A DNA stretch of 64,000 nucleotides, taken from positions 1 to 64,000 of the forward strand of contig WGCV01000042.1 of NCBI GenBank assembly GCA_015493615.1. Direction: 5' to 3'. The DNA comes from Melioribacteraceae bacterium. Its GTDB lineage: Bacteria > Bacteroidota > Ignavibacteria > Ignavibacteriales > Melioribacteraceae. A model generated the notes under the pieces. It saw nothing but the letters and a program-made list of their open reading frames with translations. It did no database searches and was not told the DNA's origin. Positions 1-64,000 of this stretch are shown piece after piece; the first letter of the stretch is position 1; the number at the start of each line of letters is the position of its first letter. The translations under genes and the position numbers were made by a program.

Positions 1-222
1 AAAAGCATTGCCGCCCTTGTAACTCTTGATTTTTCTTTCGCGTTGGAGCGCTAATCTCTTTGTGGGATACTCTTCAGTATAAATTATTTTCCAAGGAGTG
101 AAAGATTGTGTGGATTTAACTTTTCCTTCATTATGTTCGCTTAGACGACGTAAAAGATTTGAAGTTGAGCCTACATAATGCCTTCCGTTTTTCAAGCTCT
201 CTAGGATGTAAACATAATACAT
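1..222 (-). CDS. GIY-YIG nuclease domain protein (UPF0213-like), truncated by window edge
   Basis: The reverse strand reads an open frame from an ATG at 222 to the window edge (74 codons, no stop seen). The N-terminus has the GIY-YIG pattern: MYYVYILESLKNG, then HYVGSTSNLLRRLSEHN, where the two conserved short segments (here YVYIL and HYVGST) flank the first beta hairpin and the R-x3-H region follows. Small stand-alone proteins of this type (about 80-100 aa) are common; their biological role is uncertain and nuclease activity has rarely been shown. The gene is the last of the minus-strand group that follows tRNA-Ser, separated from it by a hairpin terminator. The C-terminus is missing only because the window starts here. 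Confidence 0.85.
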   Translation of the reverse strand, partial: MYYVYILESLKNGRHYVGSTSNLLRRLSEHNEGKVKSTQSFTPWKIIYTEEYPTKRLALQRERKIKSYKGGNAF

Positions 223-251
223 TTGGATAGCCACTCTTTGCTTATTAAAAT

Positions 252-283
252 AAAAAAGCTGCAAATATGAATTTGCAGCTTTT
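252..283 (-). terminator. Rho-independent terminator after tRNA-Ser
   Basis: A perfect 12-bp stem (AAAGCTGCAAAT at 255-266 with ATTTGCAGCTTT at 271-282) closes a 4-nt loop. On the minus strand it is followed by a T run (the A run at 252-257). It lies directly downstream of tRNA-Ser and probably works in both directions. Confidence 0.8.
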
Positions 284-373
<90 letters not shown>

Positions 374-433
374 GTGTGCAGCTGAATTTCAAAACAAAAA
401 ATTATATTTACAATATAACGAATATTTCAAAGT

Positions 434-463
434 TAAAAAAAGCCAGGCTCGGTTAACCTGGCT
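434..463 (-). terminator. Rho-independent terminator after tRNA-Phe
   Basis: A stem of AGCCAGG (441-447) with CCTGGCT (457-463) around a 9-nt loop is followed on the minus strand by seven T residues (A run at 434-440). It separates tRNA-Phe from tRNA-Ser, so each tRNA appears to be its own transcription unit. Confidence 0.8.
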
Positions 464-467
464 GAGG

Positions 468-540
468 TGGGCAGAGACGGAATCGAACCGCCGACACAAG
501 GATTTTCAGTCCTTTGCTCTACCGACTGAGCTATCTGCCC
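468..540 (-). tRNA. tRNA-Phe (anticodon GAA)
   Basis: Minus-strand 73-nt cloverleaf with acceptor stem GGGCAGA/TCTGCCC, D arm GCTC-AGTCGGTA-GAGC, anticodon loop CTGAAAA giving GAA, and T loop TTCGATT. The discriminator is A at 468; a full CCA is not encoded. Confidence 0.95.
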
Positions 541-609
541 ATTTCAAAAAAACTGAAGTTTAAATTTATATAATTCTTTTAAAAATACAAATCAAAAAAT
601 AAAATTTTC

Positions 610-1554
610 TTAGTCGGGAATTATCGTTGTTCCGGATTCCCCGCTTCCGAGTGCGTTTGCTTCCGTAATTAATGCTTCAGCTCCACCGTTTTCGACAAAT
701 CCGATTGCGGCTTGTATCTTAGGAGCCATGCTGCCCGCGGCAAAATGTCCTTCACTCAAATATTTTTTCGCTTCCGAAACGGTTATTCTGTCCAGCGCTT
801 TTTGATTCGGTTTATTAAAATTAATATAAACCTTCGGAACATCCGTTAAAATGATAAATGTATCCGCCCCGATTTTTGAAGCGAGAAGCGAAGAAGCCAA
901 ATCCTTATCAATAACCGCTTCAACTCCCTGTACGTCTCCGTTTTCGTCAATAAACACAGGAACTCCGCCGCCGCCCGACGCGATAACAATATTTCCGCCG
1001 CGGCTTAAAGTATCTACAAGTTCCTTATTGAAAATATCAAGCGGTTTGGGCGAAGGAACTACGCGTCTCCAACCCCGTTTGCGAGGGTCTTCCTTAAAAA
1101 GCCAATCGTTTGATTTTGCAAGAAGGTCGGCTTCTTCCTTTAAATAAAACGCGCCGACAGGCTTTGTGGGATTTTCAAACGCCGGGTCGTTTTTATCAAC
1201 AAGCACTTCCGTAATAAAAGTTACAACGTTTTTCCGTAAATTATTTTTTCGTAGTACATTCAGCATCTGCCTTTCAATCATGTAGCCGATTCCCCCCTGA
1301 GAATCCGCAACGCAAATATCTAACGGCATGCGGGGAATTTTATACTCCTTAAAACCGGCTTCGTTTCTCAAAAGAATATTCCCTACTTGAGGTCCGTTCC
1401 CGTGAGTAATTATTAAATTATAATCATCATTCAACAATGGGATAAGATTCTGACATGTTTCATATGTGTTGTTTTCCTGTTCTTTAATCGTACCTTTTTG
1501 ATCGCCTCTTAACAACGCGTTGCCTCCAAAAGCAACAACAGCAAGTTTTTTCAT
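610..1554 (-). CDS. arcC: Carbamate kinase
   Basis: A 314-residue amino-acid-kinase-fold protein that interconverts carbamoyl phosphate + ADP and carbamate + ATP in the cytoplasm. Family features seen: AVVAFGGNALL at the N-terminus (phosphate loop), HGNGPQVGN near residue 51, ADSQGGIGYMIERQ near residue 83, ASGGGGVPV in the middle and GSMAPKI near the C-terminus. The length matches the family (about 310 aa). The ATG at 1554 is preferred because GGAGAAAA lies upstream; a TTG one codon earlier would also keep the frame open. There is no arginine deiminase or ornithine carbamoyltransferase beside it, so an arginine-fermentation role is not supported by context. glmS is 37 nt upstream in the same direction. 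Confidence 0.95.
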   Translation of the reverse strand: MKKLAVVAFGGNALLRGDQKGTIKEQENNTYETCQNLIPLLNDDYNLIITHGNGPQVGNILLRNEAGFKEYKIPRMPLDICVADSQGGIGYMIERQMLNVLRKNNLRKNVVTFITEVLVDKNDPAFENPTKPVGAFYLKEEADLLAKSNDWLFKEDPRKRGWRRVVPSPKPLDIFNKELVDTLSRGGNIVIASGGGGVPVFIDENGDVQGVEAVIDKDLASSLLASKIGADTFIILTDVPKVYINFNKPNQKALDRITVSEAKKYLSEGHFAAGSMAPKIQAAIGFVENGGAEALITEANALGSGESGTTIIPD

Positions 1555-1591
1555 CAATAATTTTCTCCGTATTTATTCATCTATTCTTCTT

Positions 1592-3424
1592 CTATTCTAC
1601 AGTAACGCTCTTTGCAAGATTTCGCGGCTGGTCCACGTTTAATCCTTTCATCACCGCAATATGATACGCCATTAACTGGAGCGGGATTACGGTTAAAATA
1701 GGCATAAGCATTTCATGCGTCCGCGGAATTTTCAGCGTGTAGTCTGCAAGAGTTTCTATCTTTGTATCGTTTTCGTCCGCAATGGCAAGCACTTTGCCGT
1801 CGCGCGCTTTAACTTCTTCAATATTACCGAGCACTTTCTCGTAAACTGCATCCTGAGGCGCAATAAAGACAGTCGGCATGTTTTCGTCAATCAGGGCAAT
1901 CGGTCCATGCTTCATTTCCGCAGCCGGATAACCTTCTGCGTGAATGTAAGAAATTTCCTTTAATTTTAATGCGCCTTCAAGCGCGACCGGGAAATGAATT
2001 CCGCGTCCGAGATACAAAAAGTTTTTAGCGTCGGCAAAGTGAGCAGACACGGATTTTATCAATTCGTTATGCTTGAGAATTTCTTCAACCTTTTCGGGAA
2101 GCGCTTCTATTGCTTTTATTATTTCCTGACCTTGGACAACAGACATATTTTTCATTCTGGCAAGCAAAAGAGTAATTAAGCTTAACACCATTATTTGGGA
2201 AGTAAACGCTTTTGTGGAAGCTACTCCGATTTCCGGACCGGCGTGAATATAAACTCCCGCATCGCTTGCCCGCGCTATAGAACTTCCGACAACATTCACA
2301 ATTCCGAGAACAAGCGCGCCTTTTCTTTTAGCTTCCTTTAAGGCAGCTAAAGTATCCGCGGTTTCTCCGCTCTGCGAAATAAAAATAACTGTGTCATCTT
2401 TATCAATAATCGGGTTGCGGTAACGAAACTCCGACGCGTATTCCACTTCAACGGGAATTCCGGCGTAATTCTCAAACAGGTATTCCCCTACCAAAGCCGC
2501 GTGCCACGATGTTCCGCAAGCTGAAATTATAATTCGCTTAGAATTTGCCAATCTCTCCTCGTAACCAATCAGGCCTCCGAGTTTAGCAATTCCTTCGGAT
2601 AAAACCGTTCTTCCGCGCATTGTATTGCGAAGGGATTCCGGCTGTTCCATGATTTCTTTAAGCATAAAATGATCGTAACCGCTTTTGGTTATTTCGTCAA
2701 TGTCCATATCAATTTCATTGACTTCTTTGTTCAACTTATGATTATCCAAAGTTTTAATTAAATAATCGTTGCTCGTTATATATCCGATTTCCTTATCTTC
2801 GAGATAAATAACCCTCTTTGTATATTCGACAATAGCATTAACATCCGATGCGATGTAGTTTTCTTTTTCGCCCAGACCGATGACAAGTGGAGAGCCGTTT
2901 TTTGCTATAACGATTTTATCAGGCTCATCTTTTGATAAAACGGCAATTCCGTAAGTTCCGTCAACCTTCAACAGCGCTTTTCTTACCGCTTCGAATAAGT
3001 CGCATTCCTCCTTGCAGTAATAGTCAATCAGGTTAACAAGCGCTTCGGTATCGGTCTCGCTTACAAATTCATAACCTTTTGAAATTAGGAATTCTTTTAA
3101 AACGGAATAGTTTTCTATTATGCCGTTATGCACCAACATAATTTTTCCGCTCATACTGAAATGCGGATGGGCATTGATTTCATTAGGGATTCCGTGAGTC
3201 GCCCATCTCGTATGACCGATCCCAACTTCACCGTGCAATCCGTCGCTATCGACTTTATTTTCCAGCACGGAAACTTTACCTTTTGCCTTTACAATTCTCG
3301 GAGTTCCTTCTTCAATAATTCCAAGCCCGGCCGAATCGTACCCTCTGTATTCTAATCTTTTAAGACCGTTAATTAATATCGGCGCGCTGTTTTTGTCTCC
3401 AATGTAACCAACTATTCCACACAT
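1592..3424 (-). CDS. glmS: Glutamine-fructose-6-phosphate aminotransferase (isomerizing)
   Basis: A 610-residue enzyme that makes glucosamine-6-phosphate from fructose-6-phosphate and glutamine, the first step toward UDP-GlcNAc for peptidoglycan and LPS. The N-terminal class II glutamine amidotransferase domain begins MCGIVGYIGD, with Cys2 as the nucleophile exposed after Met removal. It continues through LEYRGYDSAG and GHTRWATHG. Two SIS sugar-isomerase domains follow (SACGTSWHAA and SQSGETADT near residues 305-360; LGRGIHFPVALEGALKLKE near 475). The C-terminus DQPRNLAKSVTVE is the canonical ending that closes the active site. Full length, no anomaly. No glmS-ribozyme-like structure was recognised in the short leader. 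Confidence 0.98.
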   Translation of the reverse strand: MCGIVGYIGDKNSAPILINGLKRLEYRGYDSAGLGIIEEGTPRIVKAKGKVSVLENKVDSDGLHGEVGIGHTRWATHGIPNEINAHPHFSMSGKIMLVHNGIIENYSVLKEFLISKGYEFVSETDTEALVNLIDYYCKEECDLFEAVRKALLKVDGTYGIAVLSKDEPDKIVIAKNGSPLVIGLGEKENYIASDVNAIVEYTKRVIYLEDKEIGYITSNDYLIKTLDNHKLNKEVNEIDMDIDEITKSGYDHFMLKEIMEQPESLRNTMRGRTVLSEGIAKLGGLIGYEERLANSKRIIISACGTSWHAALVGEYLFENYAGIPVEVEYASEFRYRNPIIDKDDTVIFISQSGETADTLAALKEAKRKGALVLGIVNVVGSSIARASDAGVYIHAGPEIGVASTKAFTSQIMVLSLITLLLARMKNMSVVQGQEIIKAIEALPEKVEEILKHNELIKSVSAHFADAKNFLYLGRGIHFPVALEGALKLKEISYIHAEGYPAAEMKHGPIALIDENMPTVFIAPQDAVYEKVLGNIEEVKARDGKVLAIADENDTKIETLADYTLKIPRTHEMLMPILTVIPLQLMAYHIAVMKGLNVDQPRNLAKSVTVE

Positions 3425-4047
3425 AAAACATTCCCGTTTTTATTAAAAAATTAAACTTAAATGTATGAAAAAATGAATAATTCTTACAAATGATTTTATC
3501 TCCGCGTTAAAATTCAGAAGCGCAATCCGCCAAGGAGGACAGAGACGCAGAGTTCCAGAGGATTTATGTTTTTACCGGTTTAGAAGTTTAGTTATTTTTT
3601 TCGAATCCGCGAAAATCATAAAAAATCTGTGTAATCCGTGTTCCATTTTTTTTTGAGAGACCTTTGCATAACCTAAAATTGTCATATTGTGTCCGCCAAT
3701 CCGCCAAGGCGGAGGAGGAGTGGGAGCCGTCCGAAATATCTCTAAGTTCGGTATAATTACCGGTTTTGAGATTCTTCTCCCGCCAAGGCGGGATCAGAAT
3801 GACAAATTTCGGGGTTCTGCAAAGCCTTTTTTGAGCTGATGCTTGTTTGAAAAGAGAATCTCAATTTCTCTTCTATCACGCCTCTAACTTCTTACCATTT
3901 ACTCTTAACCGTTAACTTTTTACCTGCACTATTTTCCTTATATAAAAAACAAGATTTTAATTTGTAGAACTATAAATTTCGATTTTTATTTTATATGAAA
4001 CAAACAAATCATAAATTTGAGGAAGTAAAAACAAACAAGAGGTTAAA
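3425..4047. other. Gene-free region between divergent glmS and M16 peptidase genes
   Basis: The 623 bp contain a family A repeat (3657-3827) and other decayed repeat-like text, for example 3603-3648, which resembles the GCGAAAATC/TGTAATCCGTG repeats common in this phylum. The last ~120 bp before 4048 are very AT-rich and presumably hold the promoter of the peptidase pair. No supported ORF is present. Confidence 0.6.
3657..3827. repeat. Family A interspersed repeat, copy A1
   Basis: The left end reads GAGACCTTTGCATAACC and the right end, read on the other strand, is AAAGGCTTTGCAGAACC, so the ends form an imperfect terminal inverted repeat. The interior holds GTCATATTG, CCGAAATATCTCTAA, ACCGGTTTTGAGATTC and TCAGAATGACA, all shared with the other four copies. 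Same orientation as A3, A4 and A5. Confidence 0.85.
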
Positions 4048-6624
4048 ATGAGAATCGGTTCGATAAAATACGTATTTACATTTCTATTAACTTTTACATT
4101 TATCACATTCGGGCAGTACAAACTCCCGCCGCTTCCACAAGGAGTTTCCATTCATACGCTCGACAACGGTCTGCAAGCGCTTTTAATTGAAAATCACTCG
4201 CTGCCGATGGCGGGAATCAATACGGTGGTAAAAGTCGGCTCGGCTTACGAGACATTTGCGACCAGCGGAATGAGCCACATGCTTGAACACCTTCTTTTCA
4301 ACGGGACAACTTCGATGACTCAGCGCGAACTCTACAACGCAGTCGATATGATCGGCGGCTACAATAACGCTAACACATCGGAGTATTACACAAATTTCAT
4401 GATGGTTACCCCGGCTGACAAAATATACGAAGGACTTAAAATTCAAGCCGATATGTTGTTCAACTCAACTCTGCCCGAGAAAAAATACCCCAAGGAAAAA
4501 GGAATCGTACTCGAAGAGATTAGCAAAACTTTGGCTAATCCCAATGAGCAGTTAGAAAGAAATATTTTATCGGTTTTATACAAAGGAGACGCGCTGTCGC
4601 TTCCAACGTTAGGGACGTACGAAACTATTGTTCACATGAAACGAAACGACGTTTATAAGTTTTATAAAAACTACTACGTTCCCAACAATTTGCTGGTGAG
4701 TATCATCGGGGATTTCAACACAGACGAAATGCTGAAAAAGCTGAATGAAATTTACGGGAAGTATGCTCCTTCTACGGTCAAGCGTCCGGCAATCAGCGGT
4801 TGGGCTACCGGCTTCAATAAACCGGCTAATAAGAGCGAGCAAGATTTATCCTATAAATTCTACGACGGGAAATCTTTTCATCTGCAGATTGCTTATCCTC
4901 TGCCGGAAAACTACCCTGCAGAATTTTATAATCTACTCGAAGAAAAGTATTCATCCGTAACTGACAAAATCAAAGAGAAAATAAATGCTAAGTATAACAA
5001 TTCGGTACTGCGGCTTTCGGCAAGCGTCAGACAAACTCCGATAGCAAATCATCTTCTGCTTGATTTTACAATCCCGAACGAGAAAGCGACTTCGAATATA
5101 ATAGATTTTGTGCGGAAAGAACTCCCGGCTCTTAAATTCCACGTAACCCGCGACGAGATTCAATCAATGATTGCCGAGGAAAAAACTTCGTTCTTCAGAA
5201 ATATTGAAAAGCCCCACATGTTCGGAATTTATAACGCTTACACTATTGCCGTTAAAGGATTTATGCCGATTATTGAAAAATATTCAGGCGAGAATTTTCT
5301 CACAGCCGCCGACGCAATTAACAATTTCACACTGAATTCCAAACCGGTAATTATTTTACAAATTCCAACTTCGGCGGTTTTGCCTAAACAAAATAATTCT
5401 AAAATAACCACGACTCTTTTCCCTTCCAAGCGTGGAACGCCAACGCTGATAGTACGCACGAACAAACAGAGCCAACTTCTTGCCATTCATTTTCTTCTCG
5501 GGCACAAAGCCGAGTATGAAGCGAGATACGGAGACAACGCGGCTTACGTATGGCACGAAGCGTTCGGAGATAGAATAAGAGCCGACGCCGCAAAACCGGG
5601 AGCTGCAAAATTCGGCTTTGTTTTTACCGTTAACGATAATCCATTTATCCCGATGGACAATATTTATCTCAGTCCGGAGTTTGGTTACATCCGCGCCGAA
5701 GGCTTGAGCGATAACGCAACCGATGCGATAAATTTCTTAAAGAAAGAAATGCTGAATTTTAGGCCGACCGAAAAAGAATTTAAGGACGCTCTTACATCGC
5801 TGAAACGTTCGCAAATGATGAAGCATACAAACCGCGCGAAAGCGGAATTTAATTCCTTGCTCGACAGCGTAGTTTATAACGAAACCGCAAAGAAAAACCA
5901 TAAACAGCTTACGTACAAGTCGCTTCTCGAATTCGGCGAAAGATATTTTAATCCCGAAAACATGGTGGTTGCAGTGGTTTCCAATGTTGACGGGGAAGTA
6001 ATAAATGCATCTTTTTCCGATTTCAGAAAAAGCGCGCCTAAAGATATTATTACTACGCCGCCAAAAAATACTACCTTCAAAACTATTAACTCTCCGGTTA
6101 CAATTACAAAAAACATTAACTCACAAAGAGCTTATCTCTACTTTGGATTTCAGAAAGAAATCCTTCCGGAGGAAAAAGCTCCGTTGAAAGTCCTCTCCTT
6201 GATACTAAACGACAAAATTGTTTTCGACATCAGAGAAACGCAAGGATTAGCCTACAATATGGGCGCGGGAGTTGAAGTATTGGGCGACAAGGCAATGTTT
6301 TACATCAATATGGGTACGCGCGCCGAAAATGTCGATAAACTCGTCAAGCAATTTCCCGATAAGTTTACAACAGAGTATCTCGGGAAAATCACTCGCGACG
6401 AAATGACAAAACGGCTGAACATGTATCTCGGAAGGATGCTCTTCAGAAGACTTTCGAGTATCAACCAAGGATTTTATCTCTGTAAATCCTACTACTTTAC
6501 AAAGGATTATTCTACGGACGAAAAATTCCTAAACGATTTAAAAAATGTTAAGTCGGACCAAGTTAATAATGTTGCAGACAAATATTTGAAAGTTGAAAAT
6601 CCCGTTTATATAATAGTTAAATAA
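4048..6624 (+). CDS. Secreted M16 (insulinase-family) zinc metallopeptidase
   Basis: An 858-residue protein with an N-terminal signal peptide (hydrophobic stretch to about residue 22, ending FGQ). The first M16 domain carries the inverted zinc motif HMLEH (the HxxEH signature) inside MSHMLEHLLFNGT, with the downstream glutamate expected in KGIVLEEIS. A second, non-catalytic M16 half follows (QGLAYNMGAGVEVLG near residue 735 matches the conserved R/Y substrate-binding region). It is predicted to degrade peptides in the periplasm or outside the cell. RBS AGAGG precedes the ATG. Only 10 nt separate it from the next peptidase gene, so the two form an operon. Confidence 0.93.
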   Translation: MRIGSIKYVFTFLLTFTFITFGQYKLPPLPQGVSIHTLDNGLQALLIENHSLPMAGINTVVKVGSAYETFATSGMSHMLEHLLFNGTTSMTQRELYNAVDMIGGYNNANTSEYYTNFMMVTPADKIYEGLKIQADMLFNSTLPEKKYPKEKGIVLEEISKTLANPNEQLERNILSVLYKGDALSLPTLGTYETIVHMKRNDVYKFYKNYYVPNNLLVSIIGDFNTDEMLKKLNEIYGKYAPSTVKRPAISGWATGFNKPANKSEQDLSYKFYDGKSFHLQIAYPLPENYPAEFYNLLEEKYSSVTDKIKEKINAKYNNSVLRLSASVRQTPIANHLLLDFTIPNEKATSNIIDFVRKELPALKFHVTRDEIQSMIAEEKTSFFRNIEKPHMFGIYNAYTIAVKGFMPIIEKYSGENFLTAADAINNFTLNSKPVIILQIPTSAVLPKQNNSKITTTLFPSKRGTPTLIVRTNKQSQLLAIHFLLGHKAEYEARYGDNAAYVWHEAFGDRIRADAAKPGAAKFGFVFTVNDNPFIPMDNIYLSPEFGYIRAEGLSDNATDAINFLKKEMLNFRPTEKEFKDALTSLKRSQMMKHTNRAKAEFNSLLDSVVYNETAKKNHKQLTYKSLLEFGERYFNPENMVVAVVSNVDGEVINASFSDFRKSAPKDIITTPPKNTTFKTINSPVTITKNINSQRAYLYFGFQKEILPEEKAPLKVLSLILNDKIVFDIRETQGLAYNMGAGVEVLGDKAMFYINMGTRAENVDKLVKQFPDKFTTEYLGKITRDEMTKRLNMYLGRMLFRRLSSINQGFYLCKSYYFTKDYSTDEKFLNDLKNVKSDQVNNVADKYLKVENPVYIIVK

Positions 6625-6634
6625 GGTGTGAACG

Positions 6635-9600
6635 ATGAAAAAGATTTTGTTAATCATATTAATGTTAGTTTCTTCTTTATTTGCTCAAGAAGATATTATC
6701 AATCACAATATTGACGCCACTCTCAATCCAGGCGCCTCGGAAATATCCGTTGTTGATACAATCACATTACCGCCGGGATTGTACGATTCCAATATAATCT
6801 TTACACTAAATTCTTCTTTAAAAATCAGTAATGTTGTGAATGGGTCCGTCAGCTTAATCAAAACCGAAAAAGCGAGCAATGAAATCGGAATGGATCATGA
6901 TGAAAACGGAGTAAAGCAAAGTTTGAAGATAAACAAATATTTGCTTGAGCCTGTAAACGGGAAACATAAAATTACGATAAGCTACTCCGGTAAAATCATT
7001 TCGGCGCTGGAACAAAGCGAAGAAAATTACCAGCGCGGTTTTAGTCAGTCTCCGGGAATTATTTCGGAAAAGGGAGTTTTCCTTTCCGGTTCAACCTACT
7101 GGATTCCTACTGTCAAAAACAAGCTGGTTTCGTTTACCTTAAAATCACATTTTCCGGAAAAGTGGAAAACCGTCAGTCAGGGGAAAGCGCTTGATAAAAA
7201 TTATCTGGAATGGGAATGCAAATCTCCGCAGGAAGAAGTTTTTCTGATTGCCGCAAAATTTAATGTTTACAAAAAGGATGTCGGCTCGGTAACCGCTTTT
7301 GCATTTTTAAGGACGCCCGACGAAGCCCTTGCCGGTAAGTATCTTGAAACGACGGCGCAATACTTGGAGATGTACCGCAATCTTTTGGGACCGTATCCCT
7401 ACTCAAAATTTGCGCTTGTGGAAAACTTTTGGGAAACCGGATACGGAATGCCTTCCTTTACCCTTCTAGGGGAAAAAATAATCCGTTTCCCATTTATTCT
7501 TCATTCTTCCTATCCGCACGAACTTCTTCATAACTGGTGGGGCAACAGCGTTTACGTCGATTTTTCAAAAGGAAACTGGTGTGAAGGCATAACGGCTTAT
7601 ATGGCTGATCATTTAATTAAGGAGCAGCGCGGTAAAGGCGCCGATTACCGCCGCGCCGTACTGCAGCGATTTACCGCTTACGTTAACGACAAAAACGATT
7701 TTCCCCTTTCGGAGTTCGAATCGCGATACGACGGCGCCAGCGAAGCCATCGGTTACGGAAAAACTTTAATGATGTGGCATATGCTTCGTCAAATGGTCGG
7801 AGACGATGCGTTTGTTAAAAGTTTCAGAAAGTTCTATAGGAATTTTAAATTTAAGAAAGCCTCTTTTTACGATATAGAACATTCGTTTGAAGAGGTAACG
7901 GGAAAAGACTTAAGCTGGTTTTTCAAACAATGGATATTACGCAAAGGCGCGCCGACATTGGAGCTGGGAAAAGTTAAAGTTACAACAAATTCAGGAAAAT
8001 ATTCCGTAAACTTCCGGCTTATGCAGACACAGAACGAACCATCCTTTAAAATGTACGTTCCGGTTTTCTTTATCACAGCAGGCAACAAATACGTAAAAAA
8101 AAGATTTCTGATGAAATCGAAATCGGCTGATTTTAAAATTACGCTAAACGCCGAACCTGTAAAAATAATGGTTGATCCGCAGTTTGACTGCTTCAGAAGA
8201 TTGGACGCGAATGAAATTCCGCCCGCGCTTTCCAAAGCTTTCGGTTCGGAACAAGTAACAGTAATTCTTCCTCATTCCACTAAACATCCGGAAACTTATA
8301 ATAAAATTGCTGAAGCTTGGATAAAAAATAAGAAGGGTAGAATTGTTTTAGATAATAAAATCAGCACATTGCCGAAAAGCGGGACTGTTTGGCTGCTTGG
8401 CAAAAAGAACAAATTTCTCGGCGTTTTTAATAACGCCCTTAGCGTTTATAATTCAAAAGTAAACTCCGATTCCGTAATCATTATGAAGAATTCAAACTCA
8501 TATAAAAACAAGTCCTTTGTTGTTGCTGTTAAAAACCCGGGAAACATTAAGAGCACACTGGTTTGGTTAGCTTTGGACAACCCTGACGCAGCAGGCGGTT
8601 TAATCCGTAAACTTCCGCATTACGGCAAGTATGGTTATCTCGGATTTGAAGGAAACGAGCCGACAAACATTCTTAAAGGAGAATGGGAAATCATTAACTC
8701 GCCTCTCGTTCGCGTTTTGGATAAGTCTGTAAAAGTGAATGTTAAACTAAAAAAAGAAAAAGCTCTTGCTTACACTGCCCCGGTATTTTCCGCGAAGGAA
8801 ATGTTTGAAACAATTAAATATTTGTCTTCGGACGAACTGAAAGGACGCGGACTTGGAACGCCCGAACTTGATAAAGCGCGCGATTACATCAAAGATAAAT
8901 TTGAAAAATACGGATTAAAACCGGGCGGCGATAACGGAACATATTATCAAACATGGACTCAAAAAATAAAGGGAAAGAACTTTACCCTGACAAATGTAAT
9001 AGGATACATCCCCGGCACAAACCCGAAATACGACGACGCTCCCTTAGTGATTTCCGCGCATTACGACCATCTCGGTTTGGGCTGGCCCGATGTTTACAAA
9101 GGAAACGAAGGCAAAATTCATCACGGAGCGGATGATAACGCATCGGGAATTTCGGTTATAACCGAGTTAGCACGGGTTCTCGGAAGATCTTACAAACCGC
9201 TCCGCCCTGTAGTTTTCATTGCATTTTCCGGAGAGGAAGCCGGATTGGTCGGCTCGAGGCATTTTGTTTCCCATCCGACATTGGGAATAAAAACGGACAA
9301 AATTATTGCGGACCTTAACTTTGATACGGTCGGGCGACTTTTCAATAAGAAAATTATGATACTCAATTGGAGAAGCGCGCGCGAGTGGAAGTTTATTTTT
9401 ATGGGGACGGACTATGTTACCGGAATTCCTACAGATTTAATAAAAGAACAGCTTGACGCCAGCGACCAGGTTGCTTTTCTCGAAAAAGGAATTCCCGCCG
9501 TACAATTTTTCAGCGGTCCCAACAAAGATTACCACAAACCGACCGACACTGCGGATAAGATTGACAAAAACGGACTCGTTAAAGTTGCAACCGTTGGGAA

Positions 9601-9958
9601 GGAAGTTCTTGATTATCTTGCAAACCGCGAAGAGCCGCTTTCCGCAAGCGCGGGAAAAGCAATCGCGCCAAAGAGTAAAGTCTCAGGCAAAACCAGAAAA
9701 GTAAGAACCGGAATTGTTCCTGACTTCACTTTTTCCGGCGCCGGAGTAAAAGTTGCAGACATGCTGGATAATTCCCCCGCCGCTAAATCCGGAATTAAAA
9801 TCGGCGACATTATTATAAAAGTTAATAGCGACGAAGTGAAAAATCTCCGTGATTACTCCGACATCTTAAAATCTCATCAGCCCGGAGACGTTATAACGAT
9901 AATATTAAAACGGAATAATCTGAAAAAGAAAGTTGAGCTTAAATTGGAAGCGAGATAA
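6635..9958 (+). CDS. Secreted M1-like / M28 / PDZ fusion peptidase
   Basis: A 1107-residue protein that begins with a signal peptide (MKKILLIILMLVSSLFAQ). Residues ~20-530 resemble M1 aminopeptidases: GYGMPSF near 269-275 in place of the usual GxMEN loop, HELLH at 295-299, and a Glu at 317 that fits the third zinc ligand though the spacer is 17 residues rather than the usual 18. After a linker region (~540-690) comes an M28 aminopeptidase domain, with SAHYDHLG near 806, GADDNASG near 832 and FSGEEAGL near 868 supplying zinc ligands and the catalytic Glu. Residues ~1020-1107 are a PDZ domain (NSPAAKSGIKIGDIIIKVN). Likely role: extracellular or periplasmic peptide breakdown with the M16 enzyme encoded upstream. 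Confidence 0.92.
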   Translation: MKKILLIILMLVSSLFAQEDIINHNIDATLNPGASEISVVDTITLPPGLYDSNIIFTLNSSLKISNVVNGSVSLIKTEKASNEIGMDHDENGVKQSLKINKYLLEPVNGKHKITISYSGKIISALEQSEENYQRGFSQSPGIISEKGVFLSGSTYWIPTVKNKLVSFTLKSHFPEKWKTVSQGKALDKNYLEWECKSPQEEVFLIAAKFNVYKKDVGSVTAFAFLRTPDEALAGKYLETTAQYLEMYRNLLGPYPYSKFALVENFWETGYGMPSFTLLGEKIIRFPFILHSSYPHELLHNWWGNSVYVDFSKGNWCEGITAYMADHLIKEQRGKGADYRRAVLQRFTAYVNDKNDFPLSEFESRYDGASEAIGYGKTLMMWHMLRQMVGDDAFVKSFRKFYRNFKFKKASFYDIEHSFEEVTGKDLSWFFKQWILRKGAPTLELGKVKVTTNSGKYSVNFRLMQTQNEPSFKMYVPVFFITAGNKYVKKRFLMKSKSADFKITLNAEPVKIMVDPQFDCFRRLDANEIPPALSKAFGSEQVTVILPHSTKHPETYNKIAEAWIKNKKGRIVLDNKISTLPKSGTVWLLGKKNKFLGVFNNALSVYNSKVNSDSVIIMKNSNSYKNKSFVVAVKNPGNIKSTLVWLALDNPDAAGGLIRKLPHYGKYGYLGFEGNEPTNILKGEWEIINSPLVRVLDKSVKVNVKLKKEKALAYTAPVFSAKEMFETIKYLSSDELKGRGLGTPELDKARDYIKDKFEKYGLKPGGDNGTYYQTWTQKIKGKNFTLTNVIGYIPGTNPKYDDAPLVISAHYDHLGLGWPDVYKGNEGKIHHGADDNASGISVITELARVLGRSYKPLRPVVFIAFSGEEAGLVGSRHFVSHPTLGIKTDKIIADLNFDTVGRLFNKKIMILNWRSAREWKFIFMGTDYVTGIPTDLIKEQLDASDQVAFLEKGIPAVQFFSGPNKDYHKPTDTADKIDKNGLVKVATVGKEVLDYLANREEPLSASAGKAIAPKSKVSGKTRKVRTGIVPDFTFSGAGVKVADMLDNSPAAKSGIKIGDIIIKVNSDEVKNLRDYSDILKSHQPGDVITIILKRNNLKKKVELKLEAR

Positions 9959-9983
9959 ATATACAACATGTTGCTTAAAATAC

Positions 9984-10002
9984 ACAAACCTTCGAGGTTT
10001 GT
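9984..10002. repeat. Family D short palindrome (D1), possible weak terminator
   Basis: ACAAACCT and AGGTTTGT pair around a 3-nt loop. The motif is the inverted form of the CTCGAAGGTTTGTC core seen in D2. It sits 26 nt after the peptidase stop, but no T run follows, so terminator function is doubtful. Confidence 0.5.
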
Positions 10003-10060
10003 CTTGGAAAACTAAACAACATAACCGGAGCTGATAAGAATTAATACTCCAATTATGAGT

Positions 10061-10118
10061 ACCGGTTAAAACCTCGAAGGTTTGTCAATTACAGAATTGA
10101 AAAAATAATTCGTTTTAA
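10061..10118. repeat. Family D repeat, copy D2
   Basis: Shares with D3 the sequence GGTTAAAACCTCGAAGG-type start, then TTACAGAATTGAAAAAA and AATTCGTTTTAA, over about 55 bp with a few mismatches. Confidence 0.7.
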
Positions 10119-10122
10119 TAAT

Positions 10123-10193
10123 CCCAGAATTGTCATTAGAAAAATTTAAATAACAGAATGTGTTTTGTAGCGTAGATTGCTTGCAATCTGCGA
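10123..10193. repeat. Family C repeat, copy C1
   Basis: Starts CCCAGAATTGTCATTAGA and ends TTTTGTAGCGTAGATTGC-TTGCAATCTGCG; the last part forms a hairpin (AGATTGC/GCAATCT). It is a shorter version of C2, lacking about 15 interior bases. Confidence 0.75.
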
Positions 10194-10261
10194 GCTTTTT
10201 AATATTCAGCAAATATTGAATATTCGTTAATTGTTTTATTAATAGCAAATTTCTAAATAAG

Positions 10262-10317
10262 TCGGTAAAATCTCGAAGGTTTATCAATTACAGAATTGAA
10301 AAAACAATTCGTTTTAA
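10262..10317. repeat. Family D repeat, copy D3
   Basis: Direct repeat of D2 about 200 bp away, with the same order of CTCGAAGGTTT, CAATTACAGAATTG and AATTCGTTTTAA. Confidence 0.7.
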
Positions 10318-10320
10318 ATA

Positions 10321-10350
10321 TAAAAAAGGCTGCCTCAATCGGGGCAGCCT
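10321..10350 (-). terminator. Rho-independent terminator of the chemoreceptor gene
   Basis: AGGCTGCC (10327-10334) pairs with GGCAGCCT (10343-10350) around an 8-nt loop. On the minus strand the stem is followed by TTTTTTA. It lies 26 nt past the stop codon. Confidence 0.85.
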
Positions 10351-10375
10351 CTTTCGTAATTAACCCACATAACAA

Positions 10376-12316
10376 CTAATTCAATAAATTCCCGCCATGG
10401 TGCGAATCTATTTCATTCCCACCGTAGCCGCTTGAATTATCCAACTTAAACTGTTCAACCAACTGTTGCAGGTTTTCAGTCAATCGATTCAAATCCTCGG
10501 TAGCTTTGGCAATTTCTTCAACGCCGGAAGCGGACTCGTGAGCCACCATATTAATCGACTCAATATTTCTGCTGATTTCTTCGGCGGTTGCGGCTTGTTC
10601 TTCGCTTGCGGTTGCGACTTGAGAAACCAAGTCCAAAACTCTCTGGGATGTTTGAACAATCAGCTGAATTGCCTCACCCGCTTCACCGGCAAGTTTTTTA
10701 CCTGTCTCAACTTCTTCAACGCCGCTTTCAATTGATGCAACCGTATCTTGCGTACCTTTTTGGAGCTGCACTATCATCTCGGCAATTTCTTTTGTGGCGC
10801 CGGTAGTTCTTTCGGCAAGTTTACGCACTTCGTCGGCAACCACGGCAAATCCGCGTCCCTGCTCTCCGGCGCGCGCGGCTTCGATTGCCGCATTCAATGC
10901 AAGAAGATTTGTCTGATCGGCAATGTCGTTGATGACATGAATAATCTCACCGATTTTCTCACTGCTTGAACCAAGTTCTTTAACCGTTTCTCCGGCTTCA
11001 AAAACTATTTCGGCAATCTTATTCATCTCATCTATTGTATTTCTGACAGCTTCATCAACATGGTCGGTGGCTTCAACGGATTCCTTAACTGCTTCAGCGG
11101 CAAGATTTGTGTTCTGGTTAGTTTCAACAATTGTGGAACTCATCTCTTCCATTGCGCTTGCTATCTCGCCTGTTTGTGCGCTCTGTTCCTGCGCTCCGGC
11201 TGCCATTTCTTCGGCGCTGGACGATATTTGCGTGCTTGCGCTTGCGGTTGCCTGAACGGCTTCTGTAAGTCTGCTTATTAATTCTCGGATTCGCTGTACT
11301 GTTAAATTGAACGCATTAAATAACTTCCCTATTTCATCATTTTCATTTATAGGTTTTACATAAACATTTAAATTCCCAACGGAAAATTCCTCGAGCGCAG
11401 ACATAAGTTCGTTTACGCTTTTACGGAGATAATCTTCTTTCTCTTCCACAGCCTTTTGAGCTTCCAAAGCTTGATTTTGAGCCTTATCGGAAATCGACTT
11501 CTCCTTTTTAACTTCGGCGATTTGTCCTTCAATCCGCTCAACCATTATATTAAACGCCTCCGCTAATTCCCCAATTTCGCCGCCGTCATCAATCTCAACA
11601 ATTGCAGTTTCCCCCTTTGTGATTTTTTTAGCCGTGTCGTTAATGGCTTTAATTGAATTCTTAATCTTTTTACTTACCCAAAATGCATATAGAATTATAA
11701 TCAACAGCATAATTATTATACTATATGCGATTTTATTGATAATTGAAAAGACTACGGAATTTAAATTATCCAAATAAACCCCGCTTCCTATAATCCAGTT
11801 CCATTTCGGTATTAATTTAACATAGGAAATTTTAGGAAGAGGTTTGTTAAATCCCGGTTTAGGCCAAACGTACTTTACAAAACCATCTCCCTTTTCTTTA
11901 CAAACATTAACCATTTCTTTAAAAAGAGGAGTACCGTTTTGATCTTTAAAATCCAACATATTTTTGCCATTCAGCTGAGGTTTTATCGGGTGCATTATCA
12001 TTACTCCGGATAAATCATTTATCCAGTAATAATTATTCCCGTGATATCTAAGGTTCTTAATGTCCGAAAGAGCTTTTTTCTGAGCTTCATCAACGCTCAT
12101 TTTCCCATTGTCCGCTAATTTCACATAATAATCAACCAAAGAAAAAGCAACGTCCACCGTGTTTTTTAATCCGTATTTTGTTTCTGAAGATGTAGAACTT
12201 TCAATATCAGGAACTGCGACAAAATAAAAATCAACCCCTATAAGAATAAATGTAAAAATTGTAATTGAAAAAACCTTCCAGAAAATTGACCAGTTCTTAA
12301 ATCTTAAGTGTTTCAT
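10376..12316 (-). CDS. Methyl-accepting chemotaxis protein with periplasmic Cache domain
   Basis: A 646-residue transmembrane chemoreceptor. TM1 is at about 12-32. A single Cache sensor follows (about 45-185, with [20 protein letters not shown] and the [12 protein letters not shown] ending typical of sCache_2 domains that bind small organic ligands). TM2 is at about 195-215, a HAMP domain at about 217-270 and a second HAMP-like helical segment near 300-350. The cytoplasmic signalling hairpin has the conserved tip [18 protein letters not shown] and the flanking [13 protein letters not shown]. It transmits ligand occupancy to CheA/CheW. No che genes are nearby, so this is a dispersed receptor in its own transcription unit. 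Confidence 0.96.
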
Positions 12317-12453
12317 GTTTCATCTTTCCCCTTTAATTTTAAAAAGTATGTTGACATCATCGGGTAACAACAATGAAAAGTTTAATTCTTTTTTCAAATT
12401 TTAAAATTACGAGAATTATTAAGTTTATGAAGCTAACAAGCGATAGAAAATTA

Positions 12454-12569
12454 AACCCGGAATTGTCATTAGAATTTTTTCTAATATTAAACATTTAATG
12501 AAAAAACTATTTTTTGTAGCGTAGATTGCTTGCAATCTGCGAAAAAACAGCATAATGCTAAATTATTTC
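12454..12569. repeat. Family C repeat, copy C2
   Basis: About 115 bp starting AACCCGGAATTGTCATTAG, containing TTTTTTGTAGCGTAGATTGC and ending AGCATAATGCTAAATTATTTC just inside the 3' end of the nicotinate phosphoribosyltransferase gene (stop at 12563). The reverse complement of C4b (58656-58770) matches it almost throughout. Confidence 0.8.
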
Positions 12570-13993
12570 TTATCAAGTAGTTCTCGAGAACTACTATTCC
12601 GCCATTTATTGCCGACGAATAGCGAACCCCGCAAAGTAATTATCCTCTTGCTGACGCCAACCTTATAAACATGAGGGAAATCAAATCTTCGAACTTCCGA
12701 AGGAAGCAAATTTACTCTGCTTTTTGCATAATCGGCGATTTCGGGAATACTTCTGCGGGACAGAGTATTTTTGCCTTTGCTGAAAACCAGCGACAGCAAA
12801 TTCTCGAAACTCAACCCTTTTACAACCTTAAACTTTTCCGGAAAATGAGGATGATAATATTTTGTGATTGTTTTCTCATCGGCAAGCGTTACAGCGTCTC
12901 CGTAAAAATATCCGTCTTCCGAGAAATATCTACGTATTTCTTTCCTTCCCGGCAGAGTGGTTTTAGCAATATTTTCCGAAAACTTCATCGTAGGTTTTCC
13001 CGCTATCTCAGAAAGTTTATATACTCCGTCCAAAGCTCCGTCCGGTTTAGCGGCAGCTAATTTTGTTCCCACTCCGTAAATATCTATTGCCGCGCTTTGC
13101 TCTTCCAAACTCTTAATTATATATTCATCAATCTGATTTGAAACGGCAATTTTAACATAATCGAGTCCGGAATTATGCAGCTTTGCCCTGACTTCCCTGC
13201 TTAAATAAGCAAAATCGCCGCTGTCCAAGCGAACTCCGAGTAACCTCTTCCCTTTTGCTTCCAACTCTTTTGCAACTTTAATCGCGTTAGGCAAACCGGA
13301 ACCAAGCGTGTTGTATGTGTCCAGCAAAAGAACCGCATTATCCGGATAAATCTCCGCGTATTTCCGGAATGCCGTCAGTTCATCGCCAAAACTCTGTATC
13401 CAGGAATGCGCCATTGTACCGCTCGGAGTTAAACCGAATTCCTTTGCGGCAAAAACATTGGATGTTGCCTTAACTCCGCCGATTACCGCTGCCCGGCTTG
13501 CCCAAACGGCTCCAAGTCCCTGCGCCCGCCGCATACCGAAATCAAGAACGGCTTTATCGCCCGCGGCGGAGCAAATTCTTGCGGCTTTTGTAGCCACAAG
13601 AGATTGAAAATTAAGGACATTGAGCAAAAGAGTTTCAATCAGCTGGGTTTCAATCAAGCTTCCTTCGATCCGGACAATCGGTTCATTCTGAAAAACTACT
13701 TCCCCTTCTTTAACCGAAAAAACATTTCCGTTAAACCGAAAGTTTGCTAAAAATTCAAGGAATTCCTTTTTAAATCCCAACCTTTTCAGATAGGCAATTT
13801 CCTTTCTTCCGAATTTATAACTCTCCAAAATATCAAGAAGCGTTTCAAGTCCGGCAAAAATTACATATCCTCCCTCAAACGGAAGTTTTCTGAAAAAGTA
13901 ATCAAAAACCGCTTCCTCTTTCTCCCTTCCCGCAAGAAAATAACCTTGCGCCATTGTAAGCTCATATAAATCGGTGTATAACGAATAGTTCAT
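12563..13993 (-). CDS. pncB: Nicotinate phosphoribosyltransferase
   Basis: A 476-residue enzyme that joins nicotinate to PRPP to give nicotinate mononucleotide (Preiss-Handler NAD salvage). The N-terminus LYTDLYELTMAQGYF is diagnostic. Also present are FGMRRAQG, GTMAHSWIQSF (with the conserved His near residue 195 that becomes phosphorylated in the family), VRLDSGD and YGVGTKL. The C-terminal extension matches the longer bacterial subgroup. It is the last gene of the clpC-to-pncB run, 12 nt after the lpxR-like gene. Its final codons overlap a family C repeat, so the C-terminal tail may have been altered by repeat insertion. nadK, which acts later in NAD(P) metabolism, lies elsewhere in the window. 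Confidence 0.96.
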   Translation of the reverse strand: MNYSLYTDLYELTMAQGYFLAGREKEEAVFDYFFRKLPFEGGYVIFAGLETLLDILESYKFGRKEIAYLKRLGFKKEFLEFLANFRFNGNVFSVKEGEVVFQNEPIVRIEGSLIETQLIETLLLNVLNFQSLVATKAARICSAAGDKAVLDFGMRRAQGLGAVWASRAAVIGGVKATSNVFAAKEFGLTPSGTMAHSWIQSFGDELTAFRKYAEIYPDNAVLLLDTYNTLGSGLPNAIKVAKELEAKGKRLLGVRLDSGDFAYLSREVRAKLHNSGLDYVKIAVSNQIDEYIIKSLEEQSAAIDIYGVGTKLAAAKPDGALDGVYKLSEIAGKPTMKFSENIAKTTLPGRKEIRRYFSEDGYFYGDAVTLADEKTITKYYHPHFPEKFKVVKGLSFENLLSLVFSKGKNTLSRRSIPEIADYAKSRVNLLPSEVRRFDFPHVYKVGVSKRIITLRGSLFVGNKWRNSSSRELLDKK

Positions 13994-14005
13994 AATATCG
14001 CCTCT

Positions 14006-14980
14006 TTAAAATTTATATCCAATTTTTAACCTTCCCCATAAGTGATTGGTTCCGCCCGGAAATTCCGGCGTTAAAAAATAGATTCTTGTTTCAACGACAA
14101 ACTTGCTTAAGTTAATCTGCAGCCCCGCCTCGGAATGAAAAAGCATTCGCGTGATTTTTCCTATTCGATAAGGAGAAAAATCGAAAACCGGATTTCCCTG
14201 AAGGTTTACATCGTAAAATTTGTAGAAAGCTCCCGCTGAAAAATCGGTTTGATAGTTGAATGACTTTTTCGAGGCGTAAAAAGGGGCTTTGAAGAAACTT
14301 TTAGTTGAACTAACGAGAAAATGAACTTTAATTCCCGCCGCAGTTTGAGGAGTTCCGAGCTTCCCCCAAGCCGAAAAGTTAACGAGAAAGTTTTCTTTCA
14401 TTAAAATATTTTTCTCGATATCTGCAAAATAGCATAACAGCAGTCCGTCGGAAATTTGGTTTTCCCAGCCCGGGACATCCGAAGAATGGGGCAGCAGGGA
14501 GTGAATTCCGTTTTGCACTTCTTTACCGTAAGCGTATTTTCCCACCGCTCCAATCGAAACGCTCTCGGTAAAAATCAACTTTTCGACTCTGTTAAAATTC
14601 CGTATTGCGTAGCGAAAGAGCAAGTTTGCCGAAAAAGGTCTGTCGCCGTATTTTACATCCGCAGTTGAAAAATCAGCCGGAGTAAAAATCCGCTGAATCA
14701 GCGATGCGGAAAAATATTTTCTGCCGGAGTGATACGGAAAGAGGAAATTCTCAACTCCGCTTAGTTTTTCTCTTGCTCCGGATAGCGAAAAATAAAATCC
14801 GTTAGTGTAATATTTGTCCGTATTGAAGTAAACATCGTTATCGAAGGAAAAAGAAAAATATTTATTGTATTTAACCGCTTTATTTTTCTTTTGTGGATAA
14901 AGGGGATGCGACGCGGCAAGGAAAAAAACGAGCGTCAGGAAACAGAAAATCTTTCGATAGTTTCGAAATAATAAATCCAC
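14006..14980 (-). CDS. LpxR-like outer-membrane protein (DUF2219 family)
   Basis: Resembles LpxR, the outer-membrane lipid A 3'-O-deacylase. After a signal-peptide-like hydrophobic segment (KIFCFLTLVFFLAAS) comes the family signature FDNDVYFNTDKYYTNG, containing the Asn/Asp and TDxxYTNG residues of the calcium-binding active region. Alternating beta-strand text runs to a C-terminal aromatic residue (YKF), as in beta-barrels. I prefer the GTG at 14980, which has GGCGG upstream, begins the signal peptide and avoids overlap. An ATG at 15034 would add 18 residues and overlap the upstream gene by 41 nt. Function as a lipid A deacylase is a family-level inference. Confidence 0.8.
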   Translation of the reverse strand: MDLLFRNYRKIFCFLTLVFFLAASHPLYPQKKNKAVKYNKYFSFSFDNDVYFNTDKYYTNGFYFSLSGAREKLSGVENFLFPYHSGRKYFSASLIQRIFTPADFSTADVKYGDRPFSANLLFRYAIRNFNRVEKLIFTESVSIGAVGKYAYGKEVQNGIHSLLPHSSDVPGWENQISDGLLLCYFADIEKNILMKENFLVNFSAWGKLGTPQTAAGIKVHFLVSSTKSFFKAPFYASKKSFNYQTDFSAGAFYKFYDVNLQGNPVFDFSPYRIGKITRMLFHSEAGLQINLSKFVVETRIYFLTPEFPGGTNHLWGRLKIGYKF

Positions 14981-14993
14981 CCCGCCGCCTAAA

Positions 14994-15446
14994 TTAATTC
15001 TCGATGAAAGTAATTTGATTGCTGTCGGGATCAAAAATTGTAAATGAAAGTTTTTCGTTTATATCAAGGTGCATCGGCTTAACAAATTTCTGTTTCATAC
15101 CGATAAGCTTTCTGAATAAGCGCGAAATCTTTTCCGTTCGGAAAATCATATCCCGCTTAACTTTATCGCCGGAACGGAGCAAATTAATTTTAACCGCGTC
15201 GTTCCCGATTGCGACAACGCCGGTGTCGTTATCCGTAAGTGAATAAAAATTAAGATACTCCCGATAAAACCGAGCAAGATTATGCGGGTGTTCGGAATGA
15301 AGCGTATAAACCGAGCCGACAAATGTGAACTTATCCAAATCCTTTGATTTGGTTTCGGAAATAATATTAAAAAGCTCGACAACGAGAAAGAGCGTCATGA
15401 AAAGAATGAAAATAAATGTCGCCCGTTTTTTTTTAGACATTGCCAT
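14994..15446 (-). CDS. Membrane-anchored VOC/glyoxalase-like protein
   Basis: A 150-residue protein with a basic start (MAMSKKKR), one transmembrane helix (about residues 9-29) and a small soluble part. The soluble part resembles one half of the vicinal oxygen chelate fold: VYTLHSEHPHNLARFYREYL at its start, followed by strands, then HLDIN and IFDPDSNQITFIEN at the end, where glyoxalase-like proteins have a metal-ligand Glu. The predicted topology places this domain outside the cytoplasm, which is unusual for the fold. Start codons abut the pduT-like stop (1 nt gap). I do not recognise a specific function. Confidence 0.7.
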   Translation of the reverse strand: MAMSKKKRATFIFILFMTLFLVVELFNIISETKSKDLDKFTFVGSVYTLHSEHPHNLARFYREYLNFYSLTDNDTGVVAIGNDAVKINLLRSGDKVKRDMIFRTEKISRLFRKLIGMKQKFVKPMHLDINEKLSFTIFDPDSNQITFIEN

Positions 15447-15447
15447 T

Positions 15448-15999
15448 TTAAATCATCTCGTTTAGAAGTTCTTTTCTCGGCTGAGCAATTACAACTTTAT
15501 TGACAAGCAGTCCTTTCCGCGATATAGAATCGGCTCCGCTTTCCACGGCGCTTGTAACAGCGGCGACTTCCCCGGTGAGCGTACAGAACGCTTTACCGCC
15601 GAGAGCCATTGCCAAGCGAATTTCAATCAATCGAACATTAGCCGCTTTAACTGCCGCGTCCGCGCCTTCAATCAAAGAAGCGACGGAAAACGATTCTATT
15701 ATTCCGAGCGCTTCGAGTTCGCCCGCTTGCGTATGCCCCGAAAGCGCGGGGAAAATATCGGGGTGAACATTGGGGATGACAAATGTATCAATAATTGAAT
15801 AATCCAACCGGTTTTCGGCGGCATCAACAGCGGATTGCACTTCCGCCACATCTCCGCCTACCATTACCATATATTTACCGGAGCAGATTGTTCTCGACAG
15901 AACTAATTCCACCTCCGAAGTTTTCAACATTATATCAGCCGCCTGCATGCCCGAAGCGACGCTCGACAACTCTACCAAACCTAATGAGTTCATTTTCAT
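15448..15999 (-). CDS. pduT: PduT-like tandem-BMC shell protein with predicted Fe-S site
   Basis: A 183-residue protein made of two BMC domains (about 4-88 and 95-180): NSLGLVELSSVASGMQAADI opens the first and EALGIIESFSVASLIEGADA the second. Such BMC-T proteins form pseudohexameric trimers in bacterial microcompartment facets. The first domain has RTICSGKY with Cys39, matching the position of the PduT cysteine that binds a [4Fe-4S] cluster at the trimer pore. The gene is 7 nt downstream of the pduS-like gene, the known partner. No BMC-H, BMC-P (vertex) or enzyme gene is in the window. The 183-aa length is normal for the family. Function in electron transfer across a shell is inferred from family and pairing. 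Confidence 0.9.
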   Translation of the reverse strand: MKMNSLGLVELSSVASGMQAADIMLKTSEVELVLSRTICSGKYMVMVGGDVAEVQSAVDAAENRLDYSIIDTFVIPNVHPDIFPALSGHTQAGELEALGIIESFSVASLIEGADAAVKAANVRLIEIRLAMALGGKAFCTLTGEVAAVTSAVESGADSISRKGLLVNKVVIAQPRKELLNEMI

Positions 16000-16006
16000 A
16001 TTAAAC

Positions 16007-17323
16007 CTAAACTTTTGTTATTCTAATAAATTCTTCCGATACGTGTGTAACTTTTCCGCTAATAGAAGCGTGAACGGGCGCCCCGAGTTTCCCCTCTTCA
16101 ATCTTTCCGATTAAATCACCTTTTTGAACGCTATCTCCAACAGAGACAATTGCTTTCGCATGAACGCCAACATGCTGTTTAAGCAGAATCTTCACTTGTG
16201 ACGGCTCGGGAAAACCTTCCGTATAAGGGGTCGGGACATTGTACTTTGCTACGTTCAGTTTTTTCATCAGCTGTTTGACGGGCACTTTTCGTCCATCTTT
16301 AATCGGATGAATTTTTACTTCCTTTTTTTGCTCATGCTTTTTCCCGTTTGCATGCATGTAAGATTTTCCCTGTTCGCATGCTTCCCTCGGATACAATTCC
16401 TCCGGACATGAATAAAGGGTGCAAAGTCCGCACGAGCTGCACAAATCCGCGAATTCATTCCAAACCGCGTAACCGGTTTTACTGAATTCCAGCGAACGCA
16501 TCACTTTGTGAGGCTGCACCTCGTAGCCCATTAAATAACGCGGGCAAAACTCCGTGCAGTACGAACACTGGTCGCAAGCCGATTTTCCGATACGGTTCAT
16601 GTCGGCAACCGGACGATCCATTCGCGTTACAAGATGATGTTCCTTAGGTAAAATAATTAACGCGCCGGTTGTTTTGGTTATCGCTTCCGTAACATTGTCG
16701 GTTAAAGTTCCCATCATTAAACCGCCGATAAATATTCCGAAATCATCGACTGTCGTTCCGCCGGCAAACTTAATAGCATCCTCAAAAGTCGTTCCGACGG
16801 GAACAAAAAAAGTGGAAGGATTATTAACCGCGCCTGTAACGCAGATAAACTTATCCGTAACGGGAACGCCTTCCTCCGCCAATGAAATATTGTAGAGCGT
16901 TTCAACGTTGTTAACAACGCACCCTACGTCAAGCGGAATTCCATGCGGCGGAATTAATCTGCCGGTGGCGTTATAAACAAGCTCGTATTCATCCCCCGCG
17001 GGATAGTAATCCTGCAGATGAACAACCTCAAGATTCTTATCTTCGAGATATTTTTCAACTTCCTCAATCGCCGGATAGTTTTTATCTTTTATTCCGATGT
17101 ACCCGATTTGCGCGCCGGTTTCATTTACCATTAATTCCATTCCGCGTACAACCCGCTCGGCAAAGTTTCTTGTCAACTCAAAATCCTTGTGAAGAAGCGG
17201 CTCGCATTCCGCGCCGTTTGCAATTACGTACTCAACTTTTGAGTTTGCTTTAACATGCGCGGGAAATCCGGCGCCTCCGGCTCCTACAACTCCCGCGTTA
17301 AAAATTTTATCGCTTAGTTTCAT
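16007..17323 (-). CDS. pduS: PduS-like RnfC-family iron-sulfur flavoprotein reductase
   Basis: A 438-residue protein related to RnfC/NuoF and to PduS, which reduces cobalamin in B12-dependent microcompartments. The N-terminus has VVGAGGAGFPAHVK (FMN/NADH-binding glycine loop) and ANGAECEPLLHKD. An SLBB-type segment (ICVTGAVNNPSTFFVPVGTT) lies near residue 180-200. Two cysteine clusters predict two [4Fe-4S] centres: CDQCSYCTEFCPR near 255 and CSSCGLCTLYSCPEE near 300. The C-terminus (VSVGDSVQKGDLIGKIEEG) is the barrel-sandwich domain. Its start overlaps the phosphatase gene by 17 nt and pduT follows after 7 nt, indicating translational coupling. Substrate is unproven; cobalamin reduction is the family precedent. 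Confidence 0.9.
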   Translation of the reverse strand: MKLSDKIFNAGVVGAGGAGFPAHVKANSKVEYVIANGAECEPLLHKDFELTRNFAERVVRGMELMVNETGAQIGYIGIKDKNYPAIEEVEKYLEDKNLEVVHLQDYYPAGDEYELVYNATGRLIPPHGIPLDVGCVVNNVETLYNISLAEEGVPVTDKFICVTGAVNNPSTFFVPVGTTFEDAIKFAGGTTVDDFGIFIGGLMMGTLTDNVTEAITKTTGALIILPKEHHLVTRMDRPVADMNRIGKSACDQCSYCTEFCPRYLMGYEVQPHKVMRSLEFSKTGYAVWNEFADLCSSCGLCTLYSCPEELYPREACEQGKSYMHANGKKHEQKKEVKIHPIKDGRKVPVKQLMKKLNVAKYNVPTPYTEGFPEPSQVKILLKQHVGVHAKAIVSVGDSVQKGDLIGKIEEGKLGAPVHASISGKVTHVSEEFIRITKV

Positions 17324-18557
17324 TCTTCTCTTTTCTTTTAATTATTACAAGTGTAGCGTCGTCCTGATATTTACCTTTTAAAGTAGTAAATTTTTCAACC
17401 TCTTCCAATATGGAAAGCGCCATCATTTTCGGAGGCATATCCGCAAACTTACGTATCAGTTTCTTAAATCTTGCTTCGCCGAAAAAGTGGAATTTATCGT
17501 TTGCAGCTTCTACAATTCCGTCCGAATATATTACAAGAATATCGCCGGGATCAAAATAAACGGAATCGGTTTCATACTTGGAGTGCGGCGCAGGTCCCAA
17601 AAGGGGGCCCGTCGAAGAAAGTTCTACAATCTTCTTCTTGTTTTTCAGTAAGTAGGGGGAATTGTGCCCGGCGTTGGCATATAGGAAAAGCCCTTTCGTG
17701 TCCTCCGAAATTTCTCCGTAAAACAAAGTTGTGAATCTGTCATCCGAAAAAATCTGATTAATAAGATTGTTCAATCTGCTCATCAGAGCTGAAATTTTTA
17801 TCTGAAAATAGGACGCCATTCTGATAGCTCCCGAAATGTACATCGCTTCGGCGGCAGCGTCCAGTCCTTTTGAGGCGGCGTCGCCAACTGCTATTCCCAA
17901 ACGGTTTTCCCCTTCCCCGATTTTAAGATAATCGAAAAAATCACCGCCGAGCGTTTTAGCGGGAATCGTTATTCCGTAGATACAGTAATCGTGGAAATAA
18001 TATTCATGCTCGGGAAGAAGACTCTGCTGCAACTTCTGCGCTTTATCCAAATCGTTCAGCAAATCATCTGTTTTTTCGGAAAGTTCTTTCTCTTTTATCT
18101 TTTGAGTAAGCAAAGTTGAAACAATATTAAGAATGGAGAGAAACTCATTATTCACATTGTCTGTACTTAATGCAAGAAGATATTCGTAATAAGTTTTATC
18201 GTCAATTTTAATTTTTCTTCCGAAACCGGAAGCGGAGTATTTGAAAATTCCTTTGCTAAGAAGTTCCTTGTTTATCTCGGTTGAAGTAATCGTTCTTTCT
18301 TCTTCAATACGGGAAAAGAGTTCGTAATTTTCATTAAGAGAAAGTTCAAAATCTTTTTTTATCCTTCTGACTTTTCCGGTTTGAAAAAGAATTTTATACG
18401 ATTTATTTTCCTTGCATAGTTTCCAAACGCGTCCGCCGTAAACTTTAACTTTTTCATCTTTTACAAGTTCGCCTATTACTTTTTTAAATAGCTCCGTATC
18501 GTTTTTATAGTTGAACGATGCAATGCGCTGTAAAGTTTTGTAAATTCTTTTCTGCAC
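17307..18557 (-). CDS. SpoIIE/RsbU-type PPM serine phosphatase
   Basis: A 416-residue protein. The first ~185 residues include a basic alpha/beta region and a GAF-like segment ending in a coiled-coil linker (DLDKAQKLQQSLLPE). The C-terminal PP2C domain follows, with the metal-binding aspartates in GGDFFDYLKIG and VGDAASKGLDAA (the family norm is GDVSGKG), then YSDGIVEA and DDATLVIIK. Enzymes of this type dephosphorylate anti-sigma-factor antagonists in partner-switching pathways. No STAS antagonist or anti-sigma kinase gene is nearby. The start is GTG at 18557 with CGGAG upstream. The gap to the M64 gene is 2 nt and the end overlaps pduS by 17 nt. Confidence 0.9.
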   Translation of the reverse strand: MQKRIYKTLQRIASFNYKNDTELFKKVIGELVKDEKVKVYGGRVWKLCKENKSYKILFQTGKVRRIKKDFELSLNENYELFSRIEEERTITSTEINKELLSKGIFKYSASGFGRKIKIDDKTYYEYLLALSTDNVNNEFLSILNIVSTLLTQKIKEKELSEKTDDLLNDLDKAQKLQQSLLPEHEYYFHDYCIYGITIPAKTLGGDFFDYLKIGEGENRLGIAVGDAASKGLDAAAEAMYISGAIRMASYFQIKISALMSRLNNLINQIFSDDRFTTLFYGEISEDTKGLFLYANAGHNSPYLLKNKKKIVELSSTGPLLGPAPHSKYETDSVYFDPGDILVIYSDGIVEAANDKFHFFGEARFKKLIRKFADMPPKMMALSILEEVEKFTTLKGKYQDDATLVIIKRKEKNETKR

Positions 18558-18559
18558 TT

Positions 18560-19828
18560 TTACTCCGAATAATATTTAATAACGTTAATAATAGCGTTTT
18601 TGCTCGGCAAATTAAATCCGTTTGCCGATAACGATTTCATGATGCTGTTGTAGGTGGGACGGTAAACTCCTTTCGCGACGTATCCGCCTCCTTCGAACGC
18701 GCCCAGTTTATCGTAGTAAATCGAATCATCTGGAGTAGGAATCGGCGTCGAAGATGCAATTAAACTCTTCCATTTTTTTTCAAAATGCACAAGCGTAGTG
18801 ATATTTTTCTCCCACGGTTCAACATTCAAATCGTAGTAGTTTTCATAAGAAACGTCCGAAGTGTAATATTCATCGGCTAATCCCGCAAGTCCGTGTCCGA
18901 ACTCGTGAATAAAAACAAGCTCCGCTTTTTTATTTTGAGCTGCAACCGCCGAATAAAAATTATAAATTGCTCCGCCTCCGTATTTGTCGCTGTTAACCAG
19001 AATATAAATTTGGTCGTAAGGAGCGGAAGCCGCAACATCGGCAAGTTTGAAATAATCTTCAACCATCAAATATCTTTCGCTGTCAAATGTGTAGTAGGAA
19101 GCGTTTAAAAGAGTTTTTCTGTAAACTCCTTTTCCGGGAATATCTGCGCCGCTATCTTGCGAGTAACTGTTAATTCCCCAAATGTTAATTCTGTTTTTCA
19201 TCTCGGAGAAAGGAGAATACCCGAGAAGAAAACCGGCAAACTTTTTACAATCATTATGATACTTGGTGGAATCGTTTTCCGTATAACCTTCAGGAATAAA
19301 TAAAACATCCAACTTTTTACTATAATCTCCGGAATAATGAATCTTAAAGACCATGGACGTATCCACAGTTTCTTTTCTGATGAAATAATTTCCCGGATTA
19401 ATTTTTAATGAAAATAGTTCGCGGAAAATATTTTTTCTGTTTCGTCTTTTGATTACAAGCCGAACAGAATCCTTCGGGAATGGAAAGCGAATCGAATAAT
19501 TTAACGCGCGGTTATGATTTTTAGCGTCTTCCGTAGTTTGCCATTCTTGGGAAAGTGTGGAAAATCCTTTGGAAAAAATCAGTTTATTATCCTTTAAGGA
19601 ATAAACATAAAAGCAGTAATATCCCAAATTCAGCGTGTCTATTAAGTTATGATGCGAACCGCTGAAATAGGGTTCCCGCTTAAGAGAATGAAAATAAATA
19701 TTTTCCGATGAAGCGGTTCCTGCCTGAATAATATCCAATCGTAAAGCCCCGGCGGTGAAATAGTCATCAAAATTAATCTGAGCAAAAAGAGAAATTGAAG
19801 AAAAAAGTAGAATAAAAAGCAGTTTCAT
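18560..19828 (-). CDS. Secreted M64 (IgA-peptidase family) metallopeptidase
   Basis: A 422-residue protein with a signal peptide (MKLLFILLFSSISLFAQ). An N-terminal beta-rich domain (about 20-150; M64 N-domain-like) precedes a catalytic domain with FIPEGYTENDSTKYHND at its start and HEFGHGLAGLADEYY near residue 308, the HEXXH zinc motif followed by the conserved GLxDEYY. Although named after an IgA-cleaving enzyme, most members occur in free-living FCB bacteria with unknown substrates. Its start overlaps the end of pyrE by 4 nt (ATGA), so it is co-transcribed with a pyrimidine gene. Confidence 0.92.
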   Translation of the reverse strand: MKLLFILLFSSISLFAQINFDDYFTAGALRLDIIQAGTASSENIYFHSLKREPYFSGSHHNLIDTLNLGYYCFYVYSLKDNKLIFSKGFSTLSQEWQTTEDAKNHNRALNYSIRFPFPKDSVRLVIKRRNRKNIFRELFSLKINPGNYFIRKETVDTSMVFKIHYSGDYSKKLDVLFIPEGYTENDSTKYHNDCKKFAGFLLGYSPFSEMKNRINIWGINSYSQDSGADIPGKGVYRKTLLNASYYTFDSERYLMVEDYFKLADVAASAPYDQIYILVNSDKYGGGAIYNFYSAVAAQNKKAELVFIHEFGHGLAGLADEYYTSDVSYENYYDLNVEPWEKNITTLVHFEKKWKSLIASSTPIPTPDDSIYYDKLGAFEGGGYVAKGVYRPTYNSIMKSLSANGFNLPSKNAIINVIKYYSE

Positions 19829-20412
19829 TCCATCACCTGAAAAACTTTTCTGGAACCCGGTTTAACAAGCGGCAGCCCTTGTTTGCAAAGCGGACATTCA
19901 TCCGGTTCGTATGCTTTTGCTTCAAGTTTAAGTACGCTTTTGAGCGGATAACCGAAATCGATTTTGCCGTTGCTTCTATCGACTATAACTCCTACGCCGA
20001 CTACGTTCCCCCCGTTTTGCTCAACGATATCAATTACTTCCCGAACAGAGCCTCCGGTTGTAATCACATCTTCGCAAATCAGAAAATTCTCGCCCTCTTC
20101 AATCTTGAAATTCCGGCGAAGTTTCATCTCTTTGTTTTCACGCTCGGTAAAAATAAATCTTTTGCCAAGCTGCCTTGCTGTTTCCTGTCCAACGATTATT
20201 CCGCCCATTGCCGGAGCTATAACGGAGTCAATACTAAATTCTCGATAAAAAGAAGAGAGTTCGCCGCAAATCTTTGTCGTAATATCCGGATACTGCAAAG
20301 CCTGAGCGCACTGAAAATATTGGTCGCTGTGCTTTCCGGAAGTTAATAAAAAATGCCCTTTTAAAAGGGCATTGGATTTTATGAATATATCTGCAATCTC
20401 GTTATTTCTCAT
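19825..20412 (-). CDS. pyrE: Orotate phosphoribosyltransferase
   Basis: A 195-residue enzyme converting orotate and PRPP into OMP in pyrimidine synthesis. Visible motifs are LLTSGKHSDQYFQC near the N-terminus, APAMGGIIVGQETARQLG, FTERENKEMKLRR and the PRPP loop LICEDVITTGGSVREVI. A C-terminal CPLCKQGLPLVKPGSR carries two cysteines in a short knuckle, as in the longer archaeal/FCB-type PyrE. The gene starts 6 nt after the dehydratase gene. Unusually, codons 14-23 contain a perfect palindrome followed by T residues on the coding strand (see the separate entry), which resembles an intrinsic terminator. Confidence 0.97.
   Translation of the reverse strand: MRNNEIADIFIKSNALLKGHFLLTSGKHSDQYFQCAQALQYPDITTKICGELSSFYREFSIDSVIAPAMGGIIVGQETARQLGKRFIFTERENKEMKLRRNFKIEEGENFLICEDVITTGGSVREVIDIVEQNGGNVVGVGVIVDRSNGKIDFGYPLKSVLKLEAKAYEPDECPLCKQGLPLVKPGSRKVFQVME
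20345..20373 (-). promoter_or_regulatory. Terminator-like hairpin inside the start of pyrE (possible attenuator)
   Basis: AATGCCCTTTT (20363-20373 read on the other strand) and AAAAGGGCATT form a 22-bp perfect palindrome at 20352-20373. On the transcribed strand it is GCCC-TTTTAAAA-GGGC followed by ATTTTTTATTA. It covers codons for NALLKGHFLL. Palindrome and T run are directly visible; an attenuation role is inference. Confidence 0.45.
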
Positions 20413-20418
20413 TAAAGA

Positions 20419-20697
20419 TTAAATCCTTTCCAAACGGTCCGCTAACTTAATGTCCAATTCCGTAACGCCGTTTTCATCATGCGTGGTAGTAGTAACCTTA
20501 ACCTTGTTGTAGGAATGAATTAATATATCAGGATGATGATTCAGTTTTTCAGCTTCAACTCCCAACTTTACTACAAAACTTAAAGCGTTATAGAAATCAA
20601 TGAACTGGAATTCTTTCTCAAGATGACTGTCAATAAGCTTCCATCCGTCCAAATCTTTGATGCGCTCCTCAATCTCTTTTTGGGTTAATACTGCCAT
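20419..20697 (-). CDS. phhB: Pterin-4a-carbinolamine dehydratase
   Basis: A 92-residue protein matching 4a-hydroxytetrahydrobiopterin dehydratase. The signature EKLNHHPDILIHSYNKV, then THDENGVTELDIKLA, supplies the catalytic histidines. It regenerates tetrahydropterin after aromatic amino acid hydroxylation or, in bacteria without hydroxylases, may act in molybdopterin-related or other pterin metabolism. No hydroxylase gene is in the window. It sits between clpC (1 nt gap) and pyrE (6 nt gap). Confidence 0.95.
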   Translation of the reverse strand: MAVLTQKEIEERIKDLDGWKLIDSHLEKEFQFIDFYNALSFVVKLGVEAEKLNHHPDILIHSYNKVKVTTTTHDENGVTELDIKLADRLERI

Positions 20698-20698
20698 G

Positions 20699-23248
20699 TT
20701 AATTATCCTTTATTATTTGAGATTCTCCGGAAGAATTAACTTCATTTTCTTCCTCGTTATTTAACTCTTCTTTATTCTTAATTTTCTTATTTACAAATTT
20801 AGTAAAAATTATTTTATCAGACTTCTTTCTGTGTTTGGCAATTATCGTATCTCCTTCCTCGAAAGAATTCAGCAACAGTTCTTCGGCGAGCGGATCTTCA
20901 AGGTACTTCTGAACTGCGCGGCGGAGAGGACGCGCTCCGTACTTCTCGTCGTAACCTTTTTCGGCAATAAAATCGGTAGCGCTCTTCGAGAGTTTAAATT
21001 GCATATTCTGCTCGCTAAGGTTATTAACCAAATCTCTGATTTCCAAATTAATTAATTTTTTAATGTCATCTTTTTCAAGATTACGGAATACAATTATATC
21101 GTCAATACGATTTAAGAACTCAGGATTAAACATATCCTTCATAGCGTCCTGAACCGTGTTTTTCAGATGCTCGAATCTGTCGTCGGCGCTATTCTCATTG
21201 AAGCCGAACCCGCCGGTACCTTTTAAGTTTTTTGTCCCGACATTCGAAGTCATGATGATAATCGTATTCTTAAAGTCAACCTTTCTTCCGAGTGAATCCG
21301 TAACCGTCCCGTCATCCAAAATCTGAAGGAGAAGATTAAAAACATCCGCATGCGCCTTTTCAATCTCATCGAAAAGAACAACCGAATATGGTTTTCTCCT
21401 TACGCGCTCGGTCAGCTGTCCGCCTTCTTCATACCCTACATATCCGGGAGGCGCTCCAACCAAACGGGAGACCGCAAACTTCTCCATATATTCCGACATA
21501 TCAATTCTAATCAGAGCGTCGTCGGAATCAAAAAGGTAACGCGCCAAAACTTTTGCCATTTCCGTTTTTCCCACTCCCGTAGGACCGAGGAAAATAAACG
21601 AACCAATCGGCTTTTTCGGGTTTTTCAATCCGGCGCGCGCGCGGCGTATAGCTTTGGTAAGGGAAACAACCGCTTTATCCTGTCCGATAATATATTTTTT
21701 AAGCTCTTCTTCCATCTGCAGAAGTTTTTCAGATTCGGCTTGCACAACTCTCGTAACGGGAATGCCGGTCATCATTGCAACAACTTCTCCGATATCCTCT
21801 TCCGTAACGTCAAACTCCAATTTATCCGCTTCAATTTCCCAATCGGCGCGGGCTTGCTCCAATCTGTTGAGTAATTCTCTCTCACTATCGCGAAGTCTCG
21901 CCGCCTCTTCAAAATCCTGACGTTTTACAACTTCCTTTTTCTCTTCTCTGATTTTCTCAATATCGGCTTCAAGTTCTATTATTTCCTTCGGGACATCATA
22001 ATTACCCATATAAACTCTTGCGCCCGCTTCATCAAGAACGTCGATGGCTTTATCGGGGAAATGCCTGTCGGTAATATATCTGTCGCTTAACTTAACGGCG
22101 GCGACAATCGCTTCATCCGAATAATGAACGTGATGATGTTCTTCGTACTTAAATTTAATATTCCTCAGAATTTCAATTGTTTCCTCAACCTGCGGAGGTT
22201 CAACCATAACCTTCTGAAAACGTCTGTCCAAAGCGCCGTCGGTTTCTACAAATTTCCGGTACTCGTCAAGCGTAGTCGCGCCAATGCACTGAATATCTCC
22301 GCGCGCCAAAGCAGGTTTGAACATATTCGATGCGTCAAGCGATCCTGACGCTCCTCCTGCCCCGACAATAGTATGAAGCTCGTCAATGAATAAAATTATA
22401 TCGTCCGCTTTTTCAAGTTCGTTCATCAGCGCTTTCATTCGCTCTTCAAACTGTCCCCGGTACTTCGTTCCGGCAACCAAACCGGCTAAGTCCAAAGTTA
22501 CCACGCGCTTATTCATCAAAATTCTCGGCACTTCCTTTTTAACGATCCGCAGCGCAAGCCCTTCGGCAATAGCTGTTTTACCAACGCCCGGCTCTCCGAT
22601 TAAAACAGGGTTGTTCTTTTTTCTCCGGCTTAATATTTGCGTAACGCGCTCAATTTCCTGCGTTCTTCCAATTACAGGGTCAAGCTTCCCTTCGGTTGCG
22701 AGTCGGGTAAGATCGTGCCCGAAATTATCAAGCACCGGCGTTTTTGATTTATCCGCCTTTTTTCCCGAAGGAGCTGCCGGAGGTTCGAAATCCGTTCCGC
22801 GGGAATATGCGCTTTGTCCGTAGATTGCGTTAAGCTCGTTTCGCGCAGATTCATAAGTTACGTTAAACTGCGCCAGAATGTTAGAAGCTACATTGTCCGG
22901 TTCGCGAAGAATGCCAAGAAGTAAGTGTTCCGTTCCGATTACGTTTTTTCTATATATTTTCGACTCGACCTGAGTGCGTTTTAAAACTCTTTCCGCTTGT
23001 TTTGTAAGAGGAACTTTACCGATTGTTAAAGTCCCGCCTGTTGAGCGGATAGCGTCTTCGAGCGTATTTTTCAACTCCAACAGCTGAACGCCGAGACGCT
23101 TCAATATTTTTATCCCAATGCCTTCGCCTTCGCGAATCATTCCGAGAAGCAGATGCTCTGTCCCGATAAAATCGTGACCAAGTCTGAAGGCTTCTTCCTT
23201 GCTGTATTTTATAACATCCTGAACTCTTTCAGAAAAATTAAATTCCAT
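20699..23248 (-). CDS. clpC: ATP-dependent Clp protease ATP-binding subunit ClpC
   Basis: An 849-residue Hsp100 unfoldase. Two Clp N-repeats occupy about 1-145 (FIGTEHLLLGMIREGEG and VIGTEHLLLGILREPDN). AAA domain D1 has Walker A GEPGVGKTAIAEG and IDELHT. A coiled-coil with a UVR motif (about 415-455) distinguishes ClpC from ClpA. D2 has GPTGVGKTEMAK, FDEIEKA and the C-terminal domain. It delivers substrates to ClpP for degradation. The C-terminus is a long acidic/polar tail rich in Glu and Asn. AGGTAAAA precedes the ATG. It is the first gene of the ten-gene minus-strand run; its promoter must lie in the 288 bp before it. Confidence 0.97.
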   Translation of the reverse strand: MEFNFSERVQDVIKYSKEEAFRLGHDFIGTEHLLLGMIREGEGIGIKILKRLGVQLLELKNTLEDAIRSTGGTLTIGKVPLTKQAERVLKRTQVESKIYRKNVIGTEHLLLGILREPDNVASNILAQFNVTYESARNELNAIYGQSAYSRGTDFEPPAAPSGKKADKSKTPVLDNFGHDLTRLATEGKLDPVIGRTQEIERVTQILSRRKKNNPVLIGEPGVGKTAIAEGLALRIVKKEVPRILMNKRVVTLDLAGLVAGTKYRGQFEERMKALMNELEKADDIILFIDELHTIVGAGGASGSLDASNMFKPALARGDIQCIGATTLDEYRKFVETDGALDRRFQKVMVEPPQVEETIEILRNIKFKYEEHHHVHYSDEAIVAAVKLSDRYITDRHFPDKAIDVLDEAGARVYMGNYDVPKEIIELEADIEKIREEKKEVVKRQDFEEAARLRDSERELLNRLEQARADWEIEADKLEFDVTEEDIGEVVAMMTGIPVTRVVQAESEKLLQMEEELKKYIIGQDKAVVSLTKAIRRARAGLKNPKKPIGSFIFLGPTGVGKTEMAKVLARYLFDSDDALIRIDMSEYMEKFAVSRLVGAPPGYVGYEEGGQLTERVRRKPYSVVLFDEIEKAHADVFNLLLQILDDGTVTDSLGRKVDFKNTIIIMTSNVGTKNLKGTGGFGFNENSADDRFEHLKNTVQDAMKDMFNPEFLNRIDDIIVFRNLEKDDIKKLINLEIRDLVNNLSEQNMQFKLSKSATDFIAEKGYDEKYGARPLRRAVQKYLEDPLAEELLLNSFEEGDTIIAKHRKKSDKIIFTKFVNKKIKNKEELNNEEENEVNSSGESQIIKDN

Positions 23249-23481
23249 TTTTACCTGATATTTTTGTTACTAAATTTAACTAATGATTAATGAGTTTTCA
23301 AGTATAATTGATTTTACATTAATACCATATTAAAATATGTTTTGTTCCATATTTATCCTAATAATAAATTGAGATAATCGGCGTTCCGCTAAGCGGGACT
23401 ATCTGTCATTGAAGCGAAAAGAAGAGATAATTACCAATATTTTTTGGGAAGTCCAAAAAAATTTGATTCTTTTACAATAAA

Positions 23482-23506
23482 AAAAGCCCGCTCAGTAAGC
23501 GGGCTT
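23482..23506 (-). terminator. Rho-independent terminator of tonB
   Basis: AAGCCCGCT (23484-23492) pairs with AGCGGGCTT (23498-23506) around a 5-nt loop; on the minus strand a T run (A run at 23479-23485) follows. It lies between tonB and the clpC upstream region. Confidence 0.85.
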
Positions 23507-23536
23507 AAAATAATCTTGATTCTTTTTATATCTAAT

Positions 23537-24190
23537 TTATCTGAGCTTAAATAGAATCGGTACCATAACCTGAACTTTTACAGGCTTGCCTCTCTGCATT
23601 CCGGGCTTAAAGCGAGTTTCCATAACTGCCTTTACAGCCGCTTCGTCGCATCCGGCGCCAATACCTTTAACCACTTCAGCCTTACGGACAATACCATGCT
23701 CGTCAACAAAAGCTCTAACGTAAACTCTGCCCTGAACTCCGGCTCTTTTTGCAATTTCAGGATAAACAATACGTTTTTGAATTCCCTGGATTCCGCCGAT
23801 TGGCTGAGGCTGCTGTTCAACGGCTACAAAAAATACAGGCTCTTCCTCTTTTTTCTCTACTTTCGGCGGAGGAGGCGGAGGAGCTACGTCGGCGTTCTCA
23901 TTCAAATCGGTTTCATCAATTTCCACATCGTCCAAAACTTCATCCGAGGGAGCTTCAATCGGGATCGGAGGTTTCGGAGGCGGAGGCGGAGCGGTTTCCT
24001 GTTTTGTATGTTCTACATCCTCAACTTGTACAAGCTCTTGGGGACCTTCTTGCTTTACAACTTGCTTTTTTACTTCCGGAAAATATTTGAAGGAAATAAT
24101 TAATACCGCAAGCGCAATAATTAAAGCGGTTTCCCAAACTCGTTGATAATGTAATCTCAAGTCGTATTTCGGGTTTTTTGGTAAAGCCAC
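23537..24190 (-). CDS. tonB: TonB-family energy transducer
   Basis: A 217-residue inner-membrane protein. One TM helix (about residues 18-38) is followed by a periplasmic linker rich in Pro and Glu (PPPPPKPPIPIEAP and PPPPPPKVEKKEEEP). The C-terminal TonB domain has YPEIAKRAGVQGRVYVRAFV and ends FKPGMQRGKPVKVQVMVPI. It couples the proton gradient to outer-membrane receptors such as the SusC homologue encoded at 31.7 kb. No ExbB/ExbD gene is adjacent. The start is GTG at 24190 with AGGAG upstream. Confidence 0.95.
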   Translation of the reverse strand: MALPKNPKYDLRLHYQRVWETALIIALAVLIISFKYFPEVKKQVVKQEGPQELVQVEDVEHTKQETAPPPPPKPPIPIEAPSDEVLDDVEIDETDLNENADVAPPPPPPKVEKKEEEPVFFVAVEQQPQPIGGIQGIQKRIVYPEIAKRAGVQGRVYVRAFVDEHGIVRKAEVVKGIGAGCDEAAVKAVMETRFKPGMQRGKPVKVQVMVPILFKLR

Positions 24191-24331
24191 TATTTTCTCC
24201 TATTAAACAAAAAATTAAGTTAAAACTTAAGAAATCAATTCTCTTTTGTCAAATAAAAACTCTAATTAACCTTTATTATTTAATACAAAAATTTTCTTTT
24301 AAAGTTCCATATTACTTGAAAATCTTACCCG

Positions 24332-25433
24332 TTAAACGGAAGAAAACTTCAAAAGATATTCTCTTATAAACGGATTAATATTTCCGTCCATTACTCCGGC
24401 TGTGTCCGAAGTTTCATAATTCGTGCGATGATCTTTAACCATATTATAAGGGTGAAAAACATACGAACGGATTTGGCTTCCCCATTCGATTTTCATTTTG
24501 CCCTTTTCAACTTCGTCATGTTCGGCTTCTGCTTTCTCTTTTTCCAATTGATAGAGCTTGGCTTTCAGCATCTTCATCGCATTAGTTTTATTCTGCAGTT
24601 GCGAACGCTCGTTCTGGCAAGCCGCGACAGTTCCCGTGGGAAGATGTGTAATTCTTACTGCGGTTTCAACTTTGTTTACGTTCTGTCCTCCTTTGCCGCC
24701 GGAGCGGAAAGTGTCGATTTTCAAATCCGCGGGATTAATATCAATTTCAATCGTATCGTCAATCTCCGGAATTACAAAGACCGAGGCAAACGAAGTATGC
24801 CTGCGCTTGTTTGAATCGAACGGAGAAATGCGAACAAGCCGGTGAACGCCGTTTTCGGCTTTTAGATAACCGTAAGCGTGATCTCCTTCCACTTCAATCG
24901 AAACGCTTTTAACTCCGGCTCCGTCCCCTTCAAGGTAATCAATCATAGTCATTTTATAATTGTTCTGTTCGCCCCAGCGAAGATACATTCGCATTAGCAT
25001 TTCCGCCCAGTCCTGAGCTTCCGTTCCGCCTGCTCCGGCATGAATTGTTAAGATGCAGTTTTTATCGTCGTCGTCTTCGCTGAGCATACTCTTCAGTTCG
25101 GCATCGGAAATCTTTTCTTCAAGTTTTTGAACTTCCTCGTTAACCTCGGATTCATAGGACTCGTCGTCCTCCATCTGAGCAAGTTCAATAAATTCAAGTA
25201 CTCCGTCCGCCATCTTCCTCAGTGCGTTCCATTCTTCAACCCAGACTTCACGACTTTTAATCTGCTTGTGAACAGCCTGCGCCTTCCGCTGGTCGTTCCA
25301 AAACTCCGGGGATTCCGTAACTTTCCTAAGCTCTTCTATCTTTGCAATTTTGTTATCGATGTCAAAGATAACCTCGTAGATTATCCACTTTGTCGCTCAA
25401 TTTCTTAGCCGTTTTCATCTGCTCTTCAAACAT
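24332..25433 (-). CDS. prfB: Peptide chain release factor 2, with programmed +1 frameshift
   Basis: The gene consists of two frames. ATG at 25433 opens a 23-codon frame ending in CTT TGA (TGA at 25364-25362), preceded by GAGG seven bases upstream. Skipping one base at this CTTTGAC slip site moves to the frame that runs to the stop at 24332, giving about 366 residues, the normal RF2 length. The downstream part has the RF2 stop-codon-recognition region and the GGQ motif in [19 protein letters not shown]2 ends translation at UGA and UAA. The in-frame UGA makes synthesis self-regulating: low RF2 favours the shift. An ATG at 25213 inside the second frame is not the true start. Confidence 0.97.
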
Positions 25434-25453
25434 ATTTCATCCTTTCAATATTT

Positions 25454-25774
25454 TTATTCTTCGATTTCCAATTCCATTCTAAGCATTGCGGCGGCTAACG
25501 TTTTGCCCTGCGCGTCATGTTTTAAGGAAACGGTTCCGCCGCCTCCGAGCGTGTTATGCAGAATAAAATTAAGCGCGCGAAGATTAGGAAGCTCGTAACG
25601 TTCAACGTCACCGAGGCAAATTCCTTCGAAATGTTTTTTCACTCGTTCAACGGTGAGTTCTTTTTTAATAATTTCGTAACCTTTATCGTCGTATGCGAGA
25701 ACGCCGACATTTGCCGCGTCCCCTTTGTCTCCGCTCCTTCCGTGAGCTATATCTATCAGTCTGATTTTTTTCAT
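25454..25774 (-). CDS. AtuA-like ferredoxin-fold domain protein (small subunit of a split AtuA)
   Basis: A 106-residue protein matching the C-terminal domain of AtuA-type proteins: IDIAHGRSGDKGDAANVGVLAY at the N-terminus (the SGDKGD loop is diagnostic) and LNFILHNTLGGGGTVSLKHDAQGKTL near the C-terminus. In AtuA of Pseudomonas this domain is fused behind the DUF1446 domain; here it is a separate gene 2 nt downstream of the DUF1446 gene. A role in acyclic-terpenoid or branched acyl-CoA breakdown is known only for the Pseudomonas gene cluster. The start codon has GGAG upstream. Confidence 0.85.
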   Translation of the reverse strand: MKKIRLIDIAHGRSGDKGDAANVGVLAYDDKGYEIIKKELTVERVKKHFEGICLGDVERYELPNLRALNFILHNTLGGGGTVSLKHDAQGKTLAAAMLRMELEIEE

Positions 25775-25776
25775 CT

Positions 25777-27144
25777 TTAAATCTCCATAAGTTTTACTTC
25801 AGGTTCGACAAGCGTTTTGGGAATTAAAGCGGGCCAGTAAGCTACCACTTCGCTCGGACGAGGTCTTCCGCCTGCAAATCCCGTAACGCTCGGAGGTCCC
25901 GTTAAAATAAGGGGCGCAATCTCCTTTCCAAAACGGGCTACGGCTGCTTTGTCCTTTCCCCGTACGGCAATTTTCAGAACCACTTCGTTAATCAAATCTT
26001 CGTCAAGATGCACGGCAAGATTTCTGTGGCACGAATCGTAACCGACAAACTCGGTTAAAATCTCATCAAATTCCAATCCTAAATTCTGCAATCTTTCGCG
26101 TAAGATTTTATCCGCAGCTTTTGCTTTCGTCAGCGCGCCGGGCCAAGTGTAAGTAAGGTTTCCTACTGCGGAGTAACCGCTTTCGTACGACGCCGAAACT
26201 TTGTAAAATTCCGTTTCGGGAAATCCCGTCACACCGTAAACTTTCACTCTGTTATCTCCCAAATCCTCTAACTTAATGGAGGAAAAATCCGCCACGCAAT
26301 CAGGTGTAATATATTCTTTCGGGTCTCCGATTTCATAAAGAAGCTGTTCGGCAACGGTTTCGAATGTAACCATTCCGCCTAGCGATTCATGCTTTGTAAT
26401 AATCACATCTCCGTTCGGGAAAGCTTCCGCAATCGGAAATCCGATTTTAGCAAAGTTAGGAACAGATTGCCAATCGCCAAGGAAATTGCCTCCGGTAGAT
26501 TGTGCGCCGCATTCCAGAATATGCCCGGCTATTGTTCCGGCGGACATTAAATCATAGTTTTTATTATCCCAGCCGAATTCATAAATCATCGGGGCAAGAG
26601 TAAGTCCGGTGTCTGTGGTGCGTCCGGTGATTACAATATCCGCGCCTTTCTGCAGGGCTTCGACAATCGGCATCGCTCCGAAGTAAACATTAGCGCTCAG
26701 CAGTTTATCTTTATAAGGACGAATCGATTCGCCTGTTTCCATGTTGTTCAACTCGGCTCCGCTTTCAAGAATTTCGTCAATCCTATCTTTAATATCGTCT
26801 CCGAGAACGACGGCAATTTTAAGTCCTGAAATATTCAACTTTTTCGCAACGTCAAAAACCGCGTTTGCGCAAGCTACGGGATTTACTCCGCCGCCGTTTG
26901 TAATAACTTTAATCCCTTTTTTCTTAATAGTCGGCAGAATTCTTTCCATCAACTGAGGAATATCCCGCGCATATCCGAAATCGGGATTTTTGTTCTTTTG
27001 TTTCTGTAAAATCGACATTGTTACTTCCGCAAGGTAATCCATAACGAGATAATCAACGTCGCCTTCCGTAACTTGCCAGACCGGCGCATCAATTAAATCG
27101 CCCCAAAATCCTTGTCCGGAAGCAATTCTAATTTTTTCTTTCAT
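25777..27144 (-). CDS. AtuA/DUF1446 family protein
   Basis: A 455-residue protein with the DUF1446 hallmarks: IRIASGQGFWGDLIDAPVW at the start, DYLVMDYLAEVTMS, TNGGGVNPVACA, GADIVITGRTTDTGLTLAPM, GGNFLGDW and GPPSVTGFAGGRPRPSEV at the end. Members accompany acyl-CoA carboxylase and enoyl-CoA genes in terpenoid and leucine/isovalerate breakdown clusters, but the reaction is unknown. None of those catabolic genes is visible here: neighbours are prfB and miaA. It forms a pair with the small AtuA-like gene (2 nt gap). Confidence 0.88.
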   Translation of the reverse strand: MKEKIRIASGQGFWGDLIDAPVWQVTEGDVDYLVMDYLAEVTMSILQKQKNKNPDFGYARDIPQLMERILPTIKKKGIKVITNGGGVNPVACANAVFDVAKKLNISGLKIAVVLGDDIKDRIDEILESGAELNNMETGESIRPYKDKLLSANVYFGAMPIVEALQKGADIVITGRTTDTGLTLAPMIYEFGWDNKNYDLMSAGTIAGHILECGAQSTGGNFLGDWQSVPNFAKIGFPIAEAFPNGDVIITKHESLGGMVTFETVAEQLLYEIGDPKEYITPDCVADFSSIKLEDLGDNRVKVYGVTGFPETEFYKVSASYESGYSAVGNLTYTWPGALTKAKAADKILRERLQNLGLEFDEILTEFVGYDSCHRNLAVHLDEDLINEVVLKIAVRGKDKAAVARFGKEIAPLILTGPPSVTGFAGGRPRPSEVVAYWPALIPKTLVEPEVKLMEI

Positions 27145-27237
27145 AATAAATCCGTTTAGTTAAATAATAAGCAAAAATAAAAATCATTTAAATAATAAGA
27201 TATTCAATGATTGATTAGTAATCAAATTTTATATGTG

Positions 27238-28161
27238 TTAGGTATCCAAAAGATTAATAACGCTCTCTGCCAAAACGGGTAATTCGGTTGACTCATCAAC
27301 ATTAATCCAATTGATTCTCTCATCCCGTCTGAACCATGTCAACTGCCTTTTGGCGTAACGGCGTGTGTTTCTTTTAATAAGTTCGATTGCTCTATCGAGT
27401 GAAATTTTGCCGTTGAGAAAATCAAAAATCTCTTTATATCCTACCGTGTTGAGCGCGTTCATATCTTTTGTAAATCCTTCGTTCAGTACCGATTTAACTT
27501 CTTCGACCAATCCCGACTCAATCATTTGCTCAACCCGTTTTTCAATTCGTGAATAAAGTTTTTCCCGCTCCCAATTTAATCCGAATTGGAAAAAACTTAA
27601 GTCGTCTTCCCTTTTGTAATCAAGATGAAAATCTTTAATCGATTTACCGGTAAGTTTATTTACTTCGAGCGCGCGTATTACTCGCTTCCAGTTTTGTGGA
27701 AGAAGCTCTGCGGCGGCGACAGGGTCTTTAAACCGAAGCATTTCGTAAAGATATTCGTTACCTTTTTTCTCCCTCAGATTAATCAGCTCCGCTCTGAATT
27801 CCGGTTCAGTTTCCACTTCGTTAAAAATGCCATCTACAATTGCTTTTATGTAAAGCCCTGAACCTCCCACTACGACAGGGATTTTTCCGAGCGCGTGAAG
27901 CGATTCAATTACAGTCAGCGCCTCGGTTTCAAATCTGCTGACATTATATTCTTCGTTAATATCGAGATAATCAATAAAGTGATGTTTAACCCGGGATAGT
28001 TCCTCTTGCGTAGGTTTAGCCGTTCCTATATTGAGTTTTCTGTAAAGCTGCCGGCTGTCGGCGGAAATAATCTCAGTTTGCAGACGTTCTGCAATTTCAA
28101 TTCCCAAAGAAGTTTTTCCTGACGCCGTAGGTCCCAGAATTACAATTACTCTCCGCTCCAT
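27238..28161 (-). CDS. miaA: tRNA dimethylallyltransferase
   Basis: A 307-residue enzyme that adds a dimethylallyl group to A37 of tRNAs reading UNN codons. GPTASGKTSLGIEIA is the P-loop; ISADSRQLYRKLNIGTAKP and VVVGGSGLYIKAIVDG are family signatures; ALNTVGYKEIFDFLNG and RRYAKRQLTWFRR occur near the C-terminus. Its ATG overlaps the end of pcm by 16 nt, so the two are co-translated. Confidence 0.97.
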   Translation of the reverse strand: MERRVIVILGPTASGKTSLGIEIAERLQTEIISADSRQLYRKLNIGTAKPTQEELSRVKHHFIDYLDINEEYNVSRFETEALTVIESLHALGKIPVVVGGSGLYIKAIVDGIFNEVETEPEFRAELINLREKKGNEYLYEMLRFKDPVAAAELLPQNWKRVIRALEVNKLTGKSIKDFHLDYKREDDLSFFQFGLNWEREKLYSRIEKRVEQMIESGLVEEVKSVLNEGFTKDMNALNTVGYKEIFDFLNGKISLDRAIELIKRNTRRYAKRQLTWFRRDERINWINVDESTELPVLAESVINLLDT

Positions 28162-28781
28162 CCTTCCCTGCCGATTAGAGGAACAAATGAAAAATTAGGA
28201 ACTTCAGTTGTATCGAATTTATCTTCTGCCGTTTTATCGATAATCATCATTGACTGTTTCTCTTTATCGCCGATTGGAATTACCATTCGTCCGCCGACCT
28301 TCAGTTGTTTCCTCAAATTTTCAGGGACAGCCGGACCGCCGGCGGTAACAATAATTTTATCATAAGGCGCAAATTCATTCCAGCCGATTGTTCCGTCGCC
28401 GTAGCGCATCATTATTCTGAACGGGAGTTTGTCGAAAAGCAAAAGAGTCCGGTTGTAAATTTCCAAGTTCCTTTCAATTGTAAAAACCTTTGCTCCCATT
28501 GCCGCAAGAATAGCGCCCTGAAAACCGGAACCGGTTCCGATTTCCAGAACCTTGTCATCCTTCTTGATTGAAAGCGCCTGCGTCATAAAAGCCACTGTGT
28601 ATGGCTGTGAAATTGTCTGCCCGAAGCCAATCGGAAGAGCGCCGTTTTTGTAAGCGTGAATTTTAAGCGCGTCCGGAACAAAAAGAGAGCGGTCAACTTT
28701 ATCAAAAGCATCCAGTACCTTTTCGTCCGTAATACCCTCGCTTCGTAATTCTTCAATTAATTCTTTTTTACTGCTGCCCAT
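28146..28781 (-). CDS. pcm: Protein-L-isoaspartate O-methyltransferase
   Basis: A 211-residue SAM-dependent methyltransferase that repairs isoaspartyl residues in damaged proteins. PIGFGQTISQPYTVAFMTQ carries the substrate-binding TISQP motif; VLEIGTGSGFQGAILA is the SAM-binding loop; DKIIVTAGGPAVPE and LKVGGRMVIPIG follow. Upstream of miaA with a 16-nt overlap. Confidence 0.96.
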   Translation of the reverse strand: MGSSKKELIEELRSEGITDEKVLDAFDKVDRSLFVPDALKIHAYKNGALPIGFGQTISQPYTVAFMTQALSIKKDDKVLEIGTGSGFQGAILAAMGAKVFTIERNLEIYNRTLLLFDKLPFRIMMRYGDGTIGWNEFAPYDKIIVTAGGPAVPENLRKQLKVGGRMVIPIGDKEKQSMMIIDKTAEDKFDTTEVPNFSFVPLIGREGWSGE

Positions 28782-28840
28782 TTTCCGTTTTTTCTTTTTG
28801 CAAAGATAAAAAAGAATAACTCAAATAATTACGAAATATT

Positions 28841-28955
28841 AAAACCAAAATTGTCATTAATAAATTTTTCAATCAATCGGAAATTTCAGATGATGAATAG
28901 TTTATTGTAGCACAGTTTGCTTAGTGAAGCGGGCAAACTGTGTTTTGGTTATTTG
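28841..28955. repeat. Family C repeat, copy C3 (diverged)
   Basis: Starts AACCAAAATTGTCATTAA and carries TTATTGTAGCACAGTTTGC with a paired GCAAACTGTG; the hairpin sequence differs from C1/C2 (GTAGCACAG instead of GTAGCGTAG) while position and flanks are conserved. C4a has the same GTAGCACAG variant. Confidence 0.65.
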
Positions 28956-28988
28956 TGTAAAAAAACTCAAATAATTACTAAATATTAG

Positions 28989-29154
28989 AAGGCTTTGCAT
29001 AACCCCGAAATTTGTCATTCTGATCCTCCGCCAAGGCGAAGCGGGAGAAGAATCTCAAAACCGGTAATAGTACCGAATTTAGAGATATTTCGGACGGCTC
29101 TCACTCCGCCTTGGCGGACTCAATATGACAATTTTAGGTTTTGCAAAGGTCTCT
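28989..29154. repeat. Family A repeat, copy A2 (inverted orientation)
   Basis: Runs AAGGCTTTGCATAACC to TTGCAAAGGTCTCT, the reverse orientation of A1, with ATGACA and CCGGTAATAG in the interior. TA dinucleotides flank both ends. Confidence 0.85.
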
Positions 29155-29200
29155 ATTAAATCATTCCAAAAACACAAAATTACCTATTGAGGTAAACCGC

Positions 29201-29315
29201 AATCCGCCTCACCGGAAAACTTGCAGATGCTGAGTTTTCAAAAGCGGTTTAACTACTAAGGTTAAACCCTAGTGAGATTGCCACACCCCGATTTCATCGG
29301 GGTTCGCAATGACAG
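29201..29315. repeat. Family B repeat, copy B1a
   Basis: Contains CTCACCGGAAAAC, GCGGTTTAAC and GTGAGATTGCCAC, then a hairpin (ACCCCGAT/ATCGGGGT) and TCGCAATGACAG. The same order occurs in B2 and B3. Confidence 0.75.
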
Positions 29316-29347
29316 TTTGTTTTTTTGCCCTGTCTCGTCATAGTCAG

Positions 29348-29420
29348 CGTCATTACGAGGAGCGGAGCGACGAACTTGCCCTGACCGTTTTTGGGTTGGG
29401 GGTAATCTCACCGGAAAACA
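29348..29420. repeat. Family B repeat, copy B1b (partial)
   Basis: Starts CGTCATTACGAGGAGCGGAG and includes GTAATCTCACCGGAAAAC, the beginning of the family B unit. Confidence 0.65.
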
Positions 29421-29447
29421 AGCTAATGACCAGTAACTGATTTTTCA

Positions 29448-30179
29448 TTACCAAGTTCCGCTTAAGCTGACTCCCGGAGGATTAGTTATTATTCGATAGA
29501 GAATAAACAAATCGATTGGAAGTCCGACCAAGAAACCGGTCATTTTTCCGTTTTTATCCGTTTCGAGAGCGACTTGTTCAATTTCATCCAAAGAAAAAGA
29601 CTTGGTTGCCTGCTTAGTAAAAAGAAAGAGCTTGGGCAAATTGGTTAATTCGGATTTGTCGAATATGGGAAAATCAGGCTTCTGTATAAATTCACTTATT
29701 CTATTGATTTTGAAAAGGTAGCCGTTCGCCGAAGTTATCCGCTTCACTTTTCGCAACTGAATATGTTCAACCAAAGATTGTTTAACCTGGTAAAAAATAT
29801 CTTCTTTTCCAAAACCTAAAAAGTTTTCCTCCTTCTTTTCTCCATCCGTCGTAAATATTACAATCTCCTCATCTAACCGAGGAAACTGATCACTAATATG
29901 AAAAGATTTTAAGTAATTTTGGTAACGGTAATAATAAGTGTTTTGAAAAGGAGGCTCAAACTTTAGGAAGTTCCCGACAATCGAATCGCCCTTTTTCAAG
30001 GAGATTTTTATCTCGTCCCCTTTTTTTAGATTTTGAAAATGCCCATATTTTACAGCTTTGTAATCAGGCTTTATTGCATCGGTTACCGCCCCGATTCCCA
30101 GCCCGATTAAACTGCATCCGTTCAGAATAAGAGAAATAACGATAAGAATAGAGGGCGCCAAATATTTTTTTATTTTCAT
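29448..30179 (-). CDS. Predicted lipoprotein of unknown function
   Basis: A 243-residue protein I do not recognise. The N-terminus MKIKKYLAPSILIVISLILNGC is a signal peptide with a lipobox (LNGC), so it should be a lipoprotein. The rest is a mixed alpha/beta soluble region with repeated short strand-turn-strand units that look like a small-barrel (GDEIKISLKKGDSIVGNF). A hydrophobic stretch (GFLVGLPIDLFILYRI) lies near the C-terminus. The ATG at 30179 is chosen because TTGAGGT lies at normal distance; an upstream TTG in frame would add four residues. It is monocistronic, diverges from the NifX-like gene, and sits beside repeat DNA. Confidence 0.75.
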   Translation of the reverse strand: MKIKKYLAPSILIVISLILNGCSLIGLGIGAVTDAIKPDYKAVKYGHFQNLKKGDEIKISLKKGDSIVGNFLKFEPPFQNTYYYRYQNYLKSFHISDQFPRLDEEIVIFTTDGEKKEENFLGFGKEDIFYQVKQSLVEHIQLRKVKRITSANGYLFKINRISEFIQKPDFPIFDKSELTNLPKLFLFTKQATKSFSLDEIEQVALETDKNGKMTGFLVGLPIDLFILYRIITNPPGVSLSGTW

Positions 30180-30429
30180 GGCATACCTCAATAATTAGTT
30201 AAAGAAATTTTCCGGAAAATGTTTGATTTGTGATTTATTTGAATAAATTTAAATATTATTCCGGTTTTTGTCAAATTGATTAATAGCTTCATAGTTTTTC
30301 ATTGTTTTGAATTTCAATCTTGAAAAAAAATCAATTATATGTTGTTTAATTTTGGGGATTAAAATATTTTTAAATATTAGAATTTTATTAATAGATAAAT
30401 TTATCCGAATAATAGCAATGGAGATAGAA

Positions 30430-30897
30430 ATGAAAATAATGTTAGCAACAGACGGAAACAGTTTAGAGAGCAAAATGGCAAAAAGATTCGGTCATGCAGC
30501 GTATTATTTAATTTACGATACCGAAACAAAAGAAATAGACGCTCGGGAAAATTTCGGGCATGACGATAATCACTCTTCTCTGATCGATTTGGTCAATGAA
30601 GGAGTAACTCATTTTATTATTGGAAACATAGGCCCGAATGCCTTTGATGTGTTAAAAAGCAGAAACGCCAAAATTTTTCTTGCAAGATTAATGACCGGGC
30701 AAGAAGCTCTTGATAAATTTATGAATAATGAACTTGAAGAGCTTGAAAAATCAACGCTTCCCAAAAGCATTGAAGACCACCGGGGAGAACATCACCGGCA
30801 CGCTGGACAAGGTATGGGAAAAGGCTTAGGACACGGAATGGGACGCGAAATGGGACGAGGTCGCGGCGGCGGAGGTGGAAGACATCATCACGGATAA
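30430..30897 (+). CDS. NifX/NifB-type dinitrogenase Fe-Mo cofactor-binding protein with His/Gly-rich tail
   Basis: A 155-residue protein. Residues 1-105 match the NifB/NifX cofactor-carrier fold (MKIMLATDGNSLESKMAKRFG, then GVTHFIIGNIGPNAFDVL), which binds Fe-S/Mo cluster precursors. The last ~40 residues are unlike the family core: rich in Gly, His, Arg and Met, ending GGGGGRHHHG. No nif gene is near, and stand-alone proteins of this family occur widely in anaerobes that do not fix nitrogen. The ATG at 30430 is chosen because GGAGATAG lies seven bases upstream and the domain begins there. An upstream in-frame ATG at 30307 would add a hydrophobic, AT-rich segment and is unlikely. Confidence 0.88.
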   Translation: MKIMLATDGNSLESKMAKRFGHAAYYLIYDTETKEIDARENFGHDDNHSSLIDLVNEGVTHFIIGNIGPNAFDVLKSRNAKIFLARLMTGQEALDKFMNNELEELEKSTLPKSIEDHRGEHHRHAGQGMGKGLGHGMGREMGRGRGGGGGRHHHG

Positions 30898-30960
30898 GCT
30901 GGGATTGGAGAAATAAACGTAGAGGAGAAAGTCGCAAATTATGTTTTAGAATTCGCCGCG

Positions 30961-31079
30961 GCGGATTCACCGGAAAACTCGCAGATGCTTAATATTCAAA
31001 AGCGGTTTAACGAGTTAGGTTGAACACCGGAGAGATTGCCACGCCAATTTGCTTTCACAAATTGTCTCGCAATGACAGA
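30961..31079. repeat. Family B repeat, copy B2a
   Basis: TTCACCGGAAAACTCGCAGATG, GCGGTTTAACGAG, GAGATTGCCACG, a hairpin (AATTTGC/CAAATT-type) and CTCGCAATGACAGAG follow the same plan as B1a. Confidence 0.75.
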
Positions 31080-31095
31080 GTGTTTTTAAATATCA

Positions 31096-31160
31096 ACGTC
31101 ATTGCGAGGAACGTTAGTGACGAAGTAATCTCACTAGAAAACTCACCGTTTGTGATTTTT
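31096..31160. repeat. Family B repeat, copy B2b (partial)
   Basis: CGTCATTGCGAGGAACG followed by GTAATCTCACTAGAAAACTC, again the beginning of a unit, ending before the second arm. Confidence 0.65.
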
Positions 31161-31451
31161 CAGAACTGGTTTAGCTGAGAATAAAGCAAACAACTCCGTT
31201 GGAGTGTTACCTCTATAAAAAGAAGTGCATTATCATCTCCTTACAACTGTTGTTTTTATAACAGAGAACAATCCGTCCTATATAAAATTAATTAAATAGA
31301 GCTGTTTCAACTAATTTTATTTGAATTATCAAGCGAATATTTCACATCCTCTAAAATTTTATTTTCTTTTATTTCAATAACTTAGAGGAATTCTCATCTG
31401 TTTTGTCATTGGACATGTTGTATTTTAAAAATTTATTAATAATATTTGTCC

Positions 31452-31598
31452 ATGCAATTGACGCAAAATAAAATAGCGCAAATTTCAATTTTAACCGACC
31501 GGAACGATAAAATCGTCTTCGATTTTATTCTATCCTCTCTATTTATTTTTATCCTTCTCGGGATGATGTGGTTTATGCCGCACTGCCCGATTATCTAA
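31452..31598 (+). CDS. Possible small membrane protein (48 aa), uncertain
   Basis: An open frame MQLTQNKIAQISILTDRN... ends ...MPHCPII, with a predicted single TM helix (DFILSSLFIFILLGMMWF, about residues 24-41). There is no evident Shine-Dalgarno sequence. Coding is suggested only by the charged N-terminus followed by a compact hydrophobic helix and the position ahead of the SusC gene. It could equally be chance. Confidence 0.2.
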   Translation: MQLTQNKIAQISILTDRNDKIVFDFILSSLFIFILLGMMWFMPHCPII

Positions 31599-31736
31599 TT
31601 TTTTAAACCAAAATATTATCTAATTACAATCGGGCTTTTAAGACGGACTTAACAAGCAATGGTAACTTATTATCAATTTCAAAGGAAAAATGAAAAACAA
31701 CAAAAAATATCAACAAAAAAATGGAGGCTTTGCCTT

Positions 31737-34643
31737 ATGAAACAGTTCTACAAAATAGCGACTGTTTTCTTATTTGCAGTATCCGTTACCATTGCACAAT
31801 CTCTAAACATTAACGGAAGAGTTTACGACAAGAAAACAGGCGAAAATCTGGTTGGCGCTAACATAATTGTTAAAGGCACCAACTTAGGAACAATCACAGA
31901 CTTGGATGGCAATTTTAAGATCAAATTGCCAAATTCAAAAAAAGCGACATTGGTGGTAAGCTACATCGGCTACAAAACCAAATCCGTGAAAGTAACTTCG
32001 GATAATCCCGAAATTACGATTGGTTTGGCGCCGGACGTTCTGAAAACATCCGAGGTGGTTATTTCGGGACTTGCTTCAACCGTAAAAAGGGTTAACCTTG
32101 CCAATTCCGTCGGGACAATCTCAAACAAGGAATTATCGATGGTACCGACTCAAACGCTTGACGCCGACCTTTACGGCAAGGTAGCGGGAGTTTCCGTCAG
32201 CGCTAATTCCGGCGCACCCGGAGGCGGAATCTCGGTTAATCTGCGAGGCGTTACCACAATTAACGCGGCAAATCAGCCGCTTTACATTATTGACGGTGTG
32301 ATTATCGATAACAGCGCGACGCAATCGGGCGTGAATGCCGTAACCAAAGCGACCGGAGGCGGAAGCACAAATTACCAGGATAATCCAGTTAACCGCGTAG
32401 CCGATTTAATTCCCGACGACATAGAATCAATCGAAATCTTGAAAGGTTCAAGCGCGGCGGCAATTTACGGCTCAAAGGCATCCAACGGCGTAGTAATTAT
32501 TAAAACCAAAATGGGGAAAGCGGGAAAAACAAAAGTTACTTTCCGCCAGCAAATTGGTTTTAACGAGTTATCAAAAAAACTCGGAAGCAGAAAATTTACA
32601 GCCGAAACCGCGCTTGCATCGTTCGGACAGCGGGGACTGGAAGAATTTAATAAAGGAAAAACTTACGATCACGAGGAAGAACTTTACGGCAACAAAGGTT
32701 TAATTTCACAATCATCAATCGGGATTTCCGGCGGAAGCGAAAAATCAAGATATTTTCTTTCCGTTTACAATCAGATTAACAACGGAATAATCAATAACAC
32801 AGGGTACAAAAAACAAGGTGTGCGACTCAATATCGGGCATCAGCTTTCCGATAAAGTCCATGTAAGTCTTTACACAAACTACATCAAATCAAGCGCGGAC
32901 AGAGGCTTGACTAACAATGACAATTCCGGAACATCCTACGGAATGGCGTTAACCGGAACTCCCAATTTCTTAAACCTTCTCCCGACAAACGGAGTTTATC
33001 CCGAAAACCCGTTCATTAATTCAAATCCGCTTCAAACGGCGGCATTGATGACAAACAACGAAAAAGTTGACAGAACTCTTGTTTCGTCTAATATCAAAAT
33101 TAATCTTTTCAAAAACGCAAAACAGCTTTTAGATGTTCTTGTTTTGGGCGGAATAGATTATTATTCCCAAGTTAACAAAGCTGTTTTCCCCCGCGAGTTG
33201 CAGTTTGAAGCAGCCAGTTCGCAACCGGGGACTTCAATTCTCGGACAAACAAGTTCATTCAACAATAACCTTTACCTGAACTTAATCCACAATTATTTTT
33301 ACTCCAAGACGATTAATTTTGAAACATCGCTCGGACTACAATTCGAGAACAAAGATTATAATCACACGCTTGCGGTGGGAGAAGATTTAATCATCGGGCA
33401 GGAAAATGTTGACCAGTCGGCGAGCGTATCGGTTGACCAAACCCGTCTGATTCAGCACGACCGCGGCTTTTACATTCAGGAAGAAGTGAATATTAGCGAC
33501 ATCTACTTTTTAACGGCGGGAATCAGAGGCGACGCGAGCAGTTCCAACGGCGATGTGAATAAATATTTCCTTTTCCCGAAAACATCCGCGTCCGTCCGTC
33601 TTTCTAAATTTGATTTCTGGGATGGAATAAATTGGATTTTCCCGGAATTCAAAATCAGAGCCGCTTACGGAAAAACGGGCAATTCCCCTATTCCGGGCGC
33701 CAAATATTCTTCATTCGTTCCGGCAAATATCAGCGGCGGCGGCGGATTGATTCCTGCCACATTAAGAGGAAATCCGAACATAGAGCCGGAAAAAACATCT
33801 GAAATTGAAACCGGATTCGACGCTACTCTTTTCGGCGGCTCCGGCACATTTGAGTTCAGCTATTACAACCGCGATATATCCGATCTTATTCTTTTCAGAA
33901 ATCTTCCTCCTTCCACAGGTTACGAGCAGGAAGTGATTAACGGCGGAAGTATGCGCACATACGGATTCGAAGCGTCTCTCGGCTGGGCATTTGCAGATGA
34001 AAAAGATTTCTCATGGAATTCAAGAGTTAACTTCTACAAAACTCATTCCGAGATTACACACCTTGACGTTCCCGCATTCAACACAATCGGATTTGCGGAT
34101 ATTCTCGGAAGATTCCGCGTGGAAGAAGGAAAATCTGCGACACAAATAGTAGGATTGGAAAACGGCGTTTTAAAACAAATCGGCGATGAAACTCCCGACT
34201 TCCAGATGTCGTTGTACAACACAATGAACTGGAATAATTTTGATTTCAGTTTCCTTCTCGATTGGAAGAAGGGAGGCGACATTCTTAATCTTACGCGGCT
34301 TCTTTCAGATTTGTACGGAACCACTCCCGACTTGGACACGCCGGAAGGCGCGGCGCGCGCGGCGGCGTTCGGAAAAACGACTCATCAGTTAGTCGAGGAC
34401 GGCTCTTATCTTAAACTGCGTGAAGTAAGCTTAGGCTACACTTTTAGTCAAAATTACTTCGGCAATATTTTTAAGAAAATCAGAGTTGGAATATCGGGAC
34501 GAAATTTGATTACAATTTCCCCTTACTCAAGTTACGATCCGGAAGTAAGTAACTTCGGTAACCGCGCTATCGGGCGTTCGATTGAAGTAGCTCCCTTCCC
34601 CGCTTCGCGAAGCTACTATTTTGACATTGCATTAGGATTATAA
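31737..34643 (+). CDS. SusC/RagA-type TonB-dependent outer-membrane transporter
   Basis: About 968 residues from the ATG at 31737, which has GGAGG upstream. The signal peptide (KIATVFLFAVSVTIAQS) precedes a carboxypeptidase-like regulatory domain (about 22-105; INGRVYDKKTGENLVGANI and LDGNFKI). The TonB plug domain follows (about 115-260; ADLYGKVAGV, then IYGSKASNGVVIIKT) and the rest is a 22-stranded beta-barrel ending in an aromatic-rich strand. It imports an unidentified ligand, usually oligosaccharide or peptide, using TonB energy. The SusD-like lipoprotein begins 17 nt downstream. No glycoside hydrolase or protease is attached to the pair, so the substrate cannot be inferred from context. 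Confidence 0.95.
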   Translation: MKQFYKIATVFLFAVSVTIAQSLNINGRVYDKKTGENLVGANIIVKGTNLGTITDLDGNFKIKLPNSKKATLVVSYIGYKTKSVKVTSDNPEITIGLAPDVLKTSEVVISGLASTVKRVNLANSVGTISNKELSMVPTQTLDADLYGKVAGVSVSANSGAPGGGISVNLRGVTTINAANQPLYIIDGVIIDNSATQSGVNAVTKATGGGSTNYQDNPVNRVADLIPDDIESIEILKGSSAAAIYGSKASNGVVIIKTKMGKAGKTKVTFRQQIGFNELSKKLGSRKFTAETALASFGQRGLEEFNKGKTYDHEEELYGNKGLISQSSIGISGGSEKSRYFLSVYNQINNGIINNTGYKKQGVRLNIGHQLSDKVHVSLYTNYIKSSADRGLTNNDNSGTSYGMALTGTPNFLNLLPTNGVYPENPFINSNPLQTAALMTNNEKVDRTLVSSNIKINLFKNAKQLLDVLVLGGIDYYSQVNKAVFPRELQFEAASSQPGTSILGQTSSFNNNLYLNLIHNYFYSKTINFETSLGLQFENKDYNHTLAVGEDLIIGQENVDQSASVSVDQTRLIQHDRGFYIQEEVNISDIYFLTAGIRGDASSSNGDVNKYFLFPKTSASVRLSKFDFWDGINWIFPEFKIRAAYGKTGNSPIPGAKYSSFVPANISGGGGLIPATLRGNPNIEPEKTSEIETGFDATLFGGSGTFEFSYYNRDISDLILFRNLPPSTGYEQEVINGGSMRTYGFEASLGWAFADEKDFSWNSRVNFYKTHSEITHLDVPAFNTIGFADILGRFRVEEGKSATQIVGLENGVLKQIGDETPDFQMSLYNTMNWNNFDFSFLLDWKKGGDILNLTRLLSDLYGTTPDLDTPEGAARAAAFGKTTHQLVEDGSYLKLREVSLGYTFSQNYFGNIFKKIRVGISGRNLITISPYSSYDPEVSNFGNRAIGRSIEVAPFPASRSYYFDIALGL

Positions 34644-34660
34644 GAATGGAGAAAATTAAG

Positions 34661-35938
34661 ATGAAAAATAAAATTATAAATAAATTGTTCGGGAACAAAC
34701 TTCTGTTTGCCGCAATTTTATCCGCGCTTCTTATTGCCGGATGCCAGGAAATGGATTTTGTTGATCCGAACGGACCGAGTTTGGAACAAACTACCGTTCA
34801 GACTTTAGTAACCGGAATTCAAGCCGGAGTTAGAATAAACCACGAATATTATTTAAGAGACGTTGCGGTAATCGGCAGGGAAGCTTACTATCTCGAACCT
34901 GCAGATCCGCGCTACACCGGGACCCTAATGGGAAAAGAAGGAACCGAGATGGATCCTTCCGGATTTCTCGTTGTTCGCCCCTGGTCTTCGCGCTACAGAG
35001 TAATCAGGGATTGTAACTTTTTAATCTCAAAAAACAATACAGGCGCAAACGGATTTGCAAAAACAATGAAAGCCTATCAGCTTTTGTTAAATCTTACCAT
35101 GACTTGGGACGGCGGAATCAGAGTAAACGTAAGCGGTGATACTCCCGGTCCCTTTGTCTCGAAAGACGATGCGCTCGCCTACATTTCCGCGTTACTCGAT
35201 GAAGCGAAAACCGATCTGGAAAACGCCGGTTCTTCCTTCGGCTTTACTCTGTCTGACGGTTTTGCCGATTTTTCAACTCCGCAGGAATTCATCAAGTTCA
35301 ATCGTGGATTAAAAGCGCGTGTGGAAATTTACCGTAAAAATTATAGCGACGCCCTCACAGCCCTTACAGAATCATTCGTTGATGTTTCAGCTCCGCTGAC
35401 AAAAGGCGTTTATCTTGACTACGGTACGGGAGTAGGCGATCAGCTCAATCCGATTTACGAAGTGCCGGACGCCTCGATTATTAAGCTGTTTGCGCATCCT
35501 TCTTTTATTGCTGATGCCGAAGCGGGAGATACGCGAGTCGCGGCAAAAACATATCATCGTTCATCGGCTACAACAATGGATGGTTTAACCGGAGAGTACG
35601 CTCAAACCGTTTCTTCAAGCAGTACGGCGCCCTTTCCCATTATCAGAAATGAGGAATTGATTCTTCTTAGAGCGGAAGCTAATGTCGGACTGGGGAATTA
35701 CTCCGCCGCGGAAACAGACGTTAACTTTATCAGAAACAGCGCGGGATTGCCGGATGTAACATTGGACGCTTCAAACGCGCTTGACGAAGTTCTGAAACAG
35801 AAAAGATATTCACTCTTTCTCGAAGGTTTTCGTTGGGTTGATTTGAGATTGTACAACAAGTTGGACGAATTACCGATAGACAGAACAGGCGATGTGGTTC
35901 ATGTACAGATGCCGGTTCCTTCAACGGAAAGCAATTAG
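34661..35938 (+). CDS. SusD/RagB-like surface lipoprotein
   Basis: A 425-residue lipoprotein. After a short basic start, LLFAAILSALLIAGC provides a signal peptide with lipobox (IAGC), followed by an Asp/Asn-rich linker. The remainder is helical SusD-like TPR text: RDCNFLISKNNTG, NRGLKARVEIYRKN and, near the C-terminus, IIRNEELILLRAEANVGLGNY and GFRWVDLRLYNKLDELP, both family hallmarks. It caps the SusC barrel and captures ligand. The second ATG (34661) is preferred because GGAG precedes it; the ATG at 34646 adds five residues. Confidence 0.93.
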   Translation: MKNKIINKLFGNKLLFAAILSALLIAGCQEMDFVDPNGPSLEQTTVQTLVTGIQAGVRINHEYYLRDVAVIGREAYYLEPADPRYTGTLMGKEGTEMDPSGFLVVRPWSSRYRVIRDCNFLISKNNTGANGFAKTMKAYQLLLNLTMTWDGGIRVNVSGDTPGPFVSKDDALAYISALLDEAKTDLENAGSSFGFTLSDGFADFSTPQEFIKFNRGLKARVEIYRKNYSDALTALTESFVDVSAPLTKGVYLDYGTGVGDQLNPIYEVPDASIIKLFAHPSFIADAEAGDTRVAAKTYHRSSATTMDGLTGEYAQTVSSSSTAPFPIIRNEELILLRAEANVGLGNYSAAETDVNFIRNSAGLPDVTLDASNALDEVLKQKRYSLFLEGFRWVDLRLYNKLDELPIDRTGDVVHVQMPVPSTESN

Positions 35939-35957
35939 TTTCATTCGCAATAGACAG

Positions 35958-35996
35958 CCGCAGAGCGCAACTTAAGCTTTGCGGTTGTTTTATTTT
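35958..35996 (+). terminator. Rho-independent terminator of the susC/susD pair
   Basis: CCGCAGAGC (35958-35966) pairs with GCTTTGCGG (35976-35984) including one G-T pair, loop of nine, followed by TTGTTTTATTTTTT. The thioredoxin gene converges on it from the other side. Confidence 0.75.
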
Positions 35997-36508
35997 TTAA
36001 CGGAATGAATAATATTTTCTATGTCGTCTTCCAATCTGTCAAACGAGGGATGTTCAATTATTCTGCCGGTTTCGGTTCCATTTTTGTAAAAGATGAATGT
36101 TGGAACGCGCTGAATATTTAAGTCTTTGGTTTCCTCGGCAAGTCCTTTCTTCTTTCTGTCAACGGTTATCAATTTAACCTGATTTTCAGGAAAGTTGACC
36201 GAATCAAGAATCTTATAAAATCTCGGAACTTCTCTCCGGCTGTCGGGGCACCAAGTTCCCATTACGATAACTATTTTATATGCCGGGAGTTTCTCCGCTA
36301 CTTCCTTTTTGTCCGGGAACTTTGGTATGTAAGAATCATATTGGCTCTTAAACCAGCCGCCGAACGGAGACTTAAGCAATTCCGCTCTTGAGCAAACGCC
36401 CACGAGCATCGGCTTTGAAGTTTTCGATTTCTTCACAACCTTAAATGTTGCTTCCTGAGCTTGAAGTGAAACGGCAAAAACAACAAGTATAAATAACAGC
36501 TTTTTCAT
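35990..36508 (-). CDS. Secreted thioredoxin-fold protein
   Basis: A 172-residue protein with a signal peptide (MKKLLFILVVFAVSLQAQ). The thioredoxin fold has the active site VVMGTWCPDSRREVPRF, a CPDS motif with only one cysteine. VPTFIFYKNGTETGRI follows with the conserved cis-proline region. The missing second cysteine (CxxS) points to a monothiol or binding role rather than a disulfide oxidoreductase. Transcribed alone; its end abuts the SusD terminator. Confidence 0.85.
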   Translation of the reverse strand: MKKLLFILVVFAVSLQAQEATFKVVKKSKTSKPMLVGVCSRAELLKSPFGGWFKSQYDSYIPKFPDKKEVAEKLPAYKIVIVMGTWCPDSRREVPRFYKILDSVNFPENQVKLITVDRKKKGLAEETKDLNIQRVPTFIFYKNGTETGRIIEHPSFDRLEDDIENIIHSVKK

Positions 36509-36567
36509 GGCTTAATCTCAATTTTTAGTTCTTGGTTTTTTTGTTCTTTGTTCTTTGTTGAATTAAT

Positions 36568-36752
36568 AGAGACCTTTGCAAAACATACATTTATCATATT
36601 GAGTCCGCCAACCTTGCCCAACTGTTTTTTGTTGGGGGCGGAGTGAAAGCCATCCGAAATATCTCTAAATTCGGTATAATTACCGGTTTTGAGATTCTTC
36701 TCCCGCCAAGGCGGGATCAGAATGACAAATCACGGGGTTATGCAAAGCCTTC
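36568..36752. repeat. Family A repeat, copy A3
   Basis: AGAGACCTTTGCAAAACATACATT at the left, TTATGCAAAGCCTTCTAA at the right; the interior has a longer insertion (GTTTTTTGTTGGGGGCGGAG) than the other copies, making it the longest of the five. Confidence 0.85.
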
Positions 36753-36799
36753 TAATATTTAAGAAACATCAACAATTTATAATTTGGGATTTATACTTT

Positions 36800-37690
36800 T
36801 TAATTGTTTTTCTGATTTTCTTTTCTCGCGTCAATTCCCCAAAAAAGTTTCTTCCGTAAGAGTTCAAAATAGTTGTAATCTTTTGTGTGGAACAGCTTAA
36901 TTTTTTTCTCGGCTTTCTTAACGGATATTTTCAAAGGAGACTTGTAATAATGTACTCGCTGTCCGTCCGTGCTGACCTGAATATTTGTCGGAGAAAAAAC
37001 ATCAACCTCAATTTTCTGTTTGCTTGATAAAACCAACGGACGCATGTTCAATGTGTGCGGGGAAATCGGACTGATTGTGATTGAGGATGAAAGCGGGCTT
37101 ACAATCGGTCCGCCGGTTGAAAGGGAATATCCTGTAGAGCCGGTTGGCGTAGCGATAATTATTCCGTCGGCGGAAAATGATGAAACTTCCCGTCCATCTA
37201 TTCGCAAACGAATTTCAATCATCTTGGGCCAGCGTCCTCTGTCGATAACCAGATCGTTAATCGCATAAAGGTTTTGGCGCTCCTCGCACTCACAATCGGC
37301 GGATAAAGCGATTCGTTCTTCTATTATATAATCTTTGTTTTTAATCGCGTCGATTAAATCGTTCAATCTTTCCTTCTCAAAATCGGCAAGAAAACCAAGC
37401 TTACCCAAGTTAATACCGAGCATCGGCGTTTCAAATTTTCTGGCGTAAAAAGCCGTTTTTAACATTGTTCCGTCGCCGCCGATTGAAATAATCAAATCGC
37501 AAATCTCCGACATCACTTCCACAGTAATGAATTTCTCTTCCGGAACTTCTTCGTCAAGCCGCTCCTTGTGTTTTCCCATCGAATTAGATAAGTAGCACTC
37601 GATATTGTTTTCTCTGAAAAGTAAAATCAATTTGTTGAGCACAGGAATCGCTTCCTCTTTTGTAAGATTGGGAACAATGCCAACTTTCAT
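36800..37690 (-). CDS. nadK: NAD kinase
   Basis: A 296-residue enzyme phosphorylating NAD to NADP. SIGGDGTMLKTAFYA (GGDGT), the NLGKLGFLADF loop, IIATPTGSTGYSLSTGGPI and SPISPHTLNMRPLVL are all family hallmarks. It is last in the minus-strand envelope run and overlaps the end of the glycosyltransferase by 4 nt. Confidence 0.97.
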   Translation of the reverse strand: MKVGIVPNLTKEEAIPVLNKLILLFRENNIECYLSNSMGKHKERLDEEVPEEKFITVEVMSEICDLIISIGGDGTMLKTAFYARKFETPMLGINLGKLGFLADFEKERLNDLIDAIKNKDYIIEERIALSADCECEERQNLYAINDLVIDRGRWPKMIEIRLRIDGREVSSFSADGIIIATPTGSTGYSLSTGGPIVSPLSSSITISPISPHTLNMRPLVLSSKQKIEVDVFSPTNIQVSTDGQRVHYYKSPLKISVKKAEKKIKLFHTKDYNYFELLRKKLFWGIDARKENQKNN

Positions 37691-38457
37691 TTTTTTCTCG
37701 TTTTGTTTATTTCAGTCAACTTTGCGTATTTTGTAAAAACATAATTTGACGAAAATACCGCAAGCATAAACCCTTCCTTCCCGTCAAGAAATCCTTTTTT
37801 TAGAATGTACATTTTAAAGAAAAGAAATAACGGGCGAATAATCAAATCGGAAAGCCCGGAGGTTTTTCCCGCCTTAAACATTTCCTCGGCAGCAAGAGTA
37901 GTGTAGCGATTAAATTTTTCGTAATAATGCTCAATGTCAGGGTCCGTATAATGGTTTAAATCATTCTTTAAGTTTCCAATCGCCCCTTCAACTTGAAGTC
38001 CTTCGTGGACTTGATTGTCGTTAAAACGGGCTTTATCTTTATTAAAAAGCCGCGTTACTCTGCCGGGATACCAGCCACTGTGTTTAATCCAACGCCCGAG
38101 AAAAAAAGCGCGGCGGGCAACTTTATATGCCGAGAACTTTTCTTCGCCCGATTTTTTCCACTCATTTAACTCATCGCATAATTCCGGAGTAACTTCCTCG
38201 TCGGCGTCAATCCAGAAGATCCAATCGTTCGTTGCTTTCTCAACGGCAAATTGCTTAGTCGCCGAGTAACCTTTCCAGTCGGTAATTTCAATTTTTACAT
38301 TCTTGAACTTTCCGGCAATCTCCGCCGTGTTGTCCGTGGTTTGAGAATCAACGACCAGAATAATTTCATCAATGCAATTCAGCTGACTCTCGATACAGCG
38401 CCCGATATTTTTCGCTTCGTTTTTAGCTATTATGATTGACGATATATTACGCGGCAT
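37687..38457 (-). CDS. Glycosyltransferase family 2 (WaaE/KdtX-like)
   Basis: A 256-residue cytoplasmic GT-A glycosyltransferase. SIIIAKNEAKNIGRCIESQL opens the domain; LVVDSQTTDNTAEIA, then DWIFWIDADEEVTPEL supplies the DxD metal site. KWIKHSGWYPGRVTRLFNKDK resembles LPS-core GT2 proteins such as WaaE/KdtX. The ATG at 38457 is preferred; an in-frame ATG at 38490 adds 11 basic residues. Overlaps the O-antigen-ligase-like gene by 11 nt. Gene order suggests lipopolysaccharide/cell-envelope glycan assembly. Confidence 0.9.
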   Translation of the reverse strand: MPRNISSIIIAKNEAKNIGRCIESQLNCIDEIILVVDSQTTDNTAEIAGKFKNVKIEITDWKGYSATKQFAVEKATNDWIFWIDADEEVTPELCDELNEWKKSGEEKFSAYKVARRAFFLGRWIKHSGWYPGRVTRLFNKDKARFNDNQVHEGLQVEGAIGNLKNDLNHYTDPDIEHYYEKFNRYTTLAAEEMFKAGKTSGLSDLIIRPLFLFFKMYILKKGFLDGKEGFMLAVFSSNYVFTKYAKLTEINKTRKK

Positions 38458-40495
38458 CTTTTTTCTTCTTGTAAATTTTATAAAACGCAATGTTAAGTCC
38501 GACCGTAAACCAGAGCATTGTTGCGATTTCCTGATCTCCGAAGTTCCATTCGGCTAATCCCGAAACGAGGAAAGCGGTAAAAACGCCAAGCGTTCCAAGT
38601 GCAAAGGAGGATGCAAAGGGAACGTCTTTCAGGAAATTGTAAATCTTAATATCGAGTAAAAATATTTTTATCAGTAAAAAGATAAAAACCACAAAACCAA
38701 AACCGCCGAGAACCACGAGAATCTGGACATAAATATTATGCAAATGCCCGAAAGTTTCCGATTCGTAAGGAGCGCGGTATTGCAGATAAATTTTATTCAA
38801 ATCAATATCGCCTATGCCGAACAACGGATGCGATTTAAAAATCCTCCATCCCGTTTTCCATTGATTAAGCCGCTGAACATTAGTGCTGTGGTAAGGATCG
38901 ACAATCGACGAAATTCTATCTTTGTGCGAATACCCCGTGTAAAGAGTTTTATTCCGCACCCAGAAAGTGGAAACTTTTTCATCAATCTTAAATTTTCCGA
39001 TTATTTCCGGTTTATCTTTCGTTATTTTTACTTTTAATAAATTCCTGTTAAAATCGATTCCCCAGAAACCGAACTCAGCGAACTGAACTCCTTCCAACTT
39101 TGCCAAAGCGGAGGGAGATTTAAGCATCTTGACATTTCCGTTTTTAACGGAGTAAGATGAAAAACTCGCGCCCGACCAAAAAACAATTACCGAATCGGAG
39201 CTTGATACGCGCGCCTGCTCAAAATCGGCTTTAGTTTCAAACAGCAGTTTTCCCGGCTTATTCTTTTTCAACGAGATAACTATTAACTTCTTCTTATCTC
39301 CCGAAAATGCGGCTATAAAATTCTTTTCCGCAGTTACGGAGGTTAAGTTAAATCCCAGTTCGGTTTCATTAATTTTTTTAGGATTTGCAGGATTTACGAC
39401 CTCGGCAAACTCGCCGTGAACTCCGAAGATAAACAAGGATGTATCCGCCGATACCATTGCTTTCGGCTCGAAGCCCGGGATAAACTCTGCGAGTTCTTTT
39501 ATTCCTGATGAATCAATTGAGAAGAAGTAGAAAGTTTTATTCATCGTTGATGAATAATAAATATTCCCTTTCCACTTCCCTATTCCGCTGATTGGTTTCT
39601 CAGTCTTAAAATGGGAAATAACTTTTCCGTTTTTCAAAATAAGCAAGCCGTTATCGTAATCGGCTGCAAACAGACTGTCGCCGAAGCATTTTACCTGCGA
39701 AACTCTGCCGGCGGTTTTAAGCTCTTTCCGCAGCTGCAATTTATCGGGATGAATTTCATACTCGTCTATTTTGCTTATTTTAGGATTCAACCAAATATAA
39801 ACCGCAATTAAAACCGCTCCCAAACCAATAACCGCCCACTGCCTTTTAATCAGCAGTATCAAGCCTATTCCGGCGAGGGCGCCAAGCCAGGCTGCGCGCG
39901 TGTAGCTTCCCGCAAGAGCGATTACGATTATTAAAAACGCCAATCCGACTAAAGTTCTGTTTTTTAATGATAACTTTTCGTTTATCAGAAATGCGAAAAA
40001 GTAAACCGCAACAACGCTTAGCAATCCTCCCGCGGTCATCACATACTGGAAAGTAGAAGGTCCTTTTGTTTCTAGCGTGTAAAGATGCTCGATATAATGC
40101 TTATACGAAGCTCCGAGATAAATTGCCGCAGTCAAAAAAGCCGCTCCGAGAAAAACTTTCACTATTGACTTGGCTTTTCTCTCATCGGAGGCTACATAGA
40201 TGGTAACGTAAATTACTGGAATTATCATAAATCGCTTAACTAAAGTGTGCGACGCCTGCGAAGAATCTACCGAAAAAATCGCCGAAAGAATTTCGGCAAT
40301 AATAAACAAGAGAAGCGGCAACTCCAATCCGGAATTTACGAACGGATTTCTCTTTTCCTTTACGAATTTGTAGAGCAAAATAAGCAGCGCTCCGAAATAC
40401 CCGATTTGGCAAAGAAAGATTGAGTTTGTAAGCGTAATTACAAAAAGTAAAAATAATACGTAAATCAGTTTATCTGTTTTATTTTCCGTTTTCAT
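38447..40495 (-). CDS. O-antigen-ligase-like membrane protein with large beta-propeller-like insertion
   Basis: A 682-residue protein. Residues 1-240 are a typical multi-TM N-terminus; SYTRAAWLG (Arg200) matches the conserved ligase arginine. Residues ~528-682 resume the family: DRISSIVDPYHSTNVQRL, KSHPLFGIGDIDL and HLHNIYVQILVVLGGFG (conserved His/Asn), then TM helices. Between them (about 250-527) is an insertion of repeated strand-turn units (DNGLLILKNGK, KGNIYYSS, SDSVIVFWSG, NKTLYTGYS) that resemble four to six WD/PQQ-like blades. Family members are normally about 400-450 aa. The insertion falls in the large periplasmic loop. It joins glycan to lipid A core or a protein acceptor by family precedent; acceptor is unknown. 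Overlaps msbA-like and GT2 genes. Confidence 0.88.
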   Translation of the reverse strand: MKTENKTDKLIYVLFLLFVITLTNSIFLCQIGYFGALLILLYKFVKEKRNPFVNSGLELPLLLFIIAEILSAIFSVDSSQASHTLVKRFMIIPVIYVTIYVASDERKAKSIVKVFLGAAFLTAAIYLGASYKHYIEHLYTLETKGPSTFQYVMTAGGLLSVVAVYFFAFLINEKLSLKNRTLVGLAFLIIVIALAGSYTRAAWLGALAGIGLILLIKRQWAVIGLGAVLIAVYIWLNPKISKIDEYEIHPDKLQLRKELKTAGRVSQVKCFGDSLFAADYDNGLLILKNGKVISHFKTEKPISGIGKWKGNIYYSSTMNKTFYFFSIDSSGIKELAEFIPGFEPKAMVSADTSLFIFGVHGEFAEVVNPANPKKINETELGFNLTSVTAEKNFIAAFSGDKKKLIVISLKKNKPGKLLFETKADFEQARVSSSDSVIVFWSGASFSSYSVKNGNVKMLKSPSALAKLEGVQFAEFGFWGIDFNRNLLKVKITKDKPEIIGKFKIDEKVSTFWVRNKTLYTGYSHKDRISSIVDPYHSTNVQRLNQWKTGWRIFKSHPLFGIGDIDLNKIYLQYRAPYESETFGHLHNIYVQILVVLGGFGFVVFIFLLIKIFLLDIKIYNFLKDVPFASSFALGTLGVFTAFLVSGLAEWNFGDQEIATMLWFTVGLNIAFYKIYKKKKDAA

Positions 40496-42356
40496 TTATC
40501 CTGAATTGCAAATCATATAATTTTTTATAAATGCCCTTTTCATCGGCTACAAGTTCGTCGTGCGTTCCCATCTGTACAACTTCGCCACCGTCAAGTACAA
40601 CTATTTTGTTGGAATTTCTGATTGTGCTTAATCGATGAGCGATAACAATCACCGTTCTCTGCTCCATCAATCTTTCAATAGCCTCTTGCACCAAAACTTC
40701 GGATTCGTTATCAAGCGAAGAAGTCGCTTCGTCAAAAATCATAATGGGCGGATTTTTAAGGAGCGCTCTTGCAATGGAAATGCGCTGCCTCTGTCCGCCG
40801 GAAAGCCGAACTCCGCGCTCGCCGATTACGGTATCCAATCCGTTTGGAAGTTCGTTAATAAATTCAAGCGCGTTAGCCGCTTTGGCAACTTCGATTATCC
40901 GTTCGTCCGAAATGCCGGTTAATCCGTAAGCGATATTGTTCCGGATAGAATCGTTAAAAAGAATTGTTTCCTGAGTTACGATTCCAATCAGCTTCTTTAT
41001 AGATTCTGTTTTGATCTTCTTTATGTTGATGTCGTCCAATAAAATAGCGCCTTTCGTAACATCAAAGAAGCGCGGAATTAAATCCACGAGAGTTGTTTTT
41101 CCGCCGCCGCTGCTTCCCACCACGGCGACAATTTCGCCTTTGTTCACTTTTAAATTAATATCTTTAAGAACAAAGTCCTCGCCGTCGTCGTACTTAAACC
41201 AAACGTGGTCGAGAGTAATTTCTTTTTCAAAATTATTTTTCACAACCGCGTCCGGCGCGTCTTTTATGTCAGGCTCGATATCAATAATCTCAAAAACTCT
41301 GTCCGCCGCCGCGCTCGATTCCTGGATGCGATTATTCACGCTACTCAATTCCTTTATCGGCTGAATAATCTGGAAAATCGCGAAGAGGAATCCCATAAAT
41401 TCGCTTGCCGTAAGGGAACGGTCAACCAGCACAAGCTGTCCGCCGTAATAAATAATTGCCGTTCCGACGCCGACGGTCAGAAATTCAGTAAGCGGACTTG
41501 CGGCATTGCGCACGCGTACCATTTTCAGTATCGTCCGGAAAAACTTTTCTGTCTCCTTTTTAAATCTGTTCTCCTCAAATTTTTCCATTCCGAAAGCTTT
41601 TACGATTTTTATTCCGGTAACCGTTTCGTGAATAATGGAAGTAATGTCCGCCATTTTGGATTGTAAAATCGAACTTTGCTTCCTAAGGATTCCTCCGATA
41701 TAAGCAATAATACCTACAGAGAAAGGAAGAATAATAAATGAAAAAAGCGTCAGCTTAAAACTGATTGAAACGGCAATGCCGATAAAAACAATAATTGTAA
41801 TCGGCTCTCGAATCAAATTCAAAAACACTGCGGAAATACTTTGCTGGATAATTACGGTATCGTTTGTAATTCTCGAGATAATATTTCCGGTTCTTTCATG
41901 TTTGAAAAATGTCATCGGCAATTTGTGAATGTGCGCAAAAATCTGATTCCGCAAATCCCTTATCACAGCCTGTTCCACATACGCAAGAAAGTACGATTGC
42001 AGATAACCCGAAATGTTTTTTATCAAGAAGGCAAGGAGAATTAGCGCCACAATTTTAATTAAAATATCCTGCTGCGTTCCCGTAAAAATATAATCGTGAA
42101 TCTGCTCTTTGAGGCGCGTCCAATATTGCGTTACACCGCTCGGGACAACGCTTTCGCCGCCGGGAATCATCTGCTGCGGAGCTTGCTGAACAACAGCAGT
42201 TTCAGTTCTCTCCTGAAAAAGAGTGCTTAAAAGAGGAATCGACAAATAAACCGACGCGCCGCTCATAAGCGAAAAAAGAATTGTAAATAGTATCGAAGCG
42301 GCGAGATACTTCGCGTATTTTTTTACATAGGTTAATATTCTAAAATAAGTTTTCAT
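40479..42356 (-). CDS. ABC transporter, MsbA-like lipid/lipid A exporter
   Basis: A 625-residue half-transporter. Six TM helices lie in the first ~340 residues, with a large periplasmic loop rich in Gln/Pro (about 55-85) between TM1 and TM2. The nucleotide-binding domain has GSSGGGKTTLVDLIPRFF (Walker A), RLSGGQRQRISIARAL (signature) and MIFDEATSSLD (Walker B). Gene context (O-antigen-ligase and glycosyltransferase) fits MsbA, which flips lipid A; other ABCB-type substrates cannot be excluded. Followed by the ligase gene with 17-nt overlap. Confidence 0.93.
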   Translation of the reverse strand: MKTYFRILTYVKKYAKYLAASILFTILFSLMSGASVYLSIPLLSTLFQERTETAVVQQAPQQMIPGGESVVPSGVTQYWTRLKEQIHDYIFTGTQQDILIKIVALILLAFLIKNISGYLQSYFLAYVEQAVIRDLRNQIFAHIHKLPMTFFKHERTGNIISRITNDTVIIQQSISAVFLNLIREPITIIVFIGIAVSISFKLTLFSFIILPFSVGIIAYIGGILRKQSSILQSKMADITSIIHETVTGIKIVKAFGMEKFEENRFKKETEKFFRTILKMVRVRNAASPLTEFLTVGVGTAIIYYGGQLVLVDRSLTASEFMGFLFAIFQIIQPIKELSSVNNRIQESSAAADRVFEIIDIEPDIKDAPDAVVKNNFEKEITLDHVWFKYDDGEDFVLKDINLKVNKGEIVAVVGSSGGGKTTLVDLIPRFFDVTKGAILLDDINIKKIKTESIKKLIGIVTQETILFNDSIRNNIAYGLTGISDERIIEVAKAANALEFINELPNGLDTVIGERGVRLSGGQRQRISIARALLKNPPIMIFDEATSSLDNESEVLVQEAIERLMEQRTVIVIAHRLSTIRNSNKIVVLDGGEVVQMGTHDELVADEKGIYKKLYDLQFRINENGK

Positions 42357-42380
42357 CTGGCGTAAATATAATTATAAAAT

Positions 42381-43277
42381 TCAGAACTTCTCCAAAGGAT
42401 GATGTTCGCGATACTCTTGCTTTATATAATCCTGATCGATATGAGTGTAAATCTGAGTAGTGGAAATATCCGAATGACCGAGCATCTCCTGAACGGCGCG
42501 CAAGTCGGCGCCCCCTTCGAGCAAGTGCGTTGCAAACGAATGCCTGAAAGTGTGCGGGTGAACATCTTTTTCAATCTTAGCCGATTTCACATTTGAGCTT
42601 ACAATTTTCCAAATCGACATTCGGGAAAGTTTCCCTCCTCTGTTATTGAGGAAGATGTAATTTCCGCTTTTCAATTTATTCTCAAAAAGTGGGCGACTCT
42701 TGTAAAGATATTCCGTCAGCCATTTTTTCGCCGATGAGCCGAAAGGAACAATCCGCTGCTTTCCCCCTTTTCCCAAAACTCTTATTACTTCGTCGTCAAA
42801 AAAGAAATCTGACAGCTTAAGGTTCAGCAATTCGCTTACTCTTAACCCCGATGAATAAAGGAGCTCCAGAATCGCTCTGTCGCGCAATCCGAATTTATCT
42901 TCGACATTCGGCTGACTTAAAATCAGTTCAACTTCTTCCACCGATAAAACGTCGGGGAGCTTCCTCTCGGATTTCATTCCGGTTAAAGTTAACGTCGGAT
43001 CTTCCTTCAAATAATTCTGCGAATCCAAATATCTGAAAAATCCCTTGAGCGCCGACATATTTCTCGCCATTGAAGAGTAAGCCAATCCGTTGGCGCGAAG
43101 CATGTAAAAATAGTCCGAAATATGCTTTGAGGAAATGTCCGCCACATCGTGAACGCCGCGCTCCTTCACAAAATCAAGAAACTTATGAATGTCATTTTTG
43201 TAGGAGGAGATGGAGTTGTCGGAAAGATTCTTTTCGAACTTCAAAGTAGTAAGATACTCGTTTACAAAGTCTTCCAT
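42381..43277 (-). CDS. xerD: Tyrosine recombinase (XerC/XerD-like)
   Basis: A 298-residue site-specific recombinase. The SAM-like N-terminal domain (about 1-88) precedes a catalytic domain with SSGLRVSELLNL (Arg), HTFRHSFATHLLEGGADL (His-x-x-Arg) and LGHSDISTTQIYTHID (the nucleophile Tyr in IYTH). Length and the HxxR spacing match XerD/XerC, which resolve chromosome dimers at dif. It lies between msbA-like and pgpH-like genes, an unusual place, with a 1-nt overlap with the latter. Confidence 0.92.
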   Translation of the reverse strand: MEDFVNEYLTTLKFEKNLSDNSISSYKNDIHKFLDFVKERGVHDVADISSKHISDYFYMLRANGLAYSSMARNMSALKGFFRYLDSQNYLKEDPTLTLTGMKSERKLPDVLSVEEVELILSQPNVEDKFGLRDRAILELLYSSGLRVSELLNLKLSDFFFDDEVIRVLGKGGKQRIVPFGSSAKKWLTEYLYKSRPLFENKLKSGNYIFLNNRGGKLSRMSIWKIVSSNVKSAKIEKDVHPHTFRHSFATHLLEGGADLRAVQEMLGHSDISTTQIYTHIDQDYIKQEYREHHPLEKF

Positions 43278-45457
43278 TATTCACCGCTGACAGATGAGTC
43301 TTTATTCTCTATTTCATCTTGATTAGGATAACGAATCCTCTTGTGATGCTGGTTCAGCAGAACTTTAACAAAAGTATCTTTAATTACTTTAATATCCTTA
43401 AACGTCAGTTCGGAGTTATCGAGCTGCCCGTCTCTCAGTCTGTATTCGATTAAATTGGAGACGAGATTTTCAACTTTCTTCGGTTCGATTTCGTTCATCG
43501 CCCGCACGGCTGATTCGCACGCGTCGGCAAGCATCAAAAGAGCGGTTTCCTTTGTATTCGGTTTGGGACCTTTGTAGCGGTAATCCTCCTCGTTGACTTT
43601 ATCTTCGCCGTAAAGTTTTTTTGCTTTTTCGTAAAAATACCCCACAAGCAAAGTGCCATGATGCATCGGGATAAAATCGATTATCTCCTGCGGAAGACCG
43701 TAATCCTCTGCAAATTCAATCCCTTTGGTAACATGTTCCATTATGATTTTCACGCTTTCTTCCGGCGGCAGTTTATCGTGAATATTAACGTCGTCAAATT
43801 GATTTTCCACAAACGCTTCCGGATAATACGTTTTCCCGATATCATGGTAATACGCTCCGACGCGCGACAGCAAAGGGTTTGCGCCTATTGACGTAGAGGC
43901 GTCCTCAACCATCGTCCCGATAACAAGCGAATGGTTAAACGTTCCGGGAGCTTTTACGGAAAGCTCTCTGAGAAGCGGATTATTAAAATCGGAAAGCTCG
44001 AGGAAAGTTAAATCCGTGCAGACATGGAAAAACTTCTCGAAGAAAAAGATAAAAGCAAAAGTCAGCACCGGACTTAACAACGCGTTTGTCGCCGCAAAAG
44101 ATGATTCCATCAATATGTTGTAAATAGAATGAAAACGCTCGAAACCGAAAGCAAAAATTCCGGTTAAGTACCCTATCAAAATAAAGAAGAAGGAACGGAA
44201 AATCTGGTTTCTGTTTCTGACATCGCGAACAGTGTAAGCGGCAAGCGCGCCGGCAAAAGTGTGAGTTAAAGTAAGAATGTAATCGTTTCCCAAAATACCG
44301 CCGACAAGAAACGCAATCGTTACCGTCCCGAAAAACGCCACTCTCGAATCAAATAAAATCGCAAGCAACATCGAGCCCATCGGGACAAGCACAAGATAAT
44401 TAACAGGCGCGTCGGCGTTTATAAACTGCACAAAATAAGCAAGACTGCTGGTAAACAAAATGATAATCGCAATCATCAGAAGATTGAGATTGTCGTTGTA
44501 AATATTTTTTCGCGAAAGGTACAAGTACAATCCGAAAAGAAACAGGACGATAATTACGTGTAGAGTTTTACCAACATATTGAAGCGCAACATCAACGGCG
44601 CTTGTCTGCTCGCCCCGGGCAATTTTGTAGGAATCGATTTTCAGCTTAATTTCAGGCGTAATCCGGTCGTGTTTGGCGACAATTCTTTCATTCTCGTTAA
44701 CAATCCCGATGTTTCTGGAAACTTTGCTCATTGCCAGTTCTCTTTCGCGATCGGTTAATTTCTCGCTGTAAATAAGATTCGGACGCAAAAATCCCACGCT
44801 TAAATCATAAGCAATCGTATCAATCGCGATATTCCCTTTCAGCCCTTTTTCGATTGAACTGAAAAGATATTTTTTTGCTTTCCCCAAATCGAAAAGTCTT
44901 GCCGTTGGAAGAGTAAGCTGAACTTTCCCCTTTACAATTGAGATTGTGTCTCTATTTATTCTGCGGAAAGATAAGTCGGTAATCCCCGATTGGTAAAGCG
45001 ACGAGAACGCTTTAATCACGGCGTTTTGAATATCATTTAACTTCAATTTACCATTATTAATAATCAGCGTTTCTTTTTTCTTAATATCGATTAATTTCTT
45101 CAGCGTCCCGGGTTTAAGATTAAACGTCTTCGGCTTAACCTCGGAAGATTCCGACAAACGGATTTCTTTTTTTAACGAATCGAAAAAACTCTTAAAGCTT
45201 TTGATTGACGCAACGCTGACCGAGTCATTTCTTTTAAAAACGGGATAAACTTTTTTGGCGGCTGCTTGGCGTTCCTTTTCATACTGCTGCGGGTCTTTTA
45301 AAATCTCAAAACTCATCGGAGCGATTAAATCTTCCTTTGTCCAAATACTTCCGACGGAAACATTGGCGTCCAGCGATTCTCCGTGAGGAAAAAGAAGAAC
45401 CAGAATTCCGATTGTAACAATGAAGATTAATATTTTAACTCGAATGCTTTCTTTCAT
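43277..45457 (-). CDS. 7TM-HD family phosphohydrolase, PgpH-like (c-di-AMP phosphodiesterase homologue)
   Basis: A 726-residue integral membrane protein. A short N-terminal helix is followed by a large extracytoplasmic domain (about 30-285), seven TM helices (about 290-480) and a cytoplasmic HD domain: PGTFNHSLVIGTMVEDAS, YYHDIGKTYYPEAF and FIPMHHGTLLVGYFY, with the HD pair in YYHDIGK and the HH in PMHHGT. This arrangement is that of the 7TMR-HD family, including PgpH, which hydrolyses cyclic di-AMP. Overlaps xerD by 1 nt. Confidence 0.93.
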   Translation of the reverse strand: MKESIRVKILIFIVTIGILVLLFPHGESLDANVSVGSIWTKEDLIAPMSFEILKDPQQYEKERQAAAKKVYPVFKRNDSVSVASIKSFKSFFDSLKKEIRLSESSEVKPKTFNLKPGTLKKLIDIKKKETLIINNGKLKLNDIQNAVIKAFSSLYQSGITDLSFRRINRDTISIVKGKVQLTLPTARLFDLGKAKKYLFSSIEKGLKGNIAIDTIAYDLSVGFLRPNLIYSEKLTDRERELAMSKVSRNIGIVNENERIVAKHDRITPEIKLKIDSYKIARGEQTSAVDVALQYVGKTLHVIIVLFLFGLYLYLSRKNIYNDNLNLLMIAIIILFTSSLAYFVQFINADAPVNYLVLVPMGSMLLAILFDSRVAFFGTVTIAFLVGGILGNDYILTLTHTFAGALAAYTVRDVRNRNQIFRSFFFILIGYLTGIFAFGFERFHSIYNILMESSFAATNALLSPVLTFAFIFFFEKFFHVCTDLTFLELSDFNNPLLRELSVKAPGTFNHSLVIGTMVEDASTSIGANPLLSRVGAYYHDIGKTYYPEAFVENQFDDVNIHDKLPPEESVKIIMEHVTKGIEFAEDYGLPQEIIDFIPMHHGTLLVGYFYEKAKKLYGEDKVNEEDYRYKGPKPNTKETALLMLADACESAVRAMNEIEPKKVENLVSNLIEYRLRDGQLDNSELTFKDIKVIKDTFVKVLLNQHHKRIRYPNQDEIENKDSSVSGE

Positions 45458-45459
45458 AT

Positions 45460-46311
45460 TTATTTTGTTTTAGCTTCCAAAATCATCCGGAGAAATTCAG
45501 CCGCGCCGCCTTCGTGATTATCTTTTTTCGTAACCATATCGGCAAGGCGAGTTATTTCCGGAACGGCATTGGCTACGGCAACCTTAAACGCTTTGGTTTC
45601 AAATAACGCGCGATCGTTGTACCAATCTCCGACAACGGCGGCAGAGGTAACCGGAATGTTGTATAATTTGCAGATTTTCTTCAAGCCGTCTCCTTTCGAC
45701 GAGCCGTGTTTCCTAACTTCAAGATAATACAAACCTCCGTAAAGATGCGATTTATAATAGGAAGTCCTAAGTCCGAAACTGCTCGGGAAAGTCATTTTCT
45801 TTTCAATCATCCTGACATTTTCTTTAATATCGCCCGTTATTACAATCTCTAAAGTTTCGTCAAAATATGGTTCTAGGGATTCAACCATTTCATACTCGGC
45901 GCCGTATTTTTCCAGCAGTTCGGGTATTAAAGAATTATGTTCGGTGTAATAAATTTTATCCGCATGACAAAGCGCAAATTTCGACAGCGTGTTTTCCGCA
46001 AGGCGAACCGCTTTTTTTGTATAACGAAGCGGAACATATGAAGCGTAGTAAATTTTGTTGTCGGTATGTGATTTAATCATTGAACCATCGAGTGAAATTA
46101 AGGGCGTTTCCAAGTCAATTTCATTCGCATAATCTACAAGGGCTTTGTGAAGCCTGCCGCTGGCGAATGTAAATCTTACATCATGCTCTGTTTTTAGAGT
46201 ATTAATTAACTCTTTTGCTTCATTCGAAATTTCACCTTCGTTATTTAGTAACGTTCCGTCAAGATCAAAAACAACTAATTTTAAATTTTTAAGTCTTTCT
46301 TTAAATTCCAT
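45460..46311 (-). CDS. Cof-type HAD-IIB phosphatase
   Basis: A 283-residue haloacid-dehalogenase phosphatase. LKLVVFDLDGTLLNNEGE supplies the nucleophilic Asp; FTFASGRL and AVVGDWYNDRALFE supply motif II and the metal-binding DxxxD-type region (here GDWYNDRAL in place of the usual GDNxND). A C2B cap domain lies between. Physiological sugar-phosphate substrate unknown. It begins the minus-strand envelope run, 2 nt from pgpH-like. Confidence 0.9.
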   Translation of the reverse strand: MEFKERLKNLKLVVFDLDGTLLNNEGEISNEAKELINTLKTEHDVRFTFASGRLHKALVDYANEIDLETPLISLDGSMIKSHTDNKIYYASYVPLRYTKKAVRLAENTLSKFALCHADKIYYTEHNSLIPELLEKYGAEYEMVESLEPYFDETLEIVITGDIKENVRMIEKKMTFPSSFGLRTSYYKSHLYGGLYYLEVRKHGSSKGDGLKKICKLYNIPVTSAAVVGDWYNDRALFETKAFKVAVANAVPEITRLADMVTKKDNHEGGAAEFLRMILEAKTK

Positions 46312-46479
46312 TTTTCAGCAAATTCTCTACTATTAATAAATCCAAATTGTAAAAATACAAAACTTTTACAGCAAAAAGCAGACAAAAGATTCCCGAATTA
46401 TTTCCCTCGTTTAACAAGTCAGACATTGAGACAAGTTAAGTACTGAAGTTTTATTAATGCGGCTTTCACTGACAAAGCG

Positions 46480-46509
46480 CACCTTAAAGGTACTTGTTCC
46501 TTTAAGGTG
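46480..46509. repeat. Long intergenic hairpin
   Basis: CACCTTAAAGG (46480-46490) and CCTTTAAGGTG (46499-46509) pair perfectly over 11 bp with an 8-nt loop. Nothing resembling a T run follows on either strand, so it is not a standard terminator. A further CTTAAAGGAACAA occurs about 50 bp downstream. Confidence 0.6.
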
Positions 46510-46564
46510 GCAAAAAGTTTTGGAAATTAGTCAAAACTTAAAGGAACAATCCGCCCGAATTTCA

Positions 46565-46713
46565 TCGTCATTGCGAGGAACGGAGAGACGAGGCTCCGCC
46601 AGACCGGACTCACCGGAAAACACGCTAATGCTAAATATTCAAAAACGGTTTAACGGCTGAAGTTAAATATCGGTGAGATTGCCGCGCTCCCTACGGTGGC
46701 TCGCAATGACGGT
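46565..46713. repeat. Family B repeat, copy B3
   Basis: Complete unit: CGTCATTGCGAGGAACGGAG, CCGGACTCACCGGAAAAC, ACGGTTTAACGGC, GGTGAGATTGCCGCG and CTCGCAATGACGG. Confidence 0.8.
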
Positions 46714-46804
46714 TTGTGCTCTATGTTTTTACGTTTGTTCGCTATCTGCCGCGCTTGCCCCGAATGCTTTTCGTTAAGTGCGGACAGTGTATTGTTTGAA
46801 TTCA

Positions 46805-46900
46805 TCGTCATTGCGAGGAACGGAGAGATGTAGCTCCGCCAGGGCGGACTCACCGGGTAACACACTAACGCCGAATATTCGAAAACAGTTTAACAACTTA
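46805..46900. repeat. Family B repeat, copy B4 (5' part)
   Basis: Starts CGTCATTGCGAGGAACGGAG like B3, differs at ATGTAGCTC, and ends ACAGTTTAACAACTT without the second arm. Confidence 0.75.
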
Positions 46901-46963
46901 TGAAAAAACCACGCGAACTGAATGTTTATTTCAGCATCCGTTCTCGGCAGTCGTCAACTACTC

Positions 46964-49900
46964 CTAAGATTTTCTTAAATTGGGAACTATTAACGTAAAC
47001 GTTGTCCCTTTTCCTTTTTCGCTCTTAACTGTAATTCTTCCCTGCATAATATCTACATACTTTTTCACCAAAGCCATGCCGAGACCGTTTCCTTCAAACT
47101 TTCGTTTGTATCCCTGCTCCTCTTGAGAAAAAGCGGAGAAAATTTGAGGCAGATATTCTTCCGAAATTCCAATTCCGGTATCTCGAATTTTTATCAACGC
47201 TTCCTCGGGCGATTTAACGGAAAGACTTACCGTAACCCTTCCTTCCTTTGTATATTTAATTGCGTTATCAATCAAGTTAACAACCGTTTGTAAAAAAGCG
47301 TAACTGTCGGTAACGATTTTTAACTCTTCGGTATCACGCAAAAATTCAAAGTCGAGTTTCTTCACCTTAGCCGCTTGTTTATACTCGGAGAAGACATTTT
47401 CAATCTGCTTAACCAAATCAACTTCTTCTTTGACCGAGTTGTAAGTTCCTGTTTGAAGCTCCGTCATATTCAGGATTAAATCCACCGTCCTGATAATTCT
47501 TCTGCTGGAGGAATCAATGCTTGAGAATGCCATTTCCATATCTTCATCAATATTCTCGCCGATTTCCATCTTCAAAAACGAAATAAAATTCAGCACTACA
47601 TTTAACGGACTTCTAATCTCGTGAGACATCTGCGCGAGAAAATCGGTCTTGATTTTTTCCGACGCCTCGGCTTTCTGCCTCGCTTGGATTAACTCCTCAA
47701 CCATCATCTTCCGTTCTGTAATATCGGACACCGCCCCGACTACGCCTACGACCCGATGTTTTTCCTCGCTCCAAATCGGCTCCCCTTTACTTCTGACCCA
47801 GATAAGAGAACCATCCTTTTTGAAAATTCTGACTTCCGCGATTCCAATGCGATTATTTAAAATATTTTTCACGGATTCCTTCTCAATCCAATAGTCGTTA
47901 GGATGAACAATGCTTCCCCAATCTCCTTTTTTCCTAAATTCTTCCAACGAGTAGCCGGTTATCTGTTCAAAGGAATCGGAAGTCCAAACGGTTGTAAAAT
48001 TACCATTATCGTCAATCTCGCTTTCGAAGATGTAATCAGTGGTCAGTTTCGAAATCAGCTTGTACTTCTTTTCGCTTTTGATTAAGTCAAGCTCCACTAT
48101 TTTTCGTTTTGAAATATCTACCGCGGAACCGAGAGCGGCGCTTCTGCCATTCCAAGTGATTTTTGAAGCTGAGAGATTTATCCAAATTCCTTCGCCCGAT
48201 TTATTAAGCACCATAAATTCATAGCTTTCCGGAACCCTGTTTCCTTCAACGCGCATTTGTCCCCGCTTTTTAACAAGTTCCCTGAAATCGGGATGTACAA
48301 CGCTCCAAAAATTCATCTGCAGCAGTTCTTCCGACGAATAGCCCGTTATACGCTCAGTCGTTTTATTTACATACAAAAATTTCTCTTTATCAAACACAAA
48401 GATAGCCGCCGTAGTAGTCTCCGTCAGAGTTTTGAAAACTTCTTCGTTTTCCTTTACTTTCGATTCATTTTCCATTTGTTTCGTAATGTCCTCGAAGAAA
48501 ACCATAAAAGCGTTTTTCCCTTCAAACTTGACGGGAGTAGCTGAATTCCTTACAAAAATGTTTTCCCCATCCATTCGAACAAACTTTTCAATCACCGTCT
48601 CAACGCTTTGTCCCGTTTCGGACATTTTTTTAATTCTTTCCTTTGCAATATCAAGATAATCGGGGTGAACAAAAGAAAGAACAGGCTTGGATAAAAATTC
48701 CTCTTTTGTAGAAGCTTTAACAATCTTGAGAGCGGCATTATTGGCAAATAAAAACTTACCCTCGGAATGAATAACAATTCCAAAGAGAGACGCTTCAATT
48801 ATACTCTTAAAATCATCTTGCGAGCGCTTAAATTCCTGTTCGGCAATTTTACGTCCGGTAATATCTCTGCCGAGAACTACAAGTCCCTTACGCGTTCCGT
48901 CGTCATTAAAAAGAGGTACCTTTATAACTTCAAAGATTTTTTCGCCTCCTTCCACCAGAGGAATGACTTCCTCAACAATTGAAAGTTTCTTCTTATTCCA
49001 GGCGACCTCGTCGGATTCAATGCATCTCAAAAAAGAATCTTTATAAATCGGATCGGTATATTCGGCAAGTTCGGCGTCAGTTTTGCCGTAATAATCAACA
49101 TTCTCCAACCTGAAAAGTTTCAGATCGGCTTCGTTAGCTGTCAGCCATCTCCCTTCTCCATCTTTAAAGCAAATAATATCGGGAGTTGAATTTATTAGAG
49201 TTAATAGTCTCTCTTCGCTTTCCTTTACTTTTCGTTCGGATTCAATTTGTTCTGTAATTTCTTCAAAAAAGATTATTACCGCTTGCGTTCCTTCAAAAAC
49301 AATCGGAGCGCCGGTGTTCCTTACCCAAATTTCTTTCCCATCCATTCTGATAAATTTCTGCACCAGCGATTCTACCGGTTCGGCAGTTGTTAATATTTGC
49401 TTTATTCTCACAACCGCTTCTTCCACAAAATCAGGATGTAGAAAAGAAAGGATAGGTCTCGTATAAAATTCTTCTCTTGAGGGGGCTGCCATTATCTTCA
49501 TAGCGGCATTGTTTACATATAAAAATTTTTCTTCTGTATGAATGGCAATTCCGACCAATGCGGACTCTATTATTCTTCTGAAATCCGCTCTCGAGTGTTC
49601 AAGTTCCCGTTCGGCAATTATTCTTTCAGTAATATCGCTTATAATCGTAAAAATCTGGTTATCCCCTTTATATATTAACCTCGCTTCAAAAATCTTTACT
49701 TCCCCTTTTATTTCAAGCGTATAACTGAATCTCTCGCTATCTTTAGTTTCCAATACCAAATCAATTTTTTCTTTAACTTCTTTCGCAATGCTTTCCGGTA
49801 AAACCTCAAAAATTCGCTTGCCCAAAAACTCTTCCGGCGGTATGTATAGCAAACTCATATCCTCATGCGGAGCGCTATAAAAAACAAATTCATATTTATC

Positions 49901-50785
49901 GTTAATCACAAACAAAATATCGGGAATCGCCTTTAAGATCGCCTCATTAAGCTTATTTTTATTTTTCAGGGCATCTTCCAACTTATATTTTTCCGTTACA
50001 TCCCGAAAAACAAGCACCGCCCCGATAATATTCCCCTCTTTATCTTTTACTGGCGCTGCGCTGTCGGCTATTTGGTATTCCTCTCCATCCCTTGAAATTA
50101 AGGTTGTATGATTGGCAAGTCCTAATGTTTCTCCCTTTTCCAAGACCAAAGCAATCGGGTTCTTAACTTTTTCCCTTGAAAAAGTATTTATGATATTGAA
50201 TATTTCCGTCAATTGGCGTCCTTCAGCTTCATTTTCTTTCCAGCCGCATAACTTTTCCGCAACCGGATTCATCTTAAGGACGTGAGCGTTTTTGTCCGTA
50301 GTTATAACGCCGTCCCCTATGCTGTAAAATGTGGCTTTCAGTTCGTTTTCTTTTTTGCGGAGTTCAATCTCAATATTTTTTCTTCTCGTAATATTGACTA
50401 CGAATACGGAAACCCCAATAATTTGGTCCGCTTCATTTTTAATCGGCGAATAATGATCCTCCCAGTATGAACGGCGTTCGTCGTCTCCGTATTCTTCTTC
50501 CAAAATAAAAGCTTCGCCGTTAAGAGCTTTGTCAAAATTATACTTGGCTTTTTTTCTGTCGTCTTCGCGCAAGATATAATCTAGCATACTTTTCCCGATT
50601 TCAATATCCTTTCCCCAAATGTGTTTCATTGTCTCTTTGTGGGACTTCGAGAATGAAATATATTTGTAGTTTTTATCAAGGGAAAAAACAATTAAATTTT
50701 TCTGAGCGTCAATTACGGACTGGAGAATTTGCCCTGAATTATGGGAACTCCTATCGCTTTTTGAGTCCTGATTTTTTTCTTTCAT
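46964..50785 (-). CDS. Soluble histidine kinase with eight PAS domains
   Basis: A 1273-residue sensor kinase with no TM helix, so cytoplasmic. Eight PAS domains can be counted by their PAC endings: NITRRK, DVTEKY, DITERI, EITEQI, DITGRK, DITKQM, DISKRK, DITERK. The HisKA dimerisation/phosphoacceptor region follows (MSHEIRSPLNVVLNF, His about residue 1055). The ATPase domain has VVNLIDNAIKYT (N-box), RDTGIGIS (G1) and GNGLGMALVKKY (G2). No receiver domain is fused and no response regulator is adjacent, so the partner is encoded elsewhere. The fourth and sixth PAS domains are close copies. Monocistronic and flanked by repeat DNA. Confidence 0.95.
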   Translation of the reverse strand: MKEKNQDSKSDRSSHNSGQILQSVIDAQKNLIVFSLDKNYKYISFSKSHKETMKHIWGKDIEIGKSMLDYILREDDRKKAKYNFDKALNGEAFILEEEYGDDERRSYWEDHYSPIKNEADQIIGVSVFVVNITRRKNIEIELRKKENELKATFYSIGDGVITTDKNAHVLKMNPVAEKLCGWKENEAEGRQLTEIFNIINTFSREKVKNPIALVLEKGETLGLANHTTLISRDGEEYQIADSAAPVKDKEGNIIGAVLVFRDVTEKYKLEDALKNKNKLNEAILKAIPDILFVINDKYEFVFYSAPHEDMSLLYIPPEEFLGKRIFEVLPESIAKEVKEKIDLVLETKDSERFSYTLEIKGEVKIFEARLIYKGDNQIFTIISDITERIIAERELEHSRADFRRIIESALVGIAIHTEEKFLYVNNAAMKIMAAPSREEFYTRPILSFLHPDFVEEAVVRIKQILTTAEPVESLVQKFIRMDGKEIWVRNTGAPIVFEGTQAVIIFFEEITEQIESERKVKESEERLLTLINSTPDIICFKDGEGRWLTANEADLKLFRLENVDYYGKTDAELAEYTDPIYKDSFLRCIESDEVAWNKKKLSIVEEVIPLVEGGEKIFEVIKVPLFNDDGTRKGLVVLGRDITGRKIAEQEFKRSQDDFKSIIEASLFGIVIHSEGKFLFANNAALKIVKASTKEEFLSKPVLSFVHPDYLDIAKERIKKMSETGQSVETVIEKFVRMDGENIFVRNSATPVKFEGKNAFMVFFEDITKQMENESKVKENEEVFKTLTETTTAAIFVFDKEKFLYVNKTTERITGYSSEELLQMNFWSVVHPDFRELVKKRGQMRVEGNRVPESYEFMVLNKSGEGIWINLSASKITWNGRSAALGSAVDISKRKIVELDLIKSEKKYKLISKLTTDYIFESEIDDNGNFTTVWTSDSFEQITGYSLEEFRKKGDWGSIVHPNDYWIEKESVKNILNNRIGIAEVRIFKKDGSLIWVRSKGEPIWSEEKHRVVGVVGAVSDITERKMMVEELIQARQKAEASEKIKTDFLAQMSHEIRSPLNVVLNFISFLKMEIGENIDEDMEMAFSSIDSSSRRIIRTVDLILNMTELQTGTYNSVKEEVDLVKQIENVFSEYKQAAKVKKLDFEFLRDTEELKIVTDSYAFLQTVVNLIDNAIKYTKEGRVTVSLSVKSPEEALIKIRDTGIGISEEYLPQIFSAFSQEEQGYKRKFEGNGLGMALVKKYVDIMQGRITVKSEKGKGTTFTLIVPNLRKS

Positions 50786-50874
50786 CTTAAATAGCGTTTT
50801 TTTTAAGAACTAATGTTTTATTTTGAATATTAATTTAATAAATATTAACAAAAAAGCAACAAAATGGTCTTATT

Positions 50875-51645
50875 ATGAATAACAACGAGAAAGAACGATT
50901 TGAAGAATTGTGGCGCGTAATGCAGCGACTGCGTAAAGAGTGCCCGTGGGACAAGGAACAGACGCACGACTCGATAAAAGCCGCCACCCTGGAAGAAACG
51001 TACGAAGCGGTTGAAGCTATCGACAACAAAGATTACGACGCTCTGCGGGACGAACTCGGAGATATGCTTCTTCACATTGTTTTCCATTCGGTAATTGCCG
51101 AAGAGAACAACGAGTTTAAGCTCACTGATGTAATTAAAGGAATTACGGAAAAACTGATCAGACGGCATCCCCACATCTTCGGCGATGTAAAAGTTAAAGA
51201 CAGCAAAGAGATTGAAAAAAATTGGGAAGCAATCAAATTGCAGGAAGGGAAAAAGTCGCTGCTCGAAGGTGTGCCGAAAAGTTTATCCTCACTTCTGCGC
51301 GCTTATAGAATTCAGGAAAAAGCTTCAAAAATCGGCTTCGATTGGGAAAAGAAAGAGGATGTATGGGTAAAGGTCGAAGAAGAATTAAACGAGTTTAAAG
51401 AAGCCGAGCAAAGCGGAGATAAGGAGAGAACCGAAGAAGAGTTGGGCGACCTGCTTTTTTCGCTCGTGAATTACTCCCGCTTCTTAAAAATAAATCCGGA
51501 AAACGCGCTTCGCCGCGCAAATGACAAATTCATCAAACGCTTTTCTTATGTGGAAGAGAAAATAAATTCGTCGGGAAATAATCTTGTGGATGCTACGTTT
51601 GAAGAAATGGATAAGTTTTGGGAAGAGAGTAAAAAACAATTATAA
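50875..51645 (+). CDS. mazG: Nucleoside triphosphate pyrophosphohydrolase
   Basis: A 256-residue MazG with two all-alpha NTP-PPase domains. The N-terminal ~130 residues carry LRKECPWDKEQTHDSIK, the EEE/EExxD metal-binding helices (LEETYEAVEAIDNKD and LRDELGDMLLHIVFH) and a second set near 180 (VEEELNEFKEAEQ, ERTEEELGDLLFSLVN). It hydrolyses abnormal NTPs, including oxidised ones, and affects (p)ppGpp signalling. The ATG has GGTCTT-like sequence rather than a strong RBS. It is divergent from the histidine kinase gene. Confidence 0.95.
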   Translation: MNNNEKERFEELWRVMQRLRKECPWDKEQTHDSIKAATLEETYEAVEAIDNKDYDALRDELGDMLLHIVFHSVIAEENNEFKLTDVIKGITEKLIRRHPHIFGDVKVKDSKEIEKNWEAIKLQEGKKSLLEGVPKSLSSLLRAYRIQEKASKIGFDWEKKEDVWVKVEEELNEFKEAEQSGDKERTEEELGDLLFSLVNYSRFLKINPENALRRANDKFIKRFSYVEEKINSSGNNLVDATFEEMDKFWEESKKQL

Positions 51646-51669
51646 ATTATAAATTATAAATTATAAATT
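51639..51669. repeat. 7-bp tandem repeat overlapping the mazG stop
   Basis: ATTATAA is repeated four times, the first copy overlapping the last codons of mazG (CAA TTA TAA). The copies are identical, suggesting recent slippage. Confidence 0.7.
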
Positions 51670-51972
51670 TTATATCGGAAAGAATAAATTCAACTGCTTC
51701 GCAGTTTGTATTTCTTAAGATTCTTCAAATAGATATTATTGTAACAAAAAATAGTAATCCGACGCGACGAATTTCGAACCCGCTTAAAGAAAACACACTG
51801 TCATTGCGAAGAAATTGTGAAAACAATTTCTGTGGCAATCTCACTTATTTTCAACATCAGACGTTAAACCTTCCTAAACTGAGTGTTTTCCCGTGAGATT
51901 GCTTCGTCGCAAGCTCCTCGCAATGACGCTTATGTTTTACTAACACTCATCCGCCAAATCGAACGCTAAAAT
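51646..51972. other. Gene-free region between convergent mazG and DPP III-like genes
   Basis: Holds the 7-bp tandem repeat and one family B unit (51799-51929). No ORF is supported. Confidence 0.6.
51799..51929. repeat. Family B repeat, copy B5 (diverged)
   Basis: Has TGTCATTGCGAAGAAATTG at one end and CTCCTCGCAATGACGC at the other, with GTGGCAATCTCAC and GTGAGATTGC as inner arms, so the copy as a whole is an imperfect palindrome. Confidence 0.7.
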
Positions 51973-53643
51973 TTATTTCTCATTTTCAATAGCGAAAACC
52001 GGTTTAATATCAACGGGCAAATCTTTTAATTTTGCAATTTCAACTTTCAACGAAGGAGTAATTTTTGCATAGTCTTTAATTAACTTCTTCGCTCCGTCGT
52101 AATCGCCTGTTGCTTGAATAACAAGAATTTTATTCGCAAGTTCCTTAACCGCGCCGTAAACTTTACCGTAATCAACGGCTACTTTTCCGCTTACCTTATC
52201 AAATCGATAAGCCCCTTTTTCCATAAGATAGTTATAAATAATAGCGTTGCCGGCTCCGTGCGCTTCGTTAATTCCGAAACGGATACTGCGGAAAATCGAC
52301 GCGAGAAATGTTGTCCAAAGTTCCTTCTCGAATTTAGCGGGAAGAACGCCCTTTTTTATCATAAAAATATTGTTGTACATCCCGAGTAAATCCGCTTTAC
52401 ATTCTTCGAGCGAGGAATATGTTTCCTGCAGTTCCTTTTTTACTTCGGTTTTTCTTCCGTTAACCGTAATAAATCCCGGACCTATTCCGTGAGACATTTC
52501 GTGCATCAAAGTATGAGTAAAAAATCCTTCAAATGTAACATACTTCGTTTCGTCCTGAGCCAAAACTCTTTTTGCAATCGGGACAAGAAGCGCTTGAAAT
52601 TTTGCCTCGTGAATATTTTTCAGCATAACTTTTTTTGACCCTTTAGCTTTTCTTACTCTTTCGTCGTTCGGAAGATTAAACGCCAAAGTCTGTACGCCCG
52701 CTTTTGCGTCTCCCGCGCAAAAAACTTCATTGGCTACAACTATCGGAGAACTGCTTCCCCGTTCAAAATTTTTGTATTTATCGGGAATAGGAAGATTTTT
52801 TTCCAAATCTTTTAAATATGAACCGAACTTCTCAACTTTCTTGGATTCGACAGGATCAACAATTGTAAGAAAACTTTCAAAGGAAGCTTTGTAATTAAAA
52901 AGTTCGTCTTCGTAAACTTCAAACGGACCGATAACCACCTCAATCAGATTATCTTTCAGATCCATCCAATCCAAATCGCTCTGATAGTAATCATTACTTA
53001 AAAAAGCGGCGGCGCGAGATTTTAAGTATTTTTTCAGCGTCTTATTTTTAGAGCGCTCGGCGGCTTCACTTAACAAATTCGCTGCTTTGGTTAAGTAGCT
53101 TTTGTATTCCTCCGAATAAGGAATCGCAACCAAGTCGTTTCCTTTTCTTCTTATAACCGTAACTTCCGACGTAAAGTTATCTTCGTCGTACGGATGTTTG
53201 CTTATCCATTCAACGAATTCTTTTTTTGTTATATCTTCCGGATAAAAGTTTGCTCCGAGCGGTTTTTTCTCATTTCCGTAAAACGGTTTATCATGGTCCA
53301 ATCTGTCGAACGGTCCGAACATAATTTTGAAATAGTCGTAAGTCAGTTTACCGAGTTCATCCTTTTTGGCGGCGAGTTCTTTTTCAATTTCAGGATTCTT
53401 GGAATAAACTTGACGCAGAAAAATTTCATCGATTAATTTCGACGCTTCATACAATTTGCGCACAACTATCTTTTGTTCGGAATCAAGAATTGAACTGTCG
53501 TATTTTATATTAACGGGTTTGAATTGCTCTACTTTTGCTTTCATATCTTTAACGTTTCCTTTAATCTTACTCCCTTCTTTTTTGCATCCGAAATTAAAAA
53601 TCAGCGCAAAAGTGAATAAAATCAGTAAAGTTTTTTTAAGCAT
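51973..53643 (-). CDS. M49 (dipeptidyl-peptidase III-like) lipoprotein with HEMSH motif
   Basis: A 556-residue lipoprotein (signal LILFTFALIFNFGC). The catalytic region resembles DPP III: HTLMHEMSHGIGPGF near residue 381 and SSLEECKADLLGMYN downstream, matching the family EECxAD/E motif. The zinc motif is the five-residue HEXXH (HEMSH) rather than the six-residue HEXXGH of eukaryotic and most bacterial DPP III. I recall a pentapeptide variant reported for a Caldithrix DPP III. By family it removes dipeptides from peptide N-termini, here in the periplasm. Monocistronic, after repeat-rich DNA. Confidence 0.88.
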   Translation of the reverse strand: MLKKTLLILFTFALIFNFGCKKEGSKIKGNVKDMKAKVEQFKPVNIKYDSSILDSEQKIVVRKLYEASKLIDEIFLRQVYSKNPEIEKELAAKKDELGKLTYDYFKIMFGPFDRLDHDKPFYGNEKKPLGANFYPEDITKKEFVEWISKHPYDEDNFTSEVTVIRRKGNDLVAIPYSEEYKSYLTKAANLLSEAAERSKNKTLKKYLKSRAAAFLSNDYYQSDLDWMDLKDNLIEVVIGPFEVYEDELFNYKASFESFLTIVDPVESKKVEKFGSYLKDLEKNLPIPDKYKNFERGSSSPIVVANEVFCAGDAKAGVQTLAFNLPNDERVRKAKGSKKVMLKNIHEAKFQALLVPIAKRVLAQDETKYVTFEGFFTHTLMHEMSHGIGPGFITVNGRKTEVKKELQETYSSLEECKADLLGMYNNIFMIKKGVLPAKFEKELWTTFLASIFRSIRFGINEAHGAGNAIIYNYLMEKGAYRFDKVSGKVAVDYGKVYGAVKELANKILVIQATGDYDGAKKLIKDYAKITPSLKVEIAKLKDLPVDIKPVFAIENEK

Positions 53644-53961
53644 ATTTTTCCTCCGAAATTAATAAACTTTCAAGGTTTAAATGATTTATTTAGAAATTTA
53701 TTATTTTTAAAAACAGTAAATTAATATTCAATATTTGTTGAATATTAGAGACCTTTGCATAACCTAAATTTGTCATATTGAGTTCGCCACGGCGAAGGTG
53801 GGAGCCGTCCGAAATATCTCTAATCCTGTATTATTCCCGGTTTTGAGATTCTTCTCCCGCTCCGCCTTGGCGGAGGATCAGAATGACATATAAATTTGGT
53901 TTTGCAAAGCCTTATATTAAAAACCTTGAAGATTTTCCCAAAATATTTTGGGTTTAGTATA
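53644..53961. other. Gene-free region with family A repeat
   Basis: A family A copy fills the middle. AT-rich text with a short palindrome (AATATTCA/TGAATATT at 53723-53746) touches its left end, and a second one (CCCAAAATATTTTGGG, 53937-53952) lies just downstream of lepB. Confidence 0.6.
53746..53914. repeat. Family A repeat, copy A4
   Basis: GAGACCTTTGCATAACCTAAA at one end and TTTTGCAAAGCCTTATA at the other; interior as in A1 and A5. TA dinucleotides at both boundaries (TATTAGAG and CTTATAT). Confidence 0.85.
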
Positions 53962-54825
53962 TCAATGAATAATCTTCCCGATTCTGTTCCAGCGAACGGT
54001 ATCAAGCAATTTGAATAAATTTGTGAAAGGAACGCTTGGGTCCCACGACCAATAAACCATAAACGCTTCACCTTCAATGTTAGCGCGTGGAACAAAACCC
54101 CAGAAACGGCTGTCGGCGCTGTCGTCGCGGTTATCTCCCATCATAAAATAATAATTTTGCTTTATCGTATAAGTATCGGCGGGCTTGCCGTCGATAAAAA
54201 TTTTATCCCCTTCAACGGTAACAACGTAACGGCCGTAATCACGGTTAATCAGCGTCCTGTACGTTTCTATATTATCTTTTGTAAGATGAATAACGTCTCC
54301 CTTTTTGGGAACAACAAGCGGTCCGTAATTATCCTCGTTCCACCCGGAATTTTTCGGGAAAATATATGGAGCGGCAACTCCTTTGGGAATCGGATAAGGT
54401 TTAAGATACTGAATATGTGGCGGAATCCAAGCCTGCTTGCCGTTCAGATAAACCACTTGATTTACAATTGTAATCGTATCGCCCGGCATACCGATTAAAC
54501 GCTTAACGTAATTCATTATTGTTTTGGAATGAAGTTCGTCGCGGTCGCCCGGATACTCGAAAACTACAATATCGTAATGTTCCGGTTCGCGAATTGAGGG
54601 AAGCGTAAAATAAGGGAGTTTTATATCTGTATAGGGAATGTTTCTCGGAGACGAGGAGCCATAAATAAATTTATTAACAAACAAAAAATCCCCTACGCGG
54701 ATTGTTTTTTCCATTGAACCGGTAGGCACCCGCGAGGTCTCAATCAGAAACGCTTTAATTAAAAAAGCCGCCAATAAAATAATCAGTAAATTTTTTGAGC
54801 CGATTAATATTCTCTTATAATCCAT
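53962..54825 (-). CDS. lepB: Signal peptidase I
   Basis: A 287-residue inner-membrane protease that removes signal peptides. One TM helix (KNLLIILLAAFLIKAFLI) precedes VPTGSMEKTIRVGD, where Ser is the nucleophile, and IMNYVKRLIGMPGDTI carries the catalytic Lys. GDNRDDSADSRFWGFV is the family ending motif. Start at 54825 is preferred because AAGGATGA lies 5-10 nt upstream; an ATG two codons earlier (54831) is the alternative. Follows lepA by about 50 nt in the same direction, a conserved pairing. Confidence 0.96.
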   Translation of the reverse strand: MDYKRILIGSKNLLIILLAAFLIKAFLIETSRVPTGSMEKTIRVGDFLFVNKFIYGSSSPRNIPYTDIKLPYFTLPSIREPEHYDIVVFEYPGDRDELHSKTIMNYVKRLIGMPGDTITIVNQVVYLNGKQAWIPPHIQYLKPYPIPKGVAAPYIFPKNSGWNEDNYGPLVVPKKGDVIHLTKDNIETYRTLINRDYGRYVVTVEGDKIFIDGKPADTYTIKQNYYFMMGDNRDDSADSRFWGFVPRANIEGEAFMVYWSWDPSVPFTNLFKLLDTVRWNRIGKIIH

Positions 54826-54873
54826 CTTCATCCTTATTTTAACTCTTCTGACTTATAAAACGGAAAAATGTTC

Positions 54874-56667
54874 CTAATCGTCCACCTGAAGCACCGCAAG
54901 AAACGCCTCCTGAGGAATTTCAATATTGCCGACCTGTTTCATCCGTTTTTTACCTTCCTTTTGCTTTTCAAGCAATTTCCGCTTACGCGAAATATCGCCG
55001 CCGTAACATTTTGCCAAAACATTTTTTCTCAACGCTTTAATATTTGTCCGGGCTATAACTTTATTGCCGATTGAAGCCTGAACGGCAATCTCAAAAAGCT
55101 GACGCGGAATCAGTTCCTTCAACTTAGAAGTAACTTTACGCCCCCACTCATACGCTTTCGAGCGATGTACAATTATTGAAAGCGAATCGACAGGCTCTCC
55201 GTTAAGCATAATATCGAGTTTCACCAAATCGGATTCGCGATACCCCATGAATTCATAGTCCAACGAAGCGTAGCCGCGCGATATCGATTTGAGCTTGTCG
55301 TAAAAATCAAAAATCACTTCCGACAGCGGAAAATCATACTGCAAGTCGGCGCGGGTTTCGTCGAGATAAGTCGTATTTTTATAAACGCCTCTTTTATCCA
55401 TGGCGAGTTTCATCAAATTACCGACATACTCGCTCGGAGTTATAATCTGCGCTTTGATAAACGGCTCTTCAACTTTTTCAATATCGCCGAGCTGCGGCAT
55501 TTCGGCGGGATTATCAACGACAATCTTTTTACCGTTCTTTGTGTAAACGTAATACTCAACGTTAGGAAGCGTAGTTACAATGCTCTGATTATACTCCCGC
55601 TCCAACCGTTCCTGAACAATCTCCATGTGCAGCATACCGAGAAATCCGCAGCGGAAACCGAATCCCAATGCGGCGGAAGTTTCGGGAGTAAAAACAAGCG
55701 CGGAATCGTTAAGCCGGAATTTGTCGAGCGCGTCGCGGAGACTTTCGTAATCTTCCGTGTCGGTAGGGTAAAGTCCCGAATAAACCATCGGCTTGATTTC
55801 CTGATAACCGGGAAGAGGTTCGGACGCGGGATTATTCACATGCGTAACCGTATCGCCAACCTTAGTATCGTGAACGTCTTTAACGCCGGCAATTAAGTAG
55901 CCGACATTTCCGGCTTTTAGTTCTCCCATGTTAATTCTCTCAAGTCCGAGAATGCCGACTTCTTCGGCAAGAAAAGTTTTATCGTGGACAAAAAATTTAA
56001 TCTGATCTTTTGCTTTAAGCGTTCCGTTTACCACTCTGATAAACGCAACCGCGCCTCTGTAAGCGTCGAAAACGGAATCAAAAATAAGCGCCTGCAGCGG
56101 AGCTTCCGGATCGCCCTTAGGAGAAGGAACGCGCTTTACAACCGCTTCGAGAATGTCTTCGATTCCCACTCTTGTTTTTGCGCTGGCAAGAATTATTTCA
56201 TCTTCGTCGCATCCGATTAATTCAACAATTTGATTTTTTACCGATTCGACCTCGGCGCTCGGCAAATCTATTTTGTTGATTACCGGAATAATTTCCAAAC
56301 CGGCGTCAATCGCGAGATACAAATTGCTAATCGTCTGAGCTTCAACGCCCTGCGCCGCGTCAACTACAAGAAGCGCGCCTTCGCAAGCGGCAAGCGAGCG
56401 GGAAACTTCGTAGGTGAAGTCAACGTGCCCTGGAGTGTCGATTAAATTAAGCGTGTAAATATTTTTATCCGCGGCTTTATACTGCATCTGAATAGCGTGC
56501 GACTTAATTGTAATTCCTCTTTCACGCTCCAAATCCAAATCGTCAAGAAGCTGCGCTTTGGCTTCCCTTTTTGAAATAGTTCCGGTAAATTCCAGTAATC
56601 CGTCTGCGATTGTGGACTTCCCGTGGTCTATGTGAGCAATAATGCAAAAATTTCTTATATTTTCCAT
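54874..56667 (-). CDS. lepA: Elongation factor 4 (LepA)
   Basis: A 597-residue translational GTPase. [15 protein letters not shown] is the G1 loop, [14 protein letters not shown] is G3 and NKIDLPSAE is G4; EF-G-like domains and the LepA-specific C-terminal domain ([19 protein letters not shown]) follow. It acts on stalled or back-translocated ribosomes. It is upstream of lepB in the same operon. Confidence 0.98.
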
Positions 56668-56731
56668 ACAAACATTTTTATTTAGCTAAGTAATATACTG
56701 ATAGGTAACTCTAATTTCAATTGAGCCGAAA

Positions 56732-58567
56732 ATGAAACTTAACGGATTTTTTATTCTTTTGTCGATAAATATTATTTTTCTATTTACCCCGCTTTACGGT
56801 CAATCGGAAACATCCGACAGCATAGCCGCGGCGGCGGTTAAAATCGGCTGGATTGCAAATCCCGCTATAAGCGAAATAACCGACGCTTTCCGCGACAACA
56901 CGCTTCAACTTATCGATAACGGCGCCGTTTCGATAATTATCACCGGAAAATTGACCGAACATTCTTCCCTTAAAGAATTTGCGGCGCTGAAAAAATTCGT
57001 TAAAGAACTTTCCGTTCCGGTGAAAATACTTCCTTCCTATTCCGATTTATATTCCAATCCTTATTCGGAATTGAACTACAACGAATACTTTGACGACAGA
57101 AACTTCGCTTATATAAAAAATAATTTCTCTTTCGTCGGAATAAATCTTCTTTCCCCTTTTTCCGACAGCGCGGGACATTTTTCGCCCAATCAGGAAAACA
57201 TGCTGAATAGCGAAACGGAAGATATTAAAGATTCATCCCTTGTTTTTCTCTTTACAAATTTTACTCCGGCGCAAGTTGATAATTGGCAGAATGTTGAAGC
57301 TGCTTTTAACGGGAAAAAACTTCCGGTGATTTTTGTAAATTCGACACCGAAAGAAATTTCAAAGAAATATTATTTTATCTATCCGTCGGAAGAAGAATCT
57401 TTTTATTCAATTTCGGTTAACGATTCAACCGTAACGGTTGAAAATCAAAATGGAGATTCGTTGTTCATCCGCGCTATTCCGAAAAACTTGGATTTATTAG
57501 GCGCTAAAAAAATTAGTCCCGTTTTCATTTCAAAACAGCCGTTTGCAAAAAAGCTGTGGGAAAACCGGCTTGCAAGCGTAACCACCGTAGCGCCCTTAAT
57601 TTACAAAGGCAAATATTACGTTCTCCAGAACGACGGCTTACTGACTTGCTTTGACGGCGACGGCTCGGAATTTTACGATTACGATTTGCTTGCCGACGCG
57701 CGCGTTAATCCCGGCATAATTGACGGCTATTTTATCGCCGCCACGCTTCAAGGAGATTTGTTTTCGCTCAATGCCGCAAACGGCGATCAGCTTCAAACTA
57801 TCGGTTTTGAATCCCCGATTACTACCGATCTACTCCTGTTTGAATTCCCCGTTAAAGTCAAAACCATGGCGGAGAAAACATCCGGTTCAAAAGGCGTTGC
57901 GCTTTTCGGCGACGCCGAAGGAAAAGCATTCTGCTATGACGTTGAAACATTCGAAAAAATTTGGGAAAGCGGTTTGTCGGAATTCCCACTTTGCGGAAAA
58001 CCTCTTTATTCGAAAAATCAGATTTTTATAGAAGACGGGGAAACTTTGTTTGCCGTCAACGTACTGAACGGCGCTCTTCTTTGGAAATGGAGTTCCAAGT
58101 CAAGCGACGAAAAAATTTCCGGAAATGTTGTGGAGTGGAAATCCGACATCTTCCTTGTTACTTCAAAAGGAAGATTAATTTCATTGGATAAGAATCTCGG
58201 AACGGTCAATTGGGAAACAAGCAAATATAATGCAAGCGGAATTGGCATAGCGGAAAACGGGGAGTTATTGTACGTAAAAGATGCGGACAAAAAGTTAATT
58301 CTTGTCGATGTTAAAAACGGCAAATTCAAAAAATCATTTCCGTTAAATATCGGCTCGGCAGACATTGTGAATAATGTTCAATATAAAAACCGTTTAACTT
58401 TTACCGCCGGCAGATATTCACTCTTTAGAATTAAGGATAACCGGAAATATTCCACTCTGATTGAATCGGAAAAATCTCCTATTACTTTTTTTAAATATCT
58501 CGCGAACGGAAAACTGCTCGTCCTCAATATGGACGGAACGTTGGCTCTCTTTAAGATTTCGGAATAA
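56732..58567 (+). CDS. PQQ-like beta-propeller protein with metal-ligand-less phosphoesterase-like N-domain
   Basis: A 611-residue secreted protein (signal FFILLSINIIFLFTPLYGQ). Residues ~35-235 follow the strand order of calcineurin-like phosphoesterases (VKIGWIANPAIS; GAVSIIITGKLTEHSSLKEF; SVPVKILPSYSD; FSFVGINLLSPFSDSAG) but DxH, GD and GNHD motifs are absent: the metal ligands are replaced. Residues ~265-611 have strand repeats typical of PQQ-binding-like propellers (ENGELLYVKDADKKLILVD, NGALLWKW, RLISLDKNLGTVNWE). The enzyme is probably inactive in the first domain; propeller may bind partner or ligand. Divergent from lepA. Confidence 0.75.
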   Translation: MKLNGFFILLSINIIFLFTPLYGQSETSDSIAAAAVKIGWIANPAISEITDAFRDNTLQLIDNGAVSIIITGKLTEHSSLKEFAALKKFVKELSVPVKILPSYSDLYSNPYSELNYNEYFDDRNFAYIKNNFSFVGINLLSPFSDSAGHFSPNQENMLNSETEDIKDSSLVFLFTNFTPAQVDNWQNVEAAFNGKKLPVIFVNSTPKEISKKYYFIYPSEEESFYSISVNDSTVTVENQNGDSLFIRAIPKNLDLLGAKKISPVFISKQPFAKKLWENRLASVTTVAPLIYKGKYYVLQNDGLLTCFDGDGSEFYDYDLLADARVNPGIIDGYFIAATLQGDLFSLNAANGDQLQTIGFESPITTDLLLFEFPVKVKTMAEKTSGSKGVALFGDAEGKAFCYDVETFEKIWESGLSEFPLCGKPLYSKNQIFIEDGETLFAVNVLNGALLWKWSSKSSDEKISGNVVEWKSDIFLVTSKGRLISLDKNLGTVNWETSKYNASGIGIAENGELLYVKDADKKLILVDVKNGKFKKSFPLNIGSADIVNNVQYKNRLTFTAGRYSLFRIKDNRKYSTLIESEKSPITFFKYLANGKLLVLNMDGTLALFKISE

Positions 58568-58619
58568 CAAAACCGCTTATTTTAGACAATAAAACACGTG
58601 AGAAAATCTTACTCGATCT

Positions 58620-58655
58620 ATTTGTAGCACAGTCCGTCGCGGCGGACTGTGGCAG
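58620..58655. repeat. Family C-type hairpin, copy C4a
   Basis: TTTGTAGCACAGTCCGTCGC with GGCGGACTGTGGC makes a GC-rich hairpin (CACAGTCCG/CGGACTGTG). It corresponds to the GTAGCACAG variant in C3. Confidence 0.6.
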
Positions 58656-58770
58656 AAATAATTTAGCATTACGCTGTTTTTTCGCAGATTGCAAGCAATC
58701 TACATTACAAAAAATAGTTTTTTTTAATATTTTAGATTAGAAAAATCTCTAATGACAATTCCGGGGTTAT
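58656..58770. repeat. Family C repeat, copy C4b (inverted)
   Basis: The reverse complement reads CCCGGAATTGTCATTAGAG, then TTTTTTGTAATGTAGATTGC-TTGCAATCTGCGAAAA and GCGTAATGCTAAATTATTTC, matching C2 with few differences. Confidence 0.85.
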
Positions 58771-58840
58771 TTATTACCTTCAACGAACAAGTACGTTGAA
58801 GGAAGGATCTGTCAAGGCGGACTCGCGGGGAAACCCGAAG

Positions 58841-60322
58841 TTATCGATTTGTAACTTTTTTCTTTAATCCTCGGATTTTTGCGTTTAGCTCAAAACACTT
58901 TGTCCCCTCATCTTCGGCAGATTTAAGGGATGATTTGCATTCCTCAAAATTATTTAAAGCGTAATAATATTTTGCAAGCTGATAGTAGGACTTAGCGTTC
59001 CAGAATGAATTTTCGGTTTCTAAGAGAATACTCTTTTTCAGGCGCTTTCCGGCTGCTCCTGTTTTTCCGAGTTCAAGCAGCGCCTCTCCTATCAGAGTCA
59101 ACTTCTTTTTTAATTCCAATCCGTCATTCGGCTTGGACTTCATTAGAATTGAAACGGCTTCGGCATATTTTCCGGCTTCGATGTAATTCCGCCCAAAAAT
59201 TAAATTCTTATCAAAACTTTTCATTCCAGAATCAAGTAATCCGTAGCTCTCTTCGGCGGCGGATTTATCCTTGCAGTTTTCTTCGCTCCCGTTTTGCGCA
59301 AGAAAAAACGATTCTTTCGCTTTTGCCGTATCTCTCTGCATTAAAAAAGCCAAACCTTCTTTATAACTTGCATAGCCGAGAAAATCATCCGTGCGGGCAA
59401 ACTCAAAAAACTTGTCGTAGTTTTTAATCGCCTTTTCGAACTTATTCCGCATAAAGTAAATTTCTCCATTTAAAAAGAATCCGTAAGCTCTCAGCTGTCT
59501 GAAATTTTTGTTCTTGTATGAGGTTATCATCCGGAGAGTTTCAAGCGCCGAATCTAAATTTTTCCCTTTTATTTGATTAATCGCAAACTGATAATTGAAG
59601 AAAATATTTCCCGGATATTTTTTTATCAGAGGATTGAGAAAATAATTTGAGCTGTCCGGCTCGTAAAAATAATCGCTGTAAATTTTGGAAAGCTGAAACG
59701 CCGCCTCATCCTTTGCAAATTTTGCTTTCCGGAAAGCGAGTTTCAAATATCTTATTCCGGCAAATGCGTCCGCTTTTATACCGAACAGACTTAAAGCGGT
59801 TTTAACCGAAGCGGGCGCGTAACTTAAACCGTAACTGAAAACGCCCAAGCCTGCGTATCCGTCATAAAAATGATTGTCAATTTCATTGCACCTTTCAAAA
59901 AACTTTTCCCCGTTTTTCATTTCCCAGAATGATTTTACTTTCTCGGAATTGAACAAATACATCGTGGCTCTGAACATGTACGCTTCTCCGAGTCTGTAAT
60001 CAAGCGCCGGGGTTTCCTTCTCATCAAGTTTCTTTTCAAATTTAGTAAGGGAAATATCGGAAAACTTGAAAAAGACCTTCATATTTCCCTCGTCGCGCGA
60101 ACCCATAAAATACCACAAGTTAAGAAGAGCGTTTGCATGGTATCCGAGAGGTGAATCGGGAAAACGATTGATTAAGTCGCCGGCAAAAGATTCGGCATTT
60201 TCAAAATCAAAACGGTAAGCCGCGCGAGTGAATTCCGAGTATAAAGAATCCGCCCCGAAATTTTGCGAAGCGGAAATATTGATGGAGAAAGCAAAAAAAA
60301 AGATTAGGTAAGTTAATCTCAT
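58841..60322 (-). CDS. Secreted TPR-repeat protein
   Basis: A 493-residue protein with a signal peptide (MRLTYLIFFFAFSINISASQ) and at least six helical hairpins with TPR spacing (for example AYMFRATMYLF, NGEIYFMRNKFEKAIKNYDKFFEFA and LIGEALLELGKTGAAGKRLKKSI, YQLAKYYYALNNFEECKSSLK). Probably a scaffold for a periplasmic or surface complex. It lies 1 nt after pyrG, so it is co-transcribed with it. No enzymatic motif. Confidence 0.8.
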   Translation of the reverse strand: MRLTYLIFFFAFSINISASQNFGADSLYSEFTRAAYRFDFENAESFAGDLINRFPDSPLGYHANALLNLWYFMGSRDEGNMKVFFKFSDISLTKFEKKLDEKETPALDYRLGEAYMFRATMYLFNSEKVKSFWEMKNGEKFFERCNEIDNHFYDGYAGLGVFSYGLSYAPASVKTALSLFGIKADAFAGIRYLKLAFRKAKFAKDEAAFQLSKIYSDYFYEPDSSNYFLNPLIKKYPGNIFFNYQFAINQIKGKNLDSALETLRMITSYKNKNFRQLRAYGFFLNGEIYFMRNKFEKAIKNYDKFFEFARTDDFLGYASYKEGLAFLMQRDTAKAKESFFLAQNGSEENCKDKSAAEESYGLLDSGMKSFDKNLIFGRNYIEAGKYAEAVSILMKSKPNDGLELKKKLTLIGEALLELGKTGAAGKRLKKSILLETENSFWNAKSYYQLAKYYYALNNFEECKSSLKSAEDEGTKCFELNAKIRGLKKKVTNR

Positions 60323-60323
60323 T

Positions 60324-62396
<2,073 letters not shown>

Positions 62397-62469
62397 TGGA
62401 GCTAAGCGGGATCGAACCGCTGACCTTCTGAATGCCATTCAGACGCTCTCCCATCTGAGCTATAGCCCC
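62397..62469 (-). tRNA. tRNA-Ala (anticodon GGC)
   Basis: Minus-strand 73-nt cloverleaf: acceptor stem GGGGCTA with TAGCTCC (one G-U pair), D arm GCTC-AGATGGGA-GAGC, anticodon stem TCTGA/TCAGA with loop ATGGCAT giving GGC, T loop TTCGATC. Discriminator A; CCA not encoded. Confidence 0.95.
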
Positions 62470-62545
62470 AAAATCGAATTGTAAAAATAGGAATCTTTTC
62501 CTCCTTTGTCAAACGCCTATATTTTTTTATTTTGCAGATTAAAAA

Positions 62546-62947
62546 ATGCGTAAATACATCTCCATATTGCTCGGATTGTTATTTTTTTCCACAGTAATCT
62601 TTGTTGCCTGCGACGACACAAATCCCGTAAACATTGTAATTCCCGATAAAAATGTCAGCTACGCTAAATACATTCAGCCCCTCTTTAATATTTCATGCGC
62701 AATCAGCGGATGCCACGACAACGCAACGGCGGCGGGAGGATTAAGTCTCGTATCATGGTCTTCCACTGTAGCAAACCCCCAGATTGTTTTTCCCGGCAAC
62801 GCCGATAACAGCGCGCTTGTATGGGCAATCGAAGGACGCGCTCCGCAGCCGCCAATGCCTCCCATAAACAGCTCGATTCCGCCTCTTACGCTTAATCAAA
62901 TCAAAGGAATAAAAACTTGGATTAATGAAGGCGCAAAGAATAACTGA
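62546..62947 (+). CDS. Cytochrome c-like lipoprotein with CX4CH motif
   Basis: A 133-residue lipoprotein (signal LLGLLFFSTVIFVAC with lipobox VAC). The mature part starts YAKYIQPLFNISCAISGCHD, which resembles cytochrome c-like domains of FCB and planctomycete proteins, where a CxxCH haem motif is expected. Here the spacing is CX4CH (CAISGCH). It ends MPPINSSIPPLTLNQIKGIKTW, typical of the distal methionine/helix region. Haem attachment at such spacing is non-canonical and unproven. A DUF123 gene overlaps its end by 23 nt. Confidence 0.75.
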   Translation: MRKYISILLGLLFFSTVIFVACDDTNPVNIVIPDKNVSYAKYIQPLFNISCAISGCHDNATAAGGLSLVSWSSTVANPQIVFPGNADNSALVWAIEGRAPQPPMPPINSSIPPLTLNQIKGIKTWINEGAKNN

Positions 62948-63401
62948 CAAAATTTCCGGGACCTACTTGCTCGAGATTTACGCTCCCGAAGAGTTTGAAA
63001 TAAAAGCAAAAAAATTCATCGGCGTAAAATTCCCGCCGGGCTATTACTATTACTCCGGCAGCGCGCAGAAAGGTTACAACGCCAGATTGACAAGACATCT
63101 GAAAGAGAGCAAAACCCTGCATTGGCATATCGATTATCTGACGACTAAAAAATCGAATAAAATCACAACAATTTTCCTCTTTGAAAATGCGCCGAGAGAA
63201 AGGGAATGCGAGGTTGTTCAAACTCTCATAAATGAATTTCACATGGACGATTCATTTTCCGGATTCGGCAACGGCGATTGCAAAACATGCGGGACCCATC
63301 TTCTCTATTCAAAAGAAAAAATTAATCACAGCCAATTAACTTCCCTGTACCAATCGATAGTTTCTTTTATTCCTTCCTCCAACGATATTTCCGGCTTGTA
63401 G
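62925..63401 (+). CDS. DUF123/GIY-YIG-type nuclease
   Basis: A 158-residue protein. GTYLLEIYAPEEFEIKAKKF, PPGYYYYSGSAQKGYNARLTRHL and KTLHWHIDYLTTKK are the segments of DUF123, a GIY-YIG subfamily (YYYYSGS stands for YIG, with RLTRHL carrying the arginine). The cysteines and histidine in GFGNGDCKTCGTHLLY follow. Role unknown (DNA repair proposed for relatives). The final 76 nt overlap the convergent epimerase gene on the other strand. Confidence 0.85.
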   Translation: MKAQRITDKISGTYLLEIYAPEEFEIKAKKFIGVKFPPGYYYYSGSAQKGYNARLTRHLKESKTLHWHIDYLTTKKSNKITTIFLFENAPRERECEVVQTLINEFHMDDSFSGFGNGDCKTCGTHLLYSKEKINHSQLTSLYQSIVSFIPSSNDISGL

Positions 63402-64000
63402 CCGAGTTCCTCTTCGGCTTTGGAAATATCACATATCTGATATTTCTGAACAAAATCTTTAGCTTTTTCAAAGTTAAAAGTGGAAGGTCTTTTTTTGAAT
63501 ATCGAAAAGAATTGAGAAACCGCTCCGCTTACGTAAACCAACCAATGCGGTAATCTTATTTTAAGCGCCTTTTTACCGAAAACATTTTCCAAAACTTCGG
63601 CTACTTCTTCCCAAGTATAAAACTTATCCGAGCCGATGCAATATGTTTCTCCTATCGATTTATCCGAAATTGCGGCAAGGTAAATACCCCTCGCCAAATC
63701 TTTAACATGAACAAGCGAAACCATCTTTTTATCGTATCCTACAAAAGTCATTAATCCCGATTTATACGCTTTGAAAACAAGGTAAATATCGGTATCCCTC
63801 GGTCCGTAAACGGCGGGAGGACGAACGATTGTAATCGGAAGTTTATCCATGTAATTTCGGACAAGTTTTTCCTCTTCAAGTTTACTTCTCCCGTAGTGAG
63901 TAATCGGATTAGGGGGATCTTCTTCCTTTGCTCCGCTCGGATTATCAGCCGGACCGTTTGCCGCAAAGCTGCTCACAACGAGAAGTCTTTTTAAATTAGG
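63326..64000 (-). CDS. NAD-dependent epimerase/dehydratase (extended SDR), truncated by window edge
   Basis: At least 224 residues; the N-terminus lies beyond the window edge because the frame reads on (PNLKRLLVVSSFAANG) past 63976. Visible parts: VSSFAANGP with the catalytic Ser region, THYGRSKLEEEKLV (YxxxK active site: YGRSK), RPPAVYGPRDTD and GETYCIGSDKFYTWEEV. Resembles nucleoside-diphosphate-sugar epimerases. The 3' end overlaps the DUF123 gene by 76 nt. Confidence 0.88.
   Translation of the reverse strand, partial: PNLKRLLVVSSFAANGPADNPSGAKEEDPPNPITHYGRSKLEEEKLVRNYMDKLPITIVRPPAVYGPRDTDIYLVFKAYKSGLMTFVGYDKKMVSLVHVKDLARGIYLAAISDKSIGETYCIGSDKFYTWEEVAEVLENVFGKKALKIRLPHWLVYVSGAVSQFFSIFKKRPSTFNFEKAKDFVQKYQICDISKAEEELGYKPEISLEEGIKETIDWYREVNWL

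Follow-up and report, generated by a model that had tools for sequence, protein, structure and literature searches.

The PduS-PduT gene pair of this Ignavibacteriales bacterium probably constitutes the redox module of a FRAG-type microcompartment encoded at scattered sites of the chromosome, with a cargo that would oxidize deoxyribose-derived acetaldehyde and with export of the resulting electrons. The parts of this reading differ in strength: there is good support for counting the pair among the parts of the dispersed compartment, electron export via PduS-PduT is likely by homology to characterized counterparts, and deoxyribose, the most likely source substrate, is a new and testable proposal. 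The observations behind it are the gene set and its synteny, co-occurrence across the order, conserved cysteines, and a fold match to solved PduT.

Results

A conserved PduS-PduT pair in a housekeeping neighborhood

The window, i.e. the whole 64-kb stretch of DNA that was analyzed, is part of contig C42 of a 3.15-Mb Ignavibacteriales genome. Its reverse strand encodes a PduT-type tandem-BMC shell protein (BMC-T; 15448..15999, 183 aa, two PF00936 domains at 1.6e-46) and a PduS-type NADH:flavin/Fe-S oxidoreductase (16007..17323, 438 aa) with Complex1_51K, SLBB, Fer4_17, and C-terminal RnfC_N domains, whose best PDB matches are RnfC chains. The genes are separated by 7 nt (16000-16006), and a promoter and terminator scan revealed no strong terminator between them. 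Domains and translations thus confirm what an earlier note on this DNA had described, namely a tandem-BMC protein carrying Cys39 within RTICSGKY next to a PduS-type protein with two four-cysteine clusters (250/253/256/260 and 295/298/301/306). Conservation of these features is strict: Cys39 is invariant in 80/80 related PduT proteins, and all eight cluster cysteines are kept in 72/72 PduS proteins. We compared 80 PduT loci, two of which begin at a contig edge and were left out of the adjacency count; in all loci with room on the contig (78/78), PduS is the gene immediately preceding PduT. A 99%-identical PduT is present in one Melioribacteraceae MAG.

Compared with the Pdu/Eut PduT equivalog model TIGR02526, the protein scores 127.7 bits, below the cut-off of 250.3, and is therefore filed as PduT-type rather than as an equivalog; its identity to solved PduT chains is 35-49%. 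The AlphaFold model (pLDDT 91.6) matches 3pac with a Z-score of 29.2 and 1.4 Å over 181 residues and, combining tandem BMC domains with the PduT fold, is by predicted fold a shell protein. Cys39 is aligned with a cysteine in the solved PduT structures 3pac and 3nwg, and given that residue n of the model corresponds to n-1 of 3pac at the N-terminal end, it equals Cys38 of solved PduT. According to their PDB titles, 3pac is PduT with a '4Fe-4S cluster binding site' and 3n79 is a C38S mutant; on this basis, Cys38 is taken to be the Fe-S cluster ligand of PduT. By this match, Cys39 likely sits at the position of the pore ligand of a predicted Fe-S cluster.

Upstream of the pair and on the same strand follow a SpoIIE-type PP2C phosphatase (17307..18557; PF07228), which overlaps the start of PduS by 17 nt, an M64-type peptidase (18560..19828; PF09471, PF16217), the orotate phosphoribosyltransferase PyrE (19825..20412; assigned from its translation and from homologues at the same place in relatives), a pterin-4a-carbinolamine dehydratase (20419..20697; PF01329), and ClpC (20699..23248; assigned from its translation and conserved neighborhood). 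We regard these genes as context. The earlier note had placed the pair in a housekeeping operon with clpC, pyrE, and the SpoIIE gene, which is accurate as to strand, but the order is a feature of location in Melioribacteraceae and does not denote a set of functional partners. SpoIIE is found upstream of PduS in 43/65 testable loci, and SpoIIE, ClpC, and PyrE were rejected as partners because not all loci share the neighborhood (43/65 and 31/51). Two nucleotides downstream of PduT, positions 14006-15446 of the same strand encode an LpxR-like outer membrane protein and a 150-aa orphan; among the 80 PduT loci, the orphan has a match only in a near-identical one (L016).

Compartment genes dispersed over the genome

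Whole-genome searches located a BMC-H pair between yqgF and ybbR-tmk (C12:51060-52064), a BMC-P pair between deoB and rpoD (C22:45161-45729), and a third BMC-P gene beside dprA (C62:11978-12253). Shell genes are therefore spread over four contigs, C42 included, and the number of three BMC-P genes is shared with most relatives. Within the window, the same searches recovered neither a further BMC domain nor any gene for BMC-P or an aldehyde dehydrogenase, as the earlier note had stated. Its labels for the pair, 'orphan' and without a microcompartment, are nevertheless wrong for the genome, which encodes BMC-H, BMC-P, and an aldehyde dehydrogenase of the acetylating type at other sites. The alternative that it had offered, a satellite of a distant compartment locus, is half right: there are distant shell genes, but the main locus is absent and every fragment is a satellite.

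Two further observations concern these shell loci. The second BMC-H protein (L008:10348-11064) extends into an acidic C-terminal tail of ~150 aa with a SAP/Rho-N-like ending (GMNVHQLRHLARQFSDFPIKGREISRANRQALIDLFEKLRK). Relatives share this tail, and a similar ending occurs in a BMC-H of Desulfuromusa kysingii (L065:1751-2374); binding of nucleic acid or cargo is a possible function. Directly upstream of the BMC-P pair lies a gene for a 133-aa protein without known family (L009:8763-9164), which some members of the family retain (37-52% identity) and others lack.

Five genes of the genome belong to the aldehyde dehydrogenase family. One of them, located next to argS and remote from the shell genes (C44:105-1694), is of the acetylating acetaldehyde type, scoring 623.9 bits against TIGR02518 (acetaldehyde dehydrogenase, acetylating) at a cut-off of 620.1. 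The protein continues for ~80 residues past its catalytic domain, and in orthologues this tail has a linker of variable sequence that leads into a conserved helix, for example GISESEIQKIIREFNK. Linker plus helix is the build of a known encapsulation peptide (PMC8217296), and on sequence grounds the tail appears encapsulation-peptide-like. A PduL phosphotransacylase was not found in the genome search; CoA recycling thus lacks an explanation, which counts against the reading that we favor.

An extended DeoC as candidate signature enzyme

DeoC (C35:8549-9418, 289 aa) scores 282.7 bits against TIGR00126 over residues 69-278 (cut-off 117.3). The product of DeoC, acetaldehyde, is the substrate of acetaldehyde dehydrogenase. 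Relatives that possess the compartment share the 66 residues ahead of the catalytic domain in conserved form, with a consensus of approximately SQVFxEKxLxDFYCxGxTCxGWERNVxDQPxAVKxIIxxGAxRIAAGxGVG. In compartment-negative genomes, the N-terminus of DeoC is shorter or consists of unrelated, unconserved stretches, and partial remnants of the extension are seen in G044 and perhaps G079, both compartment-negative, which suggests that constraint on this region relaxed once the shell was lost. Gene order is further evidence for the reading that we favor: deoB, encoding phosphopentomutase and hence the step preceding DeoC, adjoins the BMC-P pair in 28/29 loci, and of the 33 genomes with deoC and the BMC-H pair on one contig, 31 have the two 7.7-20.7 kb apart. 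The helical moment of the DeoC extension was not above that of shuffles, and a matrix built from the dehydrogenase tails did not single the extension out. An encapsulation motif common to the dehydrogenase tail and the DeoC extension is, by these two measures, unsupported, and the unconserved N-terminal stretches seen on compartment-negative DeoCs likewise count against reading the extension as an encapsulation signal.

Co-occurrence across the order

Among 113 genomes of the order, 94 contain BMC-P and 19 do not. Using presence thresholds that were set by hand, and scoring four contig-edge dehydrogenase fragments as present, we detected the dehydrogenase orthologue in 84/94 BMC-P-positive vs 0/19 BMC-P-negative genomes, and obtained the same numbers for the DeoC extension (84/94 vs 0/19). 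PduT was found in 81/94 vs 1/19 and PduS in 79/94 vs 1/19 genomes; 18 of the 19 negative genomes lack both. Fisher p values for these four components range from 1e-14 to 5e-11, but ignore shared ancestry and are descriptive only. The negative genomes belong to nine genera, two of which also hold positive genomes. An orthologue of the class II aldolase, by comparison, occurs in 65/94 positive and 16/19 negative genomes, and was rejected as signature enzyme because it does not correlate with the shell. The earlier note's view of the pair as an electron conduit fits these results: residue 39 aligns with Cys38 of solved PduT, and the two genes are co-conserved, being adjacent wherever adjacency could be scored and absent together from nearly all negative genomes. 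Neither of the two observations that the note had named as refuting its view was thus made.

Several of the BMC-P-positive exceptions possess a different contiguous locus or derive from a fragmented assembly. Alongside the scattered set, G012 carries a contiguous PVM-like locus (L266, 1693-12980) with its own PduS-PduT, a BMC-P triplet, an N-terminally tagged AldDH, a class II aldolase, and kinases. Conversely, the 99% complete genome G014 has an intact PduS-PduT pair (L264:7098-8974) with genes that overlap by 4 nt, and genome searches recovered neither BMC-H nor BMC-P, the dehydrogenase orthologue, or the DeoC extension. G014 may therefore have retained the pair after losing the compartment, or the pair may have a second role; this genome offers a natural setting in which to test for recent loss or for a role without a compartment. 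Outside the order, Acidobacteria loci including L081, L087, and L089 also carry the pair (PduS and PduT 52-57% and 70-74% identical, respectively). Around these pairs, which are from Bryobacterales, no other shell gene was seen within ~9 kb where the contig allows, which suggests a dispersed compartment there, too.

Discussion

Comparison with known microcompartments

FRAG (fragmented) compartments have been described as having shell genes at as many as six positions in the genome, a BMC-P triplet, and an AldDH, and the Ignavibacteriae are one of the groups that contain them (Sutter et al. 2021, PMC8217296). With its dispersed shell genes, three BMC-P genes, and an AldDH remote from the shell genes, the compartment of this genome fits FRAG by gene arrangement; compartments of this kind were already known. 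In Melioribacter roseus, seven BMC-P genes are distributed over five loci (Axen et al. 2014, PMC4207490). However, the survey reports no obvious signature enzyme for FRAG and lists its function as unknown (PMC8217296), whereas here co-occurrence links the shell with the extended DeoC, the acetylating dehydrogenase, and PduS-PduT. Similar in chemistry are the SPU (sugar phosphate utilization) loci, in which a DeoC aldolase supplies acetaldehyde to an acetaldehyde-type AldDH (PMC8217296) and some of which carry PduS (PMC4207490). Our genome shares the acetaldehyde-type AldDH and a DeoC expected to make its substrate, but lacks a single locus, and DeoC on C35 is not adjacent to shell genes; we have therefore not filed it as SPU.

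PduS of Citrobacter contains FMN and two coupled [4Fe-4S] centers, oxidizes NADH, is reducible by NADH, and co-purifies with PduT; its motifs are C264xxC267xxC270xxxC274 and C309xxC312xxC315xxxxC320 (PMC2982820). The pair described here resembles PduS-PduT of the Salmonella and Citrobacter Pdu systems in domain order, in two four-cysteine motifs at equal spacing, in the pore cysteine, and in gene pairing. It differs in the lower relatedness of PduT, given above, and in a conserved gene set that includes no diol dehydratase. Another close system is the EUT-type locus of Desulfuromusa kysingii (L065; PduT 74%, PduS 56%, AldDH 50%, and BMC-H 74% identical), where PduS and PduT are likewise adjacent. 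That locus, in contrast, is a single contiguous one, comprising PduS, PduT, AldDH, BMC-H, and BMC-P together with ethanolamine-type enzymes.

A proposed route from deoxyribose to exported electrons

Given the properties of Citrobacter PduS and the match of PduT to 3pac, electron flow from NADH via PduS and the PduT cluster to the cytosol is the most economical reading. In the mechanism that we propose, DeoC would convert 2-deoxyribose-5-phosphate to acetaldehyde, which the dehydrogenase would turn into acetyl-CoA and NADH inside the shell. PduS would reoxidize this NADH and pass the electrons to a [4Fe-4S] cluster held by three Cys39 residues at the PduT pore, from where they would reach a cytosolic acceptor, so that NAD+ is recycled within the shell. 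Here we infer one assembled shell, encapsulation of both enzymes, the direction of electron flow, and the substrate.

The substrate and the nature of the redox reaction can be read in other ways. The pair might export electrons from a dispersed compartment that is fed by another source of acetaldehyde or, as in the PVM type, by lactaldehyde produced by a class II aldolase. A class II aldolase gene (C62:7628-8290) does lie 3.7 kb from the third BMC-P, Melioribacter roseus has been filed as PVM-like owing to such an aldolase (PMC4207490), and the DeoC extension gave no encapsulation signal in either helical moment or tail matrix. We nonetheless consider a non-deoxyribose aldehyde rather unlikely, as the aldolase does not track the compartment, the scattered dehydrogenase is of the acetaldehyde type by TIGR02518, and the PVM-like locus of G012 is a separate, contiguous cluster that includes a PduS, PduT, dehydrogenase, and aldolase of its own. 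Homology to PduS (PMC2982820) could also mean that the oxidoreductase is a cobalamin reductase serving a B12-dependent compartment enzyme, as in Salmonella; the conserved set holds neither diol dehydratase nor ethanolamine lyase, which is weak evidence that concerns this set only, and we judge such a function highly improbable.

A compartment-free redox role, for example one in which a soluble NADH oxidoreductase is paired with an Fe-S protein trimer, would make co-occurrence with the shell a matter of history. The earlier note had raised such an independent role, and the housekeeping operon of this genome, the Bryobacterales flanks, and G014, which keeps the pair alone, speak for it. It is weakened by the joint absence of both genes from 18 of the 19 compartment-negative genomes, and a PduT that is by predicted fold a shell protein, with its pore cysteine kept in every homologue compared, also argues against it, so that we regard it as improbable. 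The redox module of a dispersed, deoxyribose-fed compartment remains our preferred reading. We extend it, more tentatively and with slightly less than even confidence, to the order: FRAG of the Ignavibacteriales may be a fully dispersed, vertically inherited deoxyribose-phosphate metabolosome, in which DeoC would be the signature enzyme and owe its recruitment to an N-terminal extension specific to the lineage, which would decay after shell loss, and PduS-PduT would be an NAD-regenerating electron outlet replacing alcohol dehydrogenase.

Implications

Electron export through a shell pore has been proposed since 2010 and is not settled. If PduS-PduT regenerates NAD+ in these bacteria, they would offer a clear case for testing it. 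For FRAG, described in 2021 without signature enzyme or function, co-occurrence now supplies candidates for both, and these come from an order with cultured members. Even where 64 kb of sequence show such a pair as an apparent orphan, the genome as a whole can encode a complete, dispersed compartment to which it belongs, and locus-based microcompartment searches will therefore miss cargo of this kind. The scattered set recurs in most sequenced relatives, where it probably serves to burn acetaldehyde from the breakdown of DNA sugar.
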